64,000 nt of DNA from Pelagomonas calceolata. Taxonomy: Eukaryota; Sar; Pelagophyceae; Pelagomonadales; Pelagomonadaceae. Below are positions 1 to 64,000 of this stretch, one piece after another. Location of the stretch: assembly GCA_918797485.1 (NCBI GenBank), contig CAKKNE010000004.1, positions 930,001-994,000 on the forward strand, in the 5' to 3' direction. The position numbers and the translations under genes were made by a program. How positions within the stretch are numbered: the stretch's first letter is position 1; each line of letters opens with the position of its first letter. The notes under the pieces were generated by a model, which ran no database searches, was not told the DNA's origin, and saw only the letters and a program-made list of their open reading frames with translations.

Positions 1-8
1 GCTGCAAT

Positions 9-754
9 ATGAAGTCCAGCGTGCTTGCGCTGGCTCTTGCCGCCACGGCCGCGCTCCCCGAGGTCGCGTTCCGTGCGATACAAATTTCACGGCGCTTCGC
101 GCTGAATCATCATCGCGTCCTGAGTCCACACACCATCGTACGCAGGTCGAGCCGCGACTTCGCGGCACGAAGGACGACGAGCACCGCGTCGGCGGGCGCA
201 AGCCTAGCTTCGGCCACCACGACGGCTTCCCGGGGCTTCAGATCCAGGACGGCGATGCGTACTCACTGAACTTTCAAGGTCCGGGAAAGGTCCTACATGA
301 AAGAGGATTGCTGGGGAAGGATTGCTGGGGCGAACCCACCATGTGCCCGAATGGCTTTGTGTGCATCCAACGTTGTACCAGTGAATACTACCAATATTGG
401 TGGTCACGCACAACCACAACGCGCTGGTATCATTGCGGGTGACCTGCGTCCTCGACCCATCAGACTCATTTGATGATATGTGTCCCCCACTCCGCAGGCT
501 GCGCCAAAGATGACGGGATTTCGTGGATCCGGAGAAGAGACAAGAGTAACGAGAGAGTAATTTGGCGAGACCGTGAAATGGGTGCTTGCATTGACAAAAA
601 CAATCCATATTATCCCTGCTCTTATTGTCAATGGCCGGGCAATTGCCCGGGAGCAGGAGTTCCAGCATACATGATGGAATGGGAGGACATTTGTAAAAAA
701 AGGGAGGAGATAGCCGATAAGTGTTTTGCTGCGAGAGGTCAATTTAATGGATAG
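9..754 (+). CDS. Secreted cysteine-rich protein, unknown function (3 exons)
   Basis: Exons 9-62, 146-380 and 498-754 splice in frame to 181 aa. The introns are 63-145 (phase 0, weak GTCGCG donor) and 381-497 (phase 1, donor GTGAAT, acceptor CCGCAG). The first 16-18 residues form a signal peptide (MKSSVLALALAATAALP), so export or an endomembrane location is inferred. The mature part has more than a dozen Cys residues, clustered around residues 66-82 and 95-175, with aromatic and charged linkers. This suggests a disulfide-bonded extracellular domain. I recognise no family. Exon 3 is visibly less GC-rich than the neighbouring genes. Splice sites are inferred from frame continuity. The alternative donor at 439 leads to a stop and was discarded. 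Confidence 0.6.
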
Positions 755-1108
755 CGTGCCTCACTCGTCCATTCTGCGGTTAGTGCCCGCCCTGCCGCCG
801 GCCCCGTTCGAGCGCTACCAACGGAACCCCCCCTCCGGGCGCTAGGATTCTGCTTCCGGCATGTCTGACTAAAACTCGTTTACTTAGTAGGCGCGGGCGG
901 CCGTGCGTTGTGGCGGTGACTACTTTTGAGCGTCGGGCTTCGGACCGCTTCGTCTCTGAGATTACTGCGGCCGCAGGCGCGACCAGACTTATCGTCCTTC
1001 AGGAAAAGCAGAGCTAGCGTCTTCGACCCACTAGCTGGTTGGTCTTAGTCAAATGCGCCAGCGCGCCCGGCTTTACTCCGCATAGGTGCACGCAAACAGC
1101 CGTCATCG
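755..1108. other. Intergenic, 354 bp
   Basis: No coding signal was seen. The stretch holds the 3' flank of the Cys-rich gene and the presumed promoter of the aminopeptidase gene, with one copy of the shared palindromic promoter motif at 1013-1035. Confidence 0.6.
1013..1035 (+). promoter_or_regulatory. Palindromic promoter motif, degenerate core
   Basis: GCTAGCG, 9-bp spacer, CACTAGC. Both arms are perfect but the TGTAAGA core is replaced. It lies 74 bp upstream of the aminopeptidase ATG at 1109. Confidence 0.5.
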
Positions 1109-3044
1109 ATGCGCAAACTCTCAACCATGCTGCTCTTGGCGCGCTGCGGCCGCGCCCTCGTCACGCCCGCCGCCGCGGCGGCGCGGAGAGGCCGCGCGCT
1201 CTCGGCAGCGCCCACCTCCTTCCCGCTCAGCAGCAGCAAGACCGTCAAGGTCGAGTACGGCGGCGCGGCCTCGGACTACGCCGGCGATTTACTTTTGTTA
1301 CCGTTCTGGTCCGACAAGGATATTGATGTGGGCGCGGCGACCATCGCGCAGGGCTGGGACGCGGCCTTTGGGGGAGCGCTCACGGAGCTCGCGGAATCCC
1401 AAGAATTCAAGGGGAAGAAGGGCGAGTCCCACGTCTTGACCGTCCCTGGAAGGTTACAAGGTGTCCGGAAAGTAGCGTTAGTTGGACTGGGCCCCAAAGA
1501 TAAAGCTATGGAGGGCTACGCCGCCCTAGGCAAAGCCGTAGCAGAAATAGCGTCAAAAGAAAAGGCGTCGTCCGTCGGCGTCGCGGCGCCTTCGCGAAGC
1601 AGGGACGCCTGGACCTTCGGCGAGCACGTCGAGGCCGTCGCACTGGCGACGTTCGAGGGCTGTTATGTGGACGATAGATTTAGGACGGGCGACAACGTCA
1701 AGAATCCCCCGAAATTATCGTCGTTGGAGTTGGTCGACGAGCCCATGTCGGTCGATGACGTTTCTCCGGACGACGCCTACGCCGCGTCCCTCGAGGAAGG
1801 TCCCCAAGAAAGTGTCGTGTCTGAAGCTGCTGAGAGGGCTCGAGCCTACGCCCAGGGGTCGGCCTTCGCCAAGGACTTGGTCAATGCCCCGCCCAACGTG
1901 TTAACACCTAGAACGTTAGCCATAGCGGCTGTGGAATTGGCCAAAGAACATCAAACGCTGGACTGCACGATCAAGGGGCCCGTGGAGTGCGCTGCGCTGG
2001 GCATGGGCGCGTACTTGGGCGTCGCGCAGGGCGCGTCGTCCGACAACGAGGCGCAATTCGTCCATCTCACCTATAAACGCGGCGTGCCGAAGACGAAGCT
2101 AGCTATTGTTGGGAAAGGTCTCACGTATGATTCAGGAGGCTACAACCTGAAGCCGTCGGCGGGGGGCATGATCGAGCTCATGAAGTTCGACATGGGCGGT
2201 GCGATCTCGGCGTCCCGTCGTGGGGAGGTGCCTCCACGCCGTCGACGCGCGTGGTTTCTTTTTCGATTTTGGGGCCGTTCGGACCGCGAGATGAACGTTT
2301 CCGAACGTCAAGGTCGCGTCGACGCCGTCGACGCGACACAGTATGCTTCGCGCAGGCGCCGCGGCGACGCTCGGCTGCGCCTCGGCCGTCGCTTCCCTGG
2401 AGGTGCCGGACTGTCGCGCGCCGCGTGGAAATCCATTGCAACGCCCGTGATTGCGTTTCCGCACAGGCGAGATCCACTTCATCGTCGCGGCCTGCGAGAA
2501 CATGATCTCCGGCGAGGCCGTGCGGCCCGGAGATGTCTTAACAGCTTCAAATGGGAAGACGATCGAAGTGGCCAATACCGACGCCGAGGGCCGGTTGACG
2601 CTGGCCGACGCCCTCGTGTACGCCGAGAAGCTGCAGCCGGAGGCCATTGTGGATCTCGCGACGCTGACCGGTGCTTGCATCGTGGCGTTGGGCGATGACG
2701 TGGCCGGAGTTTTCACGCAAAGTGATGAGCTCGCAGCGGAACTGTCCAGCGCCTCGAAGAAGGCGAGGGAAGAGGTATGGCGCATGCCCTTGCCCGACGC
2801 CTACGAGGAGCAGATCAAGTCGAAGATCGCTGATTTGGTGAATGTCGGTCCGAGAGCAGGGGGAGCGATCACCGCGGCGCTCTTCCTCGGCCACTTCGTG
2901 GAGGACGTGCCCCACGCGCACGTCGACATCGCGGGCCCGGTCTGGAACGGGAAGGACTCTTGCGCGACCGGCTTCGGGGCGAAGACGATGGCTGCCTGGG
3001 TCGAGGCCCGGGCCGCCGCGTCGGACTTCGGGGCGCCGTTCTAG
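1109..3044 (+). CDS. LAP: Leucine aminopeptidase, M17 family (3 exons)
   Basis: This is a cytosol-aminopeptidase-type dizinc exopeptidase that removes N-terminal residues from peptides. Exons 1109-2198, 2356-2412 and 2467-3044 give 574 aa. The family's metal/catalytic signature NTDAEGRL is near residue 420. Upstream are the Lys/Asp motif [11 protein letters not shown] and FDMGG, and downstream is the conserved [12 protein letters not shown] stretch. The N-terminal 35 residues are Arg/Ala/Ser-rich without acidic residues and probably target an organelle. Both introns are placed by phase (1 and 1) and by restoring the family sequence across MGG-AAATLG and the [10 protein letters not shown] block. 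Intron 1 is a repeated introner-like sequence that recurs in other genes of this window. Confidence 0.93.
2199..2355 (+). mobile_element. Introner-like intron, mixed families B and C, in aminopeptidase
   Basis: A 157-bp GT-AG intron that starts GTGCGATCTCGGCGTCCCG, as the intron at 13367 does apart from T to C at base 2. It holds the GTGGTTTCTTTTTCGA block also found at 12116, 13367 and 51046, the CGTTTCCGAAC block found at 10695, and CGTCGACGCGAC cores. This sharing among unrelated genes marks it as a dispersed element rather than an ordinary intron. Confidence 0.65.
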
Positions 3045-3069
3045 GGCGTAACTTCTTAGGTGTATAGTC

Positions 3070-3669
3070 CTAGCAATTGATCGGAGCACCCAGCACCCGG
3101 CTGCCGTCGCCAGCGTAGACGCGGTTGCGGATGTCCTGGACTAATCGCCACGGGCACATGTTGAACCAGACGAAGAACGCCACCGCTTTCAGCGGAGCAT
3201 CCATGACCTGCCACGGAAGTCCGACGTACGCCCAGATGGCCAGGCCGACGAGGACCGAGCCTCCCAATACGGTCATCTCGCGTGTGACCACGAACTCGTC
3301 GTAGCCGTTCCACGCGGCTTGCGGGTTCGACTGCACGTGGTGGCGGTAGATGCCTTCGACCGGCGAGTCGCGCGGCAAGCACCGCACGGGGGTGTTGGAC
3401 GGCCACGACCCCGAGGCCCTCCGGGCGACGAAGCGCCGCATGTCATTCGTGCTGACCACCAACGGAGGCCCGCCGGCCGTGCCCGGGGCCCCGGGGTTGT
3501 CCCAGCTCGGCGGCCCCATGCGGAGGACCCAGACGGTGTGCTGGATCTCGTCCTCCGTCGGGAGTTTCTGGCCCGTCTGCGGACAGACTCGGCGCCGCGT
3601 GCCCGCGGCATCCACCACGGTCCTGACGGGCCGGCGCGGCTCGAGCCCTCTCGGAGCTTGGCGCACCAT
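3070..3669 (-). CDS. Hypothetical membrane protein
   Basis: A single-exon ORF of 199 aa. The N-terminal half is basic and Pro/Gly-rich, with two Cys. The C-terminal third has two likely membrane segments, around residues 133-153 and 160-176, followed by a short polar tail. The 3' end lies 26 bp from the end of the convergent aminopeptidase gene. No family was recognised; a small organellar membrane-complex subunit is possible but not shown. The gene start faces the ubiquitin-like gene across a divergent promoter containing the palindromic motif. Confidence 0.55.
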   Translation of the reverse strand: MVRQAPRGLEPRRPVRTVVDAAGTRRRVCPQTGQKLPTEDEIQHTVWVLRMGPPSWDNPGAPGTAGGPPLVVSTNDMRRFVARRASGSWPSNTPVRCLPRDSPVEGIYRHHVQSNPQAAWNGYDEFVVTREMTVLGGSVLVGLAIWAYVGLPWQVMDAPLKAVAFFVWFNMCPWRLVQDIRNRVYAGDGSRVLGAPINC

Positions 3670-4112
3670 TTGAGGTCTAGCGTTCGTGCCCGCTTAAGTA
3701 CTCTCTCTCTGAGGAACCTTGACTGATGGTACTTCTTATAATCGGGCGGCGCGAAACGCCTCAATGGCTGTCGACGTAGAAACCCGCGAGCTCTGGAGGC
3801 CCGGGGCTCGATCGCTAGTGAAACGCCTGGCGAAAAAGCGATTATCTAGCGTCCTGTAAGACACTAGCAAGCACAAAAAGCTGCGTTGACAAAACGGCTC
3901 CAAGCAACGCACGGCGGCGCCACCGGAGGCAACGCTTTTCACACTAAAGCACCGAGCCCGCGCTCCGAAAGCAGCGACGCTCCCGCACCAAGATTGACAG
4001 CTGGGGCCCACTCACTGGCCACACAAGTGCCGCTACGTAGCGCTTCGCAAAACGACGTGAGCCGGCGCGAGCAGCGCCGGCGCAGCGAACGATCAAGAAA
4101 CGAGCGCCGCGC
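3670..4112. other. Divergent intergenic promoter region, 443 bp
   Basis: It separates the minus-strand membrane protein from the plus-strand ubiquitin-like gene and contains one strong copy of the palindromic motif. No other feature was recognised. Confidence 0.6.
3845..3868 (+). promoter_or_regulatory. Palindromic promoter motif, strong copy
   Basis: TCTAGCG, spacer TCCTGTAAGA, then CACTAGC, with the full TGTAAGA core. It is 176 bp from the minus-strand ATG at 3669 and 245 bp from the plus-strand ATG at 4113. Confidence 0.65.
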
Positions 4113-5120
4113 ATGGGGGACAAGTACAAGAAAATCGACGGCGCGGGTCCCCCGCCGGGCGCCGACATCGAGCTCAGCGACCGCAAGCCCAAAAGCACAT
4201 CTGATGAAGACGCCTTCGACGTGCGCGTCCTCGACGTGAAGAAGGCCGGCGCTCCCACCATAATACGCGTGCCGAAAAACGGCACCTGTGCCGATCTCAG
4301 AACTGCGGTCGAGGCCGCAATAGAAAACGCCCCTTCTGATAGACAACGATTAATCTGCAACGGCCGGTCGCTCGGCGACGGCTTACTGTCGGAATTTAAT
4401 GTGGTCCCACGGTCACCATTGTGCACGATTCACTTAACGGTAAGGCCCGAAGGGACGCAAGCGTCATCACCCGCATCAAATGAGGTCCCGTACGACGTCA
4501 GTGCCTTGGTGGCCGCCGTCGCGGCGAACCCCCTGCCGTCGGATCCCGCCGCGAGAGCTAGATATCATGTTGCGCGGACGGGCGCGCGCGTGCGGTTGCT
4601 ATCGTCGTTACTCTCCCTGTACTGTGCGGTCGCTGCTCTCGGAGCTTTTTTAGATGCCACGGCGCCGAACTCCGACGGAGACGTCGTGACCATGGTCGGG
4701 CTGGCGATTAATCTGGCCGGCGTTTACGTCGGTGGCGCGGGGATGCGGGCGGCTCGGAGAGGAGACATCCTCTCGGCGTGTCGCTACGACCATGCTTTAC
4801 GAGCACTGGCGGCGTCGTCCTTGGCCTACGAGGCCTACGTTTCTTTAGTAGTGATCCCGGAGGAGGCGCGGCATCGCGCGCCCTGGGACTCGCAAAGACC
4901 ATCAGGGAACGGCACGACCTACACGCAGAACACGTCCGGCGTGTCCCGAGACGATTTGTTTTTGTCGGGCGTCGTGAGCGTATTGCTCTGGGCGTCGATC
5001 TGGCTCGCCTGCCTGAATTCGTCGGCGCAGTACCGGCTCGCCGTGCGCGACCGGGATTCGGCGGGCGTCCGGGCGCCCGACTTGGAAGTGCAGCAGCCGG
5101 GGGACGCGTTTCTCTTATAA
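4113..5120 (+). CDS. Ubiquitin-like-domain multipass membrane protein
   Basis: A single exon of 335 aa. Residues about 30-110 read as a ubiquitin-like beta-grasp domain: regularly spaced hydrophobic strands, a helix after CADLRTAVEAA, and a LICNGRSLGD stretch matching the ubiquitin LIFxGKxLxD turn. Four hydrophobic segments follow, roughly at residues 157-178, 190-212, 228-250 and 283-303. Such Ubl-TM proteins usually sit in the ER or endosomal membrane and recruit p97 or the proteasome; that role is inference. The N-terminus is polar with no signal peptide, and there is no C-terminal GG, so it should not be conjugated. The exact family is not recognised. Confidence 0.65.
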   Translation: MGDKYKKIDGAGPPPGADIELSDRKPKSTSDEDAFDVRVLDVKKAGAPTIIRVPKNGTCADLRTAVEAAIENAPSDRQRLICNGRSLGDGLLSEFNVVPRSPLCTIHLTVRPEGTQASSPASNEVPYDVSALVAAVAANPLPSDPAARARYHVARTGARVRLLSSLLSLYCAVAALGAFLDATAPNSDGDVVTMVGLAINLAGVYVGGAGMRAARRGDILSACRYDHALRALAASSLAYEAYVSLVVIPEEARHRAPWDSQRPSGNGTTYTQNTSGVSRDDLFLSGVVSVLLWASIWLACLNSSAQYRLAVRDRDSAGVRAPDLEVQQPGDAFLL

Positions 5121-5160
5121 CAATATTAGTCTAGGTTGCGTCGCCGGCGACGGCTCGAAG

Positions 5161-7023
5161 CTAGCAGCACTTCGTGGAGCAGTAGGGAAAATGGGGGTGA
5201 GCAAATGCTGTGCCATAAGCGTAGCTGGAATCGCGATACCACCTATCTTCTTGTGGGTTATGAGCTTGACCTGACCCATCGTCGTCCAGAGTGAACACGT
5301 TCGTCGGGTGGCCGTTCACGTATTCCCGCGTGTGCGTTCCGCCACACAAATAGGGAAGCGGCAAACCCAGAAGACAACAGCAACCCGACACTTCGTACTG
5401 ATCCTGGTTAAGCGCCTTCTTCGTAGTGCATAAAATGGGCGCAAGCAGCCCCAACGGCACAATCGGAAAGCAGCCGCACCAGGTCCCCGCGAGGTCCCCG
5501 GCATCGACCTTTTGGAAGGTCCGTTTCTGCGAGTGTGGGCGTTTCTTGAAGCAACAACATCCTTGTTTGGCCATTCCGTTGGCCGAGAACGTCACTCCTT
5601 CCTCGTCTCCTGCGAAGCGCCCCTCCGGCCAGTGGCGAAACTTATTAGTGCCCGGGACGCGAATCTGAACCCCGCCTTCCACGAGCGGGCACGTCACAAG
5701 AATAGGAATGACCGTGGTGCAGCCTGATCTAAACGTCTCGATCGCGTCGGCCCCGAGCGGCACCACGGTCATCGAGGGGCAAATCGTCGGAGCTGGAGTA
5801 CAGGAGCACGCGGCCGAATACCTGCCGCTGATCTCGTCCGTGCTCAGCAGCCCGTCACTCCGCGGGCCGGTGTGAAGGTCCTCCGGCGCGAGCGGCGGCG
5901 CGCGACCGGCCCATTCTCGGAAGCCTCCGCGCGGTAGCGTGACGCGGTAGGCCGCCATTTGGAGCGAAGCTCCAAAATCGTCGACGACGCCCTCGAAGTC
6001 GGCGAAGCGGATATTTTTGTGCTGGTCAGACTCCACGCCGGAGTCCACGCCCAGGACCAAGTCTCGGTGAACATTGACGACCAAGTCTGGGTCTATGACG
6101 AGGGAGATCGACCCGTCCTCGTTGACCTCCCATTCGCGACCGTAGCCCCATGTACCCGCCGTGTACGTTTCTTCGTCGCTCTCGCCGCCGACCCAACTGA
6201 CCCCGGTCCCCTCTCGGTTCCCGGCTTCGAGAACCAGGTCCGCGTCGACGCGCTTGAGGAACTTGCCCTGGACCAGTTGAACGGAGCACGCGTCTCGCGC
6301 CGCCACACATTTTGACTCGGTGTAACGCCCGCCCCAAAACCTTCGTTCTTCAGGGTACATCTTCCCAATTCCACCATTCCCGGGGTTCGACGCGTGGCAA
6401 GTCAAGGGCGCCGCGCCCCCGGCCTGCAGGGCTTGCCAGTGGTCGAAGCGGAGGACGTTTGGGCTGCCCTGCCTCACGAGCACCAACCTCGAATCGATGA
6501 TCCCTTGTGGCGCCATCCCAACAAAGCCGTGCCGCTGGTAGCTCTTGTCCTCCGGGCTGGCGGACCAGGAAACGTAGCGCCAGGGCCCGCCACGGCGCAA
6601 TATGGAGAACGCCGAGGTGCTGGAGGTCATTACAAAAGTGCCACTCGGCGCGCCGTTCTGCACGAGCTCGTCGACGAACTTACTGAAGGCGAGGCGGACG
6701 TTATATTCCTCGACCTCCATCTTGACGGGCATCGCGCGCTCGTTATCGCTCCAGCGACCCCCATATTTCTCGTTCCAGCGCCCGAGGAACTCGATGGAGC
6801 CGCGGGCGCCTCCTGCGCCGGGCTGGACCTCGTCGGCCGCGGCCGGCCCGCGCTCCATCTCCGCGGGCCGCGGCGCGGCCGGGGCTGCCACCGGTGGCGC
6901 GTGCGCGACGGATAGCACCTCACCGTAGCCCTCCGTGTGGCCTCCAGCTGCATCATCGACCACGCCGAGGACCTCTGCGACCGCGGGCGCCACCTTCATG
7001 CTGCCCGTGTAAGTTAGTCGCAC
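5161..7023 (-). CDS. Large hypothetical protein with Cys-rich C-terminus
   Basis: A single uninterrupted ORF of 620 aa, far longer than expected by chance. The first 75 residues are Ala/Pro-rich and disordered. The middle is Trp/Gly-rich with several repeated beta-like stretches, for example around residues 78-120 and 195-290. The last 180 residues carry paired and triple Cys (GCCCFKKR, SGCCCLLG, and a terminal KCC), which suggests metal binding or palmitoylation. No family, signal peptide or clear membrane span was recognised. The start is the first in-frame ATG. Its 3' end meets the convergent ubiquitin-like gene 40 bp away. Confidence 0.55.
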   Translation of the reverse strand: MRLTYTGSMKVAPAVAEVLGVVDDAAGGHTEGYGEVLSVAHAPPVAAPAAPRPAEMERGPAAADEVQPGAGGARGSIEFLGRWNEKYGGRWSDNERAMPVKMEVEEYNVRLAFSKFVDELVQNGAPSGTFVMTSSTSAFSILRRGGPWRYVSWSASPEDKSYQRHGFVGMAPQGIIDSRLVLVRQGSPNVLRFDHWQALQAGGAAPLTCHASNPGNGGIGKMYPEERRFWGGRYTESKCVAARDACSVQLVQGKFLKRVDADLVLEAGNREGTGVSWVGGESDEETYTAGTWGYGREWEVNEDGSISLVIDPDLVVNVHRDLVLGVDSGVESDQHKNIRFADFEGVVDDFGASLQMAAYRVTLPRGGFREWAGRAPPLAPEDLHTGPRSDGLLSTDEISGRYSAACSCTPAPTICPSMTVVPLGADAIETFRSGCTTVIPILVTCPLVEGGVQIRVPGTNKFRHWPEGRFAGDEEGVTFSANGMAKQGCCCFKKRPHSQKRTFQKVDAGDLAGTWCGCFPIVPLGLLAPILCTTKKALNQDQYEVSGCCCLLGLPLPYLCGGTHTREYVNGHPTNVFTLDDDGSGQAHNPQEDRWYRDSSYAYGTAFAHPHFPYCSTKCC

Positions 7024-7130
7024 AATTGTGCTGCCCCCTTGCCTCCGAAATTTGCGTTACGCCGGCTGCGGTTCGAGAGCCGCGCGCAGGCGCTGTGCAA
7101 ATCCGAGCCTGGAATCCTAGCCTACGGGTT

Positions 7131-7691
7131 TTACCCCTTACGCATCCGCAGGATCACGTCCGACGAGTGCGGCACGACTCGCAATTCCGACAGCTCCGGC
7201 TCCTCGTTCGACGAGATCGCGTCGACCACGGTATCAAAATCCATCTGCCCCGCGGGGAAGATGTCCCGCTCCGGCCGCGCCTTGCCCAGGTACTCACCGC
7301 CAATATAACGCACGGCCGTCACGCCCACCAGCACGTCGCCGACGGAGACTTTACCGGACGCGGCCGCGTTGCCCCCCACGTCGATGACTTGAACACCGCG
7401 TGGCTGCGCCGCGGTCCCGATCTCTTCAAAAACAATACCCAGCGGCCGCGCCAAGGCCACCTCGTAGTCGTAGTTCGTGTCGGCCCAGAAATCGAACAAT
7501 TGCTGCTCGTGGCTATATCCACCCGTCTCCGCCGGTGGTGCGGGCGGCATGCCGGCCGCCCCTCGGGGATACTTGACGCCTTCGCCGCAGTACCAGCGGT
7601 CGCCCGTGGCCCGCAAGGCGTTGCTTCTTTTGACGCTTGGCGGCATGAAGGCGCCGGCTGCGCAGATCAGGGCGGTGAGGGCTAGCCTCAT
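7131..7691 (-). CDS. Plastid-targeted PDZ-domain protein
   Basis: A single exon of 186 aa. The N-terminus is a classic bipartite plastid presequence of secondary red algae: signal peptide MRLALTALICAAGA, then Phe (AAGAFMPP) and a basic Ser-containing stretch. Residues about 75-180 look like a PDZ domain: a carboxylate-binding PLGIVFEE loop, then VQVIDVGGNAAASGKVSVGDVLVGV. The protein probably acts as an adaptor in the plastid stroma; PDZ-only plastid proteins of this size are usually uncharacterised. No protease domain is attached. Function beyond PDZ binding is not claimed. Confidence 0.75.
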   Translation of the reverse strand: MRLALTALICAAGAFMPPSVKRSNALRATGDRWYCGEGVKYPRGAAGMPPAPPAETGGYSHEQQLFDFWADTNYDYEVALARPLGIVFEEIGTAAQPRGVQVIDVGGNAAASGKVSVGDVLVGVTAVRYIGGEYLGKARPERDIFPAGQMDFDTVVDAISSNEEPELSELRVVPHSSDVILRMRKG

Positions 7692-8174
7692 GTTTGCTGA
7701 GTGCTTTGCTGAAACCGATGCGTTTTCGTTCAGTTCTCGAAAATGAACGTGCTCAGAGCGCTGCGAATTTATCGGCGGGCTTGCTGCATGGATGGTGAAC
7801 GACTACGCGATCCCAGTGAGAGCGCATGCGCTCACAAAGGTCGGCAAGCCGTCGCAGTCGAGCTGATTTCGGACTGCTCCACAGCGCTTGCAGATTCGCA
7901 GTAGTCCTTGACTGCGAGGAGTACTGGTTGGAAAGACCGCGGGGCGCAACCCCGCACCAGCCCAGCGCCGGCCGGCCGCAACACAAGGCGTGAACGCGGA
8001 CGCGCTGAGCGCGACGGGAACGCGCAGCACGCTATACACTACGCCACCGACGCGTAGCCCAGGAACCATGGAGACCAGCTAGCGGCGGGGCTGCCCGGAC
8101 ACCAGAGCAGCAGCAGGGGGGCTGCCTAGCCTCACGCCGCGCAGCCGTAGCGGGACGGTCCCACGCAACAAGAG
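7692..8174. other. Divergent intergenic region, 483 bp
   Basis: It lies between the PDZ gene and the WW/LRR gene. I see no coding signal. Only a half-site (GCTAGCGG at 8078) of the palindromic motif is present. Confidence 0.5.
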
Positions 8175-11100
8175 ATGGCCCAGGACATGGCCTTCAGCCC
8201 GGACCCCAGTCAGCATAACTTTACGAGTTCCGAGTACGTCGCCGACGGGGCCGTCGCCGACGACCAGGTCCAACCCTACGACAGCACGCAAGATGCACAA
8301 AAATGGTATGATGACAATGTGAACGAGGACGCCCAGCAGAAGGCGGAAAGGCTCAATAGATTGCGACTCCAGCTCGAGCGAGCCGCGGCCCGGGAAGGCA
8401 CGTCCACCGGAGCCATCCTCGAACGACTGGAGGAATATGCTCCAGTTAGAGCCGTCTGGACGGAATATTTTGATGAGGAAAACACTCCATTTTACGTGAA
8501 CGAAGCTACCGGCGAGACGCGGTGGCAGCTCCCGCGACCGGAGGAGCTCGGTCTCGAGTTAGCTCTCGATGCGCTGCTTTGCGACGACCCAAAGCTCAAG
8601 GAAGAAAAGCTCGCCGAGCTCGCGAAGAAGAAGGCCATCGACGACGAGAGTTCGCTGATGACGGGCGAGGACTACTCGTTGGAAGACCAGGAGACGCCGG
8701 AGGAGCGGGAAGCGCGCGAAGCGCGGGAACTGGAAGAACGAATAGCGTGGGAGGAGTCCGAGCGGTTGCGAATCGAGCAGGAGCGCATCGACGACGAGCA
8801 CTTCCGGCGGGGCCAGGCCGAGGCGAAGCAGGCCTCCGTTTCTCTGTTGGCTCGGAATTTCTATTTTTCCATCAAGGACGAGGTCCGTGACTCAGTGTCT
8901 GTTTCTGACGTTTTCTGAACTTCAAGGTCGCGTCGATGGCGTCAGCGCGACGCTACGCCCACGCGACGCCGTCGACGTGGTCGTCAGAGAGTCTACACGT
9001 CTCGTGAGTGGACGGAGACGGTTTCGCGACGCCGTCGTTCGACGCAGGCCTGCACGAAGCGCGTACAAGACTGGCTCACGGAGAAGCGCGACGCCCACGA
9101 GGCCCAGCAGCGGGAGATGTACCGGACGATCAAGGCGGAGTTGAAGGTGATTGTGCGGCGTCCGATGTATGTTCATCGTTGAGAGCGTCGCGGCGACGGC
9201 ACGACGCTGTCGTCACGCGACCGCGCGCAGGTCTGCCCCGCGCCGAAGCCCATCAACGAGTTCGCCGAAGCTCTAGCCGCTGCCGCTCGGGCCGACGAGG
9301 GCGAGGAGGGCGCCAACAAAGCCGTCGATACATATGAAAAAACGGAAGAGGCCTCGGCCGCCCGGAAGCTCAAGATGACCGAAGCATTGGCCAAGAGAGT
9401 CAAGAAGAGGCGCGAAGATCGCCTCGCGCTGTGGGCGGACGACGGCGACCGCGACGACGACGACGAGGCGTGCGCTTCGAATCGATTAGCTGTCGTGCTT
9501 GAAGAAGTGAAGGGGCGAGGCGCGGACTTTAGGCACCTGCGGGAAGTGAGATTAGTCGACTGTCTGATCACGGATCAAAAACTTGCGGTCTTAGTAGAGT
9601 CGTTGGGCCAAGGCTGCGTTTCCGTATTAGCGCTGGGCGGCAACCAAATCACGAATATCGGCGCGCGGACGCTGGGCGAAGCTTTACAAGCGCTAGCGCC
9701 GCTCCGCGAACTCCATCTCAACGGCAATCACATCGCCGACCCCGGCGTCGAGTTTCTGTGCAAAGGGTTATTCGGCCACTTAACCGCTGCCGAGAAGAAG
9801 GAACAACTGCGTAAAGCTAAGAGACTACAGAGGATGGCCTCCGCAAAAGCCAAAAGGTTGAACGTCAAGGGGAAAAGCAACTCGCTGACGCCTCCCCCCG
9901 TCGCGAAGCCGCAGCCGCCGTCTCGCTTGGCCGTGTTGGATCTTTGTAGCAATCCAGTCAGTCCGGAAGGCGCTCGCGCGTTGGCCGAGTCCCTGACGCT
10001 AGAACGGTGCCGCCTGACGACTTTAAGGCTAGGAGGCGTCCCCAAAACGCTAGACTGCTTCAAGCCCACCGAGGAAGGCAATAGAGCGAGGAAAGTGAAT
10101 CAAATAGTCATCGGCGACGCCGGGGCGATCATGCTCTGCGGGGCGTTGTTATTGAGTCCGGCGGTCTTGGAAGCGAAGGGCCACTCCGGTTTAGAAACGC
10201 TGTGTCTGTCGCGGTGCGGCATCGGTCAGGCCGGAGCGAGGGCATTAGCTGCCATGTTGTACTGCGAGCCTTCCCTCACATCTTTAGATATTTCCGGCAA
10301 TGCGTTGGAGGGCAAAGGCGTCGGTCGAAGCTTCAAGGAGCGGCCCCTCGCGTCGCGAGTGCTAAAGCGCGGACTGGCCGAGCCGCCGTCCGCACCCTTG
10401 CAGGACCTAGATCGATCTAGTGGACTGGCCTGTTTGGGCCGGGCGCTGGAAGCCACGTCATCCCTTAAAAGAGTACTGCACGACGATGTGGACACTGCTT
10501 CATATTTTGATAAATGCCTAGCCCTAGATCCGCCAGCGGACTGGAGTAGACGACGACGACTCGGCGTCGACGCGTGTGCGACGCGGGAATGGTTGTTGTC
10601 CTGCTTCAAGGCCGAGGGCATGGCTCTACCGTCGCCCGGCGCGCGGGAGACGGCGCTGGCGATGGAAAATGACATGACCGAGGAACCGTCGCCAGTGCTG
10701 ACGCAGCGTCCGTTTCCGACCGTTTCCGAACTTCAACCTTGTGAAGATGGCGTCAACGCCATGCTGCGGGTCTACGCGTCTCGCGAGTGAACGGTGTCCG
10801 TGCCACGCAGGTGGAGCTCCCCATCGAGGAGAAGTCCTCTCTCTCCTCAGGCGCCACGACTAGAAGAGCGTCGCAGTTCTTCCGCCACGGGTCGCTGCTG
10901 ACCGATGGCTCGGTGGACACCTGTGTGGAAATCAAATTTTACGGCGCGTTCGTGCTGCATCGTCGCGTCGACCTCCACGCCGTCGCCGCGACGCCTGCTC
11001 GATGGCGTGGCGATGCCGGTTCCTCACCGCTCGACGGAGCCAGCACTGGTTGATTTCCACACAGGTGGACACGGTGCGAACGGCGGCGTCGCCGATGCGA

Positions 11101-14100
11101 TCATCGCAGCTGGGCCGCGTCGACGAGGAACGTTTGGTGTACGAGCCGTCGTCCTTCCACGAGCGCGGCGAGCTCACGGACGAAAATTGGCAGAAAATGA
11201 GAAGGCGCGAGGACCGCGAATTCCGTTTGTCGCAGGGGCTACCCGCGTCGCCCGCCAAGAAGACAAGTGTTAAAAGACGTACTTCGTACGACCAGTACCG
11301 AAGCACCTCATCGAGGACGCCGTCGCAGATCCTGTCTTCCCTCGAACCCGTAAGTCTCCAGAGCTCATTGATCGCTTTTGATTATGGCGACGAGCTCTTC
11401 GTGGAAGGTGAGATCGACGATTCGAACGCTGCTTGTGCCGCGTGGCAGTCGCTCGACGATGCGTGCAGTGATGTGTGGCCCCTGTCCTATCTGGAGTCGC
11501 TCGTGCCGACGCCTGTCGGGGACGACGTTTTGAACGTCTTCCACACGCTTAGGAGCGCTCCGGACGACGTTCCGTTGGGTGTCTTGTTCCCTGGGGCTGA
11601 TGTCTTGGCTGAAAGGAGTGGTGTTCCCTCGCAAGCTCGCTGGGACGCGCTGTGGCGGTGTTCTCGCTGTCTCGAGGTTCTGGGCCGAGAGAGGGAGATC
11701 CGAGCCGACGCGTCCCGTGCTGTGTTAGATGCTTCACAAAAAATTGTGGAGAAGTCGATCGATCAAAGACTGAAGCGTCGATCAGACTTCTGGCAGCACC
11801 AAGAGGCTGTTGACGCTTCATATGAAGCAGCGTGTGCAGCTCTACGGAGACGCGAAGCCGTCGCGGCGCAGTGCGCGAAGGATTTGGACGAGAAGAAGGA
11901 CGCCCTTACACAACTGCTCCAGGACTGTAGAGTAGATAGAAACAATGCGAGAGATCTGGCCAAGAGTCAAGCGAAGTCGGCCAAGAAGGCCGCCCTGGCG
12001 TCGCAGCAGGCCGCGACGGCGCTGCGCAAGGCCATGAAGAAAGCTAAGGCAGACAAAGAGCAGAAACGGGCCGAGGGGAGAGAAACGATCCACGACGAGC
12101 AGGCCCAGGCGCGCGGTGCGATCGCCGCGTTTTGAACTCGTGTCCATCGCACGATGCCGTGGGTGGTTTCTTTGTTGATTTTGAGCTGTTTCGGACCGCG
12201 TCGGGGCCGTCGCGGCGTGTCAGAGAGACAGCGGTCATGGCGTCTTCACGAGACATCATCGTCGTGAACCCACGAGAGTCTACGTGGTCAGCAGGACGCC
12301 GTCGAGACCGATTTGACGGAAATGCTCCGCGCAGGCGAGACGGACGCCCGCGTCCTCGAAGCCTTGAGAGTTTCAGATGAGGCGTCCGAATATGCCGGGA
12401 AGACCGAGGACTTGAGACTGAGAGCCTTGGAGCGCGTCACGGTCGCGGAGACTTGCTTCCAACGAACTTACTTGGAGTTACTACGACTCAAAGCGGACCA
12501 CGCTGCGGCTGCGGCCGACGTCCGGGACTGGCGATTTGTATTGATGGACTTCGACCGCGCGGAGACTTGCAGGGTCATCGAACGATGTATCGATGATGAG
12601 CCGTACGGCGACCAACAAAGGAAAGATGAGGCCTTCCACGCCGCGTGTGAAGAGGATGCAACGAGAAGCGAAGACGCTACCGTACGAGCTTTTGACCTCG
12701 CGGAGCGGTTAAAAACGGCCTCCGAGACCAGAAAAGAGCAGCAGTGCTACGACGAGCACTTAGCGGAAGGTCCGTGCGGCTCGACGGCCATGGACGACGC
12801 CGTCGTCGACGCTCGACGTAAAAGAGATGCCGCGGACGCTTCTCTCGCCGCAGCTGATGCGAAACGAAGGTTACTGGTGCGGCTGAACCCCTTCGCGTCC
12901 AAGCAACTCGCTGCCGAGCTCAACGCGAACGTCATAGCCGCCACACAGTGGCGCAAGGCCTGCTGGCAGCGCTGCGGCGACGCGCTGAAGGACGCTTCCG
13001 GTTTCAAAGCAAGTATGCGGGACGGGAACCTGACGCCGCGACGACGGGCGCAGAACGACGTTTCCGTGAAGGCGAAGCATCCCTCGTCCGAGACATTGGT
13101 GACGGCCTACAACGCCGTGACGGTGAGGGCCGTCAGAGCGATCGAGTTCGAGCAGCGCGAGGAGCAGCGCGTGCGAGATGAGGCTATCAGACTGCGGGAA
13201 GAACAGCGGCGCGATCGGAACGACCAGCTTGCGCAATTGGCGAAGGTCGACCCGCGGCAAGCTGGTCATATGATTGTACAACGTATTCGAGCGATGCGCG
13301 ACGGGGGCCTGCCGGTCGATAAAGATGATTTGGACGATCTACGAGCGTTGCGCCAGTCCAAGGCCCGCGCGATCTCGGCGTCCCGGCGTGTTGGGGTGTC
13401 TTCACTTTGTTGCTGGGACTCGTATCTAGCACACGATGCCGGGGGTGGTTTCTTGTTCGAGTTTGAGGCTCCGCGCAGGCGCGAAGGGTCGACTCCGGGC
13501 CAAGCAGACGCGTCGACTCTTCAAGCGGGCCAAGGCTTTAAGGGACGACGCCTATGAAGCCGAGTCAGCAGCAAAGCACGCCCTGCAAGCTCTGATGGAC
13601 GACAAGGAACGGAAGCGCGTTGATGAGCTGTTGAGGTCCGTGACTCGGCGTGGAAACTGAACTTGAACTTGACGCGGTCGGCGCGACGGCGTCGACGCCG
13701 TCTTCATGATCACATGAGAGTCTACGCGTCTCGCGAGGGAAGTTTCGCGACAAAGTCCGTTCCACACAGGTTGGAGGCGCTCGGACTGTCACCGCCCAAG
13801 CCGAAGGTTCGTCCCAAGAAATCATTGTGGAGGCGTGTGTTTGGTTCTAGGAAGGTGATACTGGATCGACCTTTGAAAGACGAACCGCAGTGTCCGACGC
13901 AACGGCGGCTACGGGACAAGGTCCGGACCAAGGGCCTCGCGCCCCTGCCGGCCATCTCGACGATCATCAAGGACGACTTCAGCACGCACGCGGATCACGT
14001 CGTCCTGAAGCCGAAGAAGAAGCGCTTCGAGCCGGGGAAGCCTCTGGACCTCTCGAAGGCGATCTGCTACGACTCGGACGAGTCGTCGGAGGGGGACTTG

Positions 14101-14136
14101 TTCGACGACCTCGAGGTGCTCGGGGAGGAGGGCTAA
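8175..14136 (+). CDS. WW-domain / leucine-rich-repeat / coiled-coil protein (8 exons)
   Basis: Exons are about 8175-8882, 9048-9146, 9231-10694, 10811-10912, 11065-12115, 12295-13366, 13479-13635 and 13770-14136, giving some 1,670 aa. A WW domain is near residues 93-125 (WTEYFDEENTPFYVNEATG, second Trp in RWQLP). A charged coiled coil follows, then ribonuclease-inhibitor-type LRRs around residues 345-640 (LREVRLVDC, LALGGNQITN, LHLNGNHIAD, LDLCSNPVS, LDISGNAL). Long Ala/Lys/Arg coiled coils occupy the C-terminal half, with a basic-acidic tail. It is probably a large scaffold; no orthologue was recognised. Six or seven of its introns are dispersed introner-like repeats. Phases match at all junctions except 12116/12294, where an unseen GC donor or a misplacement is likely. 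Confidence 0.7.
8883..9047 (+). mobile_element. Introner-like intron, family B
   Basis: A 165-bp phase-0 intron opening GTCCGTGACTC, the same opening as the intron at 13636. It then has TTTTCTGAACTTCAAGG, shared with 10695, and ends in a block close to GAGTCTACACGTCTCGTGAG, which recurs near the 3' end of 10695 and 13636. The acceptor is GACGCAG. Confidence 0.65.
9147..9230 (+). other. Short intron in WW/LRR gene
   Basis: An 84-bp GT-AG intron (GTGATT...CGCGCAG), phase 0. It contains a GCGTCGCGGCGACGGC core like other introns here, but no long match to families A-C. Confidence 0.6.
10695..10810 (+). mobile_element. Introner-like intron, family B
   Basis: About 116 bp, phase 0. The CGTTTCCGAACTTCAA block and the TCTACGCGTCTCGCGAGTGA block align with the intron at 8883. 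The donor could be 10695 or 10722; both keep frame, and alignment to 8883 favours 10695. The acceptor is CACGCAG. Confidence 0.6.
10913..11064 (+). mobile_element. Introner copy 1 (TIR family A), intron of WW/LRR gene
   Basis: The element at 10921-11064 (144 bp) begins CTGTGTGGAAATC and ends with its reverse complement GATTTCCACACAG. It is flanked by a perfect 8-bp direct repeat GTGGACAC (10913-10920 and 11065-11072). The intron uses GT of the left repeat as donor and the element's terminal AG as acceptor. The spliced product exactly restores one copy of the target and keeps phase 0. It reads as a young insertion of a short non-autonomous DNA element. Confidence 0.9.
12116..12294 (+). mobile_element. 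Introner-like intron, family C
   Basis: About 179 bp. It carries the block ACGATGCCGTGGGTGGTTTC shared with introns at 13367 and 51046, and a 3' part with GAGAGTCTACG as in family B. The donor GTGCGATC resembles the aminopeptidase intron 1 donor, but its phase (1) conflicts with the acceptor phase (0). A GC donor at 12109 or 12118 would restore frame, so the boundary is uncertain. Confidence 0.5.
13367..13478 (+). mobile_element. Introner-like intron, family C, probable GC-AG
   Basis: About 112 bp, phase 1. It starts GCGCGATCTCGGCGTCCCGG, the counterpart of GTGCGATC... in the aminopeptidase gene and GCGCGCTC... in DHX16. It ends GCTCCGCGCAG exactly as in DHX16. The base sequence after the acceptor, GCGCGAAG, resembles the first eight bases GCGCGATC, a possible decayed target duplication. 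A GT donor at 13388 also keeps frame. Confidence 0.55.
13636..13769 (+). mobile_element. Introner-like intron, family B with family-A-like 3' end
   Basis: A 134-bp phase-2 intron. It opens GTCCGTGACTC like 8883 and has the GAGTCTACGCGTCTCGCGAG block. It ends TTCCACACAG, the same 3' end as the TIR family, which links the families. Confidence 0.65.
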
Positions 14137-14217
14137 GTGTGTGGTGTGTTTTTACTCGTTAGCACCCCTGTGGATCTACCCGCTGGTAGTACGTCTTCAC
14201 GAGCCTCGCGTCCATGC

Positions 14218-14952
14218 CGTCATCTCCCGTGGTAGTCGAGTAATCTATTGTGTCCTCCTCCGTCCCGGTCTGGGACCATGGGCCCGGGCCCCCCGAACAC
14301 ATTCACCTTTGGGGGGTCATAAGAGTCCCCGAGGGCCTTCATACAGTCAACTTCGTCGTCAGGATGAGCGTCGAACGAGGGGACGTGCATGAAACGTCCC
14401 AGCTTTCGCCACGGGCGCGTGGTAACGCTCGCCGTTGATGTTCCGCGACCACCGGCGGCGTACGTACGAATGCCGCCGACGCCATCAACATTTATGTCTA
14501 GAGGGTCCCGGCCATCGTCGTTTGCTTCGGTTCGACGGGGGAGACCTCGAGCTGCTTGCCCGCGAAGATGAGGGCGTCTCCGGTGGGCTGCGTCTGACAG
14601 TTTGGGTCGAGGGGGTGAGTCTGACAGCCGGGTCCCCCGCCAGCCGGATTGCTCCGTTGCTGCGGGCCGATGTACATGAAATTTGCCAGCTTTCGCCACA
14701 GGCTCGTCGTGGTCGCGCCCGCGAATTTTCCGAGGTCGTCCACCGACCGCTTACGACCTCGCCGCTTACGACCTCGCGGTCAAGCGGACTCTCGACGAGC
14801 TCGAGGCGCAGGCCGCAGTGACCGGCGAGGTCGTAAGCCTTGTACAGAGCTTGCAGCGCGTTGCCAAAGCCGGCGCGAGTCGGCGTGAGTTGGAGCGTCG
14901 GACACCCGGTCCCGGCGGCGGCGGCGACGGCCAGTATTACCCCTAAGGCCAT
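14218..14952 (-). CDS. Secreted protein with two WRKL-type repeats, unknown (exon structure unresolved)
   Basis: An ATG at 14952 opens a signal peptide (MALGVILAVAAAAG) followed by TGCPTLQLTPTRAGFGNALQ. Downstream, in two other minus frames, lie two related blocks: LWRKLANFMYIGP with QTHPLDPNCQTQP (about 14500-14720) and PWRKLGRFMHVPSF with HPDDEVDC (about 14220-14400). Both have W-R-K-L-x2-F-M and a downstream Cys, so they are probably repeated domains on separate exons. The spacer contains a GATGGCGTCGGCGG intron-type core. I could not settle the splice sites, and a broken gene is possible. No family was recognised. Confidence 0.4.
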
Positions 14953-15184
14953 GGCGTGGGACTTGTGAACTCAGCGGCCTGGAGTTGTGGTTTTTTTTCG
15001 TGCCGTCGCGAGAGCAATGACTTGTGGCGCAACGGCGTGCCTACGTCCCGGTGAACCTGTTTTGCCAGGCTCTGTCTGGTCGGACTTTTTTTGTGCTTCG
15101 ACGCGAGGAGTTTGTGCGTAGGAGAGAGAGTAAGCGGTCACGAACGCTAGAGTAACCACTTGGCTGTACGCGCAAAGGCGGCTG

Positions 15185-16312
15185 ATGAATCGACACGCCT
15201 GCTCTCTCCTCGTCGTCGCCCTCGTCGCCGCGCAACGGCGTCCGCAACCGAGGCCGGGTCGCCGCCGCGGCCCGCGCCTCGACCGCGCGCCTCGATGCCA
15301 CCCGGCCCGGACGGGCCTCCGATGTCAAGGCCGCGGCGGCGACGGGTGCCGGGCGCCGACCCCTCAAGTGCCATTGTATTCCAACCTCAGCTGCCCGTTC
15401 GAGTGGGGCAAGTATTCCTGTTTCCACCAGGGACGCATCCAGCAAGCCCAAGCCTCGTACGAGCATGCGTCCCGGCACATCTCCAACCGCAGTCGCGCGC
15501 CGTGCGAATCCAAACGACTGCCCAAAAATATCCTGCTGGTGGGCGATTCGACCATGCGGCAGGTCTTCGTCGCGCTGGGCTGCGGTCTCTTGCCGGTGCT
15601 CTCGGGCCGCTTCGTGGACTGGGCGGAACGGTGGCCGTGCCACAGCTCCCCCAACTGCGTCGAAGGCGGGGCACACTCGGGCTTCAACGTGGGCTGGATG
15701 GCCCTGCCAGGCTCCGAGGTTTGGTTCGTCCCCCACGCGGGTACCCTCCGACACGGCCAGGCGAACATCATCGACAGGTTTCGGAAGGAGCTGGCGTCGA
15801 ACCACTCCGTGTCGTTTCGTTTGACCCCCCGCCACGAGCGCGTGTTCCTGGGCCGGGACGACGTCGTAGTGTACAACGCCGGCCTGCACAAAAACGACCG
15901 GACCCGGCTCTACCAACAACTAGATAACTTCGGACGCGAGCTCCTGGCCCAACGCGGGCGGCACTCGCTCCCGCGCTGGGTCTACGTGACCACCGTCACG
16001 CAGCACTTCGCCACGAGCGACGGGCAATACTCGAACGGCCGGCGGTCCAAGCGGTGCCAGCCGTCGATCCCTTCCAACCCGCGCCTCGAGAGCGAGCTCT
16101 CAGTACTCCGCGAAGGCGTCAACGTCGATCGGATCTTGAGGGTCGACGATCTGGACGCGGGGGCATTGCACGTGGGGGCCTACGACGGATCTGATTGCAC
16201 GCACTACTGCATGCCGGGGGTTCCAGATGTCACGGCCCACCGGCTCCTGGAGCTGGTCCATCCACATGACTTACGCCGCCGCCGCCCATCTAGGAGTCGG
16301 TCATCGAGCTAA
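15185..16312 (+). CDS. PC-esterase / TBL-like SGNH acyl-esterase or O-acetyltransferase
   Basis: A single exon of 375 aa. An N-terminal signal or anchor (MNRHACSLLVVALVAAQ) is followed by a basic linker. Conserved positions of the trichome-birefringence-like/PC-esterase fold are visible: CPFEWGKYSC near residue 70, the nucleophile block LLVGDSTMRQVF near residue 117, and the D-x2-H block SDCTHYCMPGVPD near residue 337. Members of this superfamily add or remove O-acetyl groups on secreted glycans in the Golgi or cell surface, and that is the likely role here. Paired Cys suggest disulfides. The substrate is unknown. Confidence 0.75.
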   Translation: MNRHACSLLVVALVAAQRRPQPRPGRRRGPRLDRAPRCHPARTGLRCQGRGGDGCRAPTPQVPLYSNLSCPFEWGKYSCFHQGRIQQAQASYEHASRHISNRSRAPCESKRLPKNILLVGDSTMRQVFVALGCGLLPVLSGRFVDWAERWPCHSSPNCVEGGAHSGFNVGWMALPGSEVWFVPHAGTLRHGQANIIDRFRKELASNHSVSFRLTPRHERVFLGRDDVVVYNAGLHKNDRTRLYQQLDNFGRELLAQRGRHSLPRWVYVTTVTQHFATSDGQYSNGRRSKRCQPSIPSNPRLESELSVLREGVNVDRILRVDDLDAGALHVGAYDGSDCTHYCMPGVPDVTAHRLLELVHPHDLRRRRPSRSRSSS

Positions 16313-16449
16313 CTAGATACTTTAGATCACACCCGCCACCGCCGCGAAGTCGCCTAGGCGTGTCAGCGGCTCGGGAGGCGTGGTCTAAACGCGACAGGAC
16401 CCCTCTAGAGATGGGACACATCGTCTTTAGTCTTGGGGGCACAGGGATT

Positions 16450-17299
16450 CTAGGGCGTCACGCCGCGCGCCAGCGACTCCAGCGACGCCTGAGTGCGGTC
16501 GTTGTTGTCCTTGAGCCAGGAGATGACCGTCTCCATTGCGAGTAAATCGGCCGCCGTGCGCCGCTCCACAGCATCGAGGCGCGCCCTTAACTGCGCGACC
16601 TCGTCGTGCAGCGACTTCTGGGAGTTTTCCGACGAGACGATGGACGTGTCGTCGTCGGCGGGTTTGCCCGTGCGGAACGGCCCCATCTCGTCGCGGCCGC
16701 GCTTTTTATGAGACGTCGTCGCGGACGGGTGGCAGGCGCTCGGCCGCGTCGGCATGGCCGCGTCCTCGTCGTTGCGGAGGGGCGACACGGGGGCGTTGTT
16801 CGTGAGCTCGGCGACGGGCGTCCACGCGCCGGTGAGCTTGTCGACGAGGTACTCGCGGCCGGTCGCGTCCGTCTGTTTCTGGAAGCCTGCGGCGGAGGCG
16901 ACGTCGCGGGGGCGCTGACGCTTCCGCGACTGTGGGGCCTCCCGCGACGCCATCGACGCGAAGTGATGAGGACGCCGCATGCGTACGGCCGCCGGCCGCG
17001 TAGTCGACGGGCTGGCGCGCGTTCGCGGGGATCATGCTGACCGGCGGATAGCTCACGGGATGTCGCGTCTGGAAGCACTTTGGGAGCGGCGGCGGTGTCT
17101 TGGCCTTGCTGGAGCTGCTGTAGCGCGTCGAAATGGGCGTCCGCGCGCGGTAGAAGCGCAGTGCCGTGCCAGGCGACTGGTTTCGCATCGATGGCGTCCA
17201 CGTGCGTTGTTTGGGCTGCTCTCGTGTCCGAAAGACCGTCTCCACTTCCAAGTTGGAAGAGGCCCTTTCAGTACCCTCGAGGTTCAAAGGAAATCCCAC
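16450..17299 (-). CDS. Hypothetical basic/coiled-coil protein (2 exons)
   Basis: Minus-strand exons 16987-17299 and 16450-16886 join in phase 1 to 249 aa. The joint reads DYAAGGRFQKQTDATGREY. The intron at 16887-16986 carries the repeated ACGCCATCGACGCGA core in reverse complement and ends CCGCCGCAG. The middle of the protein has a short conserved-looking block (REYLVDKLTGAWTPVAEL), then a disordered Lys/Arg-rich part with a KKRGRDE stretch that could be a nuclear signal. A C-terminal helix (LHDEVAQLRARLDAVERR) predicts a coiled coil. The start is uncertain; 17299 is the longest, and a Met near 17185 is an alternative. Family unknown. Confidence 0.5.
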
Positions 17300-17530
17300 C
17301 AGGCTCTCCCCGAGCTATCCAGAGCCGTTAAAAGCCCTAAGACTTGAGGGAGAGGTGCTGATTCGATAGCGTGCGGGTTGCGAGATTTGCAGCTGAGGCA
17401 CTCGCGCCCAAAACTGAGTCGCTGGAGGGCCATTCGATCTGAACGCTTGGATTCAGAGCCACTGATAGACCCTTGATAGTTTCGTGCATCGATTTCTCGC
17501 TTCCGGAGCCGCCTAGCGCTTGATTACAGC

Positions 17531-18019
17531 ATGGTGCGGCAAGCCTGCATCGTGTTCGTCGCGTACGCGGCCGCGCTGCGCCCCGCCGCCCACGTGCGAC
17601 GACGAATTGAACCGCGCTACGCTGAATGCGAGGCCGCCGAGGGCGACGTCGTCGTCTTCGCCTTGCCGGACACGGTCGACCCGCCGGGCACGCCGGGCGA
17701 GCGGCGCCTCGGCGTCGTGAAAGCCGAAATGAGTTGCACCGCGTGGGTCCACCCCCTCGTCGAGCAGGGCGCGGACCAGGGCGACGACGAGGTCATGCTC
17801 GTGGAAGACGAGGCCTTCGAGGAGCCGATCCAGTGCCAGGGCGGTATCGAGTCCGTCATCGACGACGTCTTCTACGGCCAGCTCCCCGTGCCGTCGCTGG
17901 GCGGCGGCGTCGGGTACGGCGCGACGGCCGTCGAGTGCTGGACGCTCGTCCGGGACCAGGTGCCCGACGGCGTCGACGTGCCCGTGTCGGATTCCGGCGT
18001 CGCGCCGTGGACGCACTAG
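17531..18019 (+). CDS. Hypothetical acidic protein with N-terminal targeting signal
   Basis: A single exon of 162 aa. A hydrophobic start (VRQACIVFVAYAAAL) followed by RPAAHVRRRIEPRY looks like a signal or transit sequence. The mature part is strongly acidic, rich in Val, Asp and Gly, with five Cys. Hydrophobic positions alternate as in a beta-rich domain. No family was recognised. The codon pattern (GC at third positions) supports real coding. It converges on the ankyrin gene, 25 bp away. Confidence 0.5.
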   Translation: MVRQACIVFVAYAAALRPAAHVRRRIEPRYAECEAAEGDVVVFALPDTVDPPGTPGERRLGVVKAEMSCTAWVHPLVEQGADQGDDEVMLVEDEAFEEPIQCQGGIESVIDDVFYGQLPVPSLGGGVGYGATAVECWTLVRDQVPDGVDVPVSDSGVAPWTH

Positions 18020-18044
18020 TTTGATATTGAATTGTGTTACTTTA

Positions 18045-18908
18045 CTAGTCGTCCTCGTCCGAGTCGTCCGGGAAGTCGCGGTCGCTTCCCCAGAACCTGA
18101 GCACGTGTCTGAACATGTCCTTGGGGAGGTCCGTGAAGAGGCACGCGACGAGATTTTGGCGCCGGCGGCGGATGCGCATTTGCGTCCCCGGTAGCCCTAG
18201 AAAAAAATACGTCTGTGGCGCCGCTCGGCCCCGAGCGCACAACTGGCGGAGCACGTCCAAACGGACCCTCGGTTCGTGAAGGTACCGCGCCCACGTGCCC
18301 GCCGCACGAACGTCGGCGACGAGCCTCATAGCCCTCCGGTGGTCCCGTTTCTGGTACCTTATCCACCCATCGGTGTCATCGTAGTCCAACAACTGATTAA
18401 CCGCCAAGATCGAGTCCACGGTGCCGCCGTAATCATCGCAAATGTCGATGCGGGCCCCGAGCGTCAGTAGGTGCCGGAATATAGCGGACTTTCGACCCCC
18501 TCCTATTGAACCACTGTGTGCGGCGGCGAGCAGCAGCGGCGTTCGGCCGGATCTCTCGTTCCGCGCGTTCACGTCCGCGCCCGCCTCGACGAGCATCGTT
18601 ATTATGTCCAACTGATTCGAGAGGCTCGTGAGGGTCTTACCCACAGCCCTGTGGAGAGGAGTCCACCCTAACCAGATGACGTCGACGTTCCGGGGTCCTC
18701 CGGCAAGCACCGCGCGGATGGCGGGAGCGTGGCGGTGCCCAACCAAGGCGGATTGCACGAGATGTAGGAGCGGTTGCCCCTCCGCGCTCGTGTCGTCGGC
18801 GCTGCCGCCGGCCTCAAAATACTTGGCTATTGCTTGCGTCGACGCGCGACTCGCGGCATATTCGACGTCGGGGGGCAAAACTCCGCTCATTTTACGACCT
18901 TTTCTCAA
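18045..18908 (-). CDS. Ankyrin-repeat protein with C-terminal F-box-like motif
   Basis: A single exon of 287 aa. Ankyrin repeats span about residues 45-180, with diagnostic pieces GWTPLHRAV, EAGADVNARNERSGRTPLLLAAAHSG and LLTLGARIDICDDYGGT. A Trp/Arg-rich linker follows, then the end contains LPKDMFRHVLRFWG, which resembles an F-box core (LPxDxxxxVLxxL) placed at the C-terminus. The final residues are acidic. The protein at 62549-63301 has the same layout. A ubiquitin-ligase adaptor role is inference. Confidence 0.75.
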   Translation of the reverse strand: MRKGRKMSGVLPPDVEYAASRASTQAIAKYFEAGGSADDTSAEGQPLLHLVQSALVGHRHAPAIRAVLAGGPRNVDVIWLGWTPLHRAVGKTLTSLSNQLDIITMLVEAGADVNARNERSGRTPLLLAAAHSGSIGGGRKSAIFRHLLTLGARIDICDDYGGTVDSILAVNQLLDYDDTDGWIRYQKRDHRRAMRLVADVRAAGTWARYLHEPRVRLDVLRQLCARGRAAPQTYFFLGLPGTQMRIRRRRQNLVACLFTDLPKDMFRHVLRFWGSDRDFPDDSDEDD

Positions 18909-18964
18909 GCAAGCTCGCTTGGGTATACCCGTAGCGCATCACAAAAGCCAATGCAAAAGCTATT

Positions 18965-18987
18965 CCTAGTATCTTACATACGCTAGC
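18965..18987 (-). promoter_or_regulatory. Palindromic promoter motif, strong copy
   Basis: CCTAGTA, TCTTACATA, CGCTAGC, with the core TCTTACA on this strand (TGTAAGA on the other). It sits in the middle of the 138-bp space between the divergent ankyrin (57 bp) and TELO2 (60 bp) starts. Confidence 0.65.
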
Positions 18988-19046
18988 TGCCGGCTCGGCG
19001 GCACCACGCAAAAAGCGATCGACAAAGTTCATATACGGCAGCAGGC

Positions 19047-21413
19047 ATGGCTGACGCAACGCCAGCTTCAAGACTGGCAGCCCTGCGCGCCGCCGTCGAA
19101 GGCTGCGCCGCCCACGAGATCAAAAAAGCCGGCCAGCTCCTGCGCGAGGGCGCGGAGCTCCTCAGCGACGAGCGCAGCGATGCATTAACGGAGGGATGGT
19201 GCCGCTGGCTCATTCGGGACGCGGGACCGGCCTGGCGGCGCGCTTTAGATGAGAGCGACGCGTCTGAAGCGATTGACGCCGTCGTCGACGCCGGAGGTTT
19301 GTGTGTAGCGTCCGAAGCATTGGTCGGGGCGACGGCCGCGGCCGCGGTCATTGTTGCACAGCGCGTGAAGAGCTGGGACGTCGCGGCGCTGGTGGCGTCC
19401 CTTACAGATGATGGTGACGACGCGGAGCGGTTCGCGGACGCCTGTGTACGGCTGCCGCGGCGGCTCGCGACGCTCCTGAAGGGCAAGAGTCCATTGGATG
19501 AGGCGGCTTGGCTTTCCGGTGTAGCCGACGGTTCACTAAGGAGCCCCGCCTGGCGCGTTTTAGCTGGACGCCTCGAGGCTTCTGGCCACGCGCCCCTGGT
19601 CGCCGAACGCTGGGTCCTCTGTGACGACGACGACGGCTCGCGATTAGATGCCTTGGGCGCCGGGAGCGCCTGCCGCTACGCCACGTCGCTCCTGGAGGCG
19701 ACGGACTCTCCTCAAACCCTCAGCACAATAATCACGAAGCGCCTACAAAAGTGCCCCGTCCTCCGGAGCAAGTGGACCGACGACGTCGTGACGGGCCGGA
19801 CGCGTTTGAATCATACCAAGGCGTCATTGTCCGTCTACGTCGCCAAGCGCGCGGGCTTGTACACGGAAGCGCTGGCCTCATGTTCAAAGAAGTGGCGCGA
19901 CGTCGCATTTCTGCAGAGTGTTGATGATGATAGAAGAGCGTTCCTCGCCACGTCTATTTTAGCGTTATTAGCCCTGTCGGACCCGGTGGACGTCGACGTG
20001 AACACCACCCTATCAGGTGTTGTGAGCGGCGTGTCGGCCTGCCTCGACCTTAACGATGAAAGAGATAGAGCCCGGGCGATGCTCGTGGGGGACGCCTTCG
20101 GGACGCTCGTCGGGCGCGCGCCGGACTTCGGGGACCTGCTTTCTGAGAGTGATCGGGCCTGGGCGCGCGAAGGGTTGTCCGTCTTGCCTGTGGACGAGGT
20201 CCACGCGGCGTTTCGAAACAGTCATTACTCTTCGAGCGAGGAAGCACCAACGCCGCCGCCTCCACCCGTTGAGAAGAAGAAGACGAAGAAGAAGCGTTCG
20301 CCTGATGATGTCCTCGAGAGCGGCAGCGAGAGCTCCGACGACGAGTCTGTGGAGAGCGCTTCCACTCTATCGGACGACAATTTGGAGGCCTACGATCTAG
20401 AAGATGACGGCGCTGATTTAGTACCGGTGCAGCCCCCGAAATACCTGCGAGACTTGCTCAAACTAATTAACGAAGGCGCGGACCAGGAACTCGCGAGGGA
20501 ACGGCTCCAGATGGCCCTGGCCACGTGCCCGGCGTTAGTAAGGAGTCGACCCGCCGATTTGAAGGATGTGGCTCGCGACTTGGCGCACGCGATCCTCGCG
20601 ACGGAGAACCGTTTTGACTTGGAAGATTTCTCCGAGAAAAGTCGTACTTCGCTGGCGGCGTTAACTGCTTGTAGACCAGTGGAAGTGGTACGCTACCTGC
20701 AGTTGTCGTTCTTCGATAAAGAGCTCGGGCTGAACAAGCGATTGGACGCGTTGCAAGCGATGGTCGACGGCGCCTACGAGTTGGCGGGCCGCGGGCGCCT
20801 CGCCGAGAATGAAGATATGCCCGACGGCACGGCCAAAGCTTTATTGGGTGTCGGTTCTACTCGTTCCCGGAAATTGTTAGATACGTCCGACACGAAGGTC
20901 CTGGAACGAACGAGGAGGTGGGGCTACCGTCGAACAGCGTTGCAACCGTCGTCACCGAACCTCTTCGCCCAACATGCGGCCTCGTTGTTCTTCTTTCCGT
21001 TACTGAGAGGTATTGTGGAGCACTGGGCGCCTCTGCAAAAGCGGCACCCCCACCACGCGACGGTGTTGCGAGCGCGGGCCGTGCACGCCTTGGCGTGCTT
21101 CTTGGATTGCGCGTCGAGCGCGCCGGGCAGCCAGGCGCTGGCGTCGCATTTATTGGCGTTTGCTTGGAGAGATGTAAGATCCGAGGATGCGGCTTTGAGA
21201 AGGGCGGCGCGCGGCGCCGCTTTGACTGCTTTAGCGTGGCGGCCGTGTGACGACGGCGGCGGCGCGTTGGCGTTGCTCGCGGGCGGGATCTGTGCCGATT
21301 TACCTTCTCCCGAGGACGTGCGGTCGCTCGCGTACGAGGGCCGCGACGACCCGGACGACGCGGCTCGTCGGTTGGCGCTGGCGCTCGGGGAGCTTTGTCC
21401 GGCGGGCTTCTAA
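19047..21413 (+). CDS. TELO2: TELO2/Tel2-like protein of the TTT complex
   Basis: A single exon of 788 aa. In other eukaryotes Tel2 works with Tti1 and Tti2 and HSP90/R2TP to mature PIKK kinases (ATM, ATR, mTOR). The alpha-helical repeat architecture, an acidic/Lys-rich disordered linker (about residues 395-465) and the following PKYLRDLLKLINEGAD block fit Tel2. So does a downstream segment with FDLEDFSEKSRTSLAALTACRP, LSFFDKELGLNKRLDALQAM and FLDCASSAPG, the telomere-length-regulation domain. N-terminal HEAT-like helices are weakly conserved, as is usual. The start is the first ATG after the divergent promoter. No introns, although neighbours have several. Confidence 0.78.
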   Translation: MADATPASRLAALRAAVEGCAAHEIKKAGQLLREGAELLSDERSDALTEGWCRWLIRDAGPAWRRALDESDASEAIDAVVDAGGLCVASEALVGATAAAAVIVAQRVKSWDVAALVASLTDDGDDAERFADACVRLPRRLATLLKGKSPLDEAAWLSGVADGSLRSPAWRVLAGRLEASGHAPLVAERWVLCDDDDGSRLDALGAGSACRYATSLLEATDSPQTLSTIITKRLQKCPVLRSKWTDDVVTGRTRLNHTKASLSVYVAKRAGLYTEALASCSKKWRDVAFLQSVDDDRRAFLATSILALLALSDPVDVDVNTTLSGVVSGVSACLDLNDERDRARAMLVGDAFGTLVGRAPDFGDLLSESDRAWAREGLSVLPVDEVHAAFRNSHYSSSEEAPTPPPPPVEKKKTKKKRSPDDVLESGSESSDDESVESASTLSDDNLEAYDLEDDGADLVPVQPPKYLRDLLKLINEGADQELARERLQMALATCPALVRSRPADLKDVARDLAHAILATENRFDLEDFSEKSRTSLAALTACRPVEVVRYLQLSFFDKELGLNKRLDALQAMVDGAYELAGRGRLAENEDMPDGTAKALLGVGSTRSRKLLDTSDTKVLERTRRWGYRRTALQPSSPNLFAQHAASLFFFPLLRGIVEHWAPLQKRHPHHATVLRARAVHALACFLDCASSAPGSQALASHLLAFAWRDVRSEDAALRRAARGAALTALAWRPCDDGGGALALLAGGICADLPSPEDVRSLAYEGRDDPDDAARRLALALGELCPAGF

Positions 21414-21480
21414 GAGGTGTTGTTTTTGTACTTCTCCCCTCCACGCCGTCGCCGCGATAGCGTGCAAAGCCAAACTCGGA

Positions 21481-21503
21481 GCTAGCGTAATCGATACACT
21501 AGC
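21481..21503 (+). promoter_or_regulatory. Palindromic promoter motif, degenerate core
   Basis: GCTAGCG, TAATCGATA, CACTAGC. The arms are perfect and the core is changed. It lies 68 bp downstream of the TELO2 stop with no known gene start nearby, the one exception to the upstream placement. Confidence 0.4.
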
Positions 21504-21990
21504 AAATTCAAAGATACGCTTCGATAGCGTCAAAAGAATGACCCAAATTCAGAATACATCCTAGTCGTTTTGCCGCGACCAAATATTTCAGAGTAGCGGC
21601 CCGGGAACATACCCTCGCGCCTCCCGGAAGGCACCGCCCGCGACATTCGCGGATGAGTCTTACGGCTCGCCAAAATACACTAACGATTGACGCCGCCATC
21701 TACCGTCCAGATAGTACATTATATCAACTCCAGCTCAGTTTTCATACACACTCGACGGAACCGGAGCCGACGGCCCGCGCTCGGAGGGCGGGAGAAGAAT
21801 TCTACTAGACAACTCTCGCGTTTATGTTCATTTCCTTCCTTTTGTTAGTGGTAGAGTCCATCCAAGCCGCATCAGCGCCCACTCAGCTATTTTAGGTGCT
21901 CCGTCAGAGCCGCGCGAAACAGCGAATCCGCGCCCCCACGTTTTCCCTCAGGCGAGCTCAGAACCCAAATTCGCGAGTATCAGCGACGCC

Positions 21991-22046
21991 ACCATCCAGA
22001 TGGACCATAACGCCGTTGTTCTATTCACGATCGACCGACTTGCCCG
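21991..22046 (+). repeat. Copy A of a 56-bp imperfect direct repeat with small ORF
   Basis: It matches 22281-22336 at about 43 of 56 positions with no gaps. It contains ATG at 22000, opening a 37-codon ORF that starts MDHNAVVLFTIDRLAR. Confidence 0.5.
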
Positions 22047-22280
22047 TTCTCCGCGGACGACGGTGCGGAGACGGAGCACCGGAAAGGCCTCAGACCGGTG
22101 GTTTGTACAATAAATTTGCGTTTCAGGCGCTTCGGTTACGGGACGGGCCAGATAACCGGCCTGAACACCTACTACATTGGATTACCTGTCCCGTTTACAA
22201 CTCGCGCCTTGTCGGTCTCGAGACCCCACTATCTTGCTAAATCAAGGCCTAGAGCTGGACCTGCGACCATCAGCCCGTGT

Positions 22281-22336
22281 ACCATCACCATGGACCATAA
22301 CGCGATCGTTTGTTCCATGACCGACCGACTTGCGCG
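22281..22336 (+). repeat. Copy B of a 56-bp imperfect direct repeat with small ORF
   Basis: Partner of copy A, exactly 290 bp downstream. ATG at 22290 opens a 42-codon ORF starting MDHNAIVCSMTDRLAR. The shared peptide start suggests the duplication is of an ORF or exon. Confidence 0.5.
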
Positions 22337-23160
22337 AGGTCCAGATGCAGATGTTCACGTCCCGAGCGTGGGCAGCTCAAAGTACCCTTCTCGCGGTGTA
22401 GATGCCATATATTTGTAATTGACTATCGGTGGGTTAGTATGGGGTCCAACGAGACCGCTACGGCGATTACTGGGGGCCCTCGAGTAATTGACGTTTTTGC
22501 CGGGAACGGGGCGCCATCGGGTCCAAATTGCACACTTTTTTCGGGGGCGGATCGGCACTCGGACGCCCTCCGGGATAGGTCTGGGGTGGGGTGGTCGCCT
22601 ACGCCGCATGCGCCGATTCTTGGGGGCCTCCGAGGGCTCTGGAAGCCATTGCCAAGTAATTCAAGCCCGAGCGGCTTGGAGTGTTGAGAGAATTGGCTGA
22701 TAATCTCCCGAAGCGACGGCGTATGCGGTGTAGGCGACTAACCATGTATAGACCGACCCTAAACGACCCCAGGGAGACCTCTTGGGCAGGGATTGACAGG
22801 ATTAAACCGGAACGGCCGCCCTGGCTCATGCCGGCTCGTTGGCCGCGAATTAAAAAATTTCCTTTTTCGCCCCCCAGTACGTGCCCCATTGCTCTCTTTG
22901 GACCCTTAGCGAACGGAAAGGTACTCAAGCGCCTGCATGTAGTAGCTGCTTCCCCCCAAAACTAGTATGTCTCGCCTAGCCCGGTCACCGTTTCATTTGG
23001 AACCGAGCCAATTTTGCGCTGCATCGCGGTCATTGGGCCGAGCCAGAGGCGCACACAGTGGCTTCAAGGCTCTTTGTGCACAGCTCCGGCCGCGCAGCGC
23101 TTCACGCCGTCGTTTCACGCCCCCCAAACAGTCCACCGCCAGTTTGTCCGCAGCAACGCG

Positions 23161-23706
23161 ATGGCCTCCCAGCTCGCCATTACCGATGACTTGGTACGCA
23201 AAGCCCTCAAGAGCGGCGTGCGGAAGGATTTACAGGCCGCGGCCAAATCCGCCGGCATCAAAGCGAACGGGACGAACGTCGCCATGACAACCGCTCTGAA
23301 GGAATACATGGAAGCGCGCGCCGATGCTGCGCCCGTGCTCGAGGAGCCCGATTACGAAACATTCGCGGCGCACGCCGACGAAACTGCCGACGAGCCGGCC
23401 GCAGCGACGCCGATGGACAACAAGCCGCGCACGCCGGCCGAGTTCCCGTCCGCGACGCCCGAGGCCGACACGCCGGCGTCGTACCTGTCGCTGGGCATCT
23501 CTGGACTCAAGGACCCCAAGATGGAGTCGCCGGCGGTAGGCAACCTCGCGGCTTACTTAGATGATCTGAACGTCGAGGCGAGCCCGCGGCCGGCGCTGGG
23601 CGACGCGTCGAACGCGGAGTCGACGCCGGAGCCTGAGGTCGTCAAGCCGGCCATCGTCGCGACCGGCCCGGCCTCCGAGTGGCAAGGCACGCACGTGCGG
23701 TTCTAG
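23161..23706 (+). CDS. Small protein with SAP-like helical N-terminus
   Basis: A single exon of 181 aa from ATG 23161. The frame is open further upstream, but that part looks like leader sequence. Residues about 8-45 (TDDLVRKALKSGVRKDLQAAAK...GIKANGTNVAMTTALKEYME) resemble a helix-extended-loop-helix SAP-type or LEM-like fold. The remainder is acidic, Pro/Ala-rich and disordered, with a short conserved-looking SYLSLGISGLKDPK piece. A DNA- or RNA-associated role is only a guess. No orthologue was recognised. Confidence 0.5.
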   Translation: MASQLAITDDLVRKALKSGVRKDLQAAAKSAGIKANGTNVAMTTALKEYMEARADAAPVLEEPDYETFAAHADETADEPAAATPMDNKPRTPAEFPSATPEADTPASYLSLGISGLKDPKMESPAVGNLAAYLDDLNVEASPRPALGDASNAESTPEPEVVKPAIVATGPASEWQGTHVRF

Positions 23707-23811
23707 AGTGGCCCGGTCGCGGCACCTAGACTAGACTAAGATGAAGTTATTATCCGAGACACACGCATGGAGTCGTTCTTGATACCTTCGCGATCAGTCC
23801 GCGGCGACAGA

Positions 23812-23833
23812 GCTAGCATAGCGACACACTAGT
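23812..23833 (+). promoter_or_regulatory. Palindromic promoter motif, degenerate
   Basis: GCTAGCA, 8-bp spacer, CACTAGT. It is 170 bp upstream of the ATG at 24003. Confidence 0.4.
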
Positions 23834-24002
23834 TGTCTTGGCGGCGGCTGCTTTGCAAGAGCGCCTGGACGTGCATGCAGTTGTAGAGAGACAAGGCAAC
23901 GATTCACTGTGATCTCTACGCCAGCCGCGGCGCGAATCCGGAGCAAGCGGCTCGTCCTAGACCCAAGCAAGCCACTGGTTCCAAGCACAGCTGCCATCCA
24001 GA

Positions 24003-24674
24003 ATGAGGAGAAGCTACGCCGCGGCTCTGTGCGTCCAGCTCGCGACAGCACTGTTCGCCGGCCACCCCTCGAAAATTCCAGTAAAACCGGTGAACGTGGC
24101 CATCGAGCCCCCGCCCACGACGCTCGGCGGCCCCGCGGCCCCCAGGGCAAAACAGAACCTCGCGGAGGAATGGAATCTGGCGGATCGCGTGCGCGCGGCC
24201 TCCGTGCCCTCGCCGACCGATGGACGGCGCCACGTCGCCTGGCGGCGGCTCGCGCGCCAGAGCGGCGACGCCGCGGAAACGCTCCGGGCCCGCTGGGCCG
24301 CTTGCGGCCACCACGGCTCGCCGGTCCTGCCGTTACTGGAACCGTGGGAAATACAGGACGGCCTCGTCCGAGGCGCAGCGGACGGCGAGGCGGTGCAGCT
24401 CGCGCTGGCAGTAGGGGGCGGCGACGAATTGTTGTTAGGGGCCGGCGTCGTCGAGACGGCGTCCGGCGCGGCCTACGAGCTCGGCGCGCCGTCCGATTCC
24501 CAAATCGAGGCGTGGCGGCGGCCGGACATCGCGCTCCCTGTTGTTGACGCTCCCCAGATGGGCTGGGTCCAGGGCGCGGCGGGCATGGTCGCGGCGCCCA
24601 CCGCGCTCGCCGCTTTAGTGGTCGCCGCCGGCGTGCTGACGCACCACCTCCAGGTCCACGTCTTCGTCATCTAA
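24003..24674 (+). CDS. Hypothetical secreted or membrane-anchored protein
   Basis: A single exon of 223 aa. It has an N-terminal signal peptide (MRRSYAAALCVQLATALFA) and a C-terminal hydrophobic segment (about residues 195-218) ending in HHLQVHVFVI, so it may be anchored at the C-terminus. The central part is Ala/Gly/Arg-rich with two Cys and several Trp. No family was recognised. Confidence 0.45.
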   Translation: MRRSYAAALCVQLATALFAGHPSKIPVKPVNVAIEPPPTTLGGPAAPRAKQNLAEEWNLADRVRAASVPSPTDGRRHVAWRRLARQSGDAAETLRARWAACGHHGSPVLPLLEPWEIQDGLVRGAADGEAVQLALAVGGGDELLLGAGVVETASGAAYELGAPSDSQIEAWRRPDIALPVVDAPQMGWVQGAAGMVAAPTALAALVVAAGVLTHHLQVHVFVI

Positions 24675-24736
24675 GTCTCTTGCTTTATCTGCCCGGCCGG
24701 GGGCGAGACATCCCCTCCGGAGGACTCGTGACATGA

Positions 24737-25247
24737 CTAGGCCTTAGCGAACCCTAGGCCGTTCGCCTCCGCGTAGCGCTCCATGAACCGCATGAACCGG
24801 TCCCACTCGCCGGGGCTCTTCATCTCGTGGCGCACCAATAACCCCACGGGCTTCCCTTCCACGAAGCGCGCGGAGACGTTCGCCGTCGAGATCTCGCCCT
24901 CCTCGTCCTCCATCGTCATCGCCGTGATCGCTCCTTGCGGCACGTCCTCCTCGCGCTCGCAGTTGAAGAACGACGGCTTATCAAAATTGAACGTAGCGAC
25001 GCCGTTCTCGCCGTCCTTGGACCTGCGCGGCGACGGCGTTAGCCGGTGGCGTGTCAGGTGTGTGGACACTGCGTCGCCACCGCGTCAGCTTGACGTCCGG
25101 CACGTCCGGCTCATACAAGCCCTCGTAGAAACTGATGCCGGCGCTCGGTTTGACTGATGAGAAGAGCTTGACGGCGGCGCGGGGCGTGGTCGCCGGTGCG
25201 AAGGCTGCAGCACTGCTGACAAGGAGCCAAGTTAGAGATTGCCTCAT
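24737..25247 (-). CDS. psb28: Photosystem II assembly protein Psb28, nuclear-encoded (2 exons)
   Basis: Exons 25081-25247 and 24737-25022 (minus) join in phase 2 across a 58-bp intron to give 150 aa. The mature part has the Psb28 hallmarks: [19 protein letters not shown], then an acidic [19 protein letters not shown] strand pair, and the C-terminal [20 protein letters not shown], nearly the family consensus. Psb28 binds PSII assembly intermediates at the thylakoid stromal side. The N-terminus ([18 protein letters not shown]) is a bipartite plastid presequence with the AAAFAP cleavage motif, diagnostic of secondary red plastids. In many algae psb28 is plastid-encoded; here it is nuclear. Confidence 0.93.
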
Positions 25248-25375
25248 GATGGCCGTCGCAGCGCTGCGGACGAATTGTCAGCGGCAGCGCGTATGCGGTG
25301 CGTCGCTGCTCAGCGAGTTATGTGTGCAAGGGGGTGCAGGCTGCGCCACGACGCAGAGCTTTTCAACAAGCACGG

Positions 25376-25397
25376 GCTAGTGTCTTACACCGCTAGC
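25376..25397 (-). promoter_or_regulatory. Palindromic promoter motif, strong copy
   Basis: GCTAGTG, TCTTACAC, CGCTAGC. It is 129 bp upstream of the psb28 start codon. Confidence 0.65.
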
Positions 25398-25472
25398 TAA
25401 AGTCGCCGCACTAGTCCGCCCACTAGTCCTAGAACCGCAACATCCTAAAAAGAGAAAGACAAACACAACAAA

Positions 25473-27555
25473 TTACTCCTCAACAAGCACGGACGCCGTC
25501 TCGTTCACGAAGACACACTCCGAGAACGTCCCCAGCAGATGCCTAGGCAGCGACACATAGACGTTGACGCCGTCGCCGCGTGGCCTTCTGACAAACACGC
25601 ACACGACAGGCGCGATGGCGCCGTGGTCTAGTGCAACGGGCGGCCCACTGCCGAAGTCGACGGCGTCCCATTCAGCGCTCCAGGAGCTCATAATGAACGT
25701 AAGAGAATTCTCGTCGAAGCGCTTCCTTATTCTTTGTCGCATCTTCTGCGCGCCTCGAAAAAAGGCCCCTCGCGCCTGGACTCGGTCCGGGGTCCGCGTC
25801 GCCAGCAAGTCGGCTCGGAGCTTCCCGGCGACGGCGCCGACGCGCGCGCCCAGCAGCTCCTTCGCCGGCAGCTCCGTACATATATCTGTCGTGGCATTGC
25901 CCGCGTAGTCTTTTGACAGCCCCAGGACCTGGCGCACGTTCGCGGCTCGTAGACAACAAGTCGTTCCTGCCTTGGATATGGGCAAACCCAGTTGAGCCAG
26001 CCGGCACACAACTAATGCCCGCCAGACGCGGGCAGTCAAAACATCGTCCGTCGACGCGTACGGCTCACTAGACTCACCGGCCGCGGCTTTGAGCGCTGCG
26101 AGTGTCGAGGCGGGCAGCGGCAGCACACAACAGTCCTCCGTGCGGATCTTCTGCGCAACGCCCACGAACTCCGGAGGTTTCTCTGAAGGCGCCCAGCGCT
26201 CCGGTGCCTCTTCTTCTATAGTCGAGGCGGGCGCCCAGCGGTCCTGTCGTGGGGAGATGTCGCCGCCTCGCGCGCATCGAGACCACGCCCGCATGAACGC
26301 GACAATGCCCTCGATGTCCGTGATCGCGTGCTGGACAAGCACTCCGACGGCCGTGCCGTTATCGAAAAGCGTTATACGGATGCGGAGCAATGGTGTCGCC
26401 GCGAGACCGTCATCAGGATCCATGCCGGCCTTCGAGGGGACGTAGGCCTCGTGGGCGGTGCGTCTGATCACTTTTTTGCTAGTTGTGTGGACGTAGGCCT
26501 CCGCGAAGGGCGTCGTGCTTTGCCGGACCTCGACACGTACGGCGCCGCCGGGCTCGAGGCCGCTCCCGTCCCTGCGCGGACATCGAAGCCGTCGAGAAAA
26601 GCGGGGAATTGAAGGTTCAGACGCGGACCGCGCGCCGCGTGTAGCGCGCCGCGAAGTGCGGAAACGCTCGCAACGCGTCGCGCAGGGCGTCGACCAACTT
26701 CTGGGGCGGCAGCGCGTGCGCGAAGAACCAGGTGCAGGGGATGGCGCGGCCGCGGTTCGCCCAGTCCATCGGCGACAGCGCCAATTGAGCGTCGGAGTCG
26801 ATCGTCAGGACGTGTTCTTTCACAAGCACCGTTTCTGCGATTGACGCCTCCTCTTCCGCGAGGTAGTTCCTAGGCACGTACCCACAATCGTCGCCGCGCG
26901 TCGCGAAGATCCAGCCCGCGCCCGGGAGGAGCTCCTGTTGCACCACGAGGACGCGGTCGCCCGCGGTGAGGCCAAGCTCGACGCGCTCGACAGCCTCAAA
27001 CGCGCGGACCGCGCGCGCGCGACACAGGTCGCCGGTGCCCGGCTCCTCGCGCTTCCTCCAATAATTTTCGGTTTCCGTCAGCGGCCGCGCGGCCCTGGCC
27101 TCGGCCGCCGCTTTCGCTGCTGATAGTTTGTCGTCGAGTCGCGCCTCCTCCTCGGCGTCGCGCTGGTAGACATGGCCGCGCCAGGGGCTGTTGACCGGGG
27201 CGGGCACCCAGGCCATCAGAGCTGTTGCCCGAGCACAGTTGTCCTGGAGCGCCTCGGCGGCGTGCAGCGTAGGCTCCGGCGCCACGAGAGCGCTGCGACA
27301 GACGCGTGCGTCTCTCGTGCTGCGGCGGAGTCTTCCTCGGGCAGCCCGGGGCAGCGCTGCCGGCGTGAGAGCTGCGCTCTGCCTGGAGAGCATCAGTGCT
27401 CTGCCCGGACAACTGGCCGCAGCGGTGCACTCTCGTCGGCGCAAACGCGTGCAGGCGGCCCCAGGACGCGACCGGAACGCCGCCGCGGCGTGGCTGCCCC
27501 CCCCGCGCCGGCGGCTGCCCGTGCAGCCCTCGCACTCATTTACCTGGGACGCCAT
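25473..27555 (-). CDS. SH3-domain / BAHD-type acyltransferase fusion (2 exons)
   Basis: Exon 1 is about 26620-27555 and exon 2 about 25473-26580 (minus). The junction lies between 26560 and 26625 but is not fixed to the base. The N-terminal half holds an SH3-like domain: RAFEAVERVELGLTAGDRVLVV, a GW pair, then CGYVPRNYL. The C-terminal half is a BAHD/transferase-family enzyme with the catalytic HxxxD in VQHAITDIEG and the structural DFGxG in VDFGSGPP. BAHD enzymes move acyl groups from CoA to alcohols or amines. I know of no SH3 fusion in the family. The start is uncertain: 27555 is only 18 bp from the divergent gene, and Mets near 27393 or 27222 are alternatives. Confidence 0.75.
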
Positions 27556-27572
27556 CGACGCGGCGCCCGACC

Positions 27573-28385
27573 ATGGGCAAGAAGCGCAAGCGCCAGCGGC
27601 CCGCGGGCGAGACCTTCACCCTCGTCGATAATGGAGAAAACCTCCTGGAGGGCCTGGTGCTGCGCCGCGACGCCGTCACCGTCGCGGAGGAAGCGGAATT
27701 ATTAACCTTCATAAATGATGGGCTCGCGCGCGGCCGCAACGGTTCCATAAGGAAGCCTACGTATTTGAAGGCAGAAGGCGCGCGGTCGCGGGGCAACCGG
27801 CGCGAGTCGTTGCAATACGGAGGCTTCTTCGACTTCAATCGCGGGCGGCCGGGGAAGCGAGGGCTGGTGCCGCCGTTCCCACCCATTTTAGAGAGGCTCG
27901 TCGCGAATCTGGTGAAGCGCGGCTTCATCGACGCTTCATTAAACCCCGACTCGTGCATCATCAACAGCTACGCGCCGGGCGACTGCATCCCGCCGCACAC
28001 GGACCACGCGGCCTACGCGCGGCCGATCCTGACGCTGTCGCTGCTCGGCGAGGAGCCGATTCTGGTAGGACGGTCGTTCCGGTCCACACGCGCTTGTGCC
28101 TGGGAACCGATCGTCGGCCGGTCCGTGACGCTGCCGCGGCGATCATTATTATTACTCGGAGGCAACTCGGGCAGCGTCGCAAAGCACTGCGTCTCGGCCT
28201 GCGCCGGCCCCCGCGTCTCTATTACTTTGAGAAGACAACCCCCGGAAGACTGGCGCCCCGACGCGTCCGAACTTATCGGGGGAGAAACACACAAAAAGAG
28301 AAAGCCCCTCTCCGGCTCGGCGAAACGACGCAAGAAACGGGAGAAGCTCCTTACCCGGCGCACCGAGCCGTCTCGACGAACTTGA
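27573..28385 (+). CDS. AlkB-type 2OG-Fe(II) dioxygenase, ALKBH5/9/10 class (candidate m6A RNA demethylase)
   Basis: A single exon of 270 aa. The core has the iron ligands HxD in CIPPHTDHAAYARPI (near residue 150) and His in SVAKHCV (near 210), and the 2OG-binding Arg in RVSITLRR. The sequence around PDSCIINSYAPGDCIPPH follows ALKBH5 and plant ALKBH9/10, which demethylate N6-methyladenosine in mRNA. Nuclear targeting is plausible from basic ends (MGKKRKRQ; KKRKPLSGSAKRRKKREK). The start is the first ATG after the divergent leader. Its 3' end overlaps the convergent Sel1 gene by about 35 bp. Confidence 0.82.
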   Translation: MGKKRKRQRPAGETFTLVDNGENLLEGLVLRRDAVTVAEEAELLTFINDGLARGRNGSIRKPTYLKAEGARSRGNRRESLQYGGFFDFNRGRPGKRGLVPPFPPILERLVANLVKRGFIDASLNPDSCIINSYAPGDCIPPHTDHAAYARPILTLSLLGEEPILVGRSFRSTRACAWEPIVGRSVTLPRRSLLLLGGNSGSVAKHCVSACAGPRVSITLRRQPPEDWRPDASELIGGETHKKRKPLSGSAKRRKKREKLLTRRTEPSRRT

Positions 28386-28788
28386 CGGCTGGTAAAAACC
28401 CGGCCTCGGCGGCCTGCTCGTAACATTCCTTGGCCTGTTCCACATCTCTCACGAAGCGGCCCTGCTCGTTGTAGAAGCCCGTCCACCAGAGCTGCGCGAG
28501 CGCGTGCGTCGCCGCCGGCAGTCCGGCGTCGGACGCCTTCTGGTAGTACTCGAGCGCTTCTCGATCTCTCCCTTGCTTTTGTAAGTAACAGCCGTAGTTG
28601 TGCAGCGCATTCACATTACCTGACGCAGCCGCGAGGCGGTACAATTCGGCGGCTTTATCGTCGTCGCGGTCCTGACCGATGCCCACGTCGCTCGACAGGC
28701 GGCTACCTAATTCACAGCGCGCCGCGGCGTCGCCCGCGTCGGCCAGCTCCTGGAGGAGGTTCTCGGCGATGGTCTTCGTGGCCGACAT
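28351..28788 (-). CDS. Sel1-like repeat protein
   Basis: A single exon of 145 aa. It has about three Sel1/TPR-like units with the typical alternation: AAELYRLAAASGNVNALHNYG, then REALEYYQKASDAGLPAATHALAQLW, then AKECYEQAAEAGFLPAVKFV. Sel1 repeats form solenoids for protein contacts. No signal peptide or membrane segment. The last 35 bp overlap the end of the ALKBH5-like CDS on the opposite strand. Confidence 0.75.
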   Translation of the reverse strand: MSATKTIAENLLQELADAGDAAARCELGSRLSSDVGIGQDRDDDKAAELYRLAAASGNVNALHNYGCYLQKQGRDREALEYYQKASDAGLPAATHALAQLWWTGFYNEQGRFVRDVEQAKECYEQAAEAGFLPAVKFVETARCAG

Positions 28789-29182
28789 GATGGCTGCCCT
28801 TAGCTCGGTGGTTGTGGTCTACCCTCTGGCGTGGGACGCTTGTTGGTTGGGTGCCGAGGCGTGCGGACGATGCGAACCTGTCTGTATTCGGCTGCCCCTC
28901 GCGTTTCGCGTCGGAGACGGGCACAATAAATGGGAGGCGCTGCAGAGAGGACCCCGTACGACGAGCCACTAGGCTACAAGGCGTCTTTGGGCGGGAGAGC
29001 TCGTCTGGTATGCAACTCGAGGGCATCGTCGGAGCGCCACGAGGTCATTTCGAGGGCACGCCTCGCGGCCCCGGCTTCTCCAATCCCGGTGCACCCAGAG
29101 CTATCACGCCGCACGCCGGCTCAGACAGCGTTTCCGCAGTGCTTGCAAGCTCAGACCGTCGCTCGGGTCACGTCGATCAGCC
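28789..29182. other. Divergent intergenic region, 394 bp
   Basis: Between the Sel1 gene and FeSOD. No gene was seen. A weak CACTAGGC half-site of the palindromic motif is at 28966. Confidence 0.5.
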
Positions 29183-30071
29183 ATGAAGCTCGTCGTTGCC
29201 CTCGCTTTGCCCGCGGCTGCGCTGCGGCCCGTTAAAGTCACGATGTCCGCAGCCCAGAACCGGCGCGCCTTCGTCATTGGAGGCACCGCGGCGGCGGCGG
29301 CTGCTGCGACGAAGGCCAACGCCTACTCCCTGCCTGATTTACCGTATGCCTACGACGCGCTCGAGCCGTCCATCGACGCCGCGACGATGAAGTTCCACCA
29401 TGGCGCGCGCCCGGCGTATCGAGACGTTGCATCGCGAGAGAGCGCAGCCCCACGCCGACGGCGCGACCCCTCGCAGACAAGCACCACGCGACCTACGTCG
29501 CCGGCATCAACGGCAAGCTCGACGAGAAGGACCAGCCGCCGATTGCCGACCTGATGAAGATCGTCCGCGTGCCCGCGTCCCCCGAACGCCTCACGCCCGT
29601 CACACCGAGCGCGCGCAGGCCAAGGACAAGGGCTACAACAACGCGGGCGGCGGCGTCTACAACCACGACATGTTCTGGCAGGCCATGGCGCCGAAGGGCA
29701 AAGGAGGCGCGCCGAGCGCCGCTTTGGCCGCGGCCATCGACAAGTCCTTTGGATCGATGGACAAGATGAAGGAGGAGTGGGAGGCGCTCGCCGCGCCGGC
29801 CTCGACCTTCGGGAGCGGCTGGGTCTGGCTCTACGTCAAGGGCAAGGACCTCAAAATGGGCAACACGCCGAACCAGGACAACCCGCTCATGAAGGGCGCG
29901 AACGTCGAGGGCATCCCCATTTTGGGCATTGACGTGTGGGAGCACGCGTACTACCTCAAGTACCAGAACCGCCGCCCGGAGTACGTCAAGGCCTTCTGGG
30001 ACGTCGTCAACTGGAACCAGGTGTCGGCCTGGTACGACGACGCGCTCGCCGGCAAGGCGCCCCAGTTCTGA
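29183..30071 (+). CDS. Iron superoxide dismutase, plastid-directed (3 exons)
   Basis: Exons 29183-29402, 29477-29562 and 29619-30071 give 252 aa. The Fe/Mn-SOD metal ligands are visible: His in [13 protein letters not shown], His in VYNHDMFW, and Asp/His in [15 protein letters not shown]. FeSOD-type residues (NHDMFW, [10 protein letters not shown]) favour iron. Intron 1 is GC-AG (29403-29476), the only choice found that restores FHHDKHH. Intron 2 is 29563-29618. The leader [16 protein letters not shown], then [16 protein letters not shown] and ANA, suggests plastid import followed by a twin-arginine lumen signal. That location is inference. Confidence 0.9.
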
Positions 30072-30095
30072 GCTGTCCCCTCTAGTAACAACAGC

Positions 30096-31935
30096 TCACA
30101 CTTTAGGTTCCTCTAGTAGAGGTTTTCGCTCCTCGTCATCATTCGTGCCGCACGCGTCCCTTCCAAATGAGAGGACGCCGTCGCGGAGGAACGGCAGGCC
30201 GGCCACGATGAGTAGCGGCGACGTGAGCGAGAGCGCCAAAACGACGAGCCAGACGGTACGCGGGTCTGGAGCGGTATCAGTAAACCCTGGACACGCCGGA
30301 CAGGCCGCCGGGCAGCTAGGACTCAGCGCCGCCGCGCAGGTCCCACCGGCGGCCGACACGCACGCGTCACCGGCGGCGACGGCGCAGAATCGCCCGAGCT
30401 CGTCCCGGCAACCTGGACAGTTCGGATTGAACTCGCGGTTCAGCCAGCCCACGAGCACGGTGGACGGCCAGGCGAGGAAGAGGTCCTTCAGAGAGGCAAG
30501 CGCCAAGAACAGCCCTTCCCGGCCCGGCGGCGCGAGACTCACGGCCCAGGCCTGCTGGCGCGGACTCCACAGCACCTCGCCGGCCGTGAGCCAGGCTTCC
30601 CAGACGACAGCACCCGGCGCCGTCGGCGAGACGATCATCGCAATCGGAGACGTGGCCATGATCCACACGCCCGGCACGATGATTCTAAAGGCCTCGGAAT
30701 CAGAGGTGAACGCAGCAACAATAGGTGGCAGCAAGAAGCACCTGTGTGGAAATCAACCAGTGCGTCGGGTGCACCCGATAATTCTTTCGCATCGAGCAGG
30801 CGTCGCGTCGATGGCGAACGCGCCGTAAAATTTGATTCCACACAGAAAGCACCCCCACATACCGACGCTGTGCACGAGGAAGATGCCCCCGCCCTCGCCG
30901 AATTGTCTCTCCAGAAAGGGAGGCAGCAGTTGATCCACCTGCGTGGAAATCAAATTTCGGGCGCCCCACGCCATCGACGCGAGATGCCCACGTAACCGCG
31001 TCTGGTCGCAACCTAACTCACTGGTTGATTTCCACACAGGTCGCGACCTCGGTCCACTGCTTCGCGACGCCGAAGACAGCCAGCGACATCGCGACGACGC
31101 GCCAGATCTCCCGCGTGCGCAGCGTCGCCGCCACGTCGCTCCACTTGGCCGAGGGGCGCCCGCCCGCGTGGCTCGCGACGACGCGGAGAGTGGCCGCCTG
31201 GCGCGCGGCTTCTCGGGTTTGCCACGCGCGCCACGCTGTCAGGGAATAGCTCGTCGGTGGCGGCGCCGACGCCACGGGGCTGCCGTCGTCGGCCTCGACG
31301 ACGCTCTCGTCGCGGAGGTGGAGCGCGACCAAGAGCCACGACGCGCAGACGACGACGAAGGTGAGCACGAGGAACTGGCGCGTGGGCGTATAGACCTCGC
31401 CGAAGAGTAATGCGTCGCCGCGGCGGCGGAACGCGTCGATGCAGACGTCCGCGAGCGCTCCGGAGAGATTAAATGTTGCATATTCGACAGCAAACGCAAA
31501 GGCGCGCGTCTTGGGCGTCGTCAGCTTCTTCAGAGCGACGCGGTAGAGGCCCGTGGCGAGTAAAGCTTCCCCCGCCGGCGAGAAGAGATAGAACGCCGCG
31601 TGGATCGCCGTCCGAGACCGACCGAACGCGAGGAGCCCGCGACCGACGACGGACACGCTCAGCGCCGTCAGCGCGACGCGCCGTACCCCTACGGCGTCCG
31701 TCAGCACCGCGCCGATGAGTCCAAAAGCGACGTGCAGCGAGGCGGAAGTGCCCAGCACGCTCGCGGCCTCGAGGTCGTCGTGGCCGAACTCGTTCGTCAG
31801 GTAGAGCTGCTGGACGAATCGTAAGCCAAAACTACGGAAGGAGTTGAGGAACACGAGTAGCAGCACGAGCCGCACCGAGTTCGGCAATGCCGTGAACGCA
31901 ACCACATTATCGCGGAACTTGGCAGCAGCTGTCAT
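30096..31935 (-). CDS. Major-facilitator-superfamily transporter (3 exons, two introner introns)
   Basis: Minus exons 31048-31935, 30853-30938 and 30096-30741 give 539 aa. About 12 hydrophobic segments, a GVRRVALT loop after helix 2-3, and the central acidic loop fit an MFS permease. The block rebuilt by splicing, WTEVDQLLPPFLERQFGEG, matches the segment after the central loop in an MFS branch. A Cys-rich extramembrane loop (CPGCRDELGRFC to CPACPGF) is unusual. Both introns are TIR-family introners inserted in opposite orientations. The substrate is unknown. Confidence 0.8.
30742..30852 (-). mobile_element. Introner copy 2 (TIR family A), intron 2 of MFS gene
   Basis: The element at 30742-30845 (104 bp) has ends CTGTGTGGAAATC and GATTCCACACAG. 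The flanks GAAGCAC (30735-30741) and AAAGCAC (30846-30852) form a 7-bp target duplication with one mismatch. On the gene strand the donor GTGCTTT is the flank copy, and the acceptor is the element's terminal CAG. Splicing rebuilds MWGCFLLPP in phase 2. Same internal orientation relative to its gene as copy 1. Confidence 0.88.
30939..31047 (-). mobile_element. Introner copy 3 (TIR family A), intron 1 of MFS gene
   Basis: The element at 30939-31039 (101 bp) has one mutated end base (CTGCGTGG). It is inserted in the opposite orientation to copies 1, 2 and 5 relative to transcription. The gene-strand donor is GTCGCG in the upstream flank and the acceptor is the terminal CAG, followed by GTGGATCA. 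Flank similarity is weak, so the duplication has decayed or changed. Phase 0 is kept. Confidence 0.82.
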
Positions 31936-32243
31936 TGATCAAGATCCTCCCGTGTCCGGCGCGAACAGGCCGCGTCGCGCCGCGGAAGGCGCGGGAGCCG
32001 CCGGTGCAGGGCTGTGGTCGCAGCCTTTGCTTGCGGCGTACACGCAATAATAGATCTCCGTAGTGCGCTGTACGCAGAGAGATATGGTACTCCTTTAGTC
32101 GTGCACCAGCGCGTTGGGAGTCACGTCGCGCTGCCGCGCCGTGAGGTGGTCCAAATAGCCGCTGCCAGCTGCAGCTTTTTGGAGAGCGACAGCTTTGCAA
32201 AAAAGCCGACGCTGGCTCGCAGAGAGACTTCAGCGCTGCAGCA
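31936..32243. other. Divergent intergenic region, 308 bp
   Basis: Upstream of both the MFS and FtsJ genes. No motif copy or other feature was recognised. Confidence 0.5.
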
Positions 32244-33728
32244 TTGATCGATTCGTGCACGCACACGACGAACGCACCGCAGAACGCAAGCACGGGTCGC
32301 TGGCAAGCAGTGCAGCCACTTGCAGCAGCACCGCCTTGCACAGACTGCAGCCGCTTAACTGCGGCAGAGCGCCGCACGCCATCGACGCGTCACAAGGCCG
32401 TCGTACAGTTGCGCAAGCCGTCGCCGCGCCAAAAACAAAAACGCCAAATGCCCTGGCGCCGCCCGCCGCGCGTCGAGGACGATGCAGCCTTACCAAAGAC
32501 GGACGCCGCCGGACGACCGTTCGCGGACGACCACCAGGCGGCGCGCTACGCCTTGAGTAGAGATGCGTTGCGCGCGCGCGAGGCCCGGCGCGCATCGGAA
32601 AGTATAGAGGTCGATGCCGTGCAAGAGCGCGCCCCGGACGGCGCCTACGTCAACGATGAGACGCCGCGCATCTACCTCATGGTCGACGATAGAGGGAAAG
32701 CCGCCAAATTACTGGCACTGCTCAACGACGAACAAACGTGCAAAGCGTACTTCCCGTCCTTGACGCACGCGGGAGCGGTCTGCGCGCCGCGCGCGCCCTC
32801 CGAGAAGCGGGCGAAGGGTTGTCGAAGGACGGCCTGGGTCGCTCTACGGAATGCGGCGCTCGGAGCCGTGAGAGGTGCGATTGATCAGTCGCCGGCGCCG
32901 ATCGAAACGCATCTCGTGCAGCGCGCGCTGTACGGGGACGTCGACGTCTCAAAAGGTGCGGCGGAGGACGGCGCCGTCGCGGCCGTTGTAGTAGAGCTGT
33001 GCCGTCACGGAGGGCCCCTGAAGGTCGCGGTGCGCGCCCAGCCCCGCGCGCTCGAGAAGCGCATCATTCGAGCGCTGCCGGCGTGGTGCGCGCTCGAGCC
33101 CCAGTCCTATGATCTAGCTGTCCACGCCTTTTCAGATGACCAGCTCGGGACACGGATCGCGCTCGTGCCAAAGCGCGACGAGTGGCTCGCGACAAAGGAC
33201 GCGGACAAGGGCGAATTTACCAGAGCGGCGGGCAAGTTACGGGAGATCCTCGACTGTCGCATGGTGGACTTTCCTCCCGGGAGTCACGTGGTGGACGTCG
33301 GCGCGGCACCTGGAGGGTGGACGTTTGAATTGGCACAGCGGGGCATTAGAGTGGCCGCCGTGGACCCCGCAGAACTGCGAGACGATGTCGCAAAGCACCC
33401 GCTCGTGACGCATTTCCGACAGAAAGTGGAAGACTTTTCCTGTTCTCATGAGTTGGGCGGGCTGGTCTGCGATATTAACAGCGCGCCGTCCACGCTACTG
33501 GAGATCCTGGAACCCTTGGTCCGAAAGCTCGCCAAGGGTTCATCAATTGTGCTGACGCTGAAGTTCGGGGGAAGAGGGCACGACGGCGAGAGCGATCGCC
33601 GGAAAAGAGTTGCTGCTGCCGAAGTTTTGAGGGACTTGGAGGAGATCGCTCCTCTGGCATCGTCGCGGTTTTGCTGGCTCGTGGCAAATACGGACCGGGA
33701 GCGGACATTAGTGTGTCGCTTGAAGTAA
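32244..33728 (+). CDS. FtsJ/RrmJ-like SAM-dependent RNA 2'-O-methyltransferase domain protein
   Basis: The ORF is open from 32244 (494 aa). A Met at 32448 (MPWRRPPRVEDD) is a credible alternative start, because the upstream part contains an ACGCCATCGACGCGTC intron-type core. The C-terminal 210 residues are an FtsJ-type Rossmann domain with motif I VVDVGAAPGGWTFELA, then VAAVDPAEL, GGLVCDINSAP and LTLKFGG, fitting the K-D-K-E arrangement of ribose 2'-O-methylases. The N-terminal part (PRIYLMVDDRGKAAKLLALLN) may be an RNA-recognition or THUMP-like module. The RNA substrate is not predictable. Confidence 0.75.
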   Translation: MIDSCTHTTNAPQNASTGRWQAVQPLAAAPPCTDCSRLTAAERRTPSTRHKAVVQLRKPSPRQKQKRQMPWRRPPRVEDDAALPKTDAAGRPFADDHQAARYALSRDALRAREARRASESIEVDAVQERAPDGAYVNDETPRIYLMVDDRGKAAKLLALLNDEQTCKAYFPSLTHAGAVCAPRAPSEKRAKGCRRTAWVALRNAALGAVRGAIDQSPAPIETHLVQRALYGDVDVSKGAAEDGAVAAVVVELCRHGGPLKVAVRAQPRALEKRIIRALPAWCALEPQSYDLAVHAFSDDQLGTRIALVPKRDEWLATKDADKGEFTRAAGKLREILDCRMVDFPPGSHVVDVGAAPGGWTFELAQRGIRVAAVDPAELRDDVAKHPLVTHFRQKVEDFSCSHELGGLVCDINSAPSTLLEILEPLVRKLAKGSSIVLTLKFGGRGHDGESDRRKRVAAAEVLRDLEEIAPLASSRFCWLVANTDRERTLVCRLK

Positions 33729-33940
33729 GTGTCTGTTGTCTTATGGCGTTTCCGAAGTTTCGCGCGGGCGGTTCTTGGCGTTGTGCCCGCGCCTCGTGAG
33801 CCGTCCCAGCTAGTCGGGGAGTAGTATGTCTCTGGATTTGTAGTGGCATTTTAAAATCGGGACACGTGGAGCCCCGGACCCGCACGCATCATGATCAGAT
33901 TGCATGGCATCAGTCTGTGCTAAGGCTGCCCTGCGCGACG

Positions 33941-34654
33941 ATGATGCGGTCGGCTGCGCTTCTGTGCGTGGCGAGTCTATTACCAGCCGTGGCTGGCATC
34001 GCGATGGACGATAACACCATCAGGACGGCCGTCACGGAGTGGCTCTCGGACGCGAGCGCCGCCGAGGCGACGTACGGCCACATTTCTACGTGGGAGACTG
34101 GGGGGGTGACGGACATGTCGAAGTTGTTCTACTTGATGGCTTTCAACGACGACGTCGGCGCGTGGGACACCTCAGGCGTAACGAGCATGTCCGGCATGTT
34201 CATGAGCAGCACGTTTAACCAGGACATCGGCGCGTGGGACACCTCGGCCGTCAGAACGATGGACTATATGTTCTACTACGCTTCGTCGTTCAACCGACCG
34301 ATCGGCGACTGGATTGTTGACAGCATTACGGACATGAGATACATGTTCTGGTACGCCTCGGCCTTCGACCAGGACCTCGGCTGGTGCGTGGCCGACGACG
34401 TGGACCTGCGCTACGCGTTCCGCAACACCCCGTGCGAGCCGACGTATTGCGGCGTCACGCGCAAAAACGAATTCGACGAGTGCGAAGCCATCGTCGACGA
34501 CGACGCTTACGACATCTTCGTCGTCGACGACGACAAGGACGACGATGACGACTACGACGATGATGACGACTGCGGATATGGATCCTTGTGCAACGATGCC
34601 GCCACGACCCGCTCCGCCGCCCTCGCCGCCCTCGTCATCGGCGCCGCGCTCTAG
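33941..34654 (+). CDS. DUF285/BspA-type surface protein, probably GPI-anchored
   Basis: From Met 33941 the protein has a signal peptide (MMRSAALLCVASLLPAVAG). Three to four repeats of the DUF285 type follow: VTDMSKLFYLMAFNDDVGAWDTS, SMSGMFMSSTFNQDIGAWDTS, then TMDYMFYYASSFNRPIGDW and DMRYMFWYASAFDQDLGW. A Cys-containing cap and a poly-Asp stretch (about 30 of 40 residues Asp) come next, then a hydrophobic end (RSAALAALVIGAAL) typical of a GPI signal. Such proteins are abundant cell-surface proteins in ochrophytes and bacteria; the partner is unknown. The upstream in-frame extension to 33866 is probably 5' UTR. Confidence 0.8.
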   Translation: MMRSAALLCVASLLPAVAGIAMDDNTIRTAVTEWLSDASAAEATYGHISTWETGGVTDMSKLFYLMAFNDDVGAWDTSGVTSMSGMFMSSTFNQDIGAWDTSAVRTMDYMFYYASSFNRPIGDWIVDSITDMRYMFWYASAFDQDLGWCVADDVDLRYAFRNTPCEPTYCGVTRKNEFDECEAIVDDDAYDIFVVDDDKDDDDDYDDDDDCGYGSLCNDAATTRSAALAALVIGAAL

Positions 34655-34937
34655 GGATGGCGCCAAGACCCATTTCATTGCCTACGGCGCCATCGCCGCG
34701 GCCCTTCTCCTCCTCTTGCTCTGAGTCGAGGGAATTCCTTCATCGGCCCCCCCTTTTTGCCTTCCTCTCCTTCGAGTCTATGATAAGAATTCATTCTCTG
34801 ACCTTACGCCACAGGGGGGGATCGGGGGTGCTCACGCCGGCCAGCGAGTACGTCCGAGTCAGCGAGTTGTCTCCGAGTCGGGTTGCGGCGGGGGGACAAC
34901 GGCATAAGCTGTACCAAATTAAGGCTCGCGGGGGGAG

Positions 34938-37900
34938 TCAAGGGGACGCCTCGCGCAGGATGCGCCGCGAATACGAGGTCTGCTGGTTCTTCTGCGTCAT
35001 CGTCCGCAGGTCGGCGACGTACTTGCCACCAGACAATTGCACCAGCGACCGCTCCTGGACCAAGGCCTGCTCCAGCGTACTCGCCGCTTTTTCATCAAAC
35101 GGGACCCAGTAGGGCGGCCGCACGACGGGGTGCTGGGAAATCCTCTCGGGCGTTTCTTCCCAATACCACGTGACCCGCGTCGGATCGAAGATGAACCGCG
35201 GCTTCTGGACCGCGGGCGGCCGCGGTAAATCCCCAGCGCCGACGACGGCCACGACGGAGCCGACGGGACCGACGGGCGAGTGCTTCGGCGAGCGCCAGCT
35301 CCCGTCCTGGACGCGGCGCTCGTCGTGCACGGGCGTCCGCATCGCCCGCCGCCGGTTGATCGTGTCCTCCCTCGATCGTAGTTTATCGGTGGTCTCCTTC
35401 CACTTGTGGAAGAAGGTCTGCACGTCTAGACTATCGGCGCCGTGCAATTCAAACACCGTCTCGAGCCGCACGATGCCCTCCTGCACGCGCTTCTCGGCCT
35501 TCTTGAAATGCGACAGCTCCGACGACTCGTCCTCGTGGAACTGGCCCAGGAACCAGGCCGTGGCGAAGAGCCCGGCGTAGAATAGTAGTAGTAAAAAGTT
35601 GAGCCAAAACAAGCCACTATGGAAGCCGGCCCGCTCCCAGATGATCTTGGACTGGAACACGGGTGGCGCCGGATTCACGAAACTAATAATGATCTGGACC
35701 ACAAAAAACGAAGGGACCATGATCCTTCTCGCCGCTCTATCCAAGGCGTTCGTCTCGAGCCCGGCGAACATGAGGTTGAAGAGCCAGAAGGTCCAGTCGT
35801 CGGCCTTCGACCTTCTCCTGATTTTACTCTGGGCGGCCTTGACCCTTATAAAAAATTTCTCGTCGCCACCGGCCGCCTGCTGCTGCCGGTAGTCCCTCGA
35901 GCTCTTCACCAACAATATAAACGCCAGGAACTGATACACTAACATGATCACGAAGTACCAGTCCAGCCACGTGAAGACCTTCGTGACCTTGGCTTCGTAC
36001 ATCATAAATTGCGCGGCCAAAATAGTGGTAATAGCAACCGCGCTGCGATCAATGCCCGCCCCTTCGGCCCGGATCCAGAAGACCGTGAAACCCAATAAAT
36101 TGAAGGCCCAGCCCACCAATACATAACTCATAACCGCGAACTGCGAGTTCCGCTCGATCCGGAAGCGGAACTTGACGGTCTTGCCCGAGGGGTGGGAGCC
36201 CACCTTGACCGGTGCGTCGCCGCCGTCGCCGTCCCAGCCCTCGCAGCCCTCGATCCTCCCCACGATGTGCCCATCCCTAATATCTATCTCGGATTCGGAC
36301 TCGGCCACGGTCACGTCCAGGGAACACGTGTGGACGTCGTAGGGATAGTTTCTGAGGTTTGAGTCCGTGTCGCAGCCGTACTCGCCGACCGTCCGGAAGG
36401 AATATTTAACGCTACCGTCCGGTTTCACCTCCGCGGGCAACCTTTTAATAAGTTGCAGGCCCTCCGGCGTCTGGAGGTTGTGGATGTACATCTCTGGGAC
36501 CCATATGCGATCGATGTCGACCCTTATGGGTCCCTCGAAGACGTTACTGTCATATTTCAGTCGTGTGTCGACCCACTCCAGGTCGACCCACGCCGTCGCG
36601 GAGAAGGACCCGCCCGCCGTGTCCATGGTTTGAATTTCCAACTCTCTCACCGAAGCGGTGACGGGCAGGGGCGAGTCGTCGTCGGTCTTCGCCGCCACCG
36701 TAGCCTGGTAGGACGTGTGGTGGATCAGCGCGTCCACGGTGAAGCCCTCGGCGTCGGCGTACTGGCAGGACGTCTCCGTCTCCGTCGTCGTCTCCTCGTA
36801 GAACGCGCAGTCCGCCTCCACGTCCGCGACCGCGGCGTCCCAGGCGTCGACGCCGGTCTCGGCCGCGAGCGCGACCGCGGCGTCCGTGTACGGCTCGAGG
36901 TCGGCGGTGCATTTTTCCCACAGGTTCTCGCCCGTCGTTTCCGCGAAGTAGGCCTTGAGGTCGTCCGTCGTGTCGATCGGGTCGCCGGCGGCGGCCGCCG
37001 CGTCGACCGCGTCCAGGACGTTCTGCACCGCGCGCCACAGGCCCGCCCCCGCGACGCCGACGTACTGGTCGGCGGACGCCACCATGAAGTCGTCGTCTAA
37101 CAAATGCTCCTCGACCCTATCAAAGCCGGCGATCATCAGCTTGGCCGCGCCCTCCCAACTGAGCGTCTCGTCGATGGCCTTTCGCGCGCCCAGGAGCATC
37201 CGGTCGTTGGCCGCCAGGATCGTCGTGATGGACGGGTCGTGGATCAGCGCCTTCTTCGTCAGCTCGTAGGCCAGGTCCTGGTCGAACCTGGCCCGGGCCT
37301 CGGTCGTCTTCGTGATCTTCGCCTCGCAGTTCTTCCAGAGCCACTCGAGCTGCGCGTCGACCCGGATGTCGAACGCCGGCTGGTCGTTGCCGTAGAGCTT
37401 CAGCACGCGGTGCTCGACGCCCCGGCCGAAGCGGCGGCACGTCTCGGCGGCCACGAGCTGCGCCGCGGTCTCCACGTCGGGCGTGAAGGTCCAGTAGAAG
37501 TTCTTCGAGGTGTCGTTGTTCGTGGGAGGGCTCGCGCCGTAGACGAAGAGCACGGTCGCATTTTGGCCCAACAAGTAGTCGTACATGTCGATGCCCACGC
37601 CCGCGCGCGCCGCGCCGACGACGACGACGTCGCTCAAGTCGACACCGTCCTCCTCGATTTTGTCCCGTATGTCGTCCGGGACCATGCAGCCCAGCGGCAG
37701 GGCTCGATCGTGGAAGTCCTCCGCGAGCGCGCCGGAGGCCTTGAGCGCGCCGAGGTCGGCGGCGCAGTTGGCCGTGAGGGTCGGGTCGACCATCTTGAAC
37801 GACCGCTTGTATTCCCCCTTGAAGGTCTCGTTGAACGCGTGGCGCACGGGGCCCCAGTAGTCCTGGAGGTAGTCGTCGCCTGCGCGGGATGTGCGGTCTC

Positions 37901-38106
37901 TCGCGCGTGCTCTCTCGCATCGACGGTGGCGGTGTCTCGGCGCGGCGCCGCCCCGACGCCATCGGCGCGCACGCGTCGCATCGACGCCACTCGCCACGCC
38001 ACTCGAGCGCTTCCGACGCCGCGCCCGCGCCGGGGAAGATGCCGTAGAGGCGCCTTGCTTGGATTATTGGCATGCAGCACGCGAGCGCCCAGAGCGGGGC
38101 GCGCAT
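34938..38106 (-). CDS. Periplasmic-binding-protein / pentameric ligand-gated ion channel fusion (2 exons)
   Basis: Exons 37998-38106 and 34938-37879 (minus) join in phase 1 to 1,016 aa. It opens with a signal peptide (MRAPLWALACCMPIIQA). Residues about 45-390 resemble a type-1 solute-binding protein of the sugar ABC class (VVVGAARAG, ILAANDRMLLGARKAI, KLMIAGFDRVEEH). Residues about 420-640 form a pLGIC ligand domain (DLEWVDTRLKYD, IWVPEMYIHN, then the loop CDTDSNLRNYPYDVHTC). Four membrane segments follow, including an M2 with RSAVAITTILAAQF, a long M3-M4 loop and M4 near residue 850, then a cytosolic tail. The loop has two more residues than the canonical Cys-loop. Ligand and ion are unknown. 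Confidence 0.82.
37880..37997 (-). other. Intron of the channel gene with repeated core
   Basis: A 118-bp GT-AG intron, phase 1, ending CCCGCGCAG. It holds GTCGATGCGA and GATGGCGTCGGGG cores like other introns of the window but no family-A inverted repeats. Confidence 0.55.
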
Positions 38107-38226
38107 GGTCCCGGGCTGCCCGCGGCCGTGTCGCGTCGTCTGTTTGCTGCCTTGACCGTTCGGCAACGGTGCGTTTGTCCTGTGGCCACAACAGAGCCCC
38201 TCGATCTAAACTTTCTTGCTGGGATG

Positions 38227-38249
38227 CCTAGTGTCTTACGACCGCTAGC
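38227..38249 (-). promoter_or_regulatory. Palindromic promoter motif, strong copy
   Basis: CCTAGTG, TCTTACGAC, CGCTAGC. It is 121 bp upstream of the channel-fusion ATG at 38106. Confidence 0.6.
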
Positions 38250-38350
38250 GGATTCTAAACGCGGGAGCCGTCTAAGCGCACACCCGCACGAGATTCAATG
38301 AATCACAGACGCCATCGCCGCGACGCGCGCGTAAACTTTCACGACCATTA

Positions 38351-39124
38351 CTACACGACGACGCTCCCGCGCTTCGACCCCCTTACTTCAAGCTCGAGCG
38401 CCGCCGGCTTGCGCAGGGCCTCGGCCTTCGCCGCGGCGCGCGACCCGAGGGACGCCTCGAGTGCGGCGAATTGCGCCGCGACCGTTGCCGCGTCGAGGCC
38501 GAGGAGCTGCGGCGCGCCGAGGACCAGCGTGCGAAGGTCGCCGTCGGCGAAGTCGTAGTCGCTCCGAAGCATGTCAAACGTCGGCGCCACGTCGAGGTCG
38601 TAGCGCAGGCCTAGCGCTTGCGGCAGGCGCAGGATCACTTTCTTTCTCAGCGTCACGTCGTCGAGGGCTAGATTCTTTTGTAAAGCATCTGCGGCCGCTC
38701 TCACGCGCGCCGCGGAGTAGCTCAGGACCTCGGGCACGCGCCTCGCTATTCGCTTGATCTCCGCATCCCCGAGGCCTAGGCTTCGGAGCCCGTCGCATCG
38801 GTTTTCAAACTCTGAGGTCACCTCGGCGTATCTTGCTTCCAGGTTCTCTTTATCGTCGTCGTCGGCCTCCGGATCCTTGACTGCGTACTGGTAGGTCTGG
38901 CGCGTCGCGCGCGGCGACGCGGCGACCACGCGTGCCTCGATGTCCGATGCCTCATCGACATCAATCTCGAACGTGCGCTCGCAGAAGTCCGCAATGGCGC
39001 CCTTTAGAGCTAATTGACGATTGCTGCCGGCGTTTAGAGCTAATTGACGATTGCTGCCGGCGTTTAGGGCGCTGAAGGCTGCAGCACCAGAGGCAATGCT
39101 TAGCAATAGCCTTGCTGATTGCAT
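38351..39124 (-). CDS. mTERF-like plastid protein
   Basis: A single exon of 257 aa from Met 39124; the longer open frame to 39325 would swallow the promoter motif. The start (MQSARLLLSIASGAAAFSA) is a bipartite plastid presequence with the GAAAFSA motif. The rest carries mTERF-type helical repeats with the Leu/Pro pattern: LGLGDAEIKRIARRVPEVLSY, LRKKVILRLPQALGLRYD, LRTLVLGAPQLLGLDA. mTERF proteins bind organellar nucleic acids in transcription or splicing. Just after the presequence, a 30-bp exact tandem duplication (39003-39062) repeats LNAGSNRQLA twice. Confidence 0.78.
   Translation of the reverse strand: MQSARLLLSIASGAAAFSALNAGSNRQLALNAGSNRQLALKGAIADFCERTFEIDVDEASDIEARVVAASPRATRQTYQYAVKDPEADDDDKENLEARYAEVTSEFENRCDGLRSLGLGDAEIKRIARRVPEVLSYSAARVRAAADALQKNLALDDVTLRKKVILRLPQALGLRYDLDVAPTFDMLRSDYDFADGDLRTLVLGAPQLLGLDAATVAAQFAALEASLGSRAAAKAEALRKPAALELEVRGSKRGSVVV
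39003..39062 (-). repeat. Two exact 30-bp tandem repeats in coding sequence
   Basis: Units 39003-39032 and 39033-39062 are identical. Each codes for ten residues (LNAGSNRQLA with its partner residue) at the end of the plastid presequence. The length is a multiple of three, so the frame is kept. Confidence 0.9.
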
Positions 39125-39238
39125 CTTTGCGGGCTGGTGGTTGCGGCGGCGATTGATGGCGGCCTTTGGTGTTTGCTCGGTTGCAGCTGTGCTTATTGGC
39201 AGCACGTGTGGGCAAAAAAACGGGCACGCTCTCCCAAG

Positions 39239-39262
39239 GCTAGCGGAGTGTAAGACACTAGA
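39239..39262 (+). promoter_or_regulatory. Palindromic promoter motif, strong copy
   Basis: GCTAGCG, GAGTGTAAGA, CACTAGA, in the divergent 210-bp region. It is 115 bp from the mTERF-like start and 73 bp from the plus-strand start at 39335. Confidence 0.65.
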
Positions 39263-39334
39263 AAGCACAGCGCAAAAACGCCAGCAGCGCATCTGCTGCA
39301 CAAAGATTCTGTTTTCGAGTGCCATTTATCGTAA

Positions 39335-39781
39335 ATGATGCAGTCCTCGTTGTGCTTCGCCCTCCTGGTGACCACGGCTGCCGCTCTCCAAGCACCTACG
39401 TCACGGGCTGGCATGCGTCGTGGAGTCGCGCGCGCACCGATGGTGGGCGTGCTCGCGCCGACGAGCAGTGCGCTCTGCGCCGCGGACGACGACGGCTACG
39501 AGGCGCCCAAAATTGAATTCGACCCGGACGCCGACGGCGCACGCGCGGCGTCCGATATAGCGCTTCCCTTCCGGGCACGGGGGACCGACGCAAGGTTGCG
39601 AGAGCGCGCCGTGTCGTTCGGTCGTTCGCCTCGTCGACGACGCGCGCTCAACCCAATATATTTTTTCTCCAACGCAGTCGGCGGCCGCGACCTGTGGAGC
39701 GACTGGAAGAATGGTATCTACATCGGCAGCGTCGCCATCGGAGTGCTGCTGCCGCTGTTCTTCTTCGTCGTCCGGCCATGA
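39335..39781 (+). CDS. Small membrane protein, probably plastid-targeted
   Basis: 148 aa in one open frame. The start (MMQSSLCFALLVTTAAALQAP) is a signal peptide followed by TSRAGMRRGVARAP, suggesting plastid routing though without Phe at the cleavage point. The end has one clear membrane span (GSVAIGVLLPLFFFVV) preceded by FFSNAVGGRDLWSDWKNGIY. The Arg-rich middle (about residues 80-104) may be an intron read through. A small thylakoid or envelope subunit is possible; no family was recognised. Confidence 0.5.
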   Translation: MMQSSLCFALLVTTAAALQAPTSRAGMRRGVARAPMVGVLAPTSSALCAADDDGYEAPKIEFDPDADGARAASDIALPFRARGTDARLRERAVSFGRSPRRRRALNPIYFFSNAVGGRDLWSDWKNGIYIGSVAIGVLLPLFFFVVRP

Positions 39782-40286
39782 GGGGGTGAGTTGTGGAAGT
39801 CGACCCGCGGCCCGCGGTGGCGGCCTCGTGGGGGACCTGTGGCTGGTAAGGCGTTTGGTACGTTTCCTAAGACTCGTCCGTCCGCCCCCCGGGATGGTTC
39901 CTCATAGCATTCGCGCGGGTCGAATTGCTCTGGCTGGCCAAGTCCGTAATCTGCAAAACGCCCTCACGACGTCCAATTGTCCTCATTAACCCCGCGCGCG
40001 CTTGTGAACACTCTCGGCGCCTTACTTTTACGCCTCACGCAGAAATTCGTGCAACTCGGCCGCTCGTAAGCGTCCAAAACTGCCTCCAGTGCATCACTAC
40101 CACCTTCACGGCATTTTCACGGCGTCAGTTGTATTTCTATATTGCGCGGGAGCACGTGCGGTACGCCCAAACTACTGCGTCGCGCTCAATTCGAAAATCG
40201 ATGGTCGCGGTCGTGAAACCGGACGCGGGCCCGATCCGGTCCGATCGTACGATTTATACCACTCGTGTACCACAGGCCCCATCATC
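39782..40286. other. Intergenic, 505 bp
   Basis: 3' region of the small plastid protein and 5' region of the coiled-coil gene. No motif, RNA gene or ORF was supported. Confidence 0.5.
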
Positions 40287-41120
40287 ATGTCCAAGTCCAT
40301 TATTGCCCTCGCGCTACTCGCCGCCTCGTCGACGGCCCTTCTCGATGTCCACAAGCAGAGCAATCTGCGCCGCCGCCTCGGCAAAGGAAAGTACGGCGGC
40401 GGCAAGTCGGGCTCCAAGTCGGGATCCAAATCTGGCTACGAAGACGAAGACGAGGATGCGGACTGCTCGTGCGACACGGTGTACGAGGAACTCGAGCTCT
40501 GCAAGGAGAACAGCGAAGCCTGCCAGGACGAGCTCGAACAGTGCACCGAGCAGATCCAGATAAATCAGAAGGAGTGCGATGAGACGAAGGAGAACCTCGA
40601 GGGCCAGATCGCGCAGCTCACGGAGCAGCTCGACGCCTGCGAAGCCGATACCGCGTCCCAAACGGAGACGATCGTCAAGCTCCAGACGCAGATCACCGAG
40701 CTCCAGTCGGCGCTGGACGCCTGCACCAAGGAGAGCGTGGGCCTCGCCGACGAGCTGAAGGCCTGCCAGGCGAACCACGGCGACTCCTCTGGCAAGATCA
40801 ACGAGCTCGAGACGGCGCTCAAGGCCTGCAACGAGGACCGGGAGAAGGCCGCTCAGACAATCGCGACGCTCGAAGCGGATGCTAAGGCGGCCGCGAAGCA
40901 GATCGCCGACTACCAGGCCAAGGTCGCGAGCCTCGAAGCCGCGCTCGCGAAGGCGAGCGTCGACGCCGTCGTGGCCTCCGAGAAGACGGCTGCCTCGTCA
41001 GTCGAAGCTTCCGCGATCGCCTTAGAAGCGACAAAGCTCATACTGGCGCGCGCGGAGTCGCTCGAGGCGTCGCGCAAGGCCGAATCGCTCGACGGCTTCA
41101 CGCCCGAGCCGGCCAAGTAG
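40287..41120 (+). CDS. Secreted coiled-coil protein with regularly spaced cysteines
   Basis: 277 aa from Met 40287, with a signal peptide (MSKSIIALALLAASSTALL). A Gly/Ser/Lys-rich linker with repeated KSGSKSG precedes an acidic CSC segment. Residues about 65-200 form a coiled coil with Cys at near-regular spacing (ELCKENSEACQDELEQCTEQ and onwards), suggesting parallel helices cross-linked by disulfides. The C-terminal Ala-rich helix ends PEPAK. It is probably an extracellular structural protein; related proteins were not recognised by name. Confidence 0.6.
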   Translation: MSKSIIALALLAASSTALLDVHKQSNLRRRLGKGKYGGGKSGSKSGSKSGYEDEDEDADCSCDTVYEELELCKENSEACQDELEQCTEQIQINQKECDETKENLEGQIAQLTEQLDACEADTASQTETIVKLQTQITELQSALDACTKESVGLADELKACQANHGDSSGKINELETALKACNEDREKAAQTIATLEADAKAAAKQIADYQAKVASLEAALAKASVDAVVASEKTAASSVEASAIALEATKLILARAESLEASRKAESLDGFTPEPAK

Positions 41121-41215
41121 GCTTCACGCCCCGCGGAGGACACTACCCACCTCCGCAAGATCCCTCCCCGACCACTACCCCGCGCGACCACGACCACTAA
41201 AAAAACTACCACTAA

Positions 41216-43151
41216 TTAGCTATCATCCACGTCCTTCTGAAAGACTCGCTCAAGGAACGCCGAATTCGTGACGCCGGCCGGCCGCTCATCCGCTATAGAT
41301 GGAGGCAGCTCCGCCCGCACCAAGTCGACGCCGTCGAACGCGTCCAACATCTCCCGCAGCGCGTCGAAGTCAGCATCATCCCCTACGGAAGTACATGTCC
41401 CCCGGGACGCCTGGCCGACGCGGCCCGCCCGGCCCGCCACATGCGCGTACGTCGCAGGACCGCCCTCCGTAACATCACCAACTCGATACACATGACTGAC
41501 GTTCGGGAAGTCGAGACCGCGCGCAGCGGACGGCACCGTCACGAGCACGGTCGCGCCGTCTCGTGCCGCGACCTCTGCAAACGAATCGTCCGTCGCCGAC
41601 GCGCGCGCCATGCTGCCGGCCGCGACCGTCGGGGAGCCGCCCTCCGTCGGGAGGAGGGCGGCGACGGCGTGGGCGCCCCATAGCGACGTTCTCAGCTGCC
41701 TTGCTAACGCGTCGGCCGACGTCTCGTTGGCGGCGAAGACCACGGCCCTCGGTCTCGGGCCTTGACCGGACTCCTCCCACTCCCTCAAATCCCGCCTCAG
41801 ACACCGCGCCAAGATGAGCGGCCTTTTCCACTCGGGAACGTCGAGGAACTCGTGTCTTACGGAAGAGGGCGTTCGTATCTTTTCCTGGGTCAGGGAGAAG
41901 GGCTCAGTGCCACTCTCCGTGGCCTTCGTGGCCGTGCCGTTTCTCAGTAAAGAACTCGCGTCGGTTAACGTGGCGCCCACTAACACACGAGGCACCTTTG
42001 CCAAGCCCAGCGTCTCGAGGATATCTGCGGAGACATCACCACAAGCGTCGGCCTCGTCCACACAAACTAATTTGATATGTGACGTGTCCATGAGGTCCGG
42101 CGCCTCCTTCAACGCGTCTCGCAGCGTAGCAGCGTCGGCGACCAGCACGTCGCAGTCCGCCAAGTCATCAGGTAACGTCGACGAGGGCGTAAAGGTCCCC
42201 CCATAGTCGTCGTACCCGAAATCATCGGTCTTCTCCACGACGATCCGCCTTTCCTTGGCCGCGGCGACGGCTCTGTCCAAATCCGCGTCCGACGCGAGAG
42301 CCGCGACCCGACAGCCCTTCGGGCCCTTGTAGGCGAAGAGTGAGGAAGCGTCGCCGGGGAAGTAGCTGCCTTGGTTCCTATTGGTCCCGCCGACCTGTGT
42401 GGAAATCTTCGCGTCGACCTCCACGCCATCGATCCGACGCCGGCTCGATGGCGTGGCGATGCCGGTTCCTCACCACTGGTTGATTTCCACACAGGTCGAC
42501 TACGATCGTAAAACACGCCGTTCCCAATTGAAGAGCTAAGGCGCGCGACGGACACAACACCAACGCCAAAGGTGCTCCTCGAGGATCCCCAAACCGCGGC
42601 GGCCGGAAGCCTTCCAAATTCTGCGCGCTCGTCCACAGGGCTGGACTGAAGGTCGCCATCGCCGCTTGTGGAGTTAACAAGCCGAGATTGCTGCCCGCGT
42701 CGAGCTGCGTGCGTTCCCGTTCCGCGAGCTTCGTGTCGAGCACCGCGAGGAGAGGTGCGAGAAAGGCCAACGTCTTGCCGCTGCCTGTGGGTGCCGAGAC
42801 GACGACATCTGTCGAGCCGTCGACGGCATCTAACGCAGCTTCTTGCACCGGTGTGGGGAACCTCATCCCTAGGTCTTGCAGTCGCGCTTGCAGCCAGCCG
42901 GGCGCGCCTCGCGACGCCCAATCTCCAGACTTCGTCGTCGCACCGCCGTTGATCGCTTCTAGTTTCTTCTTCAACTCTGCTGCTTTACGGAAGTCCTCCT
43001 GCTGCACGGCGGCGTTCAATTGGGTCATGAGAGCGTTCACGTCGTCGGCGGCGGCGGCTCTGACGGGCGCGAGGCTCTGAACATGGCGTGGTGGCCGCTG
43101 GAAGGCGCGCGTTTGTAGTATTATCGCAACGACGAGGGCTGGTCGATGCAT
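41216..43151 (-). CDS. UVR-motif DEAD-box RNA helicase, probably plastid (2 exons)
   Basis: Minus exons 42501-43151 and 41216-42394 give 609 aa. The N-terminus (MHRPALVVAIILQTRAFQRPP) resembles a bipartite plastid presequence with AF. A UVR motif follows (LNAAVQQEDFRKAAELKKKLEAI). Helicase motifs seen are the Q-motif region (GMRFPTPVQ), I (APTGSGKT), II (VDEAD), III (VGAT), V (ATVLVTVPSAARGLDFP) and VI (HVAGRAGRVG). The two RecA lobes are widely spaced by an insert. The intron is introner copy 4. Role: RNA remodelling, perhaps in plastid ribosome assembly (inference). Confidence 0.85.
42395..42500 (-). mobile_element. Introner copy 4 (TIR family A), intron of DEAD-box gene
   Basis: The element at 42395-42494 (100 bp) has ends CTGTGTGGAAATC and GATTTCCACACAG. 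The flanks GCCGAC and GTCGAC are a 6-bp duplication with one mismatch. On the gene strand the donor is GTCGAC in the flank and the acceptor is the terminal CAG, phase 0, restoring FTIVVGGTNRN. The internal GT of the element cannot keep frame here. Reverse orientation relative to transcription, like copy 3. Confidence 0.88.
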
Positions 43152-43479
43152 CGTGCGCGGTCGCTACTATCGATGTGAGTGCTGCTGCTGAGTGTGCAGC
43201 AGAGTGCGCGCGCGGTTACTGCGTTTCAGTGCTTGCGGCGAGGCGTTCGATCTGTGTGTAACGTGTGCACACAGCGCCGTTCGCGTTTGCGCAGCCGTGC
43301 GCGCTTGTGCGTGCTCCAGCTGGCCAAGAGCAAAGAGCAGTCCTCGCCTTTGCAGACGCCTCACGCGGCCGTTGGGACAGCACCGCTCGTCGTAGCCGTC
43401 GAAAACACGTCGCAGCAGTCACGTCGACGACGTATCGAGCCGCGGTATCGCGTGCAGTGCTCTCAGGCTCCGCAACAGC
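43152..43479. other. Divergent intergenic region, 328 bp
   Basis: Upstream of the helicase and PPCS genes. No copy of the palindromic motif or other feature was seen. Confidence 0.5.
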
Positions 43480-44403
43480 ATGGCAGCACAAGTAGAGGCC
43501 ACGCCCAACGACGCCGCGGCCCTCGAGGCCTTTTTTGAGAAGGCAGGAGGTTGGCCGGCCGCACAACACAAGGTCGACGCGCTCGCCACGTTCGCGCAAC
43601 AAGCATTGGAAGCCAACGCGAAGGTCGCGCTCGTCACTTCCGGCGGAACCACAGCCCCTCTGGAAAGACGAACGGTGAGGTACGTGGACAACTTTAGTAC
43701 GGGAAATCGGGGCGCGGCGCTGGCCGAGCACCTCGCTTCCAAAGGGCAGACGCCAGCGTTTGACGCCACGGGCTACCGCGTCGTATACCTCCACCGGTCG
43801 ACGGCGGCGTTCCCCTTCACGCGGCACGTGCACGACGCGCTGCGCGCCGACCCGGCCGGGACGCTCCAGCGGCTGGCGGAGGGCCCGTATTGTGCGAAAT
43901 CCTTCGCGGCGCTGCAGGATTCCAAGCGGTTTCTGGCCGTACCCTTCGACACCATCGGCGAGTATTTGGGGCTCCTGCGGGCGTGCTGCACGGCGCTGGA
44001 GCCGCTCGGAGGGAATGTGCTCGTCGTCCTGGCGGCGGCGGTGTCAGACTTCTACGTGCCTGACCTCTGCGAGCACAAGATCCAGAGTCGTAGTGGTGGC
44101 GGTCTGTCGTTGGAGTTCGCGCCCGTGCCGAAATGTTTAGGTTATGTGAAGCGGTGGGGCTCGCCCCAGTTTTGTGTCTGTGGCTTCAAGCTCGAGACGG
44201 ACGAACAGCTCTTGAAAAAGAAAGCTATGGCGTCCCTCGCGAACTACGGCCTCGACTGCGTCGTGGCGAATATGTTGGCGACGTACCGGGAGCGCGCGAC
44301 GGTCTACACCGCGAGTGAGGGCGTCGTCGTCGCGGGCGACGACGTCGACGCGCGGCTCGCCGAGGAGCTGATGCGCGTGCACGCGGCGAGGGGCGTGTCG
44401 TAA
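43480..44403 (+). CDS. PPCS: Phosphopantothenate--cysteine ligase (PPCS/CoaB)
   Basis: A single exon of 307 aa, near the eukaryotic PPCS length of about 310. It joins 4'-phosphopantothenate with cysteine in coenzyme A synthesis. The nucleotide-binding block VTSGGTTAPLERRTVRYVDNFSTGNRGAALAEH is nearly invariant in the family. YRVVYLHRSTAAFPF, VLAAAVSDFYVP and CGFKLETDEQLLKKKA also match. Stand-alone PPCS without the decarboxylase is the eukaryotic arrangement. No targeting signal, so cytosolic. Confidence 0.93.
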   Translation: MAAQVEATPNDAAALEAFFEKAGGWPAAQHKVDALATFAQQALEANAKVALVTSGGTTAPLERRTVRYVDNFSTGNRGAALAEHLASKGQTPAFDATGYRVVYLHRSTAAFPFTRHVHDALRADPAGTLQRLAEGPYCAKSFAALQDSKRFLAVPFDTIGEYLGLLRACCTALEPLGGNVLVVLAAAVSDFYVPDLCEHKIQSRSGGGLSLEFAPVPKCLGYVKRWGSPQFCVCGFKLETDEQLLKKKAMASLANYGLDCVVANMLATYRERATVYTASEGVVVAGDDVDARLAEELMRVHAARGVS

Positions 44404-44725
44404 GTTTTGACGACCTTTTCCGATGCGTCGCGCTCAAGGCCAGTCCACCGGTCTTGGACAGCGCCCCGATGCGTCTCGGGCGACGCCAGAGTCCGGTCGA
44501 CTGGACCGTACGGGGCTCCACGCTCGGAAGTGCGGGGCACTGCTTTCTGCTCTACTTCGGCCGACCGACCTCAAGACCTCAAGGCAGAAACTCGGCCGCG
44601 AGGCGCGCATGCAAGTAGAATCGATGCCATAAGGGGTAGCAAGGGCAACAACAGGGGCTGCAGGGCGCCACCTTACCAGGGGCTGCTGCCCCACGCAACA
44701 ACCTCGCACGAGGGACGCGAGGGCG
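44404..44725. other. Intergenic, 322 bp
   Basis: 3' flank of PPCS and leader of the YHYH gene. No RNA gene or motif was recognised. Confidence 0.5.
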
Positions 44726-46469
44726 ATGGCACCTCACCAGCAGATTATCCTCACCGCCTTGCTGCTGGGAGCAGCCCGCGCGCCCCCGCCGGGCGGTGGC
44801 CCTCCGGGCGGTGGCCCTCCGGGCGGTGGCCCGCCGGGCGGCGGCGGCGGCGGCGGCGGCGGGGGCGGGGGCGGCGGCGGCGGGGGCGGGGGCGGCAGTA
44901 GCGGCACGAGCTGTGCGGCGGACGGGAGCAGTGCGAGCTACACGGAGACGATCACGACCAAGAGCGGCGTGAGCGTGCGGGAGATCGTGTCCACCGGTTG
45001 TCCCAACCACGAGTCCTACTGCACGGGGAAACCCGGAAATTCGTGCGGCGACGAAGGAGAGCAAACGACGCTCGTCGAGGCCACCGAGCAAAGCTTGAGT
45101 GTCGAGGTGCCCGCGAATCCAAAACTCAAGAACTCGTTTACGGCCGGCGAGCTCGATTGTTCCATGGGCACCGTTGCCTACGCGCTGAACGGAGTTGGAT
45201 TCTATTCCGGCGCAGTTGCGTTTGATTTGGGTGGCAACTGCCCTCAGCTCGACGTGGCCGATCCGGAGGCCGAGTGGATCTCGTTTGATTGCTGTTCCGG
45301 GCACAGCACGGGCTCCGGCGGCTACCACTACCACTTCCCCCCATCGTGCTTAATTGCGCAAGCCAACGCTGACGCACCCATAGCGGGTGGACACTCGCCG
45401 CAGATTGGCTGGGCGCAGGATGGCTTCCCGATCTGTCCGCGACCGGCGTCTGCTTATACGCCATCGACGCGACTCGTCATTCACCGCCCAATTCCGCGCA
45501 GACGGCCCTTTCGGCCCCGGCGGCGTCGAGATTCGGAATTGCGGCGCCTCAGGCGCCGACGCGACCTACTGCCAGGACGCGTGCGGCGGCTACGAGGGTG
45601 AGCTGGACGGCGTCGATAATTATAAGTATCGCTACTACGTCACGGGCAAGGTCGGCGACCTGAATGCTCTGCCTTCGAACCCGAAGCCCGACTCGGAGGC
45701 GCTCTATTTTCCGTACACCATAAGGTGCCACCGTGGTGCGACGGTCAGCGAGTATAACAGCGTGCCGGGTTCCAACGGCTACACGAGCGCGCACACCGCT
45801 ACCGCGCACCCGGGTTACACGACGCCCCTCCCGGTCCAGTGCCTCGACGGCAAGGGCCTCGACGACTACGACGTCTTCGCAAGCGCGCCGGCGCCCACGC
45901 CTCGGCCGACGCCGGCACCTACCACGCCTCGGCCGACGCCGGCGCCCGTCGAGGACGCGCCGGCACCCGTCGAGGACCCCACGCCCCGGCCGACGCCGAT
46001 CCCGACGCCGCAGCCGACGCGGGAGCCGACGGTCGCGCCGACGCCCGAGCCGACGACGCCCTCAAGAAGACGGCGGCGCGACGACGACCACGACGACCAC
46101 TGGTGGGACTATTACCACGAAGAAGAAGACGACGACGACGACGACTGCGGCTCGGAGCTCGTCATGTCCGGCGGCCTCGTCGCGATCGGACTCACGTTTA
46201 CCGGGATAAGCATCGCTGCGATCGCGAATGCGGTCCAGGAACAATGCGCATTAGGACCGACAATCGTCTACGAGGCTGGGACGACGAATCCCTACTACAT
46301 CTCACCAAATCTATGCTCCATCGGGACCAAGACCTACGCTTCGAAGAAGACCGTGCGCGACGCCTCGCCGCGCAAGGTCTGCCGCAAGTTCTGCGAGGCT
46401 GCATCAGAGAAGGGGAAACTTGCACTGAAGCACGTGCAGGGCCTGACGTGCTACTGCAAACGGAAGTAG
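44726..46469 (+). CDS. Secreted YHYH-domain protein with poly-Gly and Pro/Thr-rich regions (2 exons)
   Basis: Exons 44726-45434 and 45502-46469 (intron 67 bp, phase 1, with an ACGCCATCGACGCGAC core) give 558 aa. A signal peptide is followed by (PPGGG)n and an uninterrupted run of about 24 Gly. The YHYH domain spans about residues 65-330: GGYHYHFPPSCLI, then HSPQIGWAQDGFPIYGPFG, rebuilt exactly by splicing, and NYKYRYYVTG. A Pro/Thr/Glu repeat region, an Asp/His-rich stretch, a hydrophobic segment near residue 470 and a Cys-rich tail follow. YHYH proteins are secreted, with unknown activity. Confidence 0.82.
44775..44895 (+). repeat. GGGCGGTGGCCCTCC minisatellite and GGC run
   Basis: Three to four 15-bp units coding PPGGG, then an interrupted (GGC/GGG)n tract. 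It is likely length-variable and a place where assemblies err. Confidence 0.8.
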
Positions 46470-46555
46470 CAGCAAGTGGTGTAATGTGTTCTTGCTTGTG
46501 AGTTCTAATGGCGCCGGCCGCCCCGTGGGTGCCACTATCCCCTCTTTGTAACGGT

Positions 46556-46568
46556 GCTAGGACTAGTG
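46556..46568. promoter_or_regulatory. Possible variant of the palindromic motif
   Basis: GCTAGGACTAGTG, the two arms almost touching. It is about 140 bp upstream of the ankyrin ATG. Weak; listed because of its position. Confidence 0.2.
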
Positions 46569-46704
46569 GGCGGCGTCCCTGGGGGAAGCGTACAGGATAC
46601 CAAGCTCGGAAGAGGCACTAGCTTTCTGCTCTCCTGCCAGTGCCACGACTCGCGACCGCCCTTCGCAGCCCGAGCTGGCCGGGCAGCCATCGGTCATCAT
46701 AATC

Positions 46705-47202
46705 ATGAGCGCGGACCTCATCAAGGCCGCGAAAGCAGGCGACGTGGCGGAGGCGCGGCGCTGCCTCGACGCCGGTGCGGACGGGAAGAGGAATGAAGCT
46801 TTAATGGAAGCAGCCCGGTGCGGCCACGCGGAGGTGGCAGCTTTGCTCATAGAGCGCGGCGCGAACGCGTCGTACGGCTCCAAGAAGTGCGATTTTCAGA
46901 CGCCGTTGATCCAGGCTGCTCTAGAAAATAAGCTCGCCGTCGTCGAGCTGTTGATAGAAAAAGGAGCGAACGTCAACGCGAATGATAATGATTTCCGGAC
47001 GGCGCTGATGTACGCCGCGAAGGAGGGCCACGTGGCCGTCGTGGAGGCACTACTCAAAGCCGAGCCGGATTTGACATTGTCAGACAACGACGACTTGACG
47101 GCGCCGATGTTAGCTCAACTCTTCGACCAGGACGCCGTCGTCGAGATTTTTAAGGCCGCTGGCGTCACGCAGTTCGAGAAGGAGGACTCGGACGACTACT
47201 GA
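46705..47202 (+). CDS. Small ankyrin-repeat protein
   Basis: A single exon of 165 aa made almost entirely of four to five ankyrin repeats: LIKAAKAGDVAEARRCLDAGAD, ALMEAARCGHAEVAALLIERGANA, PLIQAALENKLAVVELLIEKGANV, ALMYAAKEGHVAVVEALLKAEPD. A short acidic end (EKEDSDDY) follows. It is a protein-interaction module without other domains; the partner is unknown. Confidence 0.85.
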   Translation: MSADLIKAAKAGDVAEARRCLDAGADGKRNEALMEAARCGHAEVAALLIERGANASYGSKKCDFQTPLIQAALENKLAVVELLIEKGANVNANDNDFRTALMYAAKEGHVAVVEALLKAEPDLTLSDNDDLTAPMLAQLFDQDAVVEIFKAAGVTQFEKEDSDDY

Positions 47203-47317
47203 GGCGCGCCTCCTGAAATTCGCCTCCCCGCCACAGCGGGAATAAGTATTAATGTATTACTATTACGCTGAGGCTTCGCGGCGAGTCTCCTGCCCAGAGA
47301 GTCGCTATATTGCTACC

Positions 47318-47543
47318 TTACACGCTCCCCGACGGCGGCGGCGACGGCTGCGTTTCGCGGGCGCGGAGCGCGGCCCGCGCCTCTCGCAAGCGGCGCTCAA
47401 TACATCCTGTATGCGGGTGTGAGCTACCGAGCACACGCCGCGCGATCCGTTCCGTGTCCTCGAGCGTCGTCACGGCCTCGCGGAGCTCCTTGAGCGTGGC
47501 GCCGTCGGCTTTGTAGAGCGCCTCCCCGTAAATCCACCCTGGG
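47318..47543 (-). pseudogene. 3' fragment of a kinesin-light-chain-like TPR gene
   Basis: An open minus frame of about 75 codons ending at a stop at 47318-47320. It encodes GEALYKADGATLKELREAV, TTLEDTERIARRVLGSSHPHT and IERRLREARAALRARE. This is the C-terminal TPR unit and tail of a large TPR family typical of pelagophytes. All upstream repeats are missing, and the reading stops making sense at about 47543, where another gene fragment begins on the other strand. A truncated copy left by rearrangement is likely. Confidence 0.6.
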
Positions 47544-47544
47544 C

Positions 47545-47709
47545 TGGACGCACGTGGACGTGCTCGACGCCTTCGGCGGCTCGGCGACGGAGTACTCTTC
47601 CACTGAGTTCTACGCCGATGCGGTCCACTTGAATGAGGATGGCTACGCGCGACTGTGGACTTTACCTAAAATCCAGGCGTTCTTCGAGTGCTATACGCCG
47701 AAGGCCTAG
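47545..47709 (+). pseudogene. 3' fragment of an SGNH/GDSL-type hydrolase gene
   Basis: About 55 codons ending TAG at 47707-47709, coding WTHVDVLDAFGGSATEYSS and ADAVHLNEDGYARLWTLPKI. The D-x-V-H-L-N-x2-G-Y block is the catalytic Asp/His end of SGNH esterases. The N-terminal GDS part is absent, so this is a 5'-truncated remnant abutting the TPR fragment. Confidence 0.55.
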
Positions 47710-47744
47710 TGTGGGCCCCAAACACTGATTCCCCAAATTGGCTA

Positions 47745-48065
47745 TCGCGCGATTTCATTCGCAGGGTGGGCGCAATCTTACCAAAAGCCACCGTACAGGA
47801 CCAGCGGCACGACCTACACCCAAGGCGAGAACTAAATGTTGAATTGCACATCACCACACGCCACCGATTGAAGCGCCTCGACAAGCAGCGACTAACCACC
47901 CTGAAAGTCAATGATTGCAGGGCGCGGCAGGCGCGGCGCCGCGCGTTGAAGGGCCAGCTGCCGGCCCTGTTTCGAGCGCACGGCTTTTACCGGCCGGAAA
48001 TCGTTCGCCACGTCCTGACGTACGTCGGCTACGACCTCCCGGCGGGACACCTTACGGATAAATAG
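47745..48065 (+). CDS. C-terminal fragment or short gene with F-box-like end
   Basis: An open frame (upstream limit unclear, no good ATG) ending at 48065. It has a basic segment RLKRLDKQRLTTLKVNDCRA and then LKGQLPALFRAHGFYRPEIVRHVLTYVGYDLPAG. The xRPEIVRHVLTYV end resembles the C-terminal motif of the ankyrin proteins at 18045 and 62549. It may be the last exon or a remnant of such a gene. It overlaps the end of the SGNH fragment region. Confidence 0.35.
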   Translation, partial: SRDFIRRVGAILPKATVQDQRHDLHPRRELNVELHITTRHRLKRLDKQRLTTLKVNDCRARQARRRALKGQLPALFRAHGFYRPEIVRHVLTYVGYDLPAGHLTDK

Positions 48066-48088
48066 AATTCAAATTCACACCTAAACTA

Positions 48089-51000
48089 TTAAGATGGCAG
48101 GTTCTGCCCCCGACCCGCCGCCAACCCGACGCCCTTGGGCATCTTCTGCTTCCGCGAGTCCTTCAGCTCCGACGTCTGGTAGTAGTGCGGCGCGATCTCG
48201 CAGAGCCAGTCCGGCTCGATCGGTAAAACGTTGCGCATGTACTCTTTGGAAGTAAACGCTAATTCATGATAACAGACCCACTTGGGCATCACCTCCTCGT
48301 GGGCCATGACCGAGGAAGGATGCACATACACGGTCTTCATCTGTTTTACAGTTTTGTACTCTCCCGAAGAGGCCAATTTGGCGGCGTTGTAGAAGTAGCC
48401 GCCGCAGATGGCCTTGGACAAGGCTTCGACGTCGGACGCTTCGCTCAACTCGAGCTCGACGCGCTCACAAAGGCCAGCGAACTGGTCCCGCACATCCCTC
48501 GCCCTAACCATGGACTTGGCCTGAATATAGTTCTCGAAGCACCACTGCGTCGACATGTCCGCGTCGGCCCACTGCTTGTAGACGCGCAGCAAAGCGCCGT
48601 GATCACCGCCGCCTCCTCTTGCAAAATTCATCCGAGCGTTATCCGCGTGGACCGCCCGATCTTTCGGTCGGTAGTAGACGGCATTTCCAGCGTTCAACAT
48701 GGCACCCACAATAATACACTCAGAGACACACCCGTACTTGTCTCCGAGAATAATCGCCTTCGAGAGCTGGGGATCACACGGGAACTCGGCCATTCGTCGG
48801 CCTAGCTTCGTGAGCTCGCCGCGATCGTTCAGCGCTCCCAGCGCGTAGAGCTGCTCTAAAGCTCGGATGAGCATCTCGGCGGGCGGCGGGTCCTGCGTGA
48901 GTCATGGCGTCGCGGGGCGTCGACGGCGATGGCGTGCCGTGTGTGTTCGCGCGAGCGTCGCGGCGATGGCGTAGAGCACATACGCCATCGACGCGAGTCT
49001 CAAGGGTCGAAGCAGACGTCGCGTCGATGGCGTATGACTAGACGCCGGCGCGCGACCATGAAATCGAAGTGCAGCAAATCGTGGATCCCCAGCGACTTCA
49101 GCATCAACACCACGGAGTTCATGTTCGTCCGCTGGATCTCGGGGATCGTATTTTCTTCCAACTCATGCGCAAAGCTCCACTTCGTGTAGAGCCGGAAACA
49201 CGTCCCCGGTTGGGTCCGACCGGCTCTCCCGGCTCGCTGCGCCGCCTGCGCTTGACTAATTGGAGTGACGATCAACGATTCAATACCAGAACGGGGGTTG
49301 TAGGTCTTCTGCTTGCAGAAACCCGTGTCGATGACGTAACATATGCCGTCGATGGTCAGAGACGTCTCAGCGATGTTCGTGCCGATCACGACCTTCCGCG
49401 CGTCCTTCGGCGTGGGCTCGAAGATCTTGGCCTGCTGTTCGGACGGGAGGGAGGCGTAGATGGGGCAGATGAGGAGTTCCTTGATGCGCGCTCCCAATGC
49501 TTTTGTGCGCTCCAATAAGTTCTCTACCGCGGCTTCTATTTCTTCCTGGCCCGTCAGGAACACGAGGATGTCTCCGGGCGGCTGGGAGACGTGCGTCTGG
49601 AGGACCGAAACTACTGCCGCGTCCAAGTAATCGGCTTCTGGCGCCTTCGTATATAAAATTTCCACATCATAAGTCCTCCCGGGAATGTTAAATATAGCGG
49701 CATCATCAAAATACGTCGAAAAGGCCTCGGCGTTCATCGTCGCGCTCGATATCACGATCTTGATGTCTTCCCGGAACCGTGCTATATCTTTTATCAGGCC
49801 AAACAACACATCCGTATGTAGAGTACGTTCATGCGCCTCGTCGATCATCATGACGCTGTAGGACTGGAGGTCGGGCTCTCCTAAAAACTCGCGGAGGAGC
49901 CTGCGCGGCGTTGTAGGGTGACGGCGTGCTCTCGCGCGCGTCGACGGCGCCTCGCTACGCCTGGACGCCATCGACGCGACGCACGCGCGCCGTCGAGCAG
50001 ACAACGCAGCGATGGCGTGCTCTCTCGCGCGCGTCGACGGTGCCGCGGCGCCCCGCGACGGCGCGCTCTCGGCGCCATCGACGAACAGGACGCCGCCGCA
50101 TTACATGCCGTCCGTCATGTATTTAATGACCGTGTCCTGGGAGGTACAATCTTCAAACCGGATGGAGTAGCCCACTTCTCTGCCAAGGACCACATCGAGC
50201 TCCTTGGAAACGCGAGCAGCAACCGACATGGCCGCGACGCGCCGCGGCTGCGTGCACCCAATACATCCCACCTTCGAATAGCCGACCTCGTGGAGGTACT
50301 GGGGCAGTTGCGTCGTTTTCCCAGAACCGGTCTCGCCGACGACGATGAGCACTTGATTATCTTGGACCGCCTCGAGGAACTCCTCCCGGTAGGCGTAGAC
50401 CGGCAGCTTCTTCCTCACCGCCAAGAGCTCCTCATGAGCCGTCAGCTTGGCGAGTTTCTTGGAATCTCTGGAACTCCTTTCTATTTCCGGAACCGCTAAA
50501 TCGGCCTTCTTGCCCTTCTTCACGTCATCTTTTCCTTTGAGTAACATCGCATCCCTCACGAAGTCGACGTGGTCCTCGAAGACGTAGTCTTCATCAGAAA
50601 CGTCATACCTCGACTTCTTTTTTTGCCTCGATGAGCCGGCTCGTCGCTGCTGTTCTTGGTCCCAGAGCTCCTGCTCCGTCAGCGGCTCGTCCTCCTCTTC
50701 ATACCTCTGGTTCAGGGCGGATTCTCTAGCCTCAGCTAACGACTGTTCCTTCGGGCGATCCTCGTACGCGTCCGGGACCCTATAGCCATCATCATTTTTC
50801 TGGAAGCGGTGGCGGTCCTTGGCCTGCGTTGGTTGCGGTGAGTCTCTCTCGCACGGTGGCGACTCCGTAGCCCCGCGACGCCGTCGCCGCGAGCTGTTCG
50901 AAATTCGAGGACGCCGCACCCCTACCATCGCCAAGATTTTTTTGGACAGCTCGTGCTGCTGCTTCTCCTCCGCCGTGAGCTGCTCGTCGCCGAAGAGCTG

Positions 51001-51740
51001 CTCCTCCTGGTCGACCTCCGCTTGGAGCAAATCGAGTTGCTTCGCCTGCGCGGAGCATCGCGGTGTCCGAACGGCCTCAAACTCGAAAAAGAAACGACCC
51101 ACGGCATCGTGAGACGGACACGAGTCCACCACAACACGACGGGACGCCGCGAGCGCGCCTCCCACTTGTCGAGGTACGCCTGCCTCGCGAACTTTCTCAT
51201 TAATTTAACATCATCTTCCCTTGCGAGCGGGTCGACGGTCCCTCGCGTGGCCAACTCCGCGATCTCCTGCTGACTGAGCCCTTGCTCCGCTTCTAATCGT
51301 TTCGTTCTAAGTTCGTCCCTTTCCCTCATCCTTTGCACTAGTGCGTCGCGCTCCTCCAGGTCCTCGTCCAGGGCGTTGTCCTTCCGCTGGGCCTCGGGGT
51401 CCACGATCTGCTGCGTGCGCTGCGTTCTTCTTCGTTGTTTCTCTCGCAGCTGCTCTATCCTCGACGTGGTGTCGTCTTCGTTCGAAGATGGCAAAGGTTG
51501 CCGTCTCCGTCTAGGTTGTTGGGACGAGGTTTGGGCGCCGGCCGAGCCTCTCGCTCGCTGCCACAATTCGTCGCAGAAGTTGGCATCGTTGATGTCGGCC
51601 TCTCTGAGCAGTGCCGCGAGCTGGTCTCTCGAGGAGGCCCTGGCGGGTAAGGACGCGACGTAGGACGCTACGCTGGACGAGGAGAAGCCGGCGACGGCGT
51701 GGAGGGCGTCGGCGACCCAGGCTTTGAGGTCGTCGGCCAT
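48089..51740 (-). CDS. DHX16: Spliceosomal DEAH-box helicase DHX16/PRP2 (5 exons)
   Basis: Minus exons 51159-51740, 50926-51045, 50105-50823, 49057-49900 and 48089-48892 give 1,022 aa, close to human DHX16. PRP2 activates the Bact spliceosome before the first splicing step. The motifs are I ([17 protein letters not shown]), Ia ([12 protein letters not shown]), II ([13 protein letters not shown]), III ([10 protein letters not shown]), V ([13 protein letters not shown]) and VI ([11 protein letters not shown]). The typical [20 protein letters not shown] and the C-terminal OB-fold region follow. The N-terminal part ([19 protein letters not shown]) matches the PWI-like start of DHX16. All four introns carry introner-type cores. 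Confidence 0.93.
48893..49056 (-). mobile_element. Introner-like intron 4 of DHX16
   Basis: 164 bp, donor GTCGCG, acceptor CACGCAG, phase 0, restoring FDFMDPPPAE. It holds three CGTCGATGGCGTA / TACGCCATCGACGCGA cores in both directions, so it can fold into hairpins. Confidence 0.6.
49901..50104 (-). mobile_element. Doubled introner-like intron 3 of DHX16
   Basis: 204 bp, phase 2, donor GTAATG, acceptor CCGCGCAG, restoring YMTDGMLLREF. A unit of about 100 bp is repeated in tandem: GGCGTGCTCTCGCGCGCGTC near 49922 and GGCGTGCTCTCTCGCGCGCG near 50015. Either one element duplicated or a second inserted in the first. Confidence 0.6.
50824..50925 (-). mobile_element. Introner-like intron 2 of DHX16
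   Basis: 102 bp, phase 0, donor GTAGGG, acceptor CAACGCAG. It contains a GACGGCGTCGCGGGG core and GTGCGAGAGAGACTC. No long match to families A-C. Confidence 0.5.
51046..51158 (-). mobile_element. Introner-like intron 1 of DHX16, family C, probable GC-AG
   Basis: 113 bp, phase 0 with donor GCGCGCTC. The body (CGGCGTCCCGTCGTG, ACTCGTGTCCGTCTCACGAT, TTTCGAGTTTGAGGC) and the 3' end GCTCCGCGCAG match the introns at 13367 and 12116. A GT donor 15 or 18 bp later would also keep frame. Confidence 0.65.
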
Positions 51741-52084
51741 GGCTGCGGTGCGGCCTCAGGAGGCAGGGCCTGCTCTCCGCTGCTGTTGGGCCCGCGAGTC
51801 TATTTTTTTGGCAGGCGGTCACAGTGGTGCCGTAGGTCTGCTGCCGCAACGCTGGCTTATCACCACGGCGGTTCTGCACTCGTTCCAGGCGCTCAAAGCT
51901 TTAGCCCATGAGGCTAGTACGAGAGTACGCTAGCAAGACGCGTCTCGAAGACGCCTGAATCGCTCTGCGCACGCGTCGGAGAGCCGGCGACGGCGTTGGA
52001 GGCTGGCAAAAGGCGCGTCCTGAATTGCCTCGCTTTGGCCCGCAGCAGGACCGGCGATCGAGCTTTACGCCGCGGAGGACAGCC
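51741..52084. other. Divergent promoter region of DHX16 and eL14, 344 bp
   Basis: It contains a palindromic motif variant at 51913-51934. No other feature. Confidence 0.5.
51913..51934 (-). promoter_or_regulatory. Palindromic promoter motif, degenerate core
   Basis: GCTAGTA, 8-bp spacer, CGCTAGC. It is 173 bp from the DHX16 ATG and 151 bp from the proposed eL14 ATG. Confidence 0.45.
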
Positions 52085-52767
52085 ATGGGGTTAAACTCAG
52101 CGTCTCTAGGAGCCATGAATGATGCAAAGAAAGCACCGCTGGAGCGATAAGACCGTCGGACGTCCAGCGAGCGAGTACAGCTCTTGCTGCAGCGAGGCCG
52201 CCTGTACATGCTACAAGCGCGCCCGCGGGCCGCAAGACTGAGAGCCGGCACCGCTAGCAATCCTGCGAGCCCGCCGGCAACGCTCGGAGGCCGCCGGCGA
52301 CGCTCACAGAGGACGCGCCAACGAGACGCCCGCTCGAGACCGCGAACGAAGCATCACACCCCTCACCACACAGGTTCTCCCGCTTCGTCGAAGTCGGACG
52401 GATCGTCCTCGTGAACTACGGCCCCGACGCCGGCAAGCTCGCGACGATTATTGATATTGTCGACGGGAACAAGTGCATGATCGACGGGCCCGTGCCGAAG
52501 ACGGGCGTGGCGCGCCAAGTCATCCCCTTCAAGCGGCTCGCATTAACTGACATCGTCATCGAAGTGCCCAAGAGCGCTAGGCAGAAGACGCTCGTGAAGG
52601 CGTGGGACGCCGAGAAGGTCGAGGAGACGTGGGCCGCCACCTCCTGGGCGAAGAAGTTGGCAAGAAAGAAGGTGCGCGCGTCGCTGACGGACTTCCAGCG
52701 CTTCCAGCTCATGGTCGCGCGGAAGCAGAAGGCGGCATTGGTCAAGGCGCAGCTCGAGAAGATGTGA
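52085..52767 (+). CDS. RPL14: 60S ribosomal protein eL14 (2 exons, 5-nt first coding exon)
   Basis: Exon 2 (52374-52767) encodes FSRFVEVGRIVLVNYGPDAG, then GNKCMIDGPVPKTGV, RQVIPFKRLALTDIVIEVP and the basic helical tail. These are clear eL14 hallmarks, including the KOW-like N-terminal domain. Its reading begins in phase 2 with no in-frame ATG. The only fitting start found is ATGGG at 52085-52089, spliced by a 284-bp intron (donor GTTAAA, acceptor CACACAG) to give MGFSRFVEVG and 132 aa in total. A start-proximal intron is common in ribosomal protein genes. The identity is certain; the first exon is inference. Confidence 0.85.
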
Positions 52768-52895
52768 GGTAGACGGGTAAAAAAAAATACTAGTGATTCG
52801 CGTCGACGGCGTGGTGGGGGGCGTCTTCCGGCGACAGGTGCGACTCGTGATAGGAGTACACCGTCACGGTGAAAAATTAAAAAAACATCACGACG

Positions 52896-53711
52896 TTAGA
52901 AAATAGAAAACTCCTCGCGCACATCCGACTCGCCCGGGAGGCGGCTCCGCTCGACCGCGGTGACGGAGCCGTCCGCGCGGACGAGGAACACCGTATGCGT
53001 CCGCGTGCCCCAGAACTTGTTCGAGGAGACCTCGACGGGCGGCACGCAGACGTAGCAGAGCCGGTCCTCGACGCTTGGAGGCATGCGCGTCGGCGAGAGC
53101 GGTAGCTTCGTGCCGTCGGCGAGCACATCAAACAACGCCTCCACGAGGGCGTCGTCCGCAGCGTCGCGGAGCGCCTCGGCGAAGCGTGCGCGCCCCCGCT
53201 CCGCCGTCGACCAGGCCGCGTCCAGGCCGGGCGCGGCGTTCGTGATCACGCTGATCCCGCGCGGCATCTCTGCGACACCACCGCCGCGGTTGCACGCGTG
53301 CCAGGCGTCTTCACTTGATCCGAAGACGGCGTTGAAGCCCGCGTATTGCGCGCCGTCGCGGACGGCGGCGCGCGCCGCTTCCTCTGGCGTTGACTCGCCG
53401 AGCAGAAAATTCGCGCAGAGCGCGCCGCGCGACGGGGCATCTGGCGGCGCTTGCTCCGGCTCGCGGACGTTCAGAATACACGACCAGCGTCCACCGTCAG
53501 ACATCCCTAGCCACGTGCCACCTCCACTTATATCGCGGCCGCCGACCACCTTCTCGTTGTCGCGCCAGCGCCCGAGCCGGTCCGCGGGCCTTGATAAGAT
53601 CTCGTCGCGGTTCGACGCGATGACGAGGCGGTAGCGTTTGGCGAGTTCGTGCTCCCACTCCTCACAAACCTCGTCCGGCGCCGGCGCCCGCCACACAAAA
53701 ACCAGACACAT
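52896..53711 (-). CDS. TANGO2: TANGO2-like NRDE protein
   Basis: A single exon of 271 aa. The N-terminus MCLVFVWRA and ASNRDEILSRPA carry the conserved Cys2 and the NRDE motif. WLGMSDGGRWSCILNVREPE and SRGALCANFL follow the family. The protein is conserved from bacteria to man. TANGO2 has been linked to Golgi organisation, lipid/acyl-CoA balance and haem handling; its exact reaction is unsettled. The ATG at 53711 directly follows the TGA of a 52-aa ORF on the same strand (TGAATG). Confidence 0.9.
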   Translation of the reverse strand: MCLVFVWRAPAPDEVCEEWEHELAKRYRLVIASNRDEILSRPADRLGRWRDNEKVVGGRDISGGGTWLGMSDGGRWSCILNVREPEQAPPDAPSRGALCANFLLGESTPEEAARAAVRDGAQYAGFNAVFGSSEDAWHACNRGGGVAEMPRGISVITNAAPGLDAAWSTAERGRARFAEALRDAADDALVEALFDVLADGTKLPLSPTRMPPSVEDRLCYVCVPPVEVSSNKFWGTRTHTVFLVRADGSVTAVERSRLPGESDVREEFSIF

Positions 53712-53870
53712 TCAGAGGTCGTGCACAATCTCCGCGCCGAGCTCGTGACCCGCGAGCCAGATGAAGAGCGTCAGTAAACCGGCGATGGACGTGAGCACGA
53801 TGCAGAGGTCCCAGGGACCGTCGGGCTCGTCCTGCGGTCGGCGGCGCGGCAGTCGCGGCTTGGGGGGCAT
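53712..53870 (-). CDS. 52-aa single-pass membrane microprotein, possibly bicistronic with TANGO2
   Basis: ATG at 53870 gives 52 codons to TGA at 53712-53714. The first 17 residues are basic and Pro-rich (MPPKPRLPRRRP), then DEPDGPWDLCI. One membrane span (IVLTSIAGLLTLFIWLAG) follows, and the end is HELGAEIVHDL. The stop abuts the TANGO2 start with no gap. The promoter motif lies 164 bp upstream of this ATG, so transcription probably starts before both ORFs. Real coding is suggested by composition and TM pattern. An alternative is a plain upstream ORF. No family was recognised. Confidence 0.5.
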   Translation of the reverse strand: MPPKPRLPRRRPQDEPDGPWDLCIVLTSIAGLLTLFIWLAGHELGAEIVHDL

Positions 53871-54217
53871 GTGTTTTTGGGCTGTGCTGGGTGGTGGTGT
53901 TGTGCAGCGGCAGTTATGGCCGACGAGTGGCGCTGTCGTGTTAGATACAGCGAGCAGCGATGCGAAGCGTCACTTCTACGGTCCGGAGACCTACTGCTTC
54001 GATCTCTACGTCCACTTTTTTCACCCTGGGATTGCTAGTGTCTTACAGACCGCTAGCCCTCTGAAATTCAGGGTCAGCTTTGTTCCGGGCGCGCGACTCA
54101 AAAGGCGGGCACGCGAGACTCCCTAGGCCAGTAGCCCTCCGCCTAAACGGCGCCCGCCGCGAACGCCGCGAGAAAACGCCCCGAAACCGCCGACCAATAA
54201 TTGCCACAAAAATCTCC
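53871..54217. other. Divergent promoter region, 347 bp
   Basis: It separates the microprotein/TANGO2 unit from CapZ alpha and holds one strong palindromic motif in its centre. Confidence 0.55.
54034..54057 (-). promoter_or_regulatory. Palindromic promoter motif, strong copy
   Basis: GCTAGTG, TCTTACAGAC, CGCTAGC, with perfect arms. It is 164 bp from the ATG at 53870 and 161 bp from the ATG at 54218, almost exactly midway. Confidence 0.7.
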
Positions 54218-55237
54218 ATGGCCGAAGACGCCGCGCCGCCAGAACTCCCGCCCCGCGAGGCCGCCACCCCACCAGAACTCCCGCCCCGCGAGGCCGTCGA
54301 AAGCCTCTCCCTGGAAGAGGACGTCGCCGACCTCGACGCGGCCGCGGCCGACGAAGGCTACGAGGAGGAAGCCGCCGACGCCGCCGAGGAGCTGCAGGAG
54401 GCTCCTCTGACGGAGGAGGAGGAGGAGGAGGCCCGCGGCGTGGCCCAGCATTTGCTGCTCAACGCGCCGCCGGGCGAATTCACAGAGCTTCTCGACGATG
54501 TCGCCTCAATTACGCCGGAGCGGGCGCTCGAGGGCGGCTTCGTGAACGGCGTGGCGCGCGCGCGCAACGCCCAGATCCTCGAGGCCGCGATCACAGAAGA
54601 CGGGGCGCGCGTCGTCTTGTGCCGCGAGGCGGAGGTGACGCCTACTTCTTATAGAGATGCAAACGGCAAGCTGTACGACGTCGACCATGCTACCCTCGAA
54701 GCCATACCGGTTGAGGACGTGTATGACGAGGACGCTGTGCCCGAGTCACTGAAGAGCGCGAGAGACGACCTCCAGAAGGCATTGGCCGTGTACGCCTCCA
54801 CAAGATACCTGGGCGAGGGCCACGCCGCCACATTTGTGGTAGGAGACGCCCTGAAGTGCGTCGTGCGCGGCGCGCGGAAGAACCTTGGAAACTTCCACTC
54901 GGGAAGCTGGGCGTCGGCCTGGACCCTCACGCCGTCTTCCGAGGGCTACGACGTGCAGGGCATGATACAGGTACGAGCCCACTACTTCGAGGACGGCAAC
55001 GTGCAGTTGTATGCGACGAAAGAGGTCACGGCGTCGACGCGAGACGTCTCCCAGTTAATCGAAGCCAGCGAGAACGAATTGCACGCCGGCTTGGAAGCGA
55101 TGTACGGCGACATGGCCGACGCGACCTTCAAAGCCTTACGTAGAGTGATGCCCATCACGAAGCTCAAGATGAAGTGGTCCGTGGACGCCTTACGGCTCAA
55201 GGGCGGTTTAACCAAGGCGGCGGCGGAGGCGTACTAA
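54218..55237 (+). CDS. CAPZA: F-actin-capping protein subunit alpha (CapZ alpha)
   Basis: A single exon of 339 aa from ATG 54218. The C-terminal 270 residues follow CapZ alpha: LLLNAPPGEFTELLDDV at the N-terminal stalk, the hallmark NFHSGSWASAWTL (usually NxWxGxWRSxW), then VQGMIQVRAHYFEDGNVQL and the C-terminal beta-tentacle helix. With a beta subunit it caps actin barbed ends. An acidic, Pro/Glu-rich extension of about 70 residues (repeated PPELPPREA) is added at the N-terminus compared with the usual 286 aa. Confidence 0.9.
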   Translation: MAEDAAPPELPPREAATPPELPPREAVESLSLEEDVADLDAAAADEGYEEEAADAAEELQEAPLTEEEEEEARGVAQHLLLNAPPGEFTELLDDVASITPERALEGGFVNGVARARNAQILEAAITEDGARVVLCREAEVTPTSYRDANGKLYDVDHATLEAIPVEDVYDEDAVPESLKSARDDLQKALAVYASTRYLGEGHAATFVVGDALKCVVRGARKNLGNFHSGSWASAWTLTPSSEGYDVQGMIQVRAHYFEDGNVQLYATKEVTASTRDVSQLIEASENELHAGLEAMYGDMADATFKALRRVMPITKLKMKWSVDALRLKGGLTKAAAEAY

Positions 55238-55246
55238 GTAGCTATC

Positions 55247-56062
55247 CTAGAGCGGCTTACTCACGGCGGCGGAGGAGTGCTCCGCGCGCGCTTTTCTCCT
55301 CACGAGCCAGGCCCGCAGGACGCCGCGATCCTCGCGCTCCCCGTCACTCAACAACCTTTCATCCCCATGGAGCTCCGGCCGCCTTTCCACAATGTGCGTC
55401 AGCACCGGGCCGCCGAGCAACGAGGCCCATCGAACGGGCGCCGTCGCCAGCGTTCCTTTCTGGAAGTCGAAAATTTGCAGTGACGCCTCTTCCGGTCTTT
55501 TCTTCGGAGAATTCTTTTCCGCGGAAGCGCAAACTTCTCTAGCTGGCGCGCAAGCTAACGCAAAGGCGCCTAAGAGTCGTCGCACGCCTACCGGTAGTAG
55601 CGAGGGGTCCTGCAAAGCGTCCTCCGGTCGTAGCCACCGCGCGAAGGCGAACGCTCCGATTGATGTGGCGCACAGATGCTCGAGGTCCCGCAACCACAAA
55701 GCGTACATGCATCGTGACGGGTCTAACTCCTCGTAGAGCCGGGCGAAGAGCACCGAACCGATTTCTAGAGCAGCGACGACGCTCTCCCGCACGAGACGCC
55801 TCAATAGCATCCGCCACGCGTCGACCCCATACGAGCATCGGATATCCGACAGCCACGGTCTCGTACCGGTCCAGGGCCTTCGTTTAATGTCCATGATGCA
55901 ATATCCAACCTCCCGCTCGTGCCTTTCAACGACGGGCTCCTCACTGCGCTTCTTGCAGGGCGTCGGCGTGTATTCGAGCGCCATGACGACGCTGCCGTCC
56001 ATGGACGGCGGCGGCGCGCCGGAGGGGCGCGTCGGTGGCGTTTGTGGGGGGTCTGCTGCCAT
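55247..56062 (-). CDS. Hypothetical protein with cyclin-like helical core
   Basis: 271 aa from Met 56062. The longer frame to 56197 would include the promoter motif at 56171 and is rejected. A disordered Pro-rich start precedes a helical core (about residues 75-175: DAWRMLLRRLVRESVVAALEI, RLYEELDPSRC, LWLRDLEHLCATSIGAFAFARWL). Its spacing recalls a PHO80-type cyclin box, but key residues cannot be verified. The C-terminus is basic. The 3' end is 9 bp from the convergent CapZ alpha stop. Confidence 0.45.
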   Translation of the reverse strand: MAADPPQTPPTRPSGAPPPSMDGSVVMALEYTPTPCKKRSEEPVVERHEREVGYCIMDIKRRPWTGTRPWLSDIRCSYGVDAWRMLLRRLVRESVVAALEIGSVLFARLYEELDPSRCMYALWLRDLEHLCATSIGAFAFARWLRPEDALQDPSLLPVGVRRLLGAFALACAPAREVCASAEKNSPKKRPEEASLQIFDFQKGTLATAPVRWASLLGGPVLTHIVERRPELHGDERLLSDGEREDRGVLRAWLVRRKARAEHSSAAVSKPL

Positions 56063-56170
56063 GGCTTTGTGCCTGGCGGTTCCTCCGCCGGTCGTCGCGC
56101 AGTGCCTTCCTCCCTGTGGTCGCTCGGGCAGCGTCCGCGAGCCAGGCGGCAGAGAGGCAACGGATGGCCG

Positions 56171-56191
56171 CCTAGCTAGAGACACACTAGG
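56171..56191. promoter_or_regulatory. Palindromic promoter motif, degenerate
   Basis: CCTAGCT, 7-bp spacer, CACTAGG. It is 109 bp from the minus-strand start at 56062 and 231 bp from the CFAP141-like ATG at 56422. Confidence 0.4.
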
Positions 56192-56421
56192 AATCACTCG
56201 GCGTTATCGTCCGCGCGCTGGTCTTGGGCCCTCCACGAGGCTCTAGGTTCACCAAAGGACCGGGAGACGCGCCCCTGTCGCACGGCACCCCCAGCGCACC
56301 CGCGACCGCCGGACGGGCAGCCTAAGCAGCGCCAGCTCGATACTTGGTAGGGGCAGCCATACCAGCGCCACCCGCGAGACCTAAGTCAACAGGGAGGGGC
56401 AGCTGACCCCCCGAGGCAAGG

Positions 56422-56871
56422 ATGGCCGACACGGGCAAGATCAAGGAGATGAAGGATAGGGAAGAGCGCTGCGAGCGCGCACGTACCCGCGTCTCGCGAT
56501 CTCGGCACCGAAACTCGGACACGACCTCCGAGCGATACCCTCGACCCAGTATGGAGAGTAACACCTCCCCCAAACCACGACACACCCCGAGTTGAAGCGC
56601 AACTTGACCTTGGATTGCCCCGCAGGCCCAAAAGTACGTCAACGAATTGCAGGAGGTGCACCAGCGCGTCCAGTTCGAGGCCAAGGGCACGCAGAAGAAG
56701 CTGAACGCGCTGCGGAAGCGGGCGGCGGCGGCGGCGGAGGACGAGGCGCGGTGTCTGGACGCCGAATTGGTGATTGCGCGGCGCCAGAAGTTGAAGGACC
56801 TCTACGCGTCGGACTACGACCGGTACCAGGTGGAATTGGAGGCCATGGGGCTGTCGCTGAACTTCGAGTAA
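56422..56871 (+). CDS. CFAP141: CFAP141-like ciliary microtubule inner protein (2 exons)
   Basis: Exons 56422-56490 and 56626-56871 (intron 135 bp, phase 0, acceptor CCCCGCAG) give 104 aa, the size of CFAP141. The end (ELVIARRQKLKDLYASDYDRYQVELEAMGL) matches the family's RRxxLxxLFxxExxxYxxELxxMGxA pattern. CFAP141 lines the inside of axonemal doublets. The donor at 56491 was chosen because it keeps frame; exon 1 beyond it reads as low-complexity Arg/Ser. If correct, the organism makes a motile flagellum. Confidence 0.65.
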
Positions 56872-57168
56872 GTGCTTCTCTATAAGCATCATGTGGACTC
56901 GGCGGCCGTTTGCGCGGGGCGCCTTGTCGGGTCTTCCCACGAGAGAGTTTTCATGGCGGGCCGGGTCCTGGAGGCCTGGGGGCCCGGGGGGAAAACTCTC
57001 GGCCGCAGCCGCGCGCGCCCTGCGAGAGTCTTGGCACAGAGAGAGGCAGGCCAATTAGGGGCAGCGTCCGGCCTCACCCCGGGGCGCAGCGATCGCAGCG
57101 GTCGTCGCATCAGTTCGTCGCATCGATAGCGTGCACATGCAAGCGACGCGAGGGGCAGCCCGACAGTG

Positions 57169-58272
57169 ATGGTCTCAAGCAAGCAGGCCCTAGCTGAGGC
57201 GCACGCCGCCGCCGCGCGGCGCGCCGCCCGGGCGCGCGTCGCGGCGCTGAAGGCCGGGACTAGTGCCAAGCCGGTGGTCGACGCGACCTGGGCAAAGCTG
57301 ATGCAGGGCTGTGCGGACTGTCAACAGCGCGCGGAGGCGGCCGAGACCCTGGAGACCTGGCGCGCCTTCGCGGCGGCAGCGCACGCGTTGCGGGACGCCG
57401 TCGGCATTGAGGGAGACAAGTGCGAGGAGCCGGGGTGCAAGACGTGCCAGCCGACTCCATTTCTTTTTGTCCCGAAGGGAGTCGTGATGCCCCCAGCCCC
57501 ACCAAAAGACGAGCCCACGCCGGAAGAGCGCAGGAACGCCCAGGCCTTCGCGAAGAAGGCGACGTGCGACGCTGGAATTGGGCTCGGGGGTCTATTGCTG
57601 AAGCGCGGGCGGCGAGGGGAAGCTTGTGACGCGTTGGCCACCGCTCTCAAGGCCGACGAGTCGAACGGCGAGGCCTGGACCTTACGGGCGGCGGCCTTCG
57701 CAGAGATGGGTGAGGACGGCTCTATATTGGAAATTGTCGAGCTTCATTTACGGAAGGCCGCGCAGCTCTCGCCGGACGACGACGAGCTTCAAGCACAGCA
57801 CGCCGTCGCGGCGTGTCGGGCGGCGGTCGTCATGGAGGCGACTGACCCGCCTCGCGTGGAGGGGACGCTCGCCGAGCGCGCGCGACAAGCGTCGACGCTC
57901 CTCGAGGACGGTGCCACACTCATGAGAGAAGGCCTCTACAAAACCGCACATAGCCGGTATCTGCGCGCGGTCGACCTGCTCGACGCGCTGCCGGGTCCCA
58001 AGGCGAAGGCCGCGGCCGACGAGGCGCGGCTCAACGCCGCGGGGTGTCTGTTGCAATTGCCGGGCGACCACGACGTCGCGAGTTTATGTGATGCGCTACC
58101 GTCGACGCGGGCCCTACTACGGCGCGCGGCGGCGCGCGAGCGACGTGGGGACTACGCGGCGGCGCTCGCCGACCTGCGCGAGGCGCGCCTGTCATCCGTC
58201 GACCGGGCACTCGTCGACGCGCGGATCGCGCACTGCGAGCATTTGCGGGATACGCGTGGGGTGGTCGTGTAA
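57169..58272 (+). CDS. TPR-containing protein, unknown
   Basis: 367 aa from ATG 57169. An Ala/Arg-rich helical start is followed by a Cys cluster (KCEEPGCKTCQP near residue 85) that could bind zinc. TPR-like helical pairs then occupy about residues 120-350: IGLGGLLLKRGRRGEACDALATALKADESNGEAWTLRAAAFAEMG, LLEDGATLMREGLYKTAHSRYLRAVDLL, and RRAAARERRGDYAAALADLREA. A co-chaperone or assembly factor role is plausible. No named family was recognised. Confidence 0.7.
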   Translation: MVSSKQALAEAHAAAARRAARARVAALKAGTSAKPVVDATWAKLMQGCADCQQRAEAAETLETWRAFAAAAHALRDAVGIEGDKCEEPGCKTCQPTPFLFVPKGVVMPPAPPKDEPTPEERRNAQAFAKKATCDAGIGLGGLLLKRGRRGEACDALATALKADESNGEAWTLRAAAFAEMGEDGSILEIVELHLRKAAQLSPDDDELQAQHAVAACRAAVVMEATDPPRVEGTLAERARQASTLLEDGATLMREGLYKTAHSRYLRAVDLLDALPGPKAKAAADEARLNAAGCLLQLPGDHDVASLCDALPSTRALLRRAAARERRGDYAAALADLREARLSSVDRALVDARIAHCEHLRDTRGVVV

Positions 58273-58304
58273 TGTGAACATAGATTGTGAACACAAGTTA
58301 TAAG

Positions 58305-59564
58305 CTAGCGCCGCCGCGTCAACAGCGCCGCCGCCAGCAACCCTATCGACACGACGGCCGCCGCGCGCGAGATCGCCGCGGCCAGCCGGTCCAGCGCCGG
58401 CGCGACGCCGTCGGAAGGCGGGACCGCTGGCGCCGCCGGGGGCTCCTCCGTCGGCGCGTGCACCACACCACCGCCCAGTAGAGTAGCCAACGCCACGTAG
58501 TGCGCGCCCCGCAAGCCCAGATCGTCGACGAGCACCAGGCGCAACGGCACGCGGTCCAACACGGGACGCAACCGCCCCCGATCTTTGTAAGCTTCCAGGA
58601 ACACCCTTTCTTTGAGCCTCTCCCGATTCTTCACGGCGATGCCCCCACAAACATAAAGCCCGCCGAACGGCAGCCACTTCACCGCAGCGTTGCCAAGTTC
58701 CGCGCCGTAGGCATCGAGGACCAGATTCAAAGCCTCGCCACAGAGATGGTCGTCGTACGCGGCCCTTGCTATAACTCCAGCACCCTCCGGGTGTGCTTTT
58801 ATTCTCTTCTGCAGATCTTTATCGACTTTTCCCGGAAACTTCTCGGCAAAAAAATCGTACACGTTGACGATGCCCTTTCCGGAAATGACCCGTTCCGCCG
58901 AGACGCGCCCACCGAATCTGCGTTGTAGTGCGGTCAACAGTTCCGTCTGGATGGCATCCCTGGGAGCGAACGCGACGTGACCGCCTTCCGAGGGCCACGC
59001 CTCATACACGCCTGACGAAGCCGTCGCGTAAGCTTCACCTAAACCAGTACCCGCCCCGACGCAAGCGATCGGCGCACCAGGTGACGGTTGCGACGGCCCA
59101 TTCAACGTCGAATAGTCGCCGTCGCGCAGCGTCACGACGCCGAATCCATTAGCAACAAAATCATTGACTAAACGCATCGTGCCCGGTTGCATGCGGAATT
59201 CGGCCTCGAGGAGTCTAGCTTCTATCCTCCACCCGAGATTCGTGAACGTGACCCTATCTCCCTCTTCTACCGGTCCGGCTACCGCCAGACATCCCGCGGC
59301 GAGTTCTACTAAACCAACGTTGGCCTCCGCGAGAAACGCGTGTAAGAGCTCGGTAAAGTCTCCGGGCAGGTTGTTCGTTTTATATGTTTGCGCATACAGG
59401 GGCGGCTCCGTGCCTATCGCCTCGAGGTCTTTCTTGGAGGCGGTGTGCTGGAGGCGGAAGAGCTCCAAGCGGCTGTTGGTGCCGCCGAGATCGCCGCACA
59501 GCACGCAGCGGACGTTGGCGAGCATGGAGGCGGACCTTGTCATGCGGGGGCGCTCGGGCGCCAT
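58305..59564 (-). CDS. glk: Bacterial-type glucokinase with C-terminal membrane tail
   Basis: A single exon of 419 aa. It is a Glk-family (ATP-dependent glucose 6-phosphorylating) enzyme: phosphate-1 LCGDLGGTNSRLELF, catalytic Asp in MRLVNDFVANGFGV, GAGTGLGEA and the glucose-binding PSEGGHVAF. Algae of red-plastid lineages commonly use this bacterial type instead of hexokinase. After the catalytic domain, about 60 extra residues hold a Pro-rich linker (PTEEPPAAPAVPP) and a hydrophobic end (AAVVSIGLLAAALLTRRR). That end fits a tail anchor, so the enzyme may be held on an organelle surface. The N-terminus has no plastid presequence. Confidence 0.88.
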   Translation of the reverse strand: MAPERPRMTRSASMLANVRCVLCGDLGGTNSRLELFRLQHTASKKDLEAIGTEPPLYAQTYKTNNLPGDFTELLHAFLAEANVGLVELAAGCLAVAGPVEEGDRVTFTNLGWRIEARLLEAEFRMQPGTMRLVNDFVANGFGVVTLRDGDYSTLNGPSQPSPGAPIACVGAGTGLGEAYATASSGVYEAWPSEGGHVAFAPRDAIQTELLTALQRRFGGRVSAERVISGKGIVNVYDFFAEKFPGKVDKDLQKRIKAHPEGAGVIARAAYDDHLCGEALNLVLDAYGAELGNAAVKWLPFGGLYVCGGIAVKNRERLKERVFLEAYKDRGRLRPVLDRVPLRLVLVDDLGLRGAHYVALATLLGGGVVHAPTEEPPAAPAVPPSDGVAPALDRLAAAISRAAAVVSIGLLAAALLTRRR

Positions 59565-59884
59565 GGTGTTTTGGTGTGATTCGCCGCGGCGGTGATTCGC
59601 GCCCGCTTTTTTGGTGGACTTTGGCTGTCGGTGGTTGCGTGAGCCTTTTATGGCTGCGCGATGCCGTAGCTATGCAGGAAACGCCGCGTCGGCGACGTCA
59701 ACCGCTTCTCGACGAGCGCTGGTGCAACCGACGCGGCCCTACAGCGAATTCCCGCTTGCCCTGAAAAAAGCGGCGGAGCTAGCGGCATGTAAGACACTAG
59801 GAGAGGGGTACGGGGGACCCCGCGACGTAACTAGCCTGAGCCTGAGGCATCGACAGGGGGAACGATCGCAAAGGGCGAGACCGA
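59565..59884. other. Intergenic, 320 bp
   Basis: Upstream of glucokinase and downstream of the sulfotransferase gene. It holds one strong palindromic motif. Confidence 0.55.
59778..59801 (+). promoter_or_regulatory. Palindromic promoter motif, strong copy
   Basis: GCTAGCG, GCATGTAAGA, CACTAGG. It is 214 bp upstream of the glucokinase ATG. Confidence 0.6.
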
Positions 59885-60918
59885 TTACGCACACGTCGCC
59901 AGCAGTCGCGGCACGACGGTCGGATGCTTCCGCCCGAGCGCCGCCGCGCACGCTTCCGCGCGACGCCGCCATGCCGCTGCGCAGGAGCGGTCCGATGAAC
60001 CACGAGCGCAGGCGCGGGCGACGCCGTCGAAGCCACCGTCCGCCGGGCGGCCATCAGACGCCGCGTAGGCTCGCAAGCGCGCCAACCATGGCTTCACGCG
60101 CGTCAGACAATCAGTAGTCGCATTGTCGGAGCCGCGAAAGAAGCCCACCTTCGCCACACCCAGGAACTGCGCGAAGGCGACGGCATGCGCGCGCGGGTGC
60201 CGCGCCGCCAAGTCGTAGGAGAGGAAGAAGGTCCGCCGGCAGTCGAGGCCTTTGATGGCCTTCTCGAGGCGCGCGACCGCTTTGGCGTAAAACGCTTCTT
60301 CGCGGTGCAGCGTGTCGACGCGGCCCCCGTCCATATCCCTAAACTTCCAGAAGCGCCTCAATATACTCTCCTGCGTCGCCACGGCGTCCCTCACCAGGAC
60401 GACGTGCCAGCGGCCTTTGTCCACGACGGGATACTTCGGCGCGTCATTACTAAAGCAGCGCCAGGCGCTCCCGCGGCGCGCGCGGCTCCGCGCCTTTACA
60501 TACACAACTTTGGCGCCGACGCGCGACTCGGAGCAACACCCGCCACAACTGGAAAAGGAAAACTGGCCGCCGCACCGCTTCAGCTTGCCGCCGCCGCCGC
60601 AGAGGCGCCGCGGCAGGCCCTCGAGCCAGTGGTGACCTGTGTGGAAATCAATGCAGTTACGTACGGGAAGACGCGTCGCGTCGATGGCGGGGCGTCCGAA
60701 ATTTGATTTCCACACAGGTGGTGGCCCACGCCCTCGGTGCCCAGGGTCTTGAAGTTCGAGCCCTTGGGCTTCGGGCGCCAGCCGTGTTGGCGTTGGGCGG
60801 CGAGGCAGCGGCCCGCGGTGCTTGCGGGCGGCCAGAGGCGTGATGCTACGTCGAAATATTCAGTCGCGTTCTCGGGCCGCGCGGCCGCCGCGGTTATGAC
60901 GGCGAGGAGGCGGCGCAT
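59885..60918 (-). CDS. Sulfotransferase-like protein (2 exons, introner intron)
   Basis: Minus exons 60726-60918 and 59885-60636 give 314 aa. KTLGTEGVGHHWLEG, rebuilt by splicing, and the later VVLVRDAVATQESILRRFWKF and RTFFLSYDLAARHP follow the P-loop sulfotransferase pattern of a 5'-PAPS-binding segment and a 3'-phosphate-binding RDxxxxxxS stretch. A short hydrophobic N-terminus (MRRLLAVITAAAA) could be a Golgi signal-anchor. Many Cys suggest a lumenal location. The substrate (glycan, lipid or small molecule) is unknown. The intron is introner copy 5. Confidence 0.68.
60637..60725 (-). mobile_element. Introner copy 5 (TIR family A), intron of sulfotransferase gene
   Basis: The element at 60637-60717 (81 bp, the shortest) has ends CTGTGTGGAAATC and GATTTCCACACAG. 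The flanks GTGGTGAC and GTGGTGGC are an 8-bp duplication with one mismatch. On the gene strand the upstream flank reads GCCACCAC, so the donor is GC where the intact copy has GT. The element's internal GT 12 bp later also keeps frame. Splicing from the flank restores EGVGHHWLEG. Confidence 0.85.
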
Positions 60919-61341
60919 GACTCGCGGGTCGTCAATTGATGGTCCCCATTAATTACGGCGCTCGCGGCGACCAGTGCTTTATGCCAATTTTTTGCAGGCA
61001 GATAAAATATGAACACAGGCCTTCCGGACAGGTGCTTATCATATCAAAAGGCACGCCCCCACAGTGACGAATCTCCCTTGAAGGTATTGCTTCTACAAAG
61101 CAAATGGTAGGGTTACGCATAAAGCGAGCTAGCGAATGTAAGACACTAGCAATCTCGACAGCAGCCAAAGCGCGCGCCGTGTCGAGCGCATAGGTGCGAT
61201 AGGAGCATTTGGACCGCAGCAGCGGTGCCAAATAATATTAGCGACGACCGCTGCAGCGCTACAGCATTTCTAGGGAGCCGCTCTGCGGCACACACAGACG
61301 CCCGCGACGCCAGCCGACGCGCGCATCAATCAATAGCAGCA
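60919..61341. other. Divergent promoter region, 423 bp
   Basis: Between the sulfotransferase and pyroglutamyl-peptidase/PTH2 genes. It is AT-richer than its surroundings and has one strong motif copy. Confidence 0.55.
61128..61150 (+). promoter_or_regulatory. Palindromic promoter motif, strong copy
   Basis: GCTAGCG, AATGTAAGA, CACTAGC, both arms perfect. It is 210 bp from the sulfotransferase ATG and 192 bp from the ATG at 61342, near the middle. Confidence 0.7.
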
Positions 61342-62524
61342 ATGCGCGTCGCCTGGACCGGCTTCGGCCAGTTCCAGGGCGTCGAGGCGAACCCGTCGGC
61401 CGTGCTCGCGCAGCGCCTCGCGGCGCAGCACGCCGACGATTCCGTCGAGATCTTGGAAGTGTCGGCCGCCGCCGCGAAGGCGTGGCGCTGCCCCGACGCC
61501 GGGCTCGTGGTTCATCTGGGCGTCGCGATCACCTACGACGCCATCACGTTGGAACGCTGCGCGTATAATGATGCCTCGTTCCGCGTGCCGGACCAGAACG
61601 CCTTCCAGCCGTCCAAGGCGTCCATCGACGAGGCCGAGCGCTTCGGTGCAACCAGGACGTCGAGCATCGACCTCGCCGCAGTTGCTCAGAAAGCGGGCGT
61701 GAACGTGTCGGACGACGCTGGACGATTTGTAGCAATGCGGTGTCCGGTAGTACGCCGTCGCGGCGATGGCGTCGCAGCGGGAGTAATTATCAGCACGCTG
61801 TCACGGCGCATCGACCGAAGGACGCCTCGCGAAGACGCGCCGCGCGCAGGTGTGCAACTACCTCTACTTCTGCTCCCTCGCCACCGGCGTGCCTTGCGTG
61901 TTCGTCCACGTGCCTCCCGTCGAACGCCTGCCGCTCGAGGCGCAGGTGGAGACGCTGGCGCGGTTGAGGGGTTACCTGGTCGAGGCGGTCGGTAGTAACG
62001 CCGTCGACGTCCTGGCCGACGTCGCGGCGGCGGCAAACGGCGCCGGCGTGCTGGACCAGCTCGTTTCCTTAGGTATTGATCAGGAACGGGCGGCCTTCGC
62101 GGTGGCAGCGGGCTGCACGAGCGTCGAGGCGGCGATGGAGATGCTGTTCGCCGAGCAGCCGCCAGCGCCGCCGCCGTCGCATGCGATGAAGATGGTTTTG
62201 GTCGTCCGGGAGGACCTGGGCATGAGCCGCGGCAAGGTCGCGGCGCAGTGCGCGCACGCGGCGCTCGGCGGGGCGCGGCGCGCCGACGCGACCGTCATCG
62301 AGCGGTGGGCCGGCGCGGGCGAGACGATGATCGTCGTCGCCGCGCCGCACGAGGGGCTTGCCGCGCTCCGCGACGCCGCGTCGACCGCGGGCCTCCCGCA
62401 CTGCCTCGTCGCCGACGCGGGGCGGACCGAGGTCGCACCGGGCACGGAGACCGTGTTGGCCGTGGGGCCGGGCGAGGTCTCGCGCGTGGATGCGATCACG
62501 GGGCGGTTGCGGTTGCTGCGGTAG
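61342..62524 (+). CDS. Pyroglutamyl-peptidase I / UBA / peptidyl-tRNA hydrolase 2 fusion (2 exons)
   Basis: Exons 61342-61728 and 61850-62524 (intron 121 bp, phase 0) give 353 aa. Residues 1-200 are a C15 cysteine peptidase: WTGFGQFQGVEANPSA, the nucleophile Cys in SDDAGRFVCNYLYF spanning the splice junction, and His in VFVHVPPV. It should remove N-terminal pyroglutamate. Residues about 215-265 form a UBA-like domain (LVSLGIDQERAAFAVAAGC). Residues about 275-353 are PTH2 (MKMVLVVREDLGMSRGKVAAQCAHA), which frees tRNA from peptidyl-tRNA. PTH2 with a UBA is known; the peptidase fusion is not one I recognise. Confidence 0.85.
61729..61849 (+). other. Intron of the peptidase/PTH2 gene
   Basis: 121 bp, donor GTAGCA, acceptor CGCGCAG. 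It contains a CGTCGCGGCGATGGCGTCGC core like other introns. It splits the catalytic Cys block and is followed by GTGTGC. Confidence 0.65.
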
Positions 62525-62548
62525 TAGTCTTTGTTGTTACTTTTTACT

Positions 62549-63301
62549 TCAGTAGGCCCCCGTGTGAAACGCAAAAGCGACGACGTGTGACAGCGCGTCC
62601 ACCGGGAGGCGCGGGAAGACGACTCTGGCGAACGTCTTCGCGAGCGCTTGCCGGTGGGCTTTCTCGTAATTCCGAAAACCGCCAGCAGCGACCACCTTGC
62701 GGAGGTACTGGTCGTCGGTGTCGACCAGGAGCTTGGCAGGGCCAAATTGAAGGCCCTCAGGTAAGACGAGCGGGACCACCACCCTTATCATGCCCCCGAA
62801 CGTGGCGCCGGCGCGGAGCAGAAGGTAGAAGATGCGTTGGGACTCGGCATAAGGAGGTGGAATATTGGTCCCATATTCTTGTGCGCCTCGCGTGGCCATT
62901 GCCAGCGGGGTGTGATTGTAAACATGGTTTACAACGCGTCGGTCCGGATCGGCCCCCGCGGCGAGGAGCAGGGCTACACACTCCGACTTTCCTCGGCAGG
63001 CGGCCCGATTCAGCGCGGTCCACCCGAGCTCGCAACGAGTGTTCACCTCTGCGGTAACCGCGGTGCCCGCGGCCTCGAGCAGGACTTTCAGAACACTTCC
63101 GTCTCCCAGGGCTGCTCGGTGGAGTGCGCGTCCCAGGGCTCCTGGGGAGTCTTTCACAAGTCTTAGGTTGTGCCGCACGCTTTGTACGTCACCACGCTCC
63201 GCGTACTGCATGATCAAGCCATGATAATACATGACCATCGGACGACTTGGATCGTTGTCGTTCATCAGAAATCCATCACCTTGTGATACGTATTCTGTCA
63301 T
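62549..63301 (-). CDS. Ankyrin-repeat protein with C-terminal F-box-like motif
   Basis: A single exon of 250 aa. Ankyrin repeats lie around residues 30-150: LGRALHRAALGDGSVLKVLLEAAG, GWTALNRAACRGKSECVALLLAAGADPD, HTPLAMATRG. A linker domain follows, and the end VVFPRLPVDALSHVVAFAF is similar to the end of the protein at 18045-18908. A substrate adaptor for a ubiquitin ligase is a guess. Confidence 0.75.
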   Translation of the reverse strand: MTEYVSQGDGFLMNDNDPSRPMVMYYHGLIMQYAERGDVQSVRHNLRLVKDSPGALGRALHRAALGDGSVLKVLLEAAGTAVTAEVNTRCELGWTALNRAACRGKSECVALLLAAGADPDRRVVNHVYNHTPLAMATRGAQEYGTNIPPPYAESQRIFYLLLRAGATFGGMIRVVVPLVLPEGLQFGPAKLLVDTDDQYLRKVVAAGGFRNYEKAHRQALAKTFARVVFPRLPVDALSHVVAFAFHTGAY

Positions 63302-63413
63302 GATGTGAACAGCCTCGACGCGCGAGTGCGAGTTGCAAAGGCAAAATCGCCTGAAAAAACCCGCGCCGCCGGAGCACTCATCTTAAACAAACCACATTAA
63401 ACAAAACCGTGAC

Positions 63414-64000
63414 TCACTCCACGCCGCCAGCGCGCCGCGCGAGCTGCTTCCGCCGCCGCTTCGGGTTCGGCCTTTTGGCCTCGGCGCGGACGTGGCCCGC
63501 GCGGCGCAGCGCGTCGACGTCGGCGAAGACGTTGTCGGAGAGCGTCGATCCAATTGACGCCGTCGCCGCGGCGCCCCGGCCCGAGTCGACGACCCACACC
63601 GAAAAAAACGGCGACGCGTCCGCGCCGGCGCCGAGCGGGTGGTCGAAGCCGTAGCGCTCCCGCGGCGCGACGAAGAACGGCCTCGCTTCGTCGCCAAACG
63701 CCTCGCGGAACCAGCGCCGCTCGACGACGTAGGCAGGCAGTAACAACGCGAACGGCTTGCGCGTCGCGAGCGCCCACCGCAGGCACCGCTCCTTGTGGTC
63801 CTCGGAGAAGGGCGGGTTCGTCACGACAACATCGTGCGTCGTGTTTGCTGGGTCCCTGTAGGCCTTTGAGGCGTAGAAGTCGAGGTTGTCGTTTTTCGCG
63901 TTCGTAAAGCCGAGCTCCCTTAGATGCCTCTTGACCGCGCCGTCGCAGTAGTAGGGGTCATAGATGCGCGTTTCTGCGCGGCTCTTCGCTACTAAGGCAT
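63414..64000 (-). CDS. SAM-dependent methyltransferase with NPPF motif (partial, runs off window)
   Basis: The minus frame is open from the window edge to a stop at 63414, with about 195 codons visible. RIYDPYYCDGAVKRHLRELGF, then DVVVTNPPFSEDHKERCLRWAL, carries a (D/N)PP(Y/F) motif as in N6-adenine, N4-cytosine or glutamine N5 methyltransferases. The upstream DPYYCDG block recalls the DPxxGxG SAM site. The rest has LLLPAYVVERRWF and a basic C-terminus (KRPNPKRRRKQLARR). The start and any upstream exons lie outside the window. The target is not predictable. Confidence 0.65.
   Translation of the reverse strand, partial: ALVAKSRAETRIYDPYYCDGAVKRHLRELGFTNAKNDNLDFYASKAYRDPANTTHDVVVTNPPFSEDHKERCLRWALATRKPFALLLPAYVVERRWFREAFGDEARPFFVAPRERYGFDHPLGAGADASPFFSVWVVDSGRGAAATASIGSTLSDNVFADVDALRRAGHVRAEAKRPNPKRRRKQLARRAGGVE

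What the first reader, a model, noticed from the sequence alone, without database searches (positions are those of the whole stretch)
10913..11072. A transposon-like element that is exactly an intron, with the splice donor in its target-site duplication
The 144-bp element has 13-bp terminal inverted repeats and a perfect 8-bp flanking repeat GTGGACAC. Splicing from GT of the left repeat to the element's own CACACAG removes one repeat plus the element and returns the pre-insertion sequence in frame. Sequence shows the repeats and phase. Known work on introner elements in Aureococcus and Micromonas describes such DNA-element intron gain. That this copy is young is inference from the perfect repeat.
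Basis: partly seen in the sequence, partly recalled or inferred. Interest (0 to 1): 0.9.

Follow-up and report, generated by a model that had tools for sequence, protein, structure and literature searches.

The report
A transposon that doubles as intron
A short mobile DNA element has landed in the coding part of an alga's gene in such a way that the cell should cut it out of the message exactly, so the insertion made a new intron; this is a well-documented process, and this copy is a typical member of a family of about a thousand.

Summary
Element 10921-11064 (144 bp) has perfect terminal inverted repeats (15 bp, not 13) and a perfect 8-bp duplication GTGGACAC. The genome matches Pelagomonas calceolata RCC100. 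In my model it is intron 4 of a WW/LRR-protein gene, and an 88%-identical environmental homologue is continuous across the junction. About 1,250 element ends per strand exist. Of 77 sampled copies, 59 have their best coding signal on one strand in both flanks, and 53 of these keep phase when duplication plus element is removed; the four window copies are not among the 53. In the 53 the coding-strand duplication begins GT (33) or GC (20); its far end is unconstrained. The donor rule thus looks like a splicing filter, not a palindromic target. Orientation is 26:27. The full element is 203 bp; this copy has a private 58-bp deletion and is 4.2% diverged, so "young" is not specially supported. It is an ordinary DNA introner of the Aureococcus type; introner-length introns in P. 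calceolata are in print. No transposase partner was found, and splicing was not seen in RNA.

The parts
10913..10920 (+). left target-site duplication GTGGACAC; its GT is the predicted 5' splice site
   Evidence: sequence; GT or GC there in 53 of 53 sampled copies with consistent coding context, which do not include this copy
10921..11064 (-). 144-bp introner, family A, lying in reverse of the canonical orientation relative to the gene; a 203-bp element with a 58-bp internal deletion and one further missing base
10921..10935 (+). left terminal inverted repeat, 15 bp, perfect
11050..11064 (+). right terminal inverted repeat TTGATTTCCACACAG, ending in the predicted 3' splice site AG; TTGAT as branch-point-like motif is my inference from recalled consensus
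   Evidence: motif reading inferred
11043..11044 (.). junction of the private internal deletion (consensus positions 22-79 missing)
   Evidence: junction 15-mer found once in the 32.4-Mb genome, at this copy
11065..11072 (+). right target-site duplication GTGGACAC, predicted to stay in the message as codons of V-D-T
10913..11064 (+). predicted intron 4 (152 nt, phase 0): one duplication copy plus element
   Evidence: homologue P0001 continuous across it
8175..12135 (+). host gene, modelled part: exons 8175-8882, 9048-9146, 9231-10694, 10811-10912, 11065 to about 12115; WW domain and leucine-rich repeats; the homologues show it continues to about 14133. Exons 1-2 have no homologue support here, and at the exon 3/4 join P0001 differs by about two residues

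Best explanation
This is a non-autonomous DNA transposon (MITE-like introner) that inserted into an exon and became a spliceosomal intron. Insertion duplicated 8 bp (GTGGACAC). The left duplication supplies the GT donor, and the element's terminal repeat supplies the AG acceptor, probably with branch site and pyrimidine tract in the same 15 bp. Because the two terminal repeats are identical in inverted orientation, either orientation ends in a 3' splice site. Insertions whose duplication starts with GT or GC on the coding strand are the ones kept, because they can be spliced out exactly. After insertion this copy lost 58 internal bp by a private deletion (and one further base), so the intron shrank from 211 to 152 nt. 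Shown from sequence: the repeats, the frame, the family, the donor pattern, the private deletion and the continuous homologue. Inferred: actual splicing in the cell, selection as the cause of the donor pattern, the branch site, transposase mobilisation, and that the deletion came after insertion.
For: Perfect 15-bp inverted repeats and 8-bp duplication. 1261 and 1255 ends on the two strands and 343 exact-end pairs, with reversed controls 0 for the pairs. Of 77 sampled copies, 59 show best coding signal on the same strand in both flanks, and 53 of those share one phase after removal of duplication plus element. In the 57 with flanks of 240 bp or more it is 40 of 44 same-strand, against one third expected, p 2e-15. 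In the 53, the coding-strand duplication starts GT 33, GC 20, other 0 (GY expected 0.167 in coding sequence); in the 38 of them with the strongest coding score it is GT 26, GC 12. RC at its far end is 13 of 53 against 0.174 expected, p 0.20. Orientation relative to the gene is 26:27. Homologue P0001 (1340 aa, 88% identity, longest contig 4512 bp) reads ...LLTDGS-VDT-VRT... across the junction. Full-length element plus duplication is 211 nt, matching the published intron-length peak near 210 bp in P. calceolata.
Against: No RNA reads were available. P0001 may be a spliced transcript, a spliced gene call or an intron-poor relative; this cannot be told from the record. In the automatic coding test 18 of 77 sampled copies gave best signals on different strands and 6 more on one strand but in different phases. 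All 4 window copies are among these 24, this one with different strands (its modelled upstream exon is only 102 bp). 20 of the 77 were read with only 40-bp flanks, where the signal is weak. 3 of 77 have no usable donor on either strand. Substitution divergence does not support shorter copies being older (p 0.67), although duplication decay does. No mobilising transposase was linked.
Confidence: 0.93

Rival explanations
1. Ordinary MITE insertion that is not spliced: the element breaks the gene, and the splice-site match is a by-product of the inverted-repeat sequence.
For: No RNA evidence; this copy's own flanks, and those of the other 3 window copies, gave inconsistent coding signal in the automatic test.
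Against: Reading phase continues across excision in 53 of 59 same-strand copies, and the coding-strand duplication starts GY in 53 of 53. The homologue is continuous across the exact junction.
Confidence: 0.03
2. The GY donor rule is a target preference of the transposase (palindromic GYnnnnRC) rather than a splicing filter.
For: Many duplications look palindromic by eye (GTCTGCGC, GTGGACAC); 74 of 77 copies have GY at one end or RC at the other.
Against: In coding-strand orientation the far end shows RC in only 13 of 53, expected 0.174, p 0.20. A target preference would be symmetric, since orientation is 26:27. GT is kept 3.6-fold over GC relative to coding-sequence frequencies, as splicing would favour.
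Confidence: 0.12
3. RNA-mediated intron transposition (reverse splicing) copied an existing intron into this site.
For: The sampled copies with clear coding context behave as introns, as copied introns would.
Against: Perfect terminal inverted repeats, an 8-bp locus-specific duplication and both orientations equally are marks of DNA transposition; reverse splicing predicts one orientation and no such duplication.
Confidence: 0.02

Closest known systems
Introner elements of Aureococcus anophagefferens (Huff, Zilberman, Roy 2016; not held here, known through passages of PMC9481584, PMC9860276 and PMC7789003)
   Same: A pelagophyte alga too; DNA element with terminal inverted repeats and direct repeats, about 210-nt introns, canonical-type splicing
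   Different: Sequence homology to Aureococcus elements not tested; the donors here are GT or GC (33:20 in the sample)
Introner-length introns of Pelagomonas calceolata (Commun Biol 2022, PMC9481584, passages read)
   Same: Probably this very family: intron-length peak about 210 bp, and 203 + 8 = 211 here; same genome by size, contig number and organelle lengths
   Different: The main-text passages seen give no repeats, duplication, donor rule or deletion history; its Supplementary Note 3 could not be read
Introners of Symbiodinium microadriaticum, Fig. 2B legend of Gozashti et al. 2022 (PMC9860276)
   Same: [quoted passage not shown] has inverted repeats
   Different: 4-bp duplication there, 8-bp here
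Amoebophrya introners (PMC7789003, passages)
   Same: Inverted repeats that can pair intron ends, direct repeats at exon borders
   Different: Direct repeats of 3-5 nt, mostly non-canonical splice sites, no family-specific terminal repeat reported in the passage read

Membership tests
Introner (DNA-transposon type) | Many near-identical intronic copies at unrelated gene positions | tested here: met
   343 exact-end pairs, and 1261 and 1255 ends on the two strands with at most 1 mismatch; 53 of 77 sampled copies in consistent coding context
Introner (DNA-transposon type) | Excision restores the pre-insertion reading frame | tested here: met
   53 of 59 same-strand sampled copies keep phase; window gene model open through 1147 aa; the window copy itself was not settled by the automatic test
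Introner (DNA-transposon type) | Target-site duplication and terminal inverted repeats | tested here: met
   Perfect 8-bp duplication in 44 of 77, shuffled mean 0.63; 15-bp repeats
Introner (DNA-transposon type) | Spliced in RNA | not testable with these tools
   No RNA reads; P0001 is continuous across the junction but transcript or genome cannot be told
Introner (DNA-transposon type) | Absent at the orthologous position in a relative | tested here: inconclusive
   P0001 lacks the element at V-D-T, but may be cDNA or a spliced gene call; P0002 is too diverged at that point
MITE | Short, no transposase frame, with autonomous partner sharing the ends | tested here: inconclusive
   Short and, at 144-203 bp, too short to encode a transposase; no partner found in five Pfam searches, where the P-element and KDZ searches had no ringing control
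hAT superfamily | 8-bp duplication and hAT transposase between the same ends | tested here: inconclusive
   8-bp duplication fits; the single hAT-dimerisation hit (26.1 bits, over its cut-off of 21.4) has no matching end (best 4 mismatches of 13) in the 9.5 kb around it
Aureococcus introner family (by descent) | Sequence homology to Aureococcus elements | not tested

The most novel reading that the evidence does not exclude
The family shows an intron life cycle in sequence. Copies are born as uniform 211-nt introns with a full 3' splice site encoded in each inverted repeat. They survive only when the duplication gives GY on the coding strand. They then erode by copy-private deletions that often begin at the tip of a built-in 16-bp palindrome (14 of 45 deletions start at positions 30-34, null mean 1.8, maximum 8 in 5000), giving ordinary-length introns that still fold end to end (stem of 18 bp, z -5.3, for the window copy, the only one folded).
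Probability: 0.3. Interest if true: 0.55.

Novelty: new member of a known kind. Interest (0 to 1): 0.38.

Why it matters
It supports from raw sequence how DNA transposons make introns in bulk in an abundant ocean alga. It also points to a usable test set: about 1,250 ends per strand in a 32-Mb genome, in which the one-sided donor rule separates splicing selection from insertion preference. If the erosion pattern holds genome-wide, it would show how fresh, uniform introners turn into ordinary introns.

Tried and rejected
Mobilising transposase: Pfam searches of the own genome for hAT dimerisation (1 hit), P element, KDZ/Zisupton, MULE and Merlin/IS1595 (0 each). The hAT hit has no matching ends nearby. 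The P and KDZ searches rang in none of the 14 control genomes, so they do not show absence; the MULE search rang in 4 controls and the Merlin search in 1. The 8-bp duplication sizes that guided this choice of families are recalled.

Copies in viruses or bacteria: one exact-end pattern (span 186-216 bp) gave 0 in viral contigs and 0 in genome contigs.

"Shorter copies are older": duplication decay agrees (all sampled: perfect in 31 of 39 at 195-210 bp against 8 of 30 under 160 bp, p 2e-5; family-A-like: 29 of 35 against 6 of 18, p 6e-4), but substitution divergence shows no difference (p 0.67). So the ageing reading stays open. Microhomology at deletion junctions: mean 1.09 against null mean 0.74, null maximum 1.29, so not used as evidence.

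Rows dropped before counting: L001-L004 (same places as the centres of L005-L008), L025 (short form of L028, no end pairs), L026 (a mistyped region, holding one further exact copy that was not counted), and copies closer than 30 bp to a locus end. A first gene model had off-by-one exon borders and broke the frame; it was corrected.

Full report
What is there. The element at 10921-11064 is 144 bp, flanked by GTGGACAC at 10913-10920 and 11065-11072. The window lies at G000:C4:930001-994000 of a 32,445,274-bp genome in 8 contigs, two of them 90,574 and 39,373 bp. This matches Pelagomonas calceolata RCC100: six nuclear contigs of 32.4 Mb, a plastid of 90 kb and a mitochondrion of 39 kb (PMC9481584, passages read). 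The organism is therefore inferred, with high confidence.

The host gene. Joining 8175-8882, 9048-9146, 9231-10694, 10811-10912 and 11065-12135 gives an open frame of 1147 aa. Introns 1-4 all lie in phase 0, and intron 4 is exactly the left duplication plus the element. Each of these introns brings an in-frame stop if retained; intron 4 (152 nt) also shifts the frame. The protein has a WW domain and leucine-rich repeats. A protein search, in which only the 7,999 best candidates were scored, returned two homologues. P0001 (1340 aa, 88% identity over the searched part, longest contig 4512 bp) reads ...FFRHGSLLTDGS-VDT-VRT..., precisely the predicted junction. Its coding part takes 4020 of at most 4512 bases, so its contig cannot hold introns totalling more than about 490 bp. 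It may be a spliced transcript, a spliced gene call or an intron-poor relative; the record does not tell which. P0001 and P0002 begin at residue 318, so exons 1 and 2 are unsupported, and at the exon 3/4 join P0001 differs by about two residues. P0002 (51%) is too diverged at the junction to inform. Both show that the gene runs on to about 14133, so the true exon 5 probably ends near 12115 rather than at the 12135 stop.

The family. Pairs of exact 13-bp ends occur 150 times with a total span of 106-166 bp and 193 times with 186-226 bp, with 0 for the reversed pattern in both. The 15-bp end with at most one mismatch occurs 1261 and 1255 times on the two strands (control 2 and 0). If each element has one end on each strand, that is about 1,250 elements; unpaired ends are included. 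The full-length form is 203 bp. With the 8-bp duplication it makes a 211-nt intron, matching the published intron-length peak of about 210 bp in this alga. The window copy is a family-A element in reverse orientation lacking consensus positions 22-79 and one further base. Its deletion junction occurs once in the genome, at this copy, so this deletion form did not spread.

The test for intron behaviour. I sampled 77 copies with at most 1 mismatch per end. 30 lie in 10-kb tiles around the first 20 places, every other such pair in the tiles included. 42 lie in 40 loci from the start of the list (20 loci with about 600-bp flanks, 20 with 40-bp flanks). 4 lie in the window and 1 in L027. A codon model from 79 long frames of the window and tiles scored both flanks in six frames. 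59 of 77 had their best signal on the same strand, and 53 of these on the same phase after removal of duplication plus element. In the 57 with flanks of 240 bp or more it was 40 of 44 (one third expected, p 2e-15). 18 of 77 had best signals on different strands and 6 on one strand but in different phases. All 4 window copies are among these 24; for the copy in question the modelled upstream exon is only 102 bp.

The donor rule. In the 53 consistent copies the coding-strand duplication begins GT in 33, GC in 20 and anything else in 0, over both strands (29 plus, 24 minus). GY is expected at 0.167 in coding sequence. The mirror position, RC at the far end, is 13 of 53 against 0.174 expected, p 0.20. 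A palindromic target preference would constrain both ends; a splicing filter constrains only the donor end. GT is kept 3.6-fold over GC relative to coding-sequence frequencies. Of all 77, 3 have no usable donor on either strand. Orientation relative to the gene is 26:27, as expected if each inverted repeat carries a complete 3' splice site. The reading of TTGATTTCCACACAG as branch site, pyrimidine tract and AG is inference from recalled consensus.

Age and erosion. The copy is 4.2% from the family-A consensus, tied rank 25-27 of 77 and of the 59 family-A-like copies, and 44 of 77 sampled copies have a perfect duplication, so nothing singles it out as young. Family-A-like copies under 165 bp have a perfect duplication in 6 of 18 cases against 29 of 35 at 195 bp or more (p 6e-4), but substitution divergence does not differ (p 0.67). 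Of 35 deletions of 10 bp or more, 34 are distinct. Of 45 deletions of 3 bp or more, 14 start at positions 30-34, at or just past the centre of a perfect 16-bp palindrome (positions 23-38; null mean 1.8, maximum 8 in 5000); a few short ones there may be shared subfamily variants, and the window copy's own deletion starts earlier, at 22. The window intron folds with an 18-bp stem joining its ends (z -5.3); whether this helps splicing is untested.

What moves it. Searches for hAT dimerisation, P element, KDZ, MULE and Merlin domains gave one hAT hit (26.1 bits, over its cut-off) without matching ends nearby. The superfamily stays unknown.

What is known. Huff and colleagues (2016) described such introners in Aureococcus and Micromonas; that paper is not held and is known here through others. 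Gozashti et al. 2022 (PMC9860276: abstract, passages and sections 10 and 26 read) describe introners that carry the 3' splice site and take the 5' one from the duplication (legend of their Fig. 2B). Amoebophrya work (PMC7789003, passages) says Aureococcus introners always have direct and terminal inverted repeats of constant length. A mirusvirus paper was read in passages (PMC12768974) and was of no direct bearing. The P. calceolata paper mentions introner-length introns and a Supplementary Note that I could not read. I therefore file this as a new member of a known kind, and the family itself as probably already noticed.

Noticed in passing
window 8883-9047, 10695-10810 and 13693-13741: Modelled introns 1 and 3 of the same gene share a 70-nt repeat at 76% identity, and a related piece lies between coding parts further on; an 18-mer from it occurs 177 times in the genome with at most 2 mismatches (reversed control 1). 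A second, older-looking repeat family that sits in introns here.
   Followed up: partly
window 12136-12185 and 13418-13467: A 50-nt repeat at 82% identity in two further gaps between coding parts of the gene; a 24-mer from it occurs 91 times in the genome with at most 3 mismatches, control 0, with a cluster of 10 at 4.83-4.94 Mb of contig 4.
   Followed up: partly
window 30742-31039: One left end at 30742 without partner and a second left end (1 mismatch) at 30939 paired with a right end at 31027-31039: looks like two introner insertions side by side or nested, duplication decayed.
   Followed up: no
window 42395-42494 and 60637-60717: Two more shortened introners; the first has no matching duplication (0 of 8), the second 7 of 8.
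   Followed up: partly
L025 / L028 (G000:C4:4496000-4505500): The only hAT dimerisation-domain match found in the genome (26.1 bits, over the cut-off) in a long open frame, without introner-like ends nearby; possibly a domesticated or unrelated hAT transposase.
   Followed up: partly
L017:4929-5073: The donor copy of the duplication reads GT while the exon copy reads GC, a possible case of a GC donor improved to GT after insertion; one case only.
   Followed up: no
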